Part shown: positions 1-44,687 of the stretch, one piece after another | Position numbering within the stretch: position 1 is the stretch's first letter | How the letters are laid out: each line of letters starts with the position of its first letter | From: Prolixibacteraceae bacterium | GTDB lineage: Bacteria > Bacteroidota > Bacteroidia > Bacteroidales > Prolixibacteraceae | Reading direction: 5' to 3' | DNA length: 44,687 nt | Assembly: GCA_029265875.1 (NCBI GenBank) | Contig: JAJUGS010000002.1 | Coordinates: 1 to 44,687, forward strand | Program-made: the position numbers and the translations under genes | Notes under the pieces: generated by a model | The model's database searches: none | The model's input: the letters and a program-made list of their open reading frames with translations, nothing else | What the model was told of the DNA's origin: nothing

Positions 1-1848
1 AATGCGCCACCTTCCACGTTGGCTTCGGACATGATAAAAAAATGGAACGAAAAATACACCTGGCCAAAATTGCAAACCGCCACAGCCACCAGCTTTTTTG
101 AAGAGATGGAGGCAAAACACGGGGCTGAATTCCAGGTAATCAGGGGTGCCTGGCCCGACTGGTGGACCGATGGTTTTGGCGCGTCAGCACGCGAAGTCTC
201 GGCGGTGAGAACTGCTCAAACCGACCTGATTGCCAACGCTGCTGCGCTTTCGATGGCGGCCATGCAAGGGGCAAAAATACCGGAGAAAATTGTTGACCGG
301 ATTGATGCAGCCAACAGCGCCCTGTTGTTTTACACCGAACATACGGTGGGCTACCACGGCAGTGTGCGCGAACCTTTCCATAAAAACACAATGGAACAGC
401 GTGCCCTGAAAGAATCGTATGCCTGGGAAGCCGGACGGCGCACAAAAATGCTGGGCGAGGAAGCAATGGGTTTGCTGCAGGGTTTTGTTCAGAAAGACAA
501 ATACCCGTCGCTGGTGGTGTACAACACGCTCAACTGGAACCGCAGCGGGCTTTTCAGGGTTTATATCGACCACCAGATTATTCCGCGCGACAGCCGTTTC
601 AGCATTGTTTCTGAGAATGGTGACCCGGCCACAGCCCAGGTGATGGAGCGTTTCTCCGACGGTGCCTACTGGGCTATTTGGGTAAACGATGTTCCGGCAT
701 TTGGTTTTAAAAAATACAGGATTATTCCCGAAGATGATGTCCCCGTTCAATCAGAACTGCCAGCCGGAGAACCCAAAACGTTTGAAAACCAGTGGTACCG
801 GTTGGAAGTGGACAAAGCAAAAGGTGTGATTACCGGTATTTTTGACAAAGAATTGAAAAAAGAACTGGTTGACCCGGATGCCGAATGGAAAATGGGCCAG
901 TTTATTTACGAAACGCTGGGCAACCGCTCGCAGATGGAATCGAAAAAACTGGATAACTACCAACGCGAACCCCTGACTGAAGTAAGTTTTGAAGGATACA
1001 CAGCCGGACCGGTCTGGAATACACTCCGGTTTAAAGGGAAAACACCCGCTGCTTTGGAGGATGGATACCTGACTTTTGAAATCCGGCTTTTCAACACCAC
1101 CAAACGGATTGAACTGGCGTACCACATCGATAAAAAAATGGTGATTGACCCCGAAGGAATTTATATTGCCCTGCCTTTTGCACTCGAAAACGGGCAACTC
1201 GCTTTTGATGTGCAGGGTGGCGAAATCAGGGCCGGAGTTGACCAGATTCCAGGCTCGTCCAACGACTGGAATACCGTGCAGAACTACGCACGCTTGTCGG
1301 GTGCCGATGGCCAGATTCTTTTGGCTTCAAAGGAAACGCCGCTGATGCAGTTTGGCGGCATCAACACGGGGCGTTACAAAGCGGGTGCAACACCGGCAAC
1401 CACGCATATTTACGGCTGGCCGATGAACAACTACTGGGTTACCAACTTCAACGCCGAAATACATGGTGGATTTGAGTGGAGTTATGTGATTGGCAGTCAA
1501 CCGGTAAATTCGCAACAGGCTGCCGACCGTTTTGGCCGCGAAATCAATGTGCCGATGCTTTCACGGGTAATTCCCGGTGGTGGCAGCGGTGGTGGCGAAA
1601 CGGAGAAATCCATCATCACCGGCTGGCCCGGAAACATCGTTTTGGTTTCGGCAATGCCTTCTGAAGATGGCACGTTTATTCAGCTTCACGTTCGCGAAAC
1701 GGCTGGTCAAACGGCTTCATTTGATTTGCAAAACGGGTTAACCGGCAAAGCGCTGAAAATTACAGAAACCGATGTGCTGGGTAACGAAGTTGCCGGTGGA
1801 ACAAACCAGCTAAAACCGCTGGAATCGAAGTTTTTCAGGGTGAATTGA
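1..1848 (+). CDS. Glycoside hydrolase family 38 alpha-mannosidase, C-terminal part (5' end outside window)
   Basis: Frame is open from base 1; the TTG at 19 is not a convincing start. GH38 middle/C-terminal-like sequence (IKKWNEKYTWPKLQTATATSFFEEME...WPDWWTDGFGASAREVS). Confidence 0.75.
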   Translation, partial: NAPPSTLASDMIKKWNEKYTWPKLQTATATSFFEEMEAKHGAEFQVIRGAWPDWWTDGFGASAREVSAVRTAQTDLIANAAALSMAAMQGAKIPEKIVDRIDAANSALLFYTEHTVGYHGSVREPFHKNTMEQRALKESYAWEAGRRTKMLGEEAMGLLQGFVQKDKYPSLVVYNTLNWNRSGLFRVYIDHQIIPRDSRFSIVSENGDPATAQVMERFSDGAYWAIWVNDVPAFGFKKYRIIPEDDVPVQSELPAGEPKTFENQWYRLEVDKAKGVITGIFDKELKKELVDPDAEWKMGQFIYETLGNRSQMESKKLDNYQREPLTEVSFEGYTAGPVWNTLRFKGKTPAALEDGYLTFEIRLFNTTKRIELAYHIDKKMVIDPEGIYIALPFALENGQLAFDVQGGEIRAGVDQIPGSSNDWNTVQNYARLSGADGQILLASKETPLMQFGGINTGRYKAGATPATTHIYGWPMNNYWVTNFNAEIHGGFEWSYVIGSQPVNSQQAADRFGREINVPMLSRVIPGGGSGGGETEKSIITGWPGNIVLVSAMPSEDGTFIQLHVRETAGQTASFDLQNGLTGKALKITETDVLGNEVAGGTNQLKPLESKFFRVN

Positions 1849-1900
1849 AGTAGTTTAAATCGAAGAGCGCTTTTATTCACAGTTTGGAAAATAGGAATAT

Positions 1901-2203
1901 TTATTTGTCCTTAATTCTGTTTTTCAAATCCATTTGTTCATGAAGAATTCTCACGATTTCAATATCTTCATTTTCAAGTCTTCGATAAAAAATAATGTGA
2001 TGACCCGCTCTTAATCCGAATAGGTCATCTCTAATTATGGGATACTTCTTAGATAAAACTGACTTTCCGGCAATCTTGCGGCAGCTATCAACAAGCAGGC
2101 GATAGTAAGTATCAGCTTGAATTTCAGACCATTTAATGGAAGTGTAATTCCATATTTCGTCTAAATCATTGATAGCCTTATTCGTAAATCTATACTTTAC
2201 CAT
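1901..2203 (-). CDS. parE: ParE/RelE-family toxin
   Basis: 100 aa; ParE-like (YRFTNKAINDLDEIWNYTSIKWSEIQADTYY...GLRAGHHIIFYRRLENEDIEIVRILHEQMD); overlaps the upstream antitoxin ORF by 14 nt. Confidence 0.88.
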   Translation of the reverse strand: MVKYRFTNKAINDLDEIWNYTSIKWSEIQADTYYRLLVDSCRKIAGKSVLSKKYPIIRDDLFGLRAGHHIIFYRRLENEDIEIVRILHEQMDLKNRIKDK

Positions 2204-2447
2204 TCTGATTCTTTTTCGCTTTCAGTTCTTCCAAATGCTTTTCAGAATCAAAATCAATTGCCGTTCCACTTTGTATCCCTTCATTAATTGCCGCCTTTAA
2301 AACCATAATCCTGTTTTCTTCTTCTTCCAGAAGTCTCAAACCAGCCCTTACAACTTCACTCGCATTTTTAAATCGTCCAGCGGAGATTTTATTTTGAATG
2401 AAATTATCAAAATAGGTTCCTAATGAAATTGATGTATTCCTGTTCAT
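2190..2447 (-). CDS. parD: ParD/CopG-type antitoxin
   Basis: 85 aa; MNRNTSISLGTYFDNFIQNKISAGRFKNASEVVRAGLRLLEEEE is typical of ParD ribbon-helix-helix proteins; directly upstream of parE. Confidence 0.88.
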   Translation of the reverse strand: MNRNTSISLGTYFDNFIQNKISAGRFKNASEVVRAGLRLLEEEENRIMVLKAAINEGIQSGTAIDFDSEKHLEELKAKKNQNGKV

Positions 2448-2466
2448 AGCCTAAATTTTTCGCATT

Positions 2467-2487
2467 CAAAGTTACCAATTATTGGTA
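2467..2487 (-). promoter_or_regulatory. Candidate parDE promoter and operator
   Basis: Minus-strand TAACTTTG (plus CAAAGTTA 2467-2474) matches TAnnTTTG; perfect palindrome TACCAAT-T-ATTGGTA at 2473-2487 overlaps it. Confidence 0.55.
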
Positions 2488-2538
2488 TAAATTCATTCCG
2501 GATTTAGAGATATTTTTCGTTGTTTCGAAAATTCAAAA

Positions 2539-4494
2539 TTACCCTGTTACATATTTGGCAATGTTCCGGTTCAGTTCGATGCGGTTAAAAATCGAGCGGA
2601 TGATTTTGTCGTAGAGTTTGTCTTTCAGAACCAGGTCTTCAATATCGGAGTCGATGTTGGGATTGTCGTTGATTTCGATTACATACACCTCGCCGTTGAC
2701 CATTTTCAGGTCGATGCCGTAAAGCCCGTCGCCAATGAGCGAAGCCGCTTTAATGGCGGTTTTCAGCACGGCTTCCGGTACGTCTTCCACCAGCAGCGTA
2801 TCCGAATTCCCTTCCTTGAATTTGCTTTCGGTTTTCCAGTTGTACACCTGCCAGTGGTTGCTGGCCATGTAATATTTGCAGGCAAAAAGTGGCGCTTCAT
2901 CCAGCACACCGATGCGCCAGTCGAATTCCGAGGGCATAAATTCCTGCGCAATCACCAGGTCCGAAACCTCGAAAAGCCGTTTCAACGCTGCATCGAGTTC
3001 CTCTTTGTTATTCACTTTTTCAACCCCCAGCGAAAAAGCACTGTCGGGTTGCTTCAGCACCAACGGAAATTTTAAATCAATCTTTTGTTCGCTGTGGTAG
3101 TTGATTTTCGAAAGCACCACAGTGGCAGGGGTTTTTATCCTGTTTTGTTTCAACAGTTCGTTCTGAAAAATTTTGTTGGAGCAGCGCAAAATCGACCACG
3201 GGTCGTCGATCACCACAAGTCCTTCGGCATAGGCAGCCCGCGAAAACTGATAAGTGTGGTTGTTAACATTGGTGGTTTCGCGGATAAAAAGCGCATCGAA
3301 CTCGGTGAGCTGGTTAAAATCCTCTTTGGTAATAAATTCGGTGTAAAAACCTGCTTTTTCGGCGGCTTTTTTAAAACGCTGCAAGGCCACGGGGCACGAG
3401 GGCGGATTGGGCTCTTTCGGGTTAACAAGAATGGCCAGGTCGTATTTATAATTTTTAAAGCGTGGCCGGTTGAAACGCTTTTTGGCAAAATAGTCGCGTG
3501 CAAATTCCTGAATTTTCTCCTGGTGTTCAGGGTTCACTTTTTTCATACTCAACGGAATTACTTTCTGGATCAGCCACTTATCTGATTTTGCAAAATCGAT
3601 TTGCAAAAGCGGCGCTTCAAAAAAGTGATACAGTTTTTGCGCCAGTTGCCTGAACTGCGGCTCCACCGATTTGCTGAAATAAATAAAAATACTCAGTTTG
3701 TTGGTCTGTACATCTTTCAGGCTGTGCTGAATATCCTCGTCGATATAACCCGAAAGCGAGCGGATGAGCGAAAGGCTGCTGAAATCGTGGAGCGAAGTGA
3801 TGTTTGGAATCACGCGGTGGTCGCGGGCAGCAGCCAGCAGCGAAACGTAGTACCCCATTTTCTGGTACTGGTACGAATTACTCAGGTTGAAAATCCGTAC
3901 ATTTTTCAATGCCTGGTAAGTTTCGTTGGTTACATACGTGCGCGACGAAACCACTTTTACTCCCTCAATGGGCATTGTCCAGGTTTTGGGGTTGCGAACC
4001 ACGATGATGTTGGAAAGACTTTGTTTGTCAGTCTTTTCGACTAATTTCAGCACCATCCGGTACCCGTTCTCCCCCTCTTTATAATAATCAATGAGTTCGG
4101 CTGTAATTACAAACCCTGCCTTTTTGTACAACTCCACCACACTGGTTTCCGATTTACGTACTTCCAGTGTTATCTGGTTAAATTTTCCGGTCCGTGCAAG
4201 GTTGATTGCGTAATCCAGCAGTTTTTTCCCGATACCTTTTCCCTGCATTTCGGGCAACACGGCAATCGAAAAAATACGGATAGAACGCGCGTACATAAAA
4301 AGGGTGGCCGAACCTGCCGGTTTGTGGGTTTTGCCTTCTTTGATTTCGGCAATCAGCACTTTCTGAAATTCACTTGTAATGCTGTTACGGATGGAGCGGC
4401 TATTATTTTGCTGAAATTTCGGGAAGCAGGTGGTTTCCAGTTTTTCAAGAAATTTTAAATCGTCGCGGGTGGCTTTGCGGATAATCGTTTTCAC
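2539..4494 (-). CDS. GNAT acetyltransferase fused to a RimK-like ATP-grasp ligase (with RLAN-like middle domain)
   Basis: N-terminal GNAT (IAVLPEMQGKGIGKKLLDYAINLA...ELYKKAGF), middle region resembling the RimK-like ATP-grasp N-terminal domain, C-terminal ATP-grasp (FPLVLKQPDSAFSLGVEKV...GLYGIDLKMVNGEVYVIEINDNPNID). Confidence 0.85.
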   Translation of the reverse strand: MKTIIRKATRDDLKFLEKLETTCFPKFQQNNSRSIRNSITSEFQKVLIAEIKEGKTHKPAGSATLFMYARSIRIFSIAVLPEMQGKGIGKKLLDYAINLARTGKFNQITLEVRKSETSVVELYKKAGFVITAELIDYYKEGENGYRMVLKLVEKTDKQSLSNIIVVRNPKTWTMPIEGVKVVSSRTYVTNETYQALKNVRIFNLSNSYQYQKMGYYVSLLAAARDHRVIPNITSLHDFSSLSLIRSLSGYIDEDIQHSLKDVQTNKLSIFIYFSKSVEPQFRQLAQKLYHFFEAPLLQIDFAKSDKWLIQKVIPLSMKKVNPEHQEKIQEFARDYFAKKRFNRPRFKNYKYDLAILVNPKEPNPPSCPVALQRFKKAAEKAGFYTEFITKEDFNQLTEFDALFIRETTNVNNHTYQFSRAAYAEGLVVIDDPWSILRCSNKIFQNELLKQNRIKTPATVVLSKINYHSEQKIDLKFPLVLKQPDSAFSLGVEKVNNKEELDAALKRLFEVSDLVIAQEFMPSEFDWRIGVLDEAPLFACKYYMASNHWQVYNWKTESKFKEGNSDTLLVEDVPEAVLKTAIKAASLIGDGLYGIDLKMVNGEVYVIEINDNPNIDSDIEDLVLKDKLYDKIIRSIFNRIELNRNIAKYVTG

Positions 4495-4579
4495 GCTGTT
4501 TAACTGTAAATTTTTTATTTGGAAAAAACGGTTAAAAGTAGATTATTTTTCATTGTTGTCCGGTAAAAATATTTTTAAG

Positions 4580-4696
4580 GATGAGATTCTTTCCCTGCCC
4601 GTCCGGTCAGGCGGGGCTTCATTTCATTTCGCTCAGAATGACAACAGCAAACACGTCAAAGGCCTTGTCATTCCGAGCAAAGCGAGGAATCTCATC
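4580..4696. repeat. Intergenic inverted-repeat (REP/MITE-like) element
   Basis: Ends GATGAGATTC...GAATCTCATC are inverted; inner CGCTCAGAATGAC faces GTCATTCCGAGC; GTCATTCCGAGCAAAGCGAGGAATCTCATC resembles a dispersed bacterial repeat. Confidence 0.7.
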
Positions 4697-4881
4697 TAAG
4701 TTTACCAGACACCTATAATTATTTTTATTTCAACAAACCTGTCGGATATAAAATACAAATCAAAAAAAGCAGTAAATCAATTTATATGAGGCTCAATTTT
4801 GTTACCAATACTTTTTGAAGAATTTGGATAATTTTTGTTGTCAAAATAAAAGACTGAATAAGAGTATATTAAATCAAGCAA

Positions 4882-4935
4882 TTCCGTTTTTTCGTACCGT
4901 AAGATTCGCAATTTTTCCGTTTTTTCGTACCGTAA
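4882..4935. repeat. Two direct copies of TTCCGTTTTTTCGTACCGTAA, 33-bp period
   Basis: Exact 21-bp copies at 4882-4902 and 4915-4935. Confidence 0.9.
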
Positions 4936-4942
4936 CAATCAA

Positions 4943-7681
4943 TTATAACGATTGAAACTTATAAATACCACTACCTGTTTTCAGTAATCTGTACCCATTT
5001 TTGTCTTTCAGCAACTCAATTTCCTTTGATTTTTCTGCCGGTTTTCCATTTACTTTTACTTTTTCTCCGCTCATCAGCGGAACATAAACTGTGGCTTTGC
5101 ATCCCACCGGAACGGTTATTTTCATCGAAAATTCATCGTTTTCTGAAGTCCACTCAACACCGGCTTTCCCGTAAACGGTTTCATTGTAATATTTAGCGAA
5201 CCGGATATCGCCAACAGGTTGTGGTTTGAAAATAATGTGCCGGTACCCCGGATTTTCTTCATCGGTGTTCATTCCGGCCAGTTGGCGGTAATACCAGACC
5301 AGCCCGCCGCCAAACATGGGGTGATTGTGCGAGCCTTCCTCGCTCCATTGTTCGCGGGTGGTGGTTGAGCCCAGTTCGAGCCAGCGGCCGTATCCGGGTT
5401 CGTCACGTTTGTTCATGGCTTCATAAGCCAACTCATGCAAACCGTTTTCGGTAAGCACTTCAAAGAAAAACTGTGTACCAAAAATTCCTGTGTCAAGGTG
5501 ACCTTTGTTAGCAGCAATGTCAGCTTTCAATGCTGCAATCACCCGCTGGTACTGGCTGACCGGGACCCCCATTTTCAACGCAAAAATATTTCCACCGGCT
5601 TTTCCGTAAGTTCCGTTTTTTTCATCATAAAATCTTTTCCAAAAAGCTTGTCTTGTTTTCTCTGCCAGTGCTGTATATTTTTCTGCTTCAGAAGTATTGC
5701 CAAGCGCCTGGGCTGTTTTTGCGGTGAAATCGGCACAACGCCAGAAATAGAAAGTGTGCACCATTTCGTCGGGGGGCAGGTTTCCGGGTGCCACCCAGTC
5801 GCCGAGGTTAAACCATTTCAACACTTTGCCATCGTTGCCGGTACGTTTCGAGTGCATAATTCCATCGGCATCAACCCAGGTTTGCATGTAGCCAATGTAG
5901 GCTTTCATGGCTTCAAAATTATCGGCTAACATGTCTTTCGAACCCGTATGAAGGTAAAACTCCCAGGGCATAATACAAATTGCCGCGCCCCAGGCCACGC
6001 CACAGCCACAACCCGGTTGCCAGGGCGCCCCGTTCGGGACATAGCCGGTTTCGGGGTTTTGGGCTTCGCGCATGTCGGTTATCCACTTCTGATAAAAGGC
6101 TTTTGCGTCGAAATTGTGGAGTACGGTAACACACGCCACCTGCCCGTCGCCGGTGTATCCGTTACGCTCGCGGTGCGGACAATCGCTGGCCAGCCCGCCG
6201 TGCATGTTGTCTTTCTGGCTCTGTTTCCAGATGTTGTTGATTTGACCGAAAAGCGGGTTCGATGTTTCAAATCCGGCCGATTCAGGAACGTCGGTGTAAA
6301 CAAATTCAGCCACAATATTTTCTGGCTTAAGTTCGCCAGGCCAGTTTTTAATTTCAACGCCACTGAAAACAAACCAGTTAAATCGTGGTGCATAATTTTC
6401 GTCGCCACTCCCGTTGCAGATGTAAGTGTTGTCGCCCGAATACAGATTGCTGTTGAACGAAATATCAATTTTGTGGCCAGCCGGAGCCTTTAAATTTTTC
6501 AACCGCACCCAGCCCGAAATCTCCCTGCCAAAACCAACAAACCAGTTGCCATTTTCGAGTTTTTCAATTTTTATGGGTTGAAGTTGTTCCATCACTTTGT
6601 CGGTTGGCGCGGTGTGAGCAGTCAGTTTGCCAAACGGCGCTTTCCGGATGGCCACATTTTCCCAGTTTTTTGCATCGAACCCGGGTTTGCACCAGCCGGG
6701 TTGCCCGAGGCGCGCGTCATACGTTTCGCCATAATAAACCATGTTTTTCAGGATGGGGCTTTTGGCTGCCTTCCAGGTTTCGTCGCTGACCACAATTTGT
6801 TCTGAACCATCGGTGTAAGTAATGTGCAACTGCCCGATAAAACGCGGTGTTCCGTAACCTTCGCACCAAAATATGCGTGGATTGTAAAAGCCATTGCCCA
6901 AAATAGCGCCAACCGCGTTTTCACCTTTTATGAGTAACGAAGTCACATCGTATGCCAGGTACATCACTTTATACCCGGCAAAATTATCTTCCACATTAAT
7001 CGACATTTCACCCAGCAGCGGGCGCCTGCCGTAGTTGGTGATGTTGGGGACCAGTACATCGTTTCCGGCCTTTTGCCCGTTTACATAAAACTCGAAATAA
7101 CCCAACCCTGTAACAAATGCCACAGCGTTTTTTACCTGTTTTTCAACGGTGAATGTTTTTCGCAGGAGTGGTGCTGCCGGGCCAAAATCATCAAATTTCT
7201 GCCCCGGATAATCCGGGCGTTTCAGGTGTTCCTCGCCTTCCCAGGGAGCGCCAATCCATTGGGCTTTCCATTCATTTTGATTCAGGATTCCCATGCGCCA
7301 GAAAGCAGGTTCGCTCCACCCTGAAACTTTTCCGCTTTTATCCCAGACCCGCACCTGCCACCAGCATTCGGCGCGCGATTGCAACGTTTTTCCGGCATAT
7401 TCAACCCGGTTCGATCCGGCACTTTCAGTTTTTCCGCTGTCCCACAAATCGGGTCTTTCAAGTTTTTCTTTTGAAGTTGCCACCCTGATTTGATAAGCAG
7501 TTTGCAACTGGCCGCGTTCATTTTCACCGGCTTTGTTGATCCATGCCAGCCGGGGTTGCAAAACATCGACCACCGCCGGATTTGTTAAGTATTCACAGGT
7601 AAGACTGGTGGGTTGTATTTTGGCAAATGCGTTTATTCCTGTAAAAAGAATAATAAATGATATCAGAACATTGATTTTCAT
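4943..7681 (-). CDS. GH78 alpha-L-rhamnosidase, exported
   Basis: 912 aa with signal peptide; GH78 features (N-terminal YQIRVATSKEKL...; catalytic region DCPHRERNGYTGDGQVACVTVLHNFDAKAFYQKWITDM; C-terminal GSTTTREQWSEEGSHNHPMFGG). Confidence 0.93.
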   Translation of the reverse strand: MKINVLISFIILFTGINAFAKIQPTSLTCEYLTNPAVVDVLQPRLAWINKAGENERGQLQTAYQIRVATSKEKLERPDLWDSGKTESAGSNRVEYAGKTLQSRAECWWQVRVWDKSGKVSGWSEPAFWRMGILNQNEWKAQWIGAPWEGEEHLKRPDYPGQKFDDFGPAAPLLRKTFTVEKQVKNAVAFVTGLGYFEFYVNGQKAGNDVLVPNITNYGRRPLLGEMSINVEDNFAGYKVMYLAYDVTSLLIKGENAVGAILGNGFYNPRIFWCEGYGTPRFIGQLHITYTDGSEQIVVSDETWKAAKSPILKNMVYYGETYDARLGQPGWCKPGFDAKNWENVAIRKAPFGKLTAHTAPTDKVMEQLQPIKIEKLENGNWFVGFGREISGWVRLKNLKAPAGHKIDISFNSNLYSGDNTYICNGSGDENYAPRFNWFVFSGVEIKNWPGELKPENIVAEFVYTDVPESAGFETSNPLFGQINNIWKQSQKDNMHGGLASDCPHRERNGYTGDGQVACVTVLHNFDAKAFYQKWITDMREAQNPETGYVPNGAPWQPGCGCGVAWGAAICIMPWEFYLHTGSKDMLADNFEAMKAYIGYMQTWVDADGIMHSKRTGNDGKVLKWFNLGDWVAPGNLPPDEMVHTFYFWRCADFTAKTAQALGNTSEAEKYTALAEKTRQAFWKRFYDEKNGTYGKAGGNIFALKMGVPVSQYQRVIAALKADIAANKGHLDTGIFGTQFFFEVLTENGLHELAYEAMNKRDEPGYGRWLELGSTTTREQWSEEGSHNHPMFGGGLVWYYRQLAGMNTDEENPGYRHIIFKPQPVGDIRFAKYYNETVYGKAGVEWTSENDEFSMKITVPVGCKATVYVPLMSGEKVKVNGKPAEKSKEIELLKDKNGYRLLKTGSGIYKFQSL

Positions 7682-7704
7682 GTGCAGTTATTTTATAGGT
7701 TGAT

Positions 7705-9138
7705 TTATTTGTGACTCAGAATTACGCGCCGGTAGCTCACCAGCGAAGGCGTTCCATTGTCGCGGACTTCCAAAACGAGGTGAATTTCATTGTCGCCCAA
7801 ATCTTCGGGAACTTTCAGGTTGAGCAAAGCGTTTTTCGCAACTGCAGGCAAAACAGTTCCGGGATAAGAACTCGCATTTTTGTAGAAAAACCAGTTGTAC
7901 GAAAGCTGGTTTCCATCGGGGTCAGCCGATTTCGAAGCATCGAGCCTGATTGTGTTTCCGGGTTTCACTTTCATCCTGATGATCTTGTTACTGCTGTCAT
8001 TCCCAATTGAGGCAACCGGTTCGTGGTTCACTTCCTGTGTCGGTTTTACCGACCATTGCAGCCGGTTCAGAAAGCTGTTTTTGGCATCGGGGACCCAGCG
8101 AAGCAGTTCGTTTACGTCCACTTTGCAGGTTGAATAGTATTGGTCGGGGAATGGGCCCTCCATCTTTTTGAACATCGTTCCCCAGCTACCCTGCGTGGGG
8201 TCAGTTGGATCATTCAATCCAAGCGAAGCGCTAATCAGGTACAAAAATGCCGGGGTGTCGCCTTCTCCGCCGTGGTCGTAAATAGCCGACATTGGCCCGT
8301 AGCCGTTCACTTCCTGCTGTTTCATCACACCTATGTATTTCCAGAAATGGCCTTCATCCAGCAAAAGCCAGCCTGGATAGAAACGTTCTCCGTTGTAAGT
8401 TGATTTTGTGTCGCCCATATTCAGGCAACCATGCGCTTTCACATCATCCAGGTTAATCAGGAAATCGAATGTAATATCCTGAAGGAGAATCCCGAAAATG
8501 TGCAGTTTGGCCATCAGTTTCCTGAATTTTTCTTCGCCGTTTTTTTGTTTGAAGCGATAAAGCGCCTGCACCAGCGTGATGGGGCCTCCCCAGGCCTGGA
8601 CGTAAATCGGGCGGTCGTCGTCTTTCGCAAAAACCTGTTGCAAAAACTCGCTTCCTTCTGAATCTTTGGGTTCGCCGTTGGGGTTCAGTCCTTCGCCAAT
8701 CCAATCTTCGAATTTGATTTCTCCCCACGATGTTTCCACTTTGCGACCGGCAATTTCGGCATTGAATTTCCGGGCATTGGTGAGCCAGATAATGGGTAAA
8801 GCGCCACGCCCTTTTTTCGTTACCGCCTGAAGCTGGGCGGGAGTAATCAGGTCGCTTTGGTGTTTTTTCAACTGGTCATATTCTTTTTTGTAGGCTTCGA
8901 TGATGCCCTGTGCTTTTTTCCACGGCCCCGGATCGTTAAACGTGTAATCGGGCAACTGCGGGGTAACGATGATGGCTTCTGTATCAAACAAATGCGAATA
9001 ATACAGGTAGCGGATGAGCGAATTCCCGTCGTCGTGGGTTTGGTCGGTTAAGATAACCACCCTGAATTTTTCGGCTGAAAAAGCTGAAAAAGAAAGCGTT
9101 GTAAGAAGCAAAAAAAGGACACTGTTGTATTTATTCAT
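7705..9138 (-). CDS. DUF1593 (nucleoside hydrolase-like, Sde182-type) exported protein, copy 1
   Basis: 477 aa with signal peptide; RVVILTDQTHDDGNSLIRYLYYSHLFDTEAIIVTPQ, VQAWGGPITLVQALYRFK, C-terminal Ig-like region; homologous to 10708-12120. Confidence 0.85.
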   Translation of the reverse strand: MNKYNSVLFLLLTTLSFSAFSAEKFRVVILTDQTHDDGNSLIRYLYYSHLFDTEAIIVTPQLPDYTFNDPGPWKKAQGIIEAYKKEYDQLKKHQSDLITPAQLQAVTKKGRGALPIIWLTNARKFNAEIAGRKVETSWGEIKFEDWIGEGLNPNGEPKDSEGSEFLQQVFAKDDDRPIYVQAWGGPITLVQALYRFKQKNGEEKFRKLMAKLHIFGILLQDITFDFLINLDDVKAHGCLNMGDTKSTYNGERFYPGWLLLDEGHFWKYIGVMKQQEVNGYGPMSAIYDHGGEGDTPAFLYLISASLGLNDPTDPTQGSWGTMFKKMEGPFPDQYYSTCKVDVNELLRWVPDAKNSFLNRLQWSVKPTQEVNHEPVASIGNDSSNKIIRMKVKPGNTIRLDASKSADPDGNQLSYNWFFYKNASSYPGTVLPAVAKNALLNLKVPEDLGDNEIHLVLEVRDNGTPSLVSYRRVILSHK

Positions 9139-9321
9139 GCGTTTTTGATTTTATACGGTAGCTGGTTTATTTAGGTCAAATTTTAATGTTTCTGATGCCG
9201 GTTACTGAATAATTGTTCAAACTGCCCGATAATGCCGGAGTTACAAACCCACAAAATTATCGAATTGGATTTTATCTCACTGAAATATTTCTGTTGCTAT
9301 ATATTTTTACGTTGAAATTGT

Positions 9322-10662
9322 TTAATTGGCGATAACCAGGCGCGTTGAATAATTAACCGCATCTCCTTTGAAATGAAGAAAATAGGTGCCTGCAGCAACC
9401 TGGTCAAAAACCAGTTGTTCCGGCAGTATGTGATTGACTTCAATATTTTTTACTGTGCTTCCGAAAATATTTTTTAGCTGAACCTGCCGAATCGAATTGC
9501 TTTCAATATTTTGGTATTCAACATTTAAAACATTGGAAAACATTGGATTCGGAAATATTTTAATTGCGGATTCCTGGTTTAATTCAATGGTTGAAGAAGA
9601 TGTGGCCAAAAATGAAACTGCTTCCTTTGCGTTATCCTTAAATTGCTGAACGATGTATTTCCCGTGTTCGGTGAGGTCGGCATCAGATGTATAACCTTTT
9701 GAATAGTTGGCAACTATGTCGTAATAAGTTTCGTTGGGGTTGCTGTTCCAGGCCCAGAACAGCCATCCAATTCCTTGCAGATTACATTCGGATATGATTT
9801 TTTTCGGGTCGTATAAGGTAAAATTGTCAGGCGCGCCGGTCCATCCAAATTCCCCCACAATCACAGGTATTTTTTTATCTTTAAACTTCTGCAGATAATC
9901 TTCCACATAATATTGCCAAACTTGTTTGTTGCTTTCTTTTGTCATCCACAGTCCATAAAAATGGATGGAAAAAAGGATGTTTTTTTCAGGGTCGAAATCG
10001 AGAAGTTCCTGCGCGTAGTTGATTAAAGTTGTTGGGTTTTGTCCACAACCTCCTGCATCAATCAGAATCGTGTTTTTAATCCCGGCAGTTCGCATGGCTG
10101 TAATTGCCTTTTTATACCCATCGCGGTACAGCGAATTGGTTGGCCCCCACTCGTTGGCAACGTTTACTATCAGGTATTTTTCGTAATCTTTGCAAAGCTG
10201 AACAAGGTTAGCAGAGCACCAGTAGTCAACCACCCGTTTCAGGTTTTTGTTTTCTGCATCGGTTTCGTAGCCATTGCCACAGGTAACATCATGGAATTCA
10301 AGAATGGGTATAAGCTTATTATCCACACAGGCTTTCACGCAGGCTTTTTGCCTGGTGAAATTGCTTTGCCACGACCATGAATTGCTGGCATCGCTGGTAA
10401 CTGAAACGATTCGGGCACAGTTGGCCCCGGCTTTTTTCATGTCGGGGAAAGATTTCATGGCGTTGGCTTCCGACTGCCAGAAAACCGCAGTATTTGCACC
10501 CATCGGTATAAATTCGGCGCCACTCGCATCGTACAATTTTCCGTCGAGCACAAAAAATCCTTTTCCGGTATTGTACCCGGGCCGGGCTACCTGTGCATTA
10601 ACCGCGATGCAATGCACGAAAAAAATAGCAAAAAGGGGCAACAGTAATTTAATTCTGTTCAT
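9322..10662 (-). CDS. GH5-like endo-beta-mannanase/cellulase with T9SS C-terminal sorting domain
   Basis: Signal peptide; GH-A catalytic motifs VANEWGP and PVIVGEFGWTG; C-terminal IKIFPNPMFSNVLNVEYQN...AAGTYFLHFKGDAVNYSTRLVIAN is a Por-secretion tail. Confidence 0.87.
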   Translation of the reverse strand: MNRIKLLLPLFAIFFVHCIAVNAQVARPGYNTGKGFFVLDGKLYDASGAEFIPMGANTAVFWQSEANAMKSFPDMKKAGANCARIVSVTSDASNSWSWQSNFTRQKACVKACVDNKLIPILEFHDVTCGNGYETDAENKNLKRVVDYWCSANLVQLCKDYEKYLIVNVANEWGPTNSLYRDGYKKAITAMRTAGIKNTILIDAGGCGQNPTTLINYAQELLDFDPEKNILFSIHFYGLWMTKESNKQVWQYYVEDYLQKFKDKKIPVIVGEFGWTGAPDNFTLYDPKKIISECNLQGIGWLFWAWNSNPNETYYDIVANYSKGYTSDADLTEHGKYIVQQFKDNAKEAVSFLATSSSTIELNQESAIKIFPNPMFSNVLNVEYQNIESNSIRQVQLKNIFGSTVKNIEVNHILPEQLVFDQVAAGTYFLHFKGDAVNYSTRLVIAN

Positions 10663-10707
10663 TATCAGATTTAGTTTTTGGTTTATTCGATATGCTAAAA
10701 ATATGAT

Positions 10708-12120
10708 TTATTGGTTTTTTAAAATAATCCTCCGGTATGAAAAAAGAGCAGGAATTCCTGTGTCTTTAACCTCAAGAATGATGTGTAATGTTTGACCAAC
10801 ACCCAGTTCGGGCATGGTAAAACTGATTTCTTCTGAATCGGGGTGTTCAATTTTTACATTTCCTCCCGAACCGGCTTCGCGATATACAAACCAACGAAAA
10901 GCCAGTTTGTCGCCATCCGGGTCGCTGCTGCCTTTGGCCGAAAGCACCACTTTTTCGCCGGGCTTAACCCTTGCTGAAGCTACTGCTTTGCCTGAATTTC
11001 CATTCAGAGAAATTACCGGATTGTGGTTGGCATTTTTGAAATCGCCGGCAACATTCCAGTCCATGCGGGCAGCAAAGTCATGCTGATAAGCTTCGCGCCA
11101 GCGCCAGACCGTGGCCTGGTTCGATGCAACCTTTCTGCCATCAGGCAGAATAATTTCGTCCTGCGTATTCACCGAACTTGTCCAGATTTTCCCTTTTTCG
11201 GCATATGAGCGATAAAACTCGTACCGTCCGCCCCAGCCGCCATAAGCTGGCGAAATATACCAGCCCAGGCCGTTGTTGATTAATCCGAAAAATGAAGGTG
11301 TATCGCCCTCCATGATATAGGCAAACGGAATATAATCAGCCGCAAGCGGGCCGTGGTTTTCGCGGATATTGGCCGCCAGCCAGGGATTGTCAACCAATTC
11401 GCTGAAAAAGCCTGAGCCATTGTTGTAATGAATATCGCCCGAAATGCCGGTCCAGGTGGCTTTGTAATATTCCAACCACGAATCGCCGGCTGATGGGTCA
11501 ACAATATAAAACAGCTCCGGAAAATTGTCGCGAATCCATTTTCCGGCAAAATCCTGGTCGGAAATGGAATAGACTTTCAGTTTAGATACAAATTTTTGGA
11601 TTTCCGATTCGTTGCGGGTTGCCTTTACTTTCCAGAGCGCCTGGGCCAGACAGTTGGCACCGCCCCAAACCGATACCCATAGCGGACGGTCGTCGGCTTT
11701 GTCAACGGCTTTAATCAATAATTCCGAACCCGGCGAATCTTTTCCTTCACCAACACCCTCCATACTATAAAGCGGAAGATGTTCCGAAGTAATACTTAAC
11801 AAATACTCCATCGGCGGGTATCCCGCTGCATGTTTGTCGAGGTTTGGTTTTACTTTTCCATAGTTGCGGATAATTCCCTCTATCTTGTCTTTGCGGGTTT
11901 GGCTCCGCAGGTGGGTTGATGTAGTTGCAACAATTCCCTCAAGGTCGTACTCGTTGGCATACACCAGCAGCCGTACCAGCGATTCCTGGTCGTCGGGTTC
12001 GTTGGTGATGTCGGTCAGCACAAAAAGGCGCTGTTTTACGGGTTCTTCAAACTGAAGGTTGGTTTGCGAAAGGGCATCGAGGGAAATTATCAGAAAAAAT
12101 ACAATCAGGAAATTTTTCAT
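10708..12120 (-). CDS. DUF1593 (nucleoside hydrolase-like, Sde182-type) exported protein, copy 2
   Basis: 470 aa with signal peptide; LFVLTDITNEPDDQESLVRLLVYANEYDLEGIVATTSTHLR, VSVWGGANCLAQALWKVK. Confidence 0.88.
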   Translation of the reverse strand: MKNFLIVFFLIISLDALSQTNLQFEEPVKQRLFVLTDITNEPDDQESLVRLLVYANEYDLEGIVATTSTHLRSQTRKDKIEGIIRNYGKVKPNLDKHAAGYPPMEYLLSITSEHLPLYSMEGVGEGKDSPGSELLIKAVDKADDRPLWVSVWGGANCLAQALWKVKATRNESEIQKFVSKLKVYSISDQDFAGKWIRDNFPELFYIVDPSAGDSWLEYYKATWTGISGDIHYNNGSGFFSELVDNPWLAANIRENHGPLAADYIPFAYIMEGDTPSFFGLINNGLGWYISPAYGGWGGRYEFYRSYAEKGKIWTSSVNTQDEIILPDGRKVASNQATVWRWREAYQHDFAARMDWNVAGDFKNANHNPVISLNGNSGKAVASARVKPGEKVVLSAKGSSDPDGDKLAFRWFVYREAGSGGNVKIEHPDSEEISFTMPELGVGQTLHIILEVKDTGIPALFSYRRIILKNQ

Positions 12121-12131
12121 GGTCAGTTAGT

Positions 12132-13481
12132 TTAGATGTTTTGTAACCGTTTTTTAACCGCTTTTTCAATAAACCCCGCGTAGTAAAACGGCAGACTTAA
12201 TAATTGATAGCTTTTCCCGTTAGGCAGTTCAATGGTGTCTGTTCGTTCGAAATTGTTCCAGAACCTGACGGCAATTTTGGCAGACGAATTTTCCATAAAA
12301 AGGTGGAGCGATTTCAGTTTCGAATTATCGCCCGATTTTACCTCAACCGGAATCAGGCCAAATTCAGCCGAATTTATGAGGAAATCCAGTTCAGCCTGCG
12401 AATTTTTTGCTTCGCGTACCCAAAAATGTCTTTCTTCAAGAAACCTGAATGATGCTCCGAGTATCTCCTGTGCTACAATGTGTTCGGCTACTTTACCCCG
12501 CCAGCTATCCGAAATATTTTCGTGGTTGAAAATATCATGCTGAATTCCGGAGGCGTAATTCACCAGGCCGGTATCAAACCAAATCAGTTTTGGTTTCTTT
12601 TTCAGGTCTTTTGTAATGGGCAGTTTGGTTTCCACCGTGGGATAAACGAGTTCGAGCAACAGCGCTTTTTCAAGCACCCGCAACGATTCTGCCATTTCGC
12701 GGCTTTTGTACTTCGAGTGGGCAAACCTTTCGAAAGTAATGCGTTGTCCGGCAAACTCCCAGCCGCTTTTAATAATTTGTCTGATTGGGTTTATCAATGC
12801 ATCTTTCGGGGCATATTTTTCCACATCGTCGCGGTAACCGGTGAGCAGGGTTTCATATACTTCGCCAAGGGCAACGATGTCTTTGTGCTGGGCATAATTT
12901 TCAATCACTTCGGGCATTCCGCCAATTAAAGTAAACAGCTTGAAAAGTTCAATCATCCTGTTGTGCATCAATTCATTTACTGCTGCTTCGTTTAGCTTTT
13001 CCAGCAACGGCAGTTCTCCCATAGCACCCAGAAATTCGGAAAAAGTACAGGGGCGCAGCGCCAGGTATTCCACCCTTCCAACCGGGAAAGATATTTTTTT
13101 ATTCAACAGTGTTTCAAGCAGCGAACCGGCCGCAATTACATACAATTCGGGCATTTCCTCGAAGAAATAGCGGAGCAGTTTAATGGCCACCGGCGATGTC
13201 TGAATTTCGTCGATAAATAGCAAAACCTTTCCCTGTGGCTTTGTTAGTCGTTTTGATACTAAAATTGAATCAAAGATTTCCTTCACCTGCAACTCTTTCT
13301 CAAAAAAGAAAGCATCGGCTTTTTTGTCGAGGTTCAGGTGTAAAAAAAGGTCAAATTCTTTTCCAAATTCCTGAACCAGCGAAGTCTTTCCAACCTGCCG
13401 TGCACCGCGGATAACCAATGGTTTCCGGTTCTCTTTCCGGGCCCATTCGCGAAGAACATTGATGGCATTTCGCTGAAACAT
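12132..13481 (-). CDS. AAA+ ATPase with C-terminal DUF4143 domain, copy 1
   Basis: Walker A IRGARQVGKTSL, Walker B VLLFIDEIQ, LRPCTFSEFLGA, C-terminal AELDFLI...LIPVEVKSG. Confidence 0.95.
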   Translation of the reverse strand: MFQRNAINVLREWARKENRKPLVIRGARQVGKTSLVQEFGKEFDLFLHLNLDKKADAFFFEKELQVKEIFDSILVSKRLTKPQGKVLLFIDEIQTSPVAIKLLRYFFEEMPELYVIAAGSLLETLLNKKISFPVGRVEYLALRPCTFSEFLGAMGELPLLEKLNEAAVNELMHNRMIELFKLFTLIGGMPEVIENYAQHKDIVALGEVYETLLTGYRDDVEKYAPKDALINPIRQIIKSGWEFAGQRITFERFAHSKYKSREMAESLRVLEKALLLELVYPTVETKLPITKDLKKKPKLIWFDTGLVNYASGIQHDIFNHENISDSWRGKVAEHIVAQEILGASFRFLEERHFWVREAKNSQAELDFLINSAEFGLIPVEVKSGDNSKLKSLHLFMENSSAKIAVRFWNNFERTDTIELPNGKSYQLLSLPFYYAGFIEKAVKKRLQNI

Positions 13482-13504
13482 GCGTTAATTATTGATTTAC
13501 AGTG

Positions 13505-13512
13505 CAAAAATA
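13505..13512 (-). promoter_or_regulatory. Candidate promoter -7 element for the DUF4143 ATPase
   Basis: Minus-strand TATTTTTG (TAnnTTTG), 23 bp from the ATG; a TTTG inside the nearest repeat unit (13531-13534) lies 18 bp upstream of it. Confidence 0.6.
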
Positions 13513-13522
13513 TACTATTCTG

Positions 13523-13640
13523 CACAAATCCAAAGTAAAAATTTCGAAATATTTACATAAATCCAAAGTAAAAATTCAAATATTCTGCACAAATCCAAAG
13601 TAAGATTAACCAAAATCTGACACAAATCCAAAGTAAAAAC
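13523..13640. repeat. Four-copy repeat array (CAYAAATCCAAAGTAA), periods 33/32/33 bp
   Basis: Copies begin at 13523, 13556, 13588 and 13621; array ends immediately next to the GH97 stop codon (13641). Confidence 0.93.
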
Positions 13641-15587
13641 TTATTTCAGGGTAGCCACAAAACCACCGTAAGGCAGAACTTCCACCTTTAGTTTTTCACC
13701 TTTTGTCAGGCTGATTTCAGAAACGTTGAACTCTTTTTCAGTTGCACCATCGGTAATCAAAGTGGCTGCCCATTCTTTTTGCGGTAATCGGGAAAGGTCG
13801 ATTTCCCACGCCTGTTTTTCGCCGGTTCCGTTGATTCCGCCGAGGTACCAGATATCGCCCGATTTGCGGGCAATCACGCAATCTTTTCCGGGATAACCGG
13901 CCAGCAAAATGGTTTCGTCCCAGGCCGCCGGAACAGTTTTCAGGAAGTTTTTGGGTGCATCGGGCAGCGAAAGATAAGACTCACAGTCGCTTGCAAAATG
14001 TTGGATTCCCGATTCGAAAACTACAGAAAGCGCCAGTTCGTGCCCCAAAGTGGTGATGTGCGGATAACGCTGGTTTGAAAAAGCTACCGGTGTGTAATCC
14101 ATCGAACCGACTACATTTCTTGTAAATGGTAAAATTGTATTGTGCCATTTGGCCATTTCCGGGTATTTTTCGTCGAAAGCATACGATTCGGCGCCACGCA
14201 CGGCTTCCATCGAAACCAGGTTGGGCCAGGTGCGGTTCCAGCCGCGGGGCATTGTGCAGCCATGAAAATTCACCATTATTTTGTTGTCAGCCGCATCTTT
14301 CAGAATGTCAAAATATTGTTTGATGATGGCGGGTTTGTCGCTTTGGAAAAAGTCAACTTTCACACCTTTCACACCCCACGAAGCCAACTTCTGAAATTCT
14401 TCCTTTCGTTTTACAGGGTCGCTCATAATGTCGCGCGGGCGTTCGGTAACCTCGTTGTGCGGGCCACCCGAGTTGTACCACATCAGGATTCCCACATTTT
14501 TTGCAGCGGCATATTTTGTCAGTTGTTCCACGTTTCCGCCGGTCATCAAATCCCAGTTGGCATCCACCAACGAATATTCCCAGCCCATTTCGGCCGCCAT
14601 GTCCACAAACTTCACCAACGAGTGGTAATTTTTCGGACTTGGCCAATCGCTCCACCAGCTCCACGACGCACGGCCCGGTTGAATCCACGATTCATCCTGA
14701 ATTTTGGAAGCCGGATTCAGCGAAACCACCAGATCAGATTCCACAATACCAGCCAGGTTTTCGGCTACCTGAATCACGCGCCACGGCGAAGACCATGGCA
14801 AAACTGAATGCGGAACCTGGGTGCAGGTATTTCTGGCCTCCTCTTTTTCGGGCATCCTGATGGTGTAAAGTCCGCCGGGAGCTTCGGGTTGCAAATGCGC
14901 ACCAAACCACGTTGAATCGAGCGCTGCTTCCGTAATCAGCAGCCAGCCATTGGCGGTTTCAAAAAGTGCCGGGAAACACCAGCCCTCTTCGCCGGGTGCT
15001 TTTGTGCCAATGGGAATTCCATTCTCGAAATATCTTTCGTAGCCGGGTGAATAAGTGGTTACTTTATCGTAAGGCTGAATCCAGGTTTTTCCTTCGCCGG
15101 CAACGGCAAAACCGGTCAGTTCGTTTTCGATGCTGAACGGGTTGTTATCAGTTTCCGGAAAACGGTAGCGGAAAGCCACGCCATCATCCGAAGCACGCGC
15201 AATAACCTGTATTTTCTGACCGGTTTCGTTTTCAAAGGTTAGTGACATTTCACTGGCTTTGTAAGTAACAATTTTCCGTTTTCCGGTGGGCAATGTAAAT
15301 GATTCGTCGATGTTTCCGGCAGGTTCCATTCCGGTAAATTTCAGGTTTTCATTGAATGAAGCATCGCCACGTTGCAGACCCAGCGGAGAGTTAGCAATCA
15401 CCAATTTTTCTGCCCCGTTTTTTAGCATCGAAACGTTGTACACCAACGATTGGGTTTCGGTTTGTTTCACAGTAAATTTCAGGTTGCCCGAGGGTGATAG
15501 TACCGACCATTCTGTTTTTTGAGGTCCGCACGAAATAAGCAAAACAGTTGCTGTCATGAATAACAGTTTTAATAAAGTACGTTTCAT
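13641..15587 (-). CDS. GH97 alpha-glucosidase/alpha-galactosidase family lipoprotein
   Basis: 648 aa; lipobox LLISCG; GH97 layout (SPSGNLKFTV..., ASDDGVAFRYRFP, SWWSDWPSPKNY, GVKGVKVDFFQSD, NFHGCTMPRGWNRTWPNLVSMEAVRGAE). Confidence 0.92.
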   Translation of the reverse strand: MKRTLLKLLFMTATVLLISCGPQKTEWSVLSPSGNLKFTVKQTETQSLVYNVSMLKNGAEKLVIANSPLGLQRGDASFNENLKFTGMEPAGNIDESFTLPTGKRKIVTYKASEMSLTFENETGQKIQVIARASDDGVAFRYRFPETDNNPFSIENELTGFAVAGEGKTWIQPYDKVTTYSPGYERYFENGIPIGTKAPGEEGWCFPALFETANGWLLITEAALDSTWFGAHLQPEAPGGLYTIRMPEKEEARNTCTQVPHSVLPWSSPWRVIQVAENLAGIVESDLVVSLNPASKIQDESWIQPGRASWSWWSDWPSPKNYHSLVKFVDMAAEMGWEYSLVDANWDLMTGGNVEQLTKYAAAKNVGILMWYNSGGPHNEVTERPRDIMSDPVKRKEEFQKLASWGVKGVKVDFFQSDKPAIIKQYFDILKDAADNKIMVNFHGCTMPRGWNRTWPNLVSMEAVRGAESYAFDEKYPEMAKWHNTILPFTRNVVGSMDYTPVAFSNQRYPHITTLGHELALSVVFESGIQHFASDCESYLSLPDAPKNFLKTVPAAWDETILLAGYPGKDCVIARKSGDIWYLGGINGTGEKQAWEIDLSRLPQKEWAATLITDGATEKEFNVSEISLTKGEKLKVEVLPYGGFVATLK

Positions 15588-15633
15588 TTTTGTTAGTTTA
15601 TGGTTTTCGATTTTAATAATTAGTCCCGAGATT

Positions 15634-16416
15634 TTAAAACGAAATACGTTTTTCCACCTGTTTCAGCCATTCGCGTGCCAGCAGTTCGTGACCGGCTACC
15701 GTGGGGTGAATGCCGTCCCACATCCAGTATTCAGCGGCCGCTTTTTCGCAGGCTTTGTTAAAAACTTCCTGTGAAGCAACGAATACAGCATTGAATTTTG
15801 TTGCAAGTTTTTTCACCACAGCCTGCCGCTGGTCAATGTCAGCATGATAAATATCCCAGTTTTCGGCTACTTTCCCAACTTTCAGAATAAAAGGTTCGCA
15901 CAAAACAAAAAGAATATCAGGGAAAACAGCTTTGGTTTGTTCAAGCAGGGCTTCGTAGGTTTCCCCGTATTTTTCGACCGAAACAACCGGTTTCCAATCA
16001 GTAACCACCGAGGCCGCATCGTTAACCCCCACCAGCATACTCAAAACATCGGGTTTCAAATCAAGTGTATCCGATTGCCAGCGACTTGCCAAATCAGTTA
16101 CTTTATTGCCACTGATTCCGCGGTTGTAGAATTTGTAGTTTTTTTCCGGAAAATCAGCGCCAATGCGGCTTGCAATACTGAAAGCATAGCCGTGGCCCAT
16201 AATGTGGTTCGGGTCTTCGTTTCGTCCCCGATTACCGTCGGTTATCGAATCGCCCTGGAAAAGAATGACTGCCCCGTTTTTTAATCTTTTTGCAGCCTGA
16301 AATGAATTTGCAGAAGATTCAGAAGCAGAAAGAAAACAGGAGGCCAGTCCTGCGGCAGTTGCAGTACCAATAAATTTGCGGCGCGATTGATTTGTCATGA
16401 TTTTGTAATTCTGCAT
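15634..16416 (-). CDS. SGNH/GDSL-family hydrolase (probable carbohydrate esterase), Tat-like signal
   Basis: NQSRRKFIGTATAAGLA Tat-like leader (likely start 16398 or 16416); GDSITDG, GISGNK, LVGVNDA and DGIHPTVAGH blocks. Confidence 0.9.
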   Translation of the reverse strand: MQNYKIMTNQSRRKFIGTATAAGLASCFLSASESSANSFQAAKRLKNGAVILFQGDSITDGNRGRNEDPNHIMGHGYAFSIASRIGADFPEKNYKFYNRGISGNKVTDLASRWQSDTLDLKPDVLSMLVGVNDAASVVTDWKPVVSVEKYGETYEALLEQTKAVFPDILFVLCEPFILKVGKVAENWDIYHADIDQRQAVVKKLATKFNAVFVASQEVFNKACEKAAAEYWMWDGIHPTVAGHELLAREWLKQVEKRISF

Positions 16417-18812
16417 TACAATTTCACCTCAGCCGATTTCCCTTTTCCGATTTTCAAATCATAAGTTTTTCCGGCATAAATTACTTTGCAAGGGTTTCCG
16501 GCTTTGCTCAGAATGCTGGCTTTTGTGATTTTTCCGTCTTTCCACTCCATCGAAACCTCGAAACCGCCACGGGCGCAAAGTCCTTTTACCGAACCTTCCT
16601 GCCAGGCATCGGGCAGCGCGGGCATCAGCGTAATTTCATTTTCGGATGACTGTACCAGCATTTCGGCAAAAGCAGCCGAGCCACCAAAATTTCCGTCAAT
16701 CTGGAATGGCGGGTGTGCATCAAAAAGGTTCGGGTAAGTTCCGCCACCTCCGCCATAATTGGTTTTCCTCATTCCGTCGGGTTCCACATATCGCAGCAAC
16801 TCACGAATCATTTTATAAGCACGGTTGCCATCCAGCAGCCTGGCCCACAGATTGATACGCCAGCCTTTTGACCAGCCTGTTGTTTCGTCACCTTTTATTT
16901 CAAGCGTTTTCCGGCAGGCGGCGGCCAGTTCGGGCGTTTTCAGCGGTGTAATCTGGTGGCCCGGGTGCAAACCAAACAAATGCGACTGGTGCCTGTGTTT
17001 CGGGTCGGCATCTTCCCAGTCGTGGTACCACTCCTGCAAATTCCCGTTTTTTCCCACTTTGAAAGGATATAATCTGGCAAGCGCCGTTTCAAGCTCTTTC
17101 ACCAGCGCTGCATCGGTATTCAAAGCTTTGGCAGCGTCGATTGTATTTTCGAAACAGGCACGAATCATGGCCAAATCGGCGGTTCCACCATACAAAGTGG
17201 CTCCGCGGTAACCTTTGTCGGTTACATAATTGTTTTCGGGCGACGTGGAGGGCGAAGTAATCAGGTTACCATTTTTGTCCTCCACGAGCCAGCCAAGACA
17301 AAATTCAGCAGCGCCTTTCAAAACCGGGTAGCCTTCGTTTTTCAGCCATTCTTTGTTTTGGGTGAAAATATAATGTTCCCAGATGTGGGTGCTCAGCCAG
17401 GTGCCGCCCATGTACCAGTTGGCCCAAACCGGGTCGCCGTTGCCAAAATTGCCAACCGGGTTGCTCATGGCCCAGATATCGGAATTATGACAGGCAGCCC
17501 AGCCTTTCTGAACGCCCAGAAATGTTTTTGCTGTAACTTCCCCGGTTTTCGAAAGGTTGTTTACAAAAGTGAGCAGCGAATTGTGCATTTCCGAAAGATT
17601 GGTGGTTTCGGCGCCCCAGTAATTTTCCTCGGCGTTGATGTTAATGGTGTAGTTGCTGCTCCACGGCGGGCGCATGTAAGGGTTCCACAACCCTTGCAGG
17701 TTGGCCGGAACGCCCGGAGTACGCGAGCTGGCAATCAGCAAATATCTTCCGTATTGAAAATAAAGAATCTCCAGGTTTTTATCTTCTTTGCCTTCTGCGT
17801 AACGTTTTAACCGTTCGTCGGTGGGCAGGTTGGGTGCAGTGGTTGTGCCCAGGTTGAGTTCAACGCGTTTGTAGAAATGCTGGTAGTCGGCAATGTGTGC
17901 TTTTTTTAATGCTTCAAAAGATTTTGAAGAGGCATTTTTTAGCTGATTTTCTGCAATTCCTAAATAATCTTTTCCCTGTGTTGCCGGGTCTTTGTCGAAA
18001 CCGTTAAAACTGGTGGCGATGGAAACCAGCACAACTGCTTCGGTTGCGTCTTTCACCACCAGCGAACTGTCGGTTTTTGCCACCTCGCCGCCGCTGTTTT
18101 TTATAGTAAAAAACGAGGCGAAGCGGGTTCCTTTTGTTTCGTCGAAAACAACCGCATCTTTTTGGTTGCCAACATAATTGGGCAATGCTTTCACCGGAAC
18201 AAAACCGCTTGCTTTCAGCTCGTTTCCGGCAGTGGTGATTTTGTATTTCAACTGGCTGTCAAATTTCAGTTCGAAATCGAGTTTCCCTTTTTCACCGGCG
18301 ATGAGTTTAATGACAAAAACCTTGTCGGGGTTCGAAAGAAAATATTCCCGGGTGTATTTTACGCCGTCAATTTCGTAGGTAACTTTCGAAACTGCCTGCG
18401 AAATATCGAGTTCGCGGTAGTAATTTTTTGCTTCTCCGGAATGGGGAAAATGGAGGTACATATTCCCCAGTGGTGCATACGATTCGGAGAATTTGCCCTG
18501 CACTTTTTTCTGCAACTGGTCGGCAAGCTGGTAGTCTTCGTTGGCCAGCGCCTCGCGGATAGCCGGAATATTTTTATACGCCTCCGGGTTCATATACGGG
18601 TCAACCGGCCCGCCCGACCACAGTGTGATGTCGTTCAGAAAGATTTTGTCGGATTCAACACCGCCAAAAACCGAAGCCCCGGCAGTTCCGTTGCCCAAAA
18701 CCAGCGTTTCCTCGAAATGTTGGGCTGGTTGGTTGTACCAGAGTTTTTCGGGTGATTGTGAAAAAGCTGAATAACTGATAGTCAGTAATAAAATTAAGAA
18801 TAGGTTTTTCAT
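16416..18812 (-). CDS. GH95 alpha-L-fucosidase/galactosidase
   Basis: Signal peptide begins at [18 protein letters not shown], so the start was trimmed from the ORF start at 18896; [74 protein letters not shown]. Confidence 0.93.
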
Positions 18813-18867
18813 TGGTCGAGTATTTATTTTTACATGTTTAATTTTCAATTTTCTTTTTTGCTGCACC

Positions 18868-19175
18868 CTTTTTGGCCCCTTTATGGCCTCTTTCAATATT
18901 TTGTATAATTCACATTTTAAGAATATTAGAAATGATTATTGGTCGAATCGTGACCAAATTGCTCCCGTTGTGACCCAATTATCAATTGGGTTGAGCCCTT
19001 TGTGAGACGTTTTAAAAGGAGTTTGGGTGATTGGCGCATTTGTGTCCCACTCAAAAATCGATTTGACCCCATTGTGGCCCCTTTCAGGAAAAGATTAAAC
19101 ACTGTTAATAAGTAAATTACGATTCATATAAATTCATTAAACTATCTGTTTTGACCCCTTTTTGACCCCTTTTTC
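18868..19175 (-). repeat. Degenerate GGGGTCAAA / GGGGCCAAA / GGGTCACAA motif cluster at and downstream of the AlbA_2 gene 3' end
   Basis: Minus strand: AAAAAGGGGTCAAAAAGGGGTCAAAA (inside the CDS end), then AAAGGGGCCACAATGGGGTCAAA, GGGACACAAA, AAAGGGCTCAA, GGGTCACAACGGGAGCAA and AAAGGGGCCAAAAAGGGTGCA. Confidence 0.55.
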
Positions 19176-20504
19176 ATTATAGAATGACGAGCCTCTAAAG
19201 CAATAGATAGTACCGACACCAGTTTCTCCTATTTTCTGAAAATAATTATTTTCTAATAAACTCAAATATCTGCTTGCAGTCCTTTTGCTTACATTCATGA
19301 TTTTCTGCACCACCGAATTTGTAATATGTCCATTTTCAATTACATATTCTATTATAGGAACCAAATCGGGATTAATGCCTTTCGCTAAAAAGGAGGTCTT
19401 AACATCTTTGTAAAATGTAGTGGTAAATTCAGTAGCAGAAGCGCTGAACTCTGGTGGTAAACTTTTATTCAGCAAAGCTTCGTTTATCATTTTTATTGTT
19501 CCGCGGCCCCAGGCCTCAATATCGCCACAACGGAAAAGCGTGTTGGCAATCGCCGGATTGAAAGGTTTTGATGCATGTTTGATTTTCAAGGTTTCCACTG
19601 TCCAGTTTTCAGGTAATTGACCCGGATTCCAGAAAATAATATGGTCGGGATAAACACTGATTTGAATTGGAGTTGGGTCGGAATAATCTTTATGCGCAAT
19701 CGCATTTAAAAGTGCTTCACGAATGGCTCTTTCAGGAAACGGAGGTTTCTCAACCCGTGCCATTCCTTCATAATCAATTGTATAAACAGAATATTTGGTT
19801 TTCAATAAATCTTCAGTTTTATCAATTTGTTCCATCAGGCTGCCATGCACTTCATCCTGAAACACCAAATCATCATCAGTTTTGAAAAAGCCGATTTTAA
19901 TATAAGCTCCCAACACAAATTTTTCAGGTTTAGGGTGAAACAGAAGAATTGCTGCCCGTTTCAGGAACCCGTTTTCGATTAATTGCAAATCCTCAAGCAA
20001 AACATCAACGGAATCATTTAAAACATCTTCATCCACCCTTTTGCTTTTTAATGCCCTGTTCCGAAATCGTTGAAGGGAATCTGTTTTTAACTCGGCAGAT
20101 GTAATATTCGGAATCTCAACACCATCCCATCGTTTGCCTACTTTACCCAGCAAGAAACTGTTCAGATTATTGCCTTTAAGTTCTTGCTTAGTGCTGCCTG
20201 AGCGATAATAGTATTGTCCTTTATAATTCACAGGAAAAGGATAAGGTTCAACAATAATTTCGATATATTCTTTCCCTTCTTTAGAAAACAGGTTTACAAC
20301 CGGCATTATTCCAAGAATATCAAGTATCTTATTTGGAATTGTTTCAAGCAACTCCTTTGCGTTGCTGATTCCTGCCATATTCCCATCATCGTCAAATCCA
20401 ATAAATAGTTTTCCGCCCTGGGCATTGGCAAAACCGCAAATCCATTTCAGGTATTCATCTCTCCAATCACTCTTCCATTCTATGTTTTGCGATTCTTTCA
20501 TCAA
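19137..20504 (-). CDS. Schlafen AlbA_2-domain putative transcriptional regulator (RecG-like HATPase_c_4 type)
   Basis: ESQNIEWKSDWRDEYLKWICGFANAQGGKLFIGFDDDGN; PFPERAIREALLNAIAHKDYS; FRCGDIEAWGRGTIKMINE; winged-helix-like C-terminus. Confidence 0.9.
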   Translation of the reverse strand: MMKESQNIEWKSDWRDEYLKWICGFANAQGGKLFIGFDDDGNMAGISNAKELLETIPNKILDILGIMPVVNLFSKEGKEYIEIIVEPYPFPVNYKGQYYYRSGSTKQELKGNNLNSFLLGKVGKRWDGVEIPNITSAELKTDSLQRFRNRALKSKRVDEDVLNDSVDVLLEDLQLIENGFLKRAAILLFHPKPEKFVLGAYIKIGFFKTDDDLVFQDEVHGSLMEQIDKTEDLLKTKYSVYTIDYEGMARVEKPPFPERAIREALLNAIAHKDYSDPTPIQISVYPDHIIFWNPGQLPENWTVETLKIKHASKPFNPAIANTLFRCGDIEAWGRGTIKMINEALLNKSLPPEFSASATEFTTTFYKDVKTSFLAKGINPDLVPIIEYVIENGHITNSVVQKIMNVSKRTASRYLSLLENNYFQKIGETGVGTIYCFRGSSFYNEKGVKKGSKQIV

Positions 20505-20568
20505 TTTCCGGCATTGAAGTTTTGACTTTGACCAGTTGGTTTATTCGTTTTATTCTTTTCACGAATTC

Positions 20569-20576
20569 CAAAAGTA
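20569..20576 (-). promoter_or_regulatory. Candidate -7 element for the AlbA_2 regulator
   Basis: Minus-strand TACTTTTG matches TAnnTTTG, 64 bp from the ATG. Confidence 0.35.
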
Positions 20577-20691
20577 ACAAGATTTTTGTGAAACCTGAGG
20601 TGCATTTTTTTCACTTTTAACAAAACAAAATCGCAGATAAAACATCTTGAAAAAGCACGTATTAATCAGCATTTATTTATCTCAAAAAATT

Positions 20692-20699
20692 AGTTTTGC
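20692..20699 (+). promoter_or_regulatory. Candidate -7 element for the M3 peptidase
   Basis: TAGTTTTG matches TAnnTTTG, 25 bp from the ATG at 20725. Confidence 0.45.
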
Positions 20700-20724
20700 A
20701 ACCTGATTTTAAAAAATATACACT

Positions 20725-22839
20725 GTGAAAAAACTGATTTATTTAACAGCGATTACTGCCGTACTTTTTTCGTGCAGCCAATCAAAAAAAACTGAAAAAG
20801 TGATGAATCCATTTTTCGAAACGTACACAACGCCCTACGGGGTTCCGCCATTTGACAAAATTAAAAATGCGGATTACCTGCCTGCTTTTACAGAAGGGAT
20901 GAAACAGCAAAATGCAGAAATCGAACAGATTGTTTCGAATACTGCTGCACCCGATTTTGCCAATACGATTGAGGCGTTCGAACGCAGTGGCGAATTGCTG
21001 ACCAGGGTTTCGGTTGTGTTTTTTAATGTAAAAGAGGCCAATACAAACGATTCGATTGATGTAATCGCAGAGGAAATTGCCCCGAAATTGTCGCAGCACC
21101 ATGATGCCATCATGCTCAACGAAGCGCTTTTTGGCAAAATTAAAGCTGTTTACGACCGGAAAGACAGCCTGCACCTGAATGCGGAACAAGCCCGTTTGTT
21201 GGAAGAAACCTACAAAAGTTTTGTTAGAAGTGGTGCCAATCTTTCGCCTGAAAAGAAGGAAGAACTGAAAAAAGTAAATGAAGAGCTGGCCATGCTCGAA
21301 CTGAAATTTGATAAAAACCTGCTGGCCGAAACCAATGGTTTTAAGCTGGTTATCGACAAACAGGAAGACCTTGCCGGACTGCCCGAAGGGGTGGTTGCCA
21401 GTGCTGCCGAAGAAGCAAAAGCTGCCGGGATGGAAGGAAAATGGGTTTTCACCTTGCAGAAACCCAGCTGGATTCCGTTTGTAACTTATTCAGAAAAACG
21501 CGATTTGCGCGAAAAGCTTTACAAAGCCATGTACAACCGTGGTGACAACAACAACGAAAACGACAACAAAGCACTGATTAACCAGTTTGTGAACCTGCGT
21601 TTGAAAAAAGCCAACATCATGGGTTACGACAGCTGGTCGGCCTATGTACTCGACGACGCCATGGCCAAAAACCCTGAAAATGTTTACAATCTGCTGCAGA
21701 AAGTCTGGAATCCGGCCATCAAACGTGCCAAGGAAGAACTGGCCGACATGCAGAAAATGGTGGATGCCGAAGGTGGCAATTTTAAAATTGAAAGCTGGGA
21801 TTGGTGGTATTATGCCGAAAAAGTTCGCAAGGCAAAATATGATTTGGATGAAGAACAGCTTCGCCCTTATTTCGAACTGAAAAATGTGCGTGATGGCGCT
21901 TTTGCCGTTGCCGGAAAATTGTACGGCCTTACTTTCACCCAACTCGAAAATATGCCGCTGTACCACCCTGAATGCCAGGTTTTTGAAGTAAAAGATGCCG
22001 ATGGTTCACTGATTGGCGTGATTTATCTCGACTTTTTTCCGCGTGAATCCAAAAAAGCCGGTGCGTGGATGACCAACTACCGCGAACAATATACTTCGCC
22101 TGATGGTAAAAATGTACGCCCGGTTGTTTCGCTTACCTGCAATTTCTCGAAACCGGTTGGCGACAAACCTGCGCTTTTAACCTACGACGAAGTGGAAACT
22201 TTCTTCCACGAATTTGGTCACGGATTACACGGACTGCTCTCGCAGTGTACTTACGAAAGTTTAGCAGGAACCAACGTTTCGCGCGATTTTGTGGAACTTC
22301 CGTCGCAGATTATGGAGCACTGGGCCGCTGAACCTGAAGTACTGAAAATGTATGCAAAACATTACCAAACCGGCGAAGTGATTCCGCAGGAACTGATTGA
22401 CAAAATGGAAAAAGCCGGCAAATTCAACCAGGGTTTTGTTACCACCGAGTTTATTGCCGCCGCTTTCCTCGATATGGATTACCACACCATAAAAACTCCC
22501 GGCGACATTGATGTAAATGCCTTTGAGAAAAACTCAATGGACAAAATCGGTTTGATTTCAGAAATCATTCCGCGTTACCGTTCAACCTATTTTGCGCACG
22601 CTTTCCCGGGCGGCTATTCAAGCGGATATTACAGTTATACGTGGGCCGAAGTGCTGGATGCCGATGCTTTTGATGCTTTCAGGGAAACCGGCGATATTTT
22701 TAACCAGGATGTGGCAAAATCGTTCCGTAAAAATATTCTCGAACGTGGCAACACCGACGAACCGATGAAGCTCTACCTCAATTTTCGTGGCAAAGAACCG
22801 GGAATTGAACCGCTGCTGAAAAACAGGGGTTTGTTGTAA
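20725..22839 (+). CDS. dcp: M3-family peptidyl-dipeptidase (Dcp-like) lipoprotein
   Basis: 704 aa; lipobox LFSCSQ; zinc motif FFHEFGHGLHGLL; MDYHTI and YSSGYYSYTWAEVLDADAF C-terminal blocks. Confidence 0.93.
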   Translation: MKKLIYLTAITAVLFSCSQSKKTEKVMNPFFETYTTPYGVPPFDKIKNADYLPAFTEGMKQQNAEIEQIVSNTAAPDFANTIEAFERSGELLTRVSVVFFNVKEANTNDSIDVIAEEIAPKLSQHHDAIMLNEALFGKIKAVYDRKDSLHLNAEQARLLEETYKSFVRSGANLSPEKKEELKKVNEELAMLELKFDKNLLAETNGFKLVIDKQEDLAGLPEGVVASAAEEAKAAGMEGKWVFTLQKPSWIPFVTYSEKRDLREKLYKAMYNRGDNNNENDNKALINQFVNLRLKKANIMGYDSWSAYVLDDAMAKNPENVYNLLQKVWNPAIKRAKEELADMQKMVDAEGGNFKIESWDWWYYAEKVRKAKYDLDEEQLRPYFELKNVRDGAFAVAGKLYGLTFTQLENMPLYHPECQVFEVKDADGSLIGVIYLDFFPRESKKAGAWMTNYREQYTSPDGKNVRPVVSLTCNFSKPVGDKPALLTYDEVETFFHEFGHGLHGLLSQCTYESLAGTNVSRDFVELPSQIMEHWAAEPEVLKMYAKHYQTGEVIPQELIDKMEKAGKFNQGFVTTEFIAAAFLDMDYHTIKTPGDIDVNAFEKNSMDKIGLISEIIPRYRSTYFAHAFPGGYSSGYYSYTWAEVLDADAFDAFRETGDIFNQDVAKSFRKNILERGNTDEPMKLYLNFRGKEPGIEPLLKNRGLL

Positions 22840-22897
22840 CGAAGCCTCCCCTAACTTTTCGAATATTCTGAACAAGCTCTCCAAATGAGGGGATTTT

Positions 22898-22941
22898 AAA
22901 GGATTCCATCTTGAAGAAAAAGATGGAATCCTTTTTTTTTT
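22898..22941 (+). terminator. Rho-independent terminator after the M3 peptidase
   Basis: AAAGGATTCCATCTT-gaagaaa-AAGATGGAATCCTTT followed by a T run. Confidence 0.88.
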
Positions 22942-22982
22942 GCTATTCTGCCAGATTTGCTCGCGACAATTTTTGGTTAACA

Positions 22983-23002
22983 AAAGTTATTAAAATAACT
23001 TT
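22983..23002. repeat. Perfect inverted repeat AAAGTTATT-aa-AATAACTTT
   Basis: 9-bp arms with 2-bp centre, directly next to the repeat array upstream of ATPase copy 2. Confidence 0.85.
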
Positions 23003-23084
23003 CGTTGATAAAAGTGTAGTCAAATAGCAATTATTCGTTGATAAAAGTGTAGTCAAATAGCAATTATTCGTTGATAAAAGTGTA
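23001..23084. repeat. Tandem 33-bp repeat (TTCGTTGATAAAAGTGTAGTCAAATAGCAATTA), two full copies plus an 18-bp partial copy
   Basis: Units begin at 23001, 23034 and 23067; the partial third copy runs into the candidate promoter. Confidence 0.95.
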
Positions 23085-23090
23085 TTTTTG
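23083..23090 (+). promoter_or_regulatory. Candidate -7 element for the second DUF4143 ATPase
   Basis: TATTTTTG matches TAnnTTTG, starting at the end of the third repeat unit. Confidence 0.55.
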
Positions 23091-23141
23091 CCTTGAAGTA
23101 TAATCTGAAATAGTTAATAATTACCTAAAATACAGTAATAT

Positions 23142-24425
23142 ATGATACGGAATTGCTTAAATGCGCTCTTAAAATGGAAGAACAGCGAATACAGAAAGCC
23201 GCTGATTCTGAGAGGAGCCAGGCAAACAGGGAAAACCTGGTTACTGAAAGAGTTCGGAAGGACGGCATTTAATAAAACTGTGTATGTGAATTTCGAAGAA
23301 ACCCCATCGCTTCAGGGATTATTTCAGGCAGATTTTGATATCGCCAGAATCGTTACAACCATTTCAATTTTTAGCAATACCACAATAGATGCGAAGGATA
23401 CTTTGATTGTTTTAGACGAAATTCAGGCAGCAGAAAAGGGATTAACCTGTTTGAAATATTTTAGTGAAAATGCACCGGAATATTACGTGGTTGCAGCAGG
23501 TTCGTTACTCGGAATGGGTTTGCACAGTAACATTTCTTTTCCTGTCGGGAAAGTAAATTTTCTTGACCTCCGGCCCATGTCATTTACTGAATTTCTGAGT
23601 GCACTTGGCGAGGAAAGTCTGGCAAATGCAATTGAAAAACAGGATTGGGACGTTTTGCCAATATTTCATTCAAAACTCTCAGAATACCTGAAATACTATT
23701 TATTTACCGGAGGAATGCCCGAAGTGGTTAAAATTTTTGCAGAAACACGGAACTGGCAACTCGTAAGGCAGACCCAGAATCAGATTCTGCATTCCTACGA
23801 AGGCGATTTCTCAAAACATGCACCCGTTGAAATTGTACCGCGCATCAGGATGGTTTGGCAAAGCATCCCGGCTCAATTGGCAAAGGAGAATAAAAAGTTT
23901 GTTTTTGGAGTCATCAGGGAAGGAGCACGTGCAAAAGATTTTGAACTGGCAATTCAATGGCTGCTCGATAGTGGTTTGCTGCTGAAAAGTCATCGGGTTT
24001 CGAAACCAGGATTACCTTTAATTGCCTATCAGGATTTATCTGTTTATAAACTCTTTTTGCATGATGTCGGACTTTTAGGAGCAATGGCGGGATTAAATGC
24101 ACACACACTGATTGAAGGTGACAAAGTTTTTACAGAATTTAAAGGTGCACTGGCTGAACAGTTTGTAATGCAGCAACTCAGTTTGAAAAGTGAACGTTTT
24201 ATTGGCTACTGGACAAACGAGCGGAGTACTTCTGAAGTTGATTTTGTTGTTCAGGATGAAGGAGATATTATTCCGATTGAAGTGAAATCGGGTGAAAATA
24301 CAAAAGCAAAAAGCTTCAGGCAATTTTATGAAAAGTATCAGCCTTCGAAAGCGATTCGTACTTCAATGCTTCCTTATAAACAAGAGGATTGGATGACAAA
24401 TATTCCTTTGTACGGGATTCAATAG
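23142..24425 (+). CDS. AAA+ ATPase with C-terminal DUF4143 domain, copy 2
   Basis: Walker A LRGARQTGKTWL, Walker B TLIVLDEIQ, LRPMSFTEFLSALG, C-terminal SEVDFVV...IIPIEVKSGENTKAKSFRQF. Confidence 0.95.
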   Translation: MIRNCLNALLKWKNSEYRKPLILRGARQTGKTWLLKEFGRTAFNKTVYVNFEETPSLQGLFQADFDIARIVTTISIFSNTTIDAKDTLIVLDEIQAAEKGLTCLKYFSENAPEYYVVAAGSLLGMGLHSNISFPVGKVNFLDLRPMSFTEFLSALGEESLANAIEKQDWDVLPIFHSKLSEYLKYYLFTGGMPEVVKIFAETRNWQLVRQTQNQILHSYEGDFSKHAPVEIVPRIRMVWQSIPAQLAKENKKFVFGVIREGARAKDFELAIQWLLDSGLLLKSHRVSKPGLPLIAYQDLSVYKLFLHDVGLLGAMAGLNAHTLIEGDKVFTEFKGALAEQFVMQQLSLKSERFIGYWTNERSTSEVDFVVQDEGDIIPIEVKSGENTKAKSFRQFYEKYQPSKAIRTSMLPYKQEDWMTNIPLYGIQ

Positions 24426-24440
24426 ATTTCTTAAATTTTA

Positions 24441-24911
24441 CTATTCCGCCAAATCACAAACCTCTGCACCGGTAACTTTTATCAAATCATCGGGGTTGAT
24501 TTTGAACTGTAAACCGCGCTGGCCGGCACTCACAAAAATGGTATCGAACAAAATACAGGTTTCGTGGATGAATGTGGGGAATTGTTTTTTCATCCCGATG
24601 GGCGAGCAACCTCCGCGGATGTAACCGGTTAACGGGAGCAGCTCTTTTTGCTGAACCATCGCACAGTTTTTATTCCCCGAGAATTTGGCTGCCTTTTTCA
24701 AATCCACTTCGGCATTTCCGGGAATCACACAAACAAAAACACCGGTTTTATCGCCCCGCAAAACCAGGGTTTTAAAAATCTGCTCCACATCCTGCCCGAT
24801 TTTTTTTGCCAGTGAAACCGCACTCAGGTCGCTTTCATCCACTTCGTATTCTGTCAGTTCGTAATTCACCGATTGGGCATCTAACAGGCGGGCAGCGTTG
24901 GTTTTTTTCAT
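24441..24911 (-). CDS. ybaK: YbaK/EbsC-type Cys-tRNA(Pro) deacylase
   Basis: MKKTNAARLLDAQSVNYELTEYEV...FKTLVLRGDKTGVFVCVIPGNAEVDLKKAAK...GYIRGGCSPIGMKKQFPTFI; start trimmed from 24932. Confidence 0.9.
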   Translation of the reverse strand: MKKTNAARLLDAQSVNYELTEYEVDESDLSAVSLAKKIGQDVEQIFKTLVLRGDKTGVFVCVIPGNAEVDLKKAAKFSGNKNCAMVQQKELLPLTGYIRGGCSPIGMKKQFPTFIHETCILFDTIFVSAGQRGLQFKINPDDLIKVTGAEVCDLAE

Positions 24912-24937
24912 TGTATAGGAGCAGGTCAACAATTCAA

Positions 24938-25858
24938 TTACCAGGTTCTGTTTTTCATATATTCATCCAATTCTTTTCGCGACATGGGCAGTTCGCCGGG
25001 ATTTTCATCGAGCCATTTCAGAAAAGCCTGTTTGATTTCGTCGGTCCATTGCGTGTCAATCTGTCCCGGCGTATATACTCCTTTCCGCAGCATTTCGTGA
25101 CCGAACTTGTCGCGCAGACCAATGAACTCGCCGGTTAGCACCACTTTTTCAACCAGGTGTGCCGGAACAAAAATCACTCCCTCGCGTTTTGCCAGCACCA
25201 CATCGCCCGGCAGAACAGTTGCCCTTCCAATTCGGATTGGAACGTTGATTCCTGTAACAGTCATATTCTGAATAAACGAAGGATCCCAGCCGCGCACAAA
25301 ACAATTAAATCCTTCAATTTTCGACAAGCCTTCAATGTCGCGAACACTGCCATCGAAAACCACACCTGTTTTTGATTTTGAAAAAATGGAATTTCCCAGG
25401 TTATCGCCAATTAAAGTTCCGTCAATTACTTTTCCAAAGCCATCGGCCACATAAACATCGCGTTCTTTCAGCATATCGATGGGCCAGGAGTTGGTGGCGC
25501 CAATCCGCTTTTCTGCTTCGCCTGTTTTTTTGATGGGTTCGGCCATATCGGGGCGGGTGGGCATGTATTGCACGGTGAGTGCACGGCCCACAAAAGGCTT
25601 GTCGTTCAGCATTTGCCAGCCACCTTCAAACTGGCAGTTGTAGCCCTCGTTACGCAAAACACCCCAGGCTTCTTCGATTGAGAGGTTAAGAAGACGGTCC
25701 ATCAGGTCATCAGGAACAAGCGGGCGGCCATATTTGTCACGTTCGCCTTTCCACTGCGATGAAAAATATTCAATTTTTTCGGCTGTAGGCACAATCTGAG
25801 CTTGCAATTCAATGCAGGAAGCTGCTATCAAAATCATTAATAAAAAGGTCGTTTTCAT
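24938..25858 (-). CDS. RraA-like (HMG/CHA aldolase-type) protein with export signal
   Basis: Signal/lipobox-like MKTTFLLMILIAASCIELQAQ; RraA-like core (NSIFSKSKTGVVFDGSVRDIEGL; INVPIRIGRATVLPGDVVLAKREGVIFVPAHLVEKV). Confidence 0.85.
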   Translation of the reverse strand: MKTTFLLMILIAASCIELQAQIVPTAEKIEYFSSQWKGERDKYGRPLVPDDLMDRLLNLSIEEAWGVLRNEGYNCQFEGGWQMLNDKPFVGRALTVQYMPTRPDMAEPIKKTGEAEKRIGATNSWPIDMLKERDVYVADGFGKVIDGTLIGDNLGNSIFSKSKTGVVFDGSVRDIEGLSKIEGFNCFVRGWDPSFIQNMTVTGINVPIRIGRATVLPGDVVLAKREGVIFVPAHLVEKVVLTGEFIGLRDKFGHEMLRKGVYTPGQIDTQWTDEIKQAFLKWLDENPGELPMSRKELDEYMKNRTW

Positions 25859-25886
25859 GTTATTTTGTTTTATTTGGTTTAGAAAA

Positions 25887-27218
25887 TTATTCCGATGGGT
25901 TACGGCTACGCCACCAGGTAGCCAGTGTTGAGCCGGTAATATTCATCAGCGGGCCAAACACGGCAGGTGCCAGTCCCACGGTAGCCACTTTCCCCATTTG
26001 AAGTGCCAGTCCGGAAGCCAGTCCGCCATTTTGCATCCCTACTTCAAAGGTAATGGTCCGGCAGTCTTTTTCGGGCATTCGTAAAATAAAACGGGCTACC
26101 GAGTAACCAAGCCCATATCCAAAAGTATTGTGGATGAAACAGGCTGCAATTAACAACAACCCCACATCGAGCAGGCTGTCGCGTCCGGCAGCTGTGATGA
26201 TGGTAATGATAACCGCAATTCCTGCCATCGAAATAAAAGAAAGTCCTTTATCCAGCAGTGTTTTGTCGCCCTTGGCAAAATAGCGGAATGCCGCAGCTGC
26301 CAATGCCGGAAGAATGGCAAACCACAAAAAATCGGTGACAAGCATGTGAATTAACTGAACTCCGAAAAGTTTTCCGGCATTCAATGAAATGAGGTTTTTC
26401 AGTATAATAATGGCTGAATACGCCAAAAGTTGAAGAATCATAGCACGGCCTCGTGTATGGCGGTATGCCGCAATGTTAAAAATCAACCCGGCAACTATGG
26501 GAAGAATCACCATGTTGAAAATGTCGAGCATCATATTCCAGAAATTTACTTCCACCAGTTCTCCGGCCAAAAGCTTCATCAATAAGGGGGTCATAAACGG
26601 CGAGATGAGGGTGGTGATGGCTGTAATGGTAATCGACAGTGCCAGGTTGGCACGTGCAATGTATGACATTACATTGGAAGCCAAACCGCTGGGTGAACTT
26701 CCGATTAAGATCACACCGGCAGCAATTTCGGGAGGAAAACCGAAAACTGTGGCAATAGTAATGCCCAGAAATGGCATGATGGTGTATTGGCAGAGAATTC
26801 CGGCAATCACACCTTTGGGCATTTTTATCACGTTGGTCAGGTCGCTGAGTGCCATTTGTGAACCCATGCCAAACATGATGATTTGCAACAGCGGGATAAT
26901 CAGTTTTTTAAACTGAAAATTGCCGACACCCAGAAAATACTGCGGGAAATACAAGGAAACAGTAACGGCTGCAAAAATCCAGAGCGAATAAGAATAGCCT
27001 TTCAGGTTTTCCTTTCCGCGCACTCCCCATGCCAGCGAAACAAAAAACAGCACAAGCGCCACTCCTGAAAAAGTACTTTGCCCTGCAATCAAAAGGATTA
27101 AAAAAAGTAAAACGAATAGTAGTGCAGCATACAATATCCATTTATAAAAACGAGTGTTCATCATCTTCGAATAGCTGAAATTCCTGTATTCTAACTTTCT
27201 GATATACTCATCTTCCAT
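25887..27218 (-). CDS. Bile acid:sodium symporter (BASS) family transporter
   Basis: Multi-TM; GMGSQMALSDLTNVIKMPKGVIAGILCQYTIMPFLG, GVILIGSSPSGLASNVMSYIARANLALSIT, FEVGMQNGGLASGLA. Start placed at the ATG overlapping the preceding stop (TAATG). Confidence 0.88.
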   Translation of the reverse strand: MEDEYIRKLEYRNFSYSKMMNTRFYKWILYAALLFVLLFLILLIAGQSTFSGVALVLFFVSLAWGVRGKENLKGYSYSLWIFAAVTVSLYFPQYFLGVGNFQFKKLIIPLLQIIMFGMGSQMALSDLTNVIKMPKGVIAGILCQYTIMPFLGITIATVFGFPPEIAAGVILIGSSPSGLASNVMSYIARANLALSITITAITTLISPFMTPLLMKLLAGELVEVNFWNMMLDIFNMVILPIVAGLIFNIAAYRHTRGRAMILQLLAYSAIIILKNLISLNAGKLFGVQLIHMLVTDFLWFAILPALAAAAFRYFAKGDKTLLDKGLSFISMAGIAVIITIITAAGRDSLLDVGLLLIAACFIHNTFGYGLGYSVARFILRMPEKDCRTITFEVGMQNGGLASGLALQMGKVATVGLAPAVFGPLMNITGSTLATWWRSRNPSE

Positions 27219-28591
27219 TAGCTCCACTGCCGGTCCCACGAATTACGGTTATTCCATTCTTCAGTGGGCGCAAAGAGTTTTTCACCGGGTTTCAGATGTT
27301 CTTTTACCACTTCTTCGTTCAGGTCGATTCCAAGTCCCGGCGCGTCGGTCACACTGGCAAAACCTTTATCTGATAGTGGTTTTTTGCCGGTTACATAATC
27401 CTCCCAATAGGGCGTGTCCACGTCATGATGTTCCAAAGCAATAAAGTTTTGTGTGGCCGCGGCACAATGAACGTTGGCCATAAACGAAACCGGTGTTCCG
27501 GCAAAATGCATGGCCATCGGCACGCCTTTTTCCTCGGCATAATCGCCGATTTTCTTGGTTTCCAGAATGCCTCCTGCTGTTGCCAGGTCAGGCTGAATCA
27601 TATCCACAGCATGGTTATCAATTAAATCAATAAAAGCCTCTTTGCCAAAAATATCTTCACCAGTGAGGGTGGGCGTGTTGATGGCATGTGAGATTTCCTT
27701 CCATTTTTCGGTATAAAACCAGGGAACCATATCTTCGAGCCAGGCAAGCTGGTATTTTTCGAGTGCATTGCCCAGCCTGATGGCGGTATTCGTATCGAAA
27801 TGACCGAAATGGTCGGCAGCAAGCGGTATTTCGTAGCCCACAATTTCGCGCACCTGGCGCACATAATCGGTTAATTTTTCGAGCCCGAGATCGGTAATCT
27901 GAATGCTGGTGAACGGGTGTTTTGTATTGCTCAGGTTTCCGGGATTGCTGGCATCCCACTCGCTTTGGCCACTCCAGAATTTTTCGCCAATCAGCGCACC
28001 GGTAATATCTTTAATCAGGCCAACGCCAAAATCCATTTTCAGAAAGGTGAATCCCTGTTCCATCCGTCGTTTCATCCGTTCGGCATAAACAGCAGGATCT
28101 TTTGAAGAGGGCGTGTCGGCATACAACCTTATTTTTTCGCGGTATTTGCCTCCCAGCAACTGGTACACCGGAACTCCGTAGGCTTTTCCGGCTAAATCCC
28201 AGAGAGCCATTTCGATACCAGATACTCCACCGCCTTGTCGCCCGTGAGCGCCGAATTGTTTGATGATTTTAAAAATCTGCTCCACGTTGCAGGGATTCAG
28301 CCCCAGGATCCGGCTTTTCAGAAAAAGTGCATAACGCGGATCGGCAATGTCGCGCACTTCGCCCAGCCCGTAAATATCCTGATTGGTGTAAATTTTCAGA
28401 ATAGGCCCGTCAGTGGTGTTTGCCACCCGCAGGTCGGTTATTTTCAGGTCTGAAGGATTTGAATTCCGTGATACCTTTTGTGTGGCATACTCAACACTGG
28501 CAGCCACATCGTTCGATTTGGCCAGAAAAGCAAGACTGAGCCCGCCAAGCATCGATTTTGTGAGGAAACTTCTTCTCCCGTTTTTGTTCAT
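27218..28591 (-). CDS. Enolase superfamily (mandelate racemase/muconate lactonizing enzyme-like) protein with Tat-like signal
   Basis: NKNGRRSFLTKSMLGGLSLAFLA leader; GVSGIEMALWDLAGKAYGVPVYQLLGG; LKMDFG; AADHFGHFD, WLEDMVPW, TGEDIFG, MIQPDLATAGGILETKKI, MAMHFAGTPVS. Confidence 0.9.
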   Translation of the reverse strand: MNKNGRRSFLTKSMLGGLSLAFLAKSNDVAASVEYATQKVSRNSNPSDLKITDLRVANTTDGPILKIYTNQDIYGLGEVRDIADPRYALFLKSRILGLNPCNVEQIFKIIKQFGAHGRQGGGVSGIEMALWDLAGKAYGVPVYQLLGGKYREKIRLYADTPSSKDPAVYAERMKRRMEQGFTFLKMDFGVGLIKDITGALIGEKFWSGQSEWDASNPGNLSNTKHPFTSIQITDLGLEKLTDYVRQVREIVGYEIPLAADHFGHFDTNTAIRLGNALEKYQLAWLEDMVPWFYTEKWKEISHAINTPTLTGEDIFGKEAFIDLIDNHAVDMIQPDLATAGGILETKKIGDYAEEKGVPMAMHFAGTPVSFMANVHCAAATQNFIALEHHDVDTPYWEDYVTGKKPLSDKGFASVTDAPGLGIDLNEEVVKEHLKPGEKLFAPTEEWNNRNSWDRQWS

Positions 28592-28698
28592 GGTTTATGC
28601 AGATTTAGTTAGTGTTGTAAATGTAAAAAAAGTTTTTTGTGAACTTCGCTTTAAACAGGATTCAAAAAAAAACAGGATTGTTCCCCCAAAACTGAATA

Positions 28699-29442
28699 CT
28701 AAAAGAACAAAGCAATGGCTGATAGAAAGGTAGCCACCACCACAAACCAGCGGTAACCGTCTTCTGAAATCAGTTTAGTGATTTTTATTCCAAGGAATGC
28801 GCCTAATGCAATGGCAGGCAGCAATGTAAGGTTGAATCCCAGTGTTTTCAGGGTGATGTTGTGCCAGCCCCAGATTTGCAGCGGCAGTTTAAAAACATTT
28901 ACAATAAAAAAGAACCAGGCTGCCGTGCCGATAAACTCTTTCTTTTGCAAATTCATCGAAAGCAAATACACACTCATAATCGGGCCGGCTGCGTTGCCGA
29001 TCATGGTTGAGAAACCGCCGGCAATGCCAAACGGAATGGCAAACCACGGTTTATGCGGAACAATGTCGTCATTTCTTTTCTTGGCAATCTCCTGCCAGAT
29101 CATCACAAAAAGACTGATGATAACGAGGATACCAATGAGATGTTTAAACTGTGTTGCCGAAATTCCTTTCCCAACCAGCAGCCCCGCGATGATTCCGGCA
29201 AAAGCCCAGGGAATTACTTTGAAGACAGTTTTCCAGTTGGCACTGCGATGGTAATAAGTAACGCCAAATACATCGGCCATGATCAGCATCGGCAAAACAA
29301 GCCCCGAAGAAGGCATTCCGCCAAAAATGAAAGCCATGAGCGGAACAACCAGTGTCCCCAATCCACTGACGCCGGTTTTTGCCATTCCAATCATCACCGC
29401 ACAAAGAATAGCCAGCAGCCACATCGAAAAAGTGAGTTCCAT
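28699..29442 (-). CDS. TauE/SafE-family membrane permease (sulfite exporter-type)
   Basis: Multi-TM; AVMIGMAKTGVSGLGTLVVPLMAFIFGGMPSSGLVLPMLIMADVFGVTYYHRSANWK; GIAGGFSTMIGNAAGPIMSVYLL. Confidence 0.9.
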   Translation of the reverse strand: MELTFSMWLLAILCAVMIGMAKTGVSGLGTLVVPLMAFIFGGMPSSGLVLPMLIMADVFGVTYYHRSANWKTVFKVIPWAFAGIIAGLLVGKGISATQFKHLIGILVIISLFVMIWQEIAKKRNDDIVPHKPWFAIPFGIAGGFSTMIGNAAGPIMSVYLLSMNLQKKEFIGTAAWFFFIVNVFKLPLQIWGWHNITLKTLGFNLTLLPAIALGAFLGIKITKLISEDGYRWFVVVATFLSAIALFF

Positions 29443-29573
29443 ACTTTTTGAAAAGCGCGAAATTAATATTTATTCAAAGTGTCTGCATTTTTAGTCATTA
29501 TCATCGTTTGATAAAACCTTTAAACAGAATCTTGTTTAATATTGCCAGAAATTCTGAAAACAGGGTTCCGTTT

Positions 29574-30179
29574 ATGAAGACTTTTTCCATCATTTCTGTC
29601 AGCTTGATAACTATTTTATTGGCTGTGAGTTATATCAGGCAACTTTTAAAAAAAGAGATTAAACCGGCATTGGCTATGTGGGTGATGTTTTCAATTGCTG
29701 TAGCCATGAGCCTGATAACTTATCTGAAAGAAGGAAATTATGGTTTTACCGATAACATTCTGAATTCGGTGGATGTGATTTATGTGGTTACTGTTTCGGT
29801 GGCCATCGCCATCTGGGGCGAAAAAAGCTCGAAAATCACCCGTTTCGATTTGGGTTGTCTCGTGGTCGTGGGGATGATTGTGGTTTTCTGGCTATTCACC
29901 CAAAATCACCTGGTTACCAATTTTATGATTCAGACAATTCTTGTTATCGCTTACTTTCCGGTTGTAAAACGACTGATTGAAACCCGCGAAAATACCGAAC
30001 CCTTTCTGGTTTGGACCGGAATGATGATTGCCCCCGTTTTTTCACTGCTTTCGAGTAAAGGATTGCTGGCGACGGTTTATTCGGTGCGGGCAATTATTTG
30101 CGTGGGCACACTTTTACTGATAATGCTGTGGATCGAATTTTCGGGGAGAAGAAGAAACGTGTTGAAAGAATCGGAATAA
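29574..30179 (+). CDS. Hypothetical multi-TM membrane protein
   Basis: 201 aa from MKTFSIISVSLITILLAVSYIRQ; several hydrophobic helices; family not recognised. Confidence 0.7.
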   Translation: MKTFSIISVSLITILLAVSYIRQLLKKEIKPALAMWVMFSIAVAMSLITYLKEGNYGFTDNILNSVDVIYVVTVSVAIAIWGEKSSKITRFDLGCLVVVGMIVVFWLFTQNHLVTNFMIQTILVIAYFPVVKRLIETRENTEPFLVWTGMMIAPVFSLLSSKGLLATVYSVRAIICVGTLLLIMLWIEFSGRRRNVLKESE

Positions 30180-30189
30180 AAAAGACGTT

Positions 30190-30197
30190 TATATTTG
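30190..30197 (+). promoter_or_regulatory. Candidate -7 element for the PLP enzyme gene
   Basis: TATATTTG matches TAnnTTTG, 30 bp upstream of ATG 30228. Confidence 0.4.
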
Positions 30198-30227
30198 CAG
30201 CAAATTAAGTAAAAATCAAATTTGGAA

Positions 30228-31520
30228 ATGACCAGTCAATTCGTAAAAACCAACTACCAGTTACAATCGCTGAAAACCGGAAACATATTTGCCGATGCAG
30301 GCTGGACACTCGATGCACCGGGCGAAACCGACCCGACACTGGTACGCGCCATTTACGAAAAAAAGCAACTCACAGTTGGTCCCGAATCAATGGGAATTTA
30401 TCGCTTTGCCGACTGGCTCCCGGTAAACCGCATGTTGCAGGGTTCGTCGGCCCCGGTGACTTATAAAAGTGAGGGGCTGGCTAAAGAGCTCGGACTTGAA
30501 AATCTGTGGATTACGTTCAGTGGCTGGTGGCCCGAAAAAGGTGCACGGTTTAAAACCTGTTCATTTAAAGAAACTGAAGCTTACTCGGTTTGCGGAAGAA
30601 TGACCCCCGATATGAACAAAGTACTGGTGGTGGCTTCAGCCGGAAACACGGCCCGAGCTTTTGCCAAGGTTTGTTCCGATAATAACATTCCGCTTCTGCT
30701 CTGTGTTCCTGAAGACAATTTGGATGCACTCTGGTTTGATGCACCAATAAATGATTGTGTAAAACTTGTTTGCTGCAAAGCCGGGTGCGATTATTTCGAT
30801 GCCATTCATCTTTCGAATATTATTGCCGGAATGGAGGGGTTTATGGCCGAAGGAGGTGCCAAAAATGTGGCCCGCCGCGATGGAATGGGAACCACCATGC
30901 TTTCGGCAACCACCACCATCGGGCAGATTCCTGAATATTATTTCCAGGCTATCGGAAGCGGAACCGGCGCTATTGCAGCCTGGGAGGCCAACTTGCGCTT
31001 ATTGGCCGACGGACGTTTTGGTAACCGGAAAATGAAGCTGATGGTTTCACAAAATATACCTTTTGTGCCCATTCATAATGCCTGGAAAGCAGGTTCGCGT
31101 GTCATGATCCCGCTCGACGACAATCTGGCACGTCGGCAGGTGGAAGAAATTGATGCCAAAGTATTGTCGAACCGCAAACCGCCGTACCCCATTTTTGGCG
31201 GACTTTTCGATGCCCTGAATGATGCCGGAGGTGATATTTTATTAGCCACCAACGAACAGGCCCGGGCAGCCGCTCAACTTTTTCTCGAAACCGAAGGTAA
31301 CGATCTTCACCCCGCAGCGGCTGTGGCAACGGCAACATTAATCGATGCAGTCAAAAACGCGAAAGTTGAAAAAGATGCGATCATCATGCTGAACATCACC
31401 GGTGGGGGCGAACAAAAATTCAAAGCTGAAAATGAACTTTTTTACCTGAAACCGGCCTTGTTTTTCGATATGAACCCCGATGAAGAACTGGTTAAGGAAA
31501 AAGTTGGTTTGCTTTTCTGA
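30228..31520 (+). CDS. PLP-dependent fold-type II enzyme, threonine synthase/cysteate synthase-like
   Basis: GIYRFADWLPVNRMLQGSSAPVTYKSEGLAKELGLENLWITFSGWWPEKGARFKTCSFKETEA; ASAGNTARAFAKVC; IGSGTGAIAAWEAN; NITGGGEQKF. Confidence 0.8.
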   Translation: MTSQFVKTNYQLQSLKTGNIFADAGWTLDAPGETDPTLVRAIYEKKQLTVGPESMGIYRFADWLPVNRMLQGSSAPVTYKSEGLAKELGLENLWITFSGWWPEKGARFKTCSFKETEAYSVCGRMTPDMNKVLVVASAGNTARAFAKVCSDNNIPLLLCVPEDNLDALWFDAPINDCVKLVCCKAGCDYFDAIHLSNIIAGMEGFMAEGGAKNVARRDGMGTTMLSATTTIGQIPEYYFQAIGSGTGAIAAWEANLRLLADGRFGNRKMKLMVSQNIPFVPIHNAWKAGSRVMIPLDDNLARRQVEEIDAKVLSNRKPPYPIFGGLFDALNDAGGDILLATNEQARAAAQLFLETEGNDLHPAAAVATATLIDAVKNAKVEKDAIIMLNITGGGEQKFKAENELFYLKPALFFDMNPDEELVKEKVGLLF

Positions 31521-31580
31521 AAAGCAAATTTGCGCCTGTTTTTGAATGATTTATATCCATTCCGGAATAGGTATAAATCG

Positions 31581-31588
31581 TAATTTTG
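31581..31588 (+). promoter_or_regulatory. Candidate -7 element for the GH2 gene
   Basis: TAATTTTG matches TAnnTTTG, 47 bp upstream of ATG 31636. Confidence 0.4.
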
Positions 31589-31623
31589 TCGTCTTTAAAT
31601 ACGAACAATTGCGTTATAATTAA

Positions 31624-34836
<3,213 letters not shown>

Positions 34837-34846
34837 GAATTTATTT

Positions 34847-35005
34847 TAACCGCGGAGACGCGGAGTTGCAGAGATTTTCTTTGCGGCTCCGCGTTTTTGT
34901 TTGAAGTATAACACCACAGATGAAATAGATTTACACAGAATTTTTACCACAATAGGCACATAGTTCACAAACTATTTTCTTCGCGTCTCCGCGTCTCTGC
35001 GGTTA
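34847..35005. repeat. Intergenic dyad element with TAACCGCRGAGACGCGGAG ends
   Basis: Left TAACCGCGGAGACGCGGAG (34847-34865) and right CTCCGCGTCTCTGCGGTTA (34987-35005) are inverted with 18/19 match; a CACAGATGAAATAGATTTACACAGA segment lies inside. Confidence 0.8.
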
Positions 35006-35046
35006 CTTATTCTGCTATCTTTAAACCACATTCTAAACCAATTTCT

Positions 35047-37149
35047 ATGAAACCAATACTCTTCATTCTGACTGTTTTTCTTGTTCTATCCTGTTCGGTA
35101 AAAAATCCGAATAATTTCGATTTGAAAAATATTCAGCAGAAAAACCCTGAAATCAGTGTAATTCAAAATGATGTTTTAAAAATCACGCCAACCAGCCAAA
35201 ACCAAAGCCTGACGGTTTGGGAAGGAAACGACCCCGAACGCTGGAAGAATGTAAATTATCTGGTTTGCGAAATCTGGCACGACAACGATTTCAGCGCGAT
35301 TCTGAATATCGAGTTTTACCGAAATGAAAAAAGTGCTGACAGCATTGTTACGCAAAGCGGTTCGGTGGCGGGCGATGCCACGCAAACGCCCCGCATGGCC
35401 GCTAAAATCGGGGTATTGCCAAAACTGAAAACCAAAGTGATTTTTCCGCTCGAACACCTGAATGCCCAGGAGATTTTTATGCCCCGTTTTCCGCGCCAGT
35501 TAAAAGGTACTGTGCTCGGAAACCGTATGAAACCGGAAGAAACCTCGAAAGTGGTGATTCGTTTCGGGCCATGGCAGGAGCCCCGCTTTACCCCAAAGTT
35601 TGAAATTACCGCTGTTTATCTCACCAAGGAAGTTCCCGGACCCTTTCCGCCGGTGGAAGAAAAAGTGGTGGACAAACTCGGACAGTGGATGGCAAAAGAC
35701 TGGCCCGGAAAAACAAAGGATGAAAGTGAATTAAAGATGCTGCTGGAGAGTCAGCTGGCAGCGGCTCAAACTTCGTCGTTTCCCGAAAACTGGAGCAAAT
35801 ATGGCGGCTGGAAAGCCAAAAAGTTTGAAGCCACCGGTTTTTTCCGCACCCACAACGACGGAACCCGCTGGTGGCTGGTTGACCCCGATGGTTATGCTTT
35901 TGTTTCGGTGGGAATCGACTGCATCCGCAGCAACGCCTCGGGTGTGATTTCGGGGCAGGAAGACCTTTTTGAATGGCTGCCCGATTCAACAGATGCAATT
36001 TATAAATCAGGATTTGGCACTCGTGGAAAATATGTTCAGGCTGATTTTTATCAGTTTAACCTGATGCGTGTTTTTGGCGAAAGCTGGCGCGAAAAATGGG
36101 AAACTATTACATCAGGGCAAATCCGCGAATTTGCCGTGAATACCATCGGCAACTGGTCGGATATTGAATTTGCCCGGAAAGCACAGATTCCCTATGTTTT
36201 GCCACTTTCGCGGTTTCCTTCGACCGAAGTGAAACTCTTCCGCGATTTTCCGGATGTTTTTGCTGCCGAGTACGCCGAAAACGCAAAAACCTTTGCGCAG
36301 CAACTCAACGAATTTAAAGACGACAGATACCTCATTGGTTATTTTTTGCGCAACGAACCCACCTGGGCTTTTGGCGCTAACGACGTGGCTTTCGAGATGT
36401 TTGCCACTTCTCAACCTTCGGAATCGAAAAAAGAATTTGCCCGGTGGCTGGCCGAAAAATATGGTTCGATTGATGAATTCAACAAACAATGGAACCTGAA
36501 ACTGGGCGGCTTTGAACAGTTCCCGAAACAGGTTTTTGAAGAATACCCGTCAGAAATAGCCAAAGCTGATTTCTGGAAATTCTCGGAAGTTTTGGTGGCA
36601 AAATATGTCAACGTTCCGTGCGACGAAGTGGAAAAGGTGGACCCGAACCACCTGAACCTCGGGATGCGGTACGCCTGGATGAGTTCAGATTTGCTGTACA
36701 AAGCCGGCGAACGTTTTGATGTGTTTTCGATCAACGGATACGGAAATCCCGGGCCACCCGAAACCGCTGAAATTGCAAAAATCAGCGGAAAACCGGTGAT
36801 GATTGGCGAGTTTCATCACGGTTCCATCGACCGCGGATTGCCCGCAACCGGTATTCAGGGTGCGCTCACCCAAACTGACCGGGGAACGGCTTACCGATAT
36901 TATGTGGAGCAGGGACTGGCACGGCCTGAACTCATCGGGATGCATTATTTTCAGTGGCTCGACCAACCGGTTTTCGGGCGTTTTGATGGCGAAAATTATA
37001 ATATCGGGTTTATGGATATTTGCAACCGGCCTTACAAAGAACTGGTGGATGCGGCAAAACAAACCCACCTGAGAATGTACGAAGTGGCAACCGGCAAAGA
37101 AAAACCGTTTGATGAGGTGATTGAAAAAATTCCGTCGATTCATTATTAA
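35047..37149 (+). CDS. Clan GH-A glycoside hydrolase, GH50/agarase-like, lipoprotein
   Basis: Lipobox VLSCS; FFRTHNDGTRWWLVDPDGYAFVSVGIDCIR; acid/base RNEPTWAF; nucleophile MIGEFHHGSIDRGLPATGIQG; HYFQWLDQPVFGRFDGENYNIGFMDI. Confidence 0.75.
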   Translation: MKPILFILTVFLVLSCSVKNPNNFDLKNIQQKNPEISVIQNDVLKITPTSQNQSLTVWEGNDPERWKNVNYLVCEIWHDNDFSAILNIEFYRNEKSADSIVTQSGSVAGDATQTPRMAAKIGVLPKLKTKVIFPLEHLNAQEIFMPRFPRQLKGTVLGNRMKPEETSKVVIRFGPWQEPRFTPKFEITAVYLTKEVPGPFPPVEEKVVDKLGQWMAKDWPGKTKDESELKMLLESQLAAAQTSSFPENWSKYGGWKAKKFEATGFFRTHNDGTRWWLVDPDGYAFVSVGIDCIRSNASGVISGQEDLFEWLPDSTDAIYKSGFGTRGKYVQADFYQFNLMRVFGESWREKWETITSGQIREFAVNTIGNWSDIEFARKAQIPYVLPLSRFPSTEVKLFRDFPDVFAAEYAENAKTFAQQLNEFKDDRYLIGYFLRNEPTWAFGANDVAFEMFATSQPSESKKEFARWLAEKYGSIDEFNKQWNLKLGGFEQFPKQVFEEYPSEIAKADFWKFSEVLVAKYVNVPCDEVEKVDPNHLNLGMRYAWMSSDLLYKAGERFDVFSINGYGNPGPPETAEIAKISGKPVMIGEFHHGSIDRGLPATGIQGALTQTDRGTAYRYYVEQGLARPELIGMHYFQWLDQPVFGRFDGENYNIGFMDICNRPYKELVDAAKQTHLRMYEVATGKEKPFDEVIEKIPSIHY

Positions 37150-37190
37150 AACTTTTGTGGAAACAATCCACCGAATTTCTTTAATGCGTA

Positions 37191-37198
37191 TAAATTTG
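37191..37198 (+). promoter_or_regulatory. Candidate -7 element for the lycopene cyclase-like gene
   Basis: TAAATTTG matches TAnnTTTG, 15 bp upstream of ATG 37214. Confidence 0.4.
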
Positions 37199-37213
37199 TC
37201 AAAATTTTAATTC

Positions 37214-37903
37214 ATGGAAATTCAGAACCTGTTGTATTTGGGTACCCTCGCAATCCTGCTGATATTGGCAGTGGCAATGATTGCAAAAATTACAAACGAT
37301 TTGCTGTTTGAAATCAAATACATCTTGCCGGCAGTGGTGTTTTCGGCCATTATTTTTCTGATGATCAACATCAGGTTGGCTGAGTTGAAAGTGTTTGTCT
37401 ATAATCCGAACTACCTTTCGGGAATCAACTGGCTGCAATATCCGGCGGAAGAATGGGTATTAATGCCTGTGATTTCATTGTTTTCGTTTGCGGCCTATTT
37501 ATTCACCAAAAAACGGTTGACAAGTTTCGAGAAACCCAATCTTTTTGTGATTGTCAGTTTGGTTTTGCTGGTGATTTCGGGTTTGATTACCTGGTTTTCC
37601 CGGCAAAAGGTTTACCCGTTTTCATTGTTTATGCTGGTTACTATTTATCTCGGCTACACCGTTTTCAGAAACCGGTTTAAACATCACTTAACCAGTTTTT
37701 ACCTTGCATATCTGATCATGGTCATCCCGTTTTTTGTGTTAAAGGCAGTTGTATTTTCAGTTCAGTTGATTATTCCCGACAGCAATTACCTGATTGGAAT
37801 CAGCCTTTTGAATATGCCGGTGGAGGAATTTGCCTTTTTATTTCTTTTAATGCTTATCAATATTACCATTTACGAATACCTGCGCGAAAGACGTTTGTTT
37901 TAA
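37214..37903 (+). CDS. Lycopene cyclase-domain (CrtYcd/CarR-like) membrane protein
   Basis: 229 aa with two internally similar halves carrying motifs QYPAEEWVLMPVI and NMPVEEFAFLFLLMLINITIYEY. Confidence 0.75.
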   Translation: MEIQNLLYLGTLAILLILAVAMIAKITNDLLFEIKYILPAVVFSAIIFLMINIRLAELKVFVYNPNYLSGINWLQYPAEEWVLMPVISLFSFAAYLFTKKRLTSFEKPNLFVIVSLVLLVISGLITWFSRQKVYPFSLFMLVTIYLGYTVFRNRFKHHLTSFYLAYLIMVIPFFVLKAVVFSVQLIIPDSNYLIGISLLNMPVEEFAFLFLLMLINITIYEYLRERRLF

Positions 37904-37923
37904 CCAGGTTAAAATTTTTTATC

Positions 37924-39174
37924 ATGAACTTTCTGTATTCCATTGCCATTCGTTTTTATGCTGTTGCGATAAAAGTGGCAGCGCTTTTTAACGAAAAGGC
38001 AAAACTGTTTGTTACTGGTCGTAAAAACTGGGAGCAAAACCTGAAATCGAAAATTGATCCAAAAGCAAAATACATTTGGGTGCATTGTGCCTCACTGGGC
38101 GAGTTTGAACAAGGCCGCCCGCTGATTGAAGCCGTAAAGGAACAGTTCCCGGCGTATAAAATTGCATTGACATTTTTCTCTCCGTCGGGGTACGAAATCC
38201 GCAAAAACTATCCGCTGGCTGATGTGGTGGCCTATCTTCCGCTGGATACTAAGAGAAACGCCCGCACTTTTATAAGTATCGTGAATCCTGAAAAAGTGTT
38301 TTTTGTGAAATATGAATACTGGAATAATTATATAAGCGAACTTCACAACCGGAAAATTCCGCTTTACCTTGTTTCGGCCATTTTCAGAAAAGAACAACTA
38401 TTTTTCAGCAAAACACCCTGGGGGAAATGGTTCCGGAAAATGCTCTTCAAAGTTGAACACCTGTTTGTGCAAACAAAAGTTTCGGGTGCATTACTGGAAT
38501 CTGTCGGTATAAAAAATTACACGGTTTCGGGCGATACCCGTTTCGACCGTGTGGCTGCCATTGCAGCAGCAGCCAAAGATATTCCTCCGGTTGAAAAGTT
38601 TAAAGGCGGTTCGTTGCTGGTGGTGGCCGGCAGCACCTGGAAACCCGATGAAGAGTTGCTCGCGGCATTTATCAACCAAAGCAGCGGGGTGAAGTTTATC
38701 ATCGCACCGCACGAAGTTTCGGCAGCCAACGTCAGCCGCATCAAACAATCGGTTACCAAGCGGGTGATTGAATACAGTAAAGTGCAGGAATCGGAGATTG
38801 CCAATTTCGATGTAATTATTATTGATTCCATTGGATTGCTTTCGTCGTTATACCGCTATGGAAATATCGCTTACATCGGTGGAGGATTTGGCGTGGGTAT
38901 TCACAACATTCTCGAAGCAGCCACTTTTGGGTTGCCGGTCATCTTTGGCCCGAACTATCAGAAATTCCGGGAGGCGGTGGAACTGGCAGCCGAGGGTGGC
39001 GCCTTTCCGATTGCTTCGGAATCGGATTTTTTTACAAAACTGAATAACCTGCTGACAGATAAAATTTTGTTAGCGGAATCAGCTTCTGTCAGCCAGAACT
39101 ATGTAGCAAAAAATGTGGGATCGACACAGCTTATCATAAAAAAAGTTTTCAACAACGGGGTTTCCGTGAATTGA
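37924..39174 (+). CDS. waaA: 3-deoxy-D-manno-octulosonic acid transferase
   Basis: 416 aa; HCASLGEFEQGRPLIEA; AYIGGGFGVGIHNILEAATFGLPVIFGPNYQKFREAVEL. Confidence 0.93.
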   Translation: MNFLYSIAIRFYAVAIKVAALFNEKAKLFVTGRKNWEQNLKSKIDPKAKYIWVHCASLGEFEQGRPLIEAVKEQFPAYKIALTFFSPSGYEIRKNYPLADVVAYLPLDTKRNARTFISIVNPEKVFFVKYEYWNNYISELHNRKIPLYLVSAIFRKEQLFFSKTPWGKWFRKMLFKVEHLFVQTKVSGALLESVGIKNYTVSGDTRFDRVAAIAAAAKDIPPVEKFKGGSLLVVAGSTWKPDEELLAAFINQSSGVKFIIAPHEVSAANVSRIKQSVTKRVIEYSKVQESEIANFDVIIIDSIGLLSSLYRYGNIAYIGGGFGVGIHNILEAATFGLPVIFGPNYQKFREAVELAAEGGAFPIASESDFFTKLNNLLTDKILLAESASVSQNYVAKNVGSTQLIIKKVFNNGVSVN

Positions 39175-39313
39175 TTTTTGTCATCAGTTTTTATCAACAC
39201 AAACCCCTTCAAACTCCCTGAAAATAAAGGGAAACATAAAATTGATATTGTGAATAAAGTTTTTCTTTTTGACAACTTTTTTTGGATATTAAAAGGTTAA
39301 AAAGTTCATTATC

Positions 39314-39342
39314 AGTTATCTAACAACTGAAAGTTGATAACT
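39314..39342 (+). other. Imperfect hairpin upstream of the RNR gene
   Basis: AGTTATC-taac-AACT-gaa-AGTT-GATAACT: 11-bp stem with a 4-nt bulge. Confidence 0.4.
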
Positions 39343-39465
39343 TTTAAGAATTCTGCCCCAAAAAATCTTCCAAAATATAGGTTTGTGTTTTATCTTGCGT
39401 CACACAAAATCGATGTAAAAAAGATAGATCAACACTCTACAAATTCTTTAAATAACTTAACAAAA

Positions 39466-42024
39466 ATGGCAATTAGCGAAGTATCTGAAAAGGTTGCAAC
39501 AGGCAGGAAAATCTATTCACAGGAAGAAGCAGTGAAAGCTTCACTCAAGTATTTTAACGGCGACGACCTGGCCGCACGCGTTTGGGTAAACAAGTATGCG
39601 CTGAAAGATTCGTTCGGGAATATTTTTGAAGTAAGTCCCGATGATATGCACCGGAGATTAGCCAAAGAAATTGCCCGGATTGAAAACCGGTATCCGAACC
39701 CGCTGACTGAGGAAGAAATTTATAACGTTCTGAAAGATTTTAAATACATCGTACCACAAGGCGGGCCGATGACAGGTATTGGCAACGATTACCAGATCGC
39801 TTCGCTGTCGAACTGTTTTGTGGTGGGCAACGATGGAAATTCCGATTCGTACGGCGGGATTATGAAAATTGACCAGGAACAGGTTCAACTGATGAAACGC
39901 CGTGGTGGGGTGGGGCACGATTTGTCGCATATCCGCCCGAAAGGCTCGCCGGTGAAAAACTCAGCACTCACTTCAACCGGTATTGTCCCGTTCATGGAGC
40001 GTTACTCCAACTCAACACGCGAAGTGGCACAGGATGGAAGACGCGGTGCGCTGATGCTTTCAGTTTCGATAAAACACCCCGATTCAGAGAATTTTATTGA
40101 TGCCAAACTCGAACAGGGAAAAGTTACAGGCGCCAATGTTTCGGTAAAACTGCAGGACGATTTTATGCAGGCTGTTGAAGCAGGAGCACCCTACATTCAG
40201 CAATATCCGATCGACTCGAAAAACCCCGTTTATACCAAGGAAATCAACGCCACCGACCTTTGGAAAAAAATAGTGTACAACGCCTGGAAATCGGCCGAAC
40301 CGGGAATTCTATTCTGGGACACCATTATCAAAGAATCCATTCCGGATTGTTATGCCGATTTGGGTTACCGCACGGTTTCGACCAACCCGTGTGGCGAAAT
40401 TCCACTGTGCCCATACGACAGTTGCCGGTTGCTGGCCATTAACCTGTATTCGTATGTCGAAAATCCGTTTACTAAAAAGGCAAAATTCAACTTCGATCTG
40501 TTCAAAGAACACATTCATTATGCACAACGCATCATGGATGATATCATCGATCTCGAACTGGAGAAAATTGATGCCATTCTTGATAAAATAAATGCCGACC
40601 CGGAAGACGAAAACATCAAATATGTTGAAAAGAAACTGTGGGAAAATATAAAACGCAAAGCCTACGAAGGCCGTCGTACCGGTATCGGTATCACTGCCGA
40701 AGGTGATATGTTAGCGGCAATGGGTTTGCGTTATGGGAGCGAAGATGCCACCGATTTTTCGGAGGAAATTCACAAAACCACGGCTTTGGAGGCTTACCGT
40801 TCATCGGTGTACTTGGCAAAAGACCGCGGCCCGTTCAAAATTTACGATGCCGAAAGGGAAAAAAACAACCCGATGATCAACCGCATCAAAAATGCCGATC
40901 CGGAATTGTATGAAAAAATGACCAAATACGGGCGCAGAAATATTGCTCTTCTAACGATTGCACCTACCGGGACCACCAGTTTGATGACACAAACCACTTC
41001 GGGTATCGAACCCGTGTTTTTGCCGGTTTACAAACGCCGCAGAAAAGTGAACCCGGGCGATAAGGATGTTCGGATTGATTTTACCGATGAAAACGGCGAC
41101 AGTTGGGAGGAATACATCGTTTTCCACCACAAATTCAAAACCTGGATGGAAGTTAATGGGTATGATACGAAACGTGATTATTCACAGGAAGAACTGAATG
41201 AACTTGTTGCCAAATCTCCCTATTACAAAGCCACTTCGAATGATGTTGACTGGCTGGCAAAGGTGCGGATGCAGGGACGGATACAAAAATGGGTTGACCA
41301 CTCAATCAGTGTTACCATTAACCTTCCATCGGATGTTAAAGAAGAACTGGTGGGTGAATTATACATGGAAGCCTGGAAAAGCGGTTGCAAAGGTGTTACT
41401 GTTTACCGCGATGGTTCACGCTCGGGTGTGCTGATTTCGAATGATGAATCAAAAGATAAAAGAAAAGTGGGCGGATTCCCTGTAAAACGCCCGGAAAAAC
41501 TGGAAGCTGACGTGGTTCGTTTTCAGAATAACAAAGACAAATGGATTGCTTTCGTAGGACTGATTGACGGAAGACCTTACGAAATTTTTACCGGGTTAAG
41601 CGACGATGAAGATGGAATTCTGTTACCACGCTCTATTTCAAAAGGATATATCATTAAAAACTGGGACGACGAAGAAAATTCACGGTACGATTTCCAGTAT
41701 ATCAACTCGAGAGGTTATAAAACCACTATCGAAGGGCTGTCGCATAAATTCAACCCGGTTTACTGGAACTATGCAAAACTGATTTCGGGTACTTTGCGCC
41801 ACGGGATGCCAATTCACAAAGTGGTGGAACTGGTTACCAGCCTTCAGCTCGACAACGAAACCATTAACTCATGGAAAGCCGGTGTGGCAAGGGCGCTGAA
41901 AAAATACATCCCCGACGGGACTTTGGCCGAAGGTGCACTCTGCGGCGAATGCGGATCACACGAGGTGATTTACCAGGAAGGCTGCCTCACCTGTATTTCA
42001 TGCGGCTCCTCAAAATGCGGATGA
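39466..42024 (+). CDS. nrdJ: Adenosylcobalamin-dependent (class II) ribonucleoside-diphosphate reductase
   Basis: Start at MAISEVSEK; LSNCFVVGNDGNSDSYGGI, RRGGVGHDLSHIRPKGSPV, STNPCGEIPLCPYDSCRL, APTGTTSLMTQTTSGIEP; C-terminal CGECGSHEVIYQEGCLTCISCGSSKCG. Confidence 0.94.
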   Translation: MAISEVSEKVATGRKIYSQEEAVKASLKYFNGDDLAARVWVNKYALKDSFGNIFEVSPDDMHRRLAKEIARIENRYPNPLTEEEIYNVLKDFKYIVPQGGPMTGIGNDYQIASLSNCFVVGNDGNSDSYGGIMKIDQEQVQLMKRRGGVGHDLSHIRPKGSPVKNSALTSTGIVPFMERYSNSTREVAQDGRRGALMLSVSIKHPDSENFIDAKLEQGKVTGANVSVKLQDDFMQAVEAGAPYIQQYPIDSKNPVYTKEINATDLWKKIVYNAWKSAEPGILFWDTIIKESIPDCYADLGYRTVSTNPCGEIPLCPYDSCRLLAINLYSYVENPFTKKAKFNFDLFKEHIHYAQRIMDDIIDLELEKIDAILDKINADPEDENIKYVEKKLWENIKRKAYEGRRTGIGITAEGDMLAAMGLRYGSEDATDFSEEIHKTTALEAYRSSVYLAKDRGPFKIYDAEREKNNPMINRIKNADPELYEKMTKYGRRNIALLTIAPTGTTSLMTQTTSGIEPVFLPVYKRRRKVNPGDKDVRIDFTDENGDSWEEYIVFHHKFKTWMEVNGYDTKRDYSQEELNELVAKSPYYKATSNDVDWLAKVRMQGRIQKWVDHSISVTINLPSDVKEELVGELYMEAWKSGCKGVTVYRDGSRSGVLISNDESKDKRKVGGFPVKRPEKLEADVVRFQNNKDKWIAFVGLIDGRPYEIFTGLSDDEDGILLPRSISKGYIIKNWDDEENSRYDFQYINSRGYKTTIEGLSHKFNPVYWNYAKLISGTLRHGMPIHKVVELVTSLQLDNETINSWKAGVARALKKYIPDGTLAEGALCGECGSHEVIYQEGCLTCISCGSSKCG

Positions 42025-42044
42025 TTCGTAATTTTGATATGATC

Positions 42045-42094
42045 AAAAGTGAAAACCTTCAGGATTTTAAAATCACTGAAGGTTTTCACTTTTT
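42045..42094 (+). terminator. Strong (possibly bidirectional) intrinsic terminator after nrdJ
   Basis: AAAAGTGAAAACCTTCAG ... CTGAAGGTTTTCACTTTT: 18-bp perfect stem with T tract. Confidence 0.92.
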
Positions 42095-42414
42095 AAGCCC
42101 TCTGTGAGTTGGAAGGAAATGACATCAGGATTTCTTTGCCTGCAATATTGCCTTCCGGTAATCGTTTGTAAGAATGACAGGGCAGTTTGTAGCTTGTTGT
42201 TTTTTAATTTCTTTATTTTGCAGGGAATAGTGAAAATTTTGACGTTTTAATAAAGTGGGATCCGTTAAATTGATCCCGGATTTTAAAAACGCCAGATGAT
42301 GGATTACTTTTCAGATTTGTTAAAAGGTGCCATAGCAAAGTAGCCTGATATTACAGACAAGAATCCTGAGACAATAAGCAATGTATATAAATAAATTTCT
42401 ACAAAATAAATAAA

Positions 42415-42912
42415 ATGAACCGGATAGCTATTTTCCCGGGGTCTTTCGATCCTTTTCATATCGGTCACGAATCAATCGTGAGACGCGCCCTTTCGCTTTT
42501 CGATAAAATTATCATCATGATTGGTTTTAATGCCAACAAAAAATCGTTTTTCGAGGTGGAGTACAGGTTGAAATGGATCAGGGAAATATTTAACGGTATC
42601 GATAATATCGAAATTAAAGTTCACGAAGGATTAACGGTTGATTTTTGCAAGGAAGTGAATGCAAACTATATTTTACGTGGCATCCGCACCTCTGCCGATT
42701 TTGAGTTTGAACGTGCCATTGCACAGATGAACAAAAAGATGCATCCCGAAATTGAGACCGTTTTTCTTTTAACACTTCCGGAACACACCCCGATTAATGC
42801 CACCATCATCCGCGACATCGTATTTCATGGCGGCGATGCCCGTCAGTTTTTGCCCAAAGGTTTTAACATGGATGAATTCAAAGAGCAGGTTCTCAAAAAA
42901 AGCCGTCAATAA
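42415..42912 (+). CDS. coaD: Pantetheine-phosphate adenylyltransferase
   Basis: IAIFPGSFDPFHIGHESIVRRAL; YILRGIRTSADFEFERAIAQMNK; length 165 aa. Confidence 0.96.
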   Translation: MNRIAIFPGSFDPFHIGHESIVRRALSLFDKIIIMIGFNANKKSFFEVEYRLKWIREIFNGIDNIEIKVHEGLTVDFCKEVNANYILRGIRTSADFEFERAIAQMNKKMHPEIETVFLLTLPEHTPINATIIRDIVFHGGDARQFLPKGFNMDEFKEQVLKKSRQ

Positions 42913-44324
42913 TGTCACGATTCCTTTTTCTGTTTTTTGTGTTTCTCCTGCCGTTGCAGGCTTTTTCTGCGGTGACCATTCAATGTAATAACCCGAAGTA
43001 TGCGGCAAAAAAACTGGTTTTTTACAGCTATTCCGACCCGGTTTCGCACCAATCTGCTCCTGTTTTTACGCTTGAACCCGATGGCAATGGGAAAGCTTCA
43101 AAGTCGGTTGAAACTGCAACGGTGAAGTTTGTTTTTTGCGATTTCGGAATTTACAGGGGACTGCTTTTCCTCGAACCCGGACAAACCATCACGCTGAAAC
43201 TGCCACCCGTGCGTGAAAAAACTTTTGCCGATGAAAAAAATCCTTATTTCAAGCCGGTTACTTTCTGGTTCGAAACCGAAAACGCCCCGCAACTGAACAA
43301 CCAGGTTGCCCGGTTTACTGCACGGCTCAACCTCCTGACCGACCAGTATTTCGACCCGCTGTATTTCCGGCAGTCGAAACCCTATCTCGATTCGCTGAAA
43401 ACGGGAATCGACAAGGAGTTCGGTGCAGTTAAAAACGAACATTTTATGTTGAACAAACAGTTGGCCCTGAAACTGGTGGAAGTGGATGCTTTCAGACTGA
43501 AACCTGAAAATTATGCAAATATTTTCAACGAAATAAAACCTGTTTACTGGCAGTTTCCGGCTTTTACCGACCTGTTTGAAAAAGCATTCTCCGGATTGTT
43601 GAGTTTCGATGCCAAAACCGTGGGTGGCGACAACCTGAAAAAAGCGGTGAACCAGGGAAACCTGCAATTTTTAGCCGATCACCTGAAAAAGAAATACCAA
43701 GTCACCGGTGAAATGGCCGACCTGGCACTGCTGAAAATACTGCACGATGCCTGGTATTCGGGCGACTTTTCAAAAGCTTCCATCCAGCAAATGCTGAAAG
43801 CGACGCGGTTTACAGGACATCAGAACTCGGTGATCCGCGAAATGGCAAAAAACATTTCAGAGAAGATTTCGTTTTTGCTGACCGGCAGTGCTGCTCCCGC
43901 CATTTGCCTGAAAAACACGGATGGTGCGAAAACCTGCACCAACACCACCAAAGGAAAATACAAATACATTCTGTTTGCCGACACCGAAATGGCGGTGAGC
44001 CGCGAACACCTGAAATACCTGGCCACAGTGGAACAAAAGTTTCAGAAAAATCTCGAGATTTTCATTATTCTCCGGAAAACGGAACCGGCAGCGCTCAGGA
44101 AATTCTTTGCTGAAAACCAGGTTCCGGGGTTAAAGCTCATCGACGAAAACGGCGAATTCAGTGCGCTTTACAAAATCCGTTCGTATCCACAGTGTTTTCT
44201 TTTAGACGAAAATCATAAAGTAAAACTGTCCCCGGCCAAAGCACCGCTCGATGGCTTTGAGCAGCAATTTGGGACTTTATTGCAAAACGACCGGATTGAA
44301 AACCTGCGGAAACAGGGGAAATAA
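42912..44324 (+). CDS. Exported thioredoxin-like fold protein
   Basis: Signal peptide MSRFLFLFFVFLLPLQAFSA; C-terminal thioredoxin-like region (YKYILFADTEMA...IRSYPQCFLLDENHKV) without a CxxC; start overlaps the coaD stop (TAATG). Confidence 0.65.
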   Translation: MSRFLFLFFVFLLPLQAFSAVTIQCNNPKYAAKKLVFYSYSDPVSHQSAPVFTLEPDGNGKASKSVETATVKFVFCDFGIYRGLLFLEPGQTITLKLPPVREKTFADEKNPYFKPVTFWFETENAPQLNNQVARFTARLNLLTDQYFDPLYFRQSKPYLDSLKTGIDKEFGAVKNEHFMLNKQLALKLVEVDAFRLKPENYANIFNEIKPVYWQFPAFTDLFEKAFSGLLSFDAKTVGGDNLKKAVNQGNLQFLADHLKKKYQVTGEMADLALLKILHDAWYSGDFSKASIQQMLKATRFTGHQNSVIREMAKNISEKISFLLTGSAAPAICLKNTDGAKTCTNTTKGKYKYILFADTEMAVSREHLKYLATVEQKFQKNLEIFIILRKTEPAALRKFFAENQVPGLKLIDENGEFSALYKIRSYPQCFLLDENHKVKLSPAKAPLDGFEQQFGTLLQNDRIENLRKQGK

Positions 44325-44364
44325 TTCTATCTGCTTTTCAACCCCTCTGTTGGCAGCCATTTCG

Positions 44365-44687
44365 CTATTCGTTTTCTTCGTAGTAATACGAGTAATCAAT
44401 TCCTTTCATAAACATATCGCGGTCGTTTATTTTGGTGATGAGTGCTTTTTCAAGCAGGGTTTTCAGTACATCACTATTTGTCGGGCTCAGTTTCATGGCG
44501 TTCATGTATTCCTGTTTGCTGATGGTACTCCAGTCGACACATTTTCTGAGACGCTTTTTCAGTATCAAATCCAGCCAGATTCGCGCGCTTCTGCCATTGC
44601 CTTCCATAAATGGGTGTGCAATGTTCATTTCCACATATTTGTCTGCTATTTCGTCAAATGTGGTTTCGGGCATCGCATCGATTTGCT
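44365..44687 (-). CDS. Fic family protein, C-terminal part (5' end outside window)
   Basis: Fic motif HPFMEGNGRSARIW preceded by PETTFDEIADKYVEMNIA; reading frame stays open to the window edge. Confidence 0.92.
   Translation of the reverse strand, partial: QIDAMPETTFDEIADKYVEMNIAHPFMEGNGRSARIWLDLILKKRLRKCVDWSTISKQEYMNAMKLSPTNSDVLKTLLEKALITKINDRDMFMKGIDYSYYYEENE

Follow-up and report, generated by a model that had tools for sequence, protein, structure and literature searches.

Repeat arrays in fixed register with the promoters of DUF4143 ATPase (PDC-S01) genes: probable private operators in a phage-defence candidate family

Introduction

Plasmid iterons are direct repeats at near-helical spacing that are read by a winged-helix Rep protein, which also represses its own gene. 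The controllers of toxin-antitoxin and restriction-modification systems are likewise autorepressed, through a private operator lying over their own promoter, and the Orc1/Cdc6 initiators, which contain an AAA+ domain and a winged helix, bind origin DNA. Here, we describe the upstream regions of two ATPase genes of a Prolixibacteraceae bacterium (Bacteroidota), located in a window of 44,687 nucleotides (the whole stretch of DNA analysed; contig JAJUGS010000002.1 of assembly GCA_029265875.1, positions 1 to 44,687 of the forward strand). Unlike the iteron/Rep pair, these loci combine AAA+ and nuclease-like domains, an array locked to a −7/−10 box and no replicon. In contrast to the toxin-antitoxin and restriction-modification controllers, a single protein is here presumed to serve as both regulator and effector, with an operator made up of an array of 2–6 copies that have a variable half. 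Orc1/Cdc6 proteins share the AAA+ plus winged-helix organization with the window protein, but they have no nuclease domain and their repeats lie at origins, whereas those of the window genes form a promoter array.

PDC-S01 is described as a fusion of an ATPase with a PD-(D/E)xK domain and as the defence system that ranks fourth in frequency across prokaryotes, with experimental validation pending for most PDCs (PMC12988326). The literature naming PDC-S01, as far as its text was accessible, makes no mention of an array, operator or autoregulation upstream of the gene, and a literature search that reached few subscription papers returned no paper on repeats upstream of genes for DUF4143 or PDC-S01 proteins. 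The array is a general and apparently undescribed feature of these genes.

Results and Discussion

The window ATPases and their domains

The copy-2 ATPase gene (23142–24425, plus strand; 427 aa) and the copy-1 ATPase gene (12132–13481, minus strand; 449 aa) both encode AAA_14 and DUF4143 domains and both matched the PADLOC profile PDC-S01 (E-values of 1.8e-178 and 4.2e-173, respectively), which spanned residues 1–426 of 427 in copy 2 and 1–444 of 449 in copy 1. A total of 24 DUF4143 matches was found in the window genome, 23 of them above the Pfam cut-off, and all 10 paralogues tested matched PDC-S01 with E-values that were weaker than those of the window pair, yet still clear. By these profile matches, the gene belongs to PDC-S01, a single-gene phage-defence candidate. 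The copy-2 gene ends (24425) 15 nt from the stop of a convergent YbaK-like gene (24441–24932), as the first-pass annotation of this DNA had stated.

In the AlphaFold2 model of the copy-2 protein (mean pLDDT 92), an AAA+ domain is followed by a helical linker, then by a winged-helix-like region and finally by a PD-(D/E)xK-like domain. The AAA+ domain (residues 1–155; 23142–23606, plus strand) carries the Walker A (G25..G30-K31-T32) and Walker B (D92-E93) motifs, and residues G25, G30, K31, T32, D92 and E93 were conserved at 99–100%. Conservation was similarly high (97–100%) for E339, D367, E380 and K382 of the PD-(D/E)xK-like domain (residues 328–425; 24123–24416, plus strand; E380-x-K382), a fold assignment for PDC-S01 that is also made in PMC12988326. 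Between the two, the model predicts a winged helix at residues ~229–306 (23826–24059, plus strand) with ORC/Cdc6-like matches, in which the recognition helix would begin near R263-A264-K265. The best structural matches in the PDB were the archaeal AAA+ ATPases SSO1545 (2fna) and PAB2304 (2qen), with TM-scores of 0.45–0.56 at 12–16% sequence identity, followed by ORC/Cdc6 proteins, with a global TM-score of ~0.3 for the Orc1/Cdc6 initiators (2qby).

Arrays upstream of the two window genes

Upstream of the copy-2 gene, the 33-bp unit TTCGTTGATAAAAGTGTAGTCAAATAGCAATTA at 23001–23033 is identical to 23034–23066, and a third unit matches over 18 nt (23067–23084) before continuing with TTTTTG, thereby forming TATTTTTG at 23083–23090. 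Tandem Repeats Finder (TRF) delimited the array at 23001–23084 (plus strand; period 33, 2.5 copies, 100% match), in agreement with the exact repeat at 23001 and 23034 that had been reported on first reading, and the repeat scored above every shuffle tested for this array. Three putative operator copies on the plus strand were assigned on the basis of the same bipartite site in homologues: CTTTCGTTGATAAAAGTGTA at 22999–23018 with its core AAAAGTGTA at 23010–23018, and TATTCGTTGATAAAAGTGTA at both 23032–23051 (core 23043–23051) and 23065–23084 (core 23076–23084). The final TA of the third copy is common to the operator and to TATTTTTG (23083–23090, plus strand), which we take to be a −7 box of the Bacteroidota promoter type TAnnTTTG and which starts at +7 from the core start, a register conserved in homologues. 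The third copy had been called partial; it does run into TATTTTTG at 23083, but the conserved site TTCGTTGATAAAAGTGTA is complete and the spacer alone is replaced by the −7 box, so that this copy is, to judge from its letters, functionally whole.

The copy-1 array (13523–13639, minus strand) consists of four ACTTTGGATTTRTG sites at 13621–13634, 13588–13601, 13556–13569 and 13523–13536, spaced by 33, 32 and 33 bp, and, as for copy 2, it ends at a −7 box TATTTTTG (13505–13512, minus strand). The two arrays are unrelated in their letters and alike in design: each has 8 private bp and a subfamily core, a 33-bp period, and its last copy at the promoter. This agrees with the first reading, which noted different letters with the same period, place and final promoter. 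The other tandem repeats detected by TRF in the window were located at 9442–9491 (period 24), 18866–18893 (period 11) and 19149–19174 (period 11).

Occurrence and spacing of the arrays

Homologues were collected from the order, class and phylum of the window organism and from named genomes belonging to many groups; plasmids and phage scaffolds supplied others. The phylum-level search added few. Upstream regions were evaluated with a motif-free repeat test, in which the cut-off required a score above all 100 dinucleotide shuffles. This cut-off was passed by 75 of the 148 upstreams of the copy-2 family, about half of them thus falling below it, and by 21 of the 34 of the copy-1 family. Among those passing, the best lag was 32–33 bp (56) or 64–66 bp (15) in 71 of 75 copy-2-family upstreams and 32–33 bp (16) or 64–66 bp (5) in 21 of 21 copy-1-family upstreams, i.e., 92 of 96 with both families pooled. 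A broad distribution of periods had been named as evidence against the first reading; the periods were instead sharply peaked near 33 bp.

As controls, 192 further upstreams of these loci were evaluated (block shuffle, 100-shuffle cut-off), and only seven passed. Three of these passed at a lag of 33 and belonged to neighbouring genes with an AAA_14-like P-loop ATPase N-terminus; excluding them, four of 189 controls (2%) passed, none at 32–33 bp. An earlier control set had seemed contaminated at lag 33, which was traced to divergent genes sharing the ATPase upstream and to neighbouring ATPases. Second P-loop ATPase genes with their own upstream repeat at lag 33 were observed near three homologues (L238, L259 and L271).

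The arrays recur in several phyla: of 46 strong cases found in relatives across many phyla, 45 had lags of 32–33 or 64–66 bp, and plasmid copies in Glaesserella, Acinetobacter, Vibrio and Collinsella were spaced by 32–33 bp. Homologue arrays hold 2–6 copies of the site, with six or more at most. A wider PDC-S01 set comprised 53 upstreams, taken from five relatives as well as the window genome. Only 22 of them had a repeat significant at the 0.05 level, of which 20 were spaced by 22–23, 32–33, 40–42 or 65 bp, close to multiples of the helical turn. Two window-genome paralogues (L001 and L013) had a spacing of 22 bp, two helical turns, instead of 33, and a relative (L398) carried nearly the same repeated motif as L013. 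For three other paralogues of this genome, the best upstream repeat lay at 40–42 bp and reached significance in L019 and L020 but not in L021. One homologue (L090) had seven copies in two alternating versions of the site, with alternating lags of 32 and 33.

Register on the promoter

The motif TAnnTTTG was present in 124 of 154 arrays, compared to 8% of shuffles. Relative to the core, it started at +7 in 63 sites, at +39/+40 in 67 and at −26 in 23, positions that are equal modulo one period. A box resembling TATAAT stood at +7 (5) or +40 (7) in relatives from the clostridia and elsewhere. Because the array recurs with different promoter types at the same offsets, it follows the gene rather than the promoter type of one host. 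Of the 124 arrays that have a −7 box, 33 had every detected copy upstream of the core promoter and 10 had every detected copy downstream of it; degenerate copies may have been missed in these counts. In the operator of an autorepressor, one would look for a repeated site that overlaps the core promoter and keeps a constant register with it, as found here.

Anatomy and privacy of the site

The copy-2-family site consists of ~8 variable bases followed by the core AAAARTGTR, and the spacers between sites contain little information. Since extraction of the copy-2 sites favoured a spacing of 32–33 bp, the spacing figures were taken from the motif-free and core-only analyses. When the core was the sole criterion for picking sites, the variable 8 bp matched at 0.69 among copies of one array and at 0.31 between different arrays, with a permutation maximum of 0.36. 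In the copy-1 family, with the core TTTRTKACAAA, the variable half matched at 0.65 within and 0.34 between arrays. An inverted core was found near the site in 32 of 187 arrays; a dyad model of the site was nevertheless rejected, as symmetry was weak over the whole set.

Across the 4.26-Mb window genome, each of the two window cores occurred exactly only in its own array (three sites for copy 2, four for copy 1), and near matches were approximately at the level of a reversed-pattern control, which argues against a regulon. These comparisons support the view that each ATPase has its own cognate array.

Covariation of protein and array

The first reading had gone further and suggested that each ATPase co-evolves with its cognate array, naming absence of protein/array covariation as the counter-evidence. 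Array distance was in fact correlated with protein distance (Mantel r = 0.24, exceeding each of 2000 permutations); for the variable half, the match was ~0.28 between proteins of less than 45% identity and climbed to 0.83 at identities above 80%. Such tracking is expected from the linkage of gene and promoter alone. At the level of single residues, arginine at position 265, the start of the predicted recognition helix, went with G at core base +8. This pair was among the best of thousands in the training set, and the prediction was recorded before most held-out loci were fetched and before any was analysed. Held-out genes gave raw counts of 16 of 18 vs. 6 of 33 for the predicted pairing (Fisher 1e-6); as related genes are counted repeatedly in these numbers, phylogenetically independent contrasts give the fairer figure, which was 4:0 (p = 0.125) for the held-out genes and 11:2 (p = 0.02) overall. 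The pair thus passed the raw held-out test but not the phylogenetically strict one. A scan of residue–base pairs by mutual information, partial distance correlations and independent pairs gave no pair that was significant after permutation, and the top covarying protein columns were not concentrated in the winged helix. The notion of a gene-specific array is thus supported; residue-level covariation, as strict co-evolution would require, is only suggestive, and direct reading of the array by its ATPase is likely but unproven.

Proposed role of the array

We consider it probable that the array is a multi-site operator of its own gene, bound by the ATPase through the winged helix and conferring private autorepression. 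The ATPase is put forward as the binder because it combines an AAA+ domain with a winged helix, as in the archaeal ATPases and Orc1/Cdc6. It would contact its own array by way of the predicted winged helix, probably in an oligomeric form that follows one face of the double helix; 33 bp correspond to about three helical turns. With the promoter-nearest copy overlapping the −7/−10 element, occupancy would exclude RNA polymerase and the gene would repress itself. The core would be recognised throughout the subfamily, with ~8 bp private to each gene, which would allow many paralogues per genome without mutual silencing. We infer that repression would be lifted by some stress, e.g., phage infection.

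The main rival to private autorepression is a parking or sensing platform, on which the ATPase would be held inactive (or assembled in active form) until a change in occupancy, e.g., upon phage takeover, triggers the nuclease, repression being a by-product. Multiple near-helical sites, up to six or more, exceed the needs of simple promoter occlusion, and such a role would also suit the conservation of catalytic residues in the PD-(D/E)xK-like domain as well as in the ATPase, and the standing of the family as a phage-defence candidate. The fixed register on the −7/−10 box, however, points first to transcription control, and we regard the platform as rather unlikely. Also unlikely, in our estimation, is a self-addressing scheme in which each ATPase-nuclease would recognise a private address repeated in its own promoter and occupancy would serve as the sensor, so that dozens of paralogues could share one cell without cross-talk and lost occupancy would both induce the gene and arm the nuclease.

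Control by a separate host transcription factor would account for the fixed subfamily core, which resembles a regulator consensus, but it is very unlikely given that the variable half changes from gene to gene, that both window cores lack an exact match elsewhere in the genome, and that plasmids, a phage-labelled scaffold and unrelated phyla all show the same design; one factor per gene would be required in each genome. The direct repeats at near-helical spacing, together with the AAA+ plus winged-helix architecture and the presence of Orc1/Cdc6 among the structural matches, recall origin-like iterons read by an Orc1/Cdc6- or Rep-like initiator, the locus then being or deriving from a replicon. 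This we hold to be highly improbable, as the genes stand singly between unrelated genes, with about 24 in the window genome, the array is locked to the promoter, and an initiator would have no use for a nuclease-like domain. Neutral tandem repetition by slippage merits next to no credence: copy number does differ between close relatives (4 versus 5 in L329 vs. L317), but this reading is already contradicted by the fixed 32–33-bp spacing, the conservation of the core at 40–50% protein identity and the promoter register, as well as by the low frequency of repeats in unrelated upstreams (2%) and the uninformative spacers.

PDC-S01 is reported to be common, and a cis element carried by the gene itself offers a handle on binding, quiescence, the coexistence of copies and the diversification of DNA specificity. 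Because hundreds of genomes display both the constant and the variable half of the site, the way in which the winged helix reads DNA can be tested by experiment.

Genomic context of the homologues

A comparison with empty sites was attempted and abandoned, as the M3 peptidase and YbaK neighbours were not adjacent in the relatives examined and insertion boundaries could not be drawn. Several DUF4143 ATPases lay close together on one contig of a relative (L073, L184, L208 and L171; G072 contig C5). Two homologues (L374 and L381), each with two sites 66 bp apart, were located beside HipA-type toxin-antitoxin genes on ~98–104-kb Bacteroides plasmids common in gut Bacteroides. A further homologue (L377), at 55% identity and with a 33-bp array, was found on the unannotated scaffold MT836768, which was deposited as phage (by label only).
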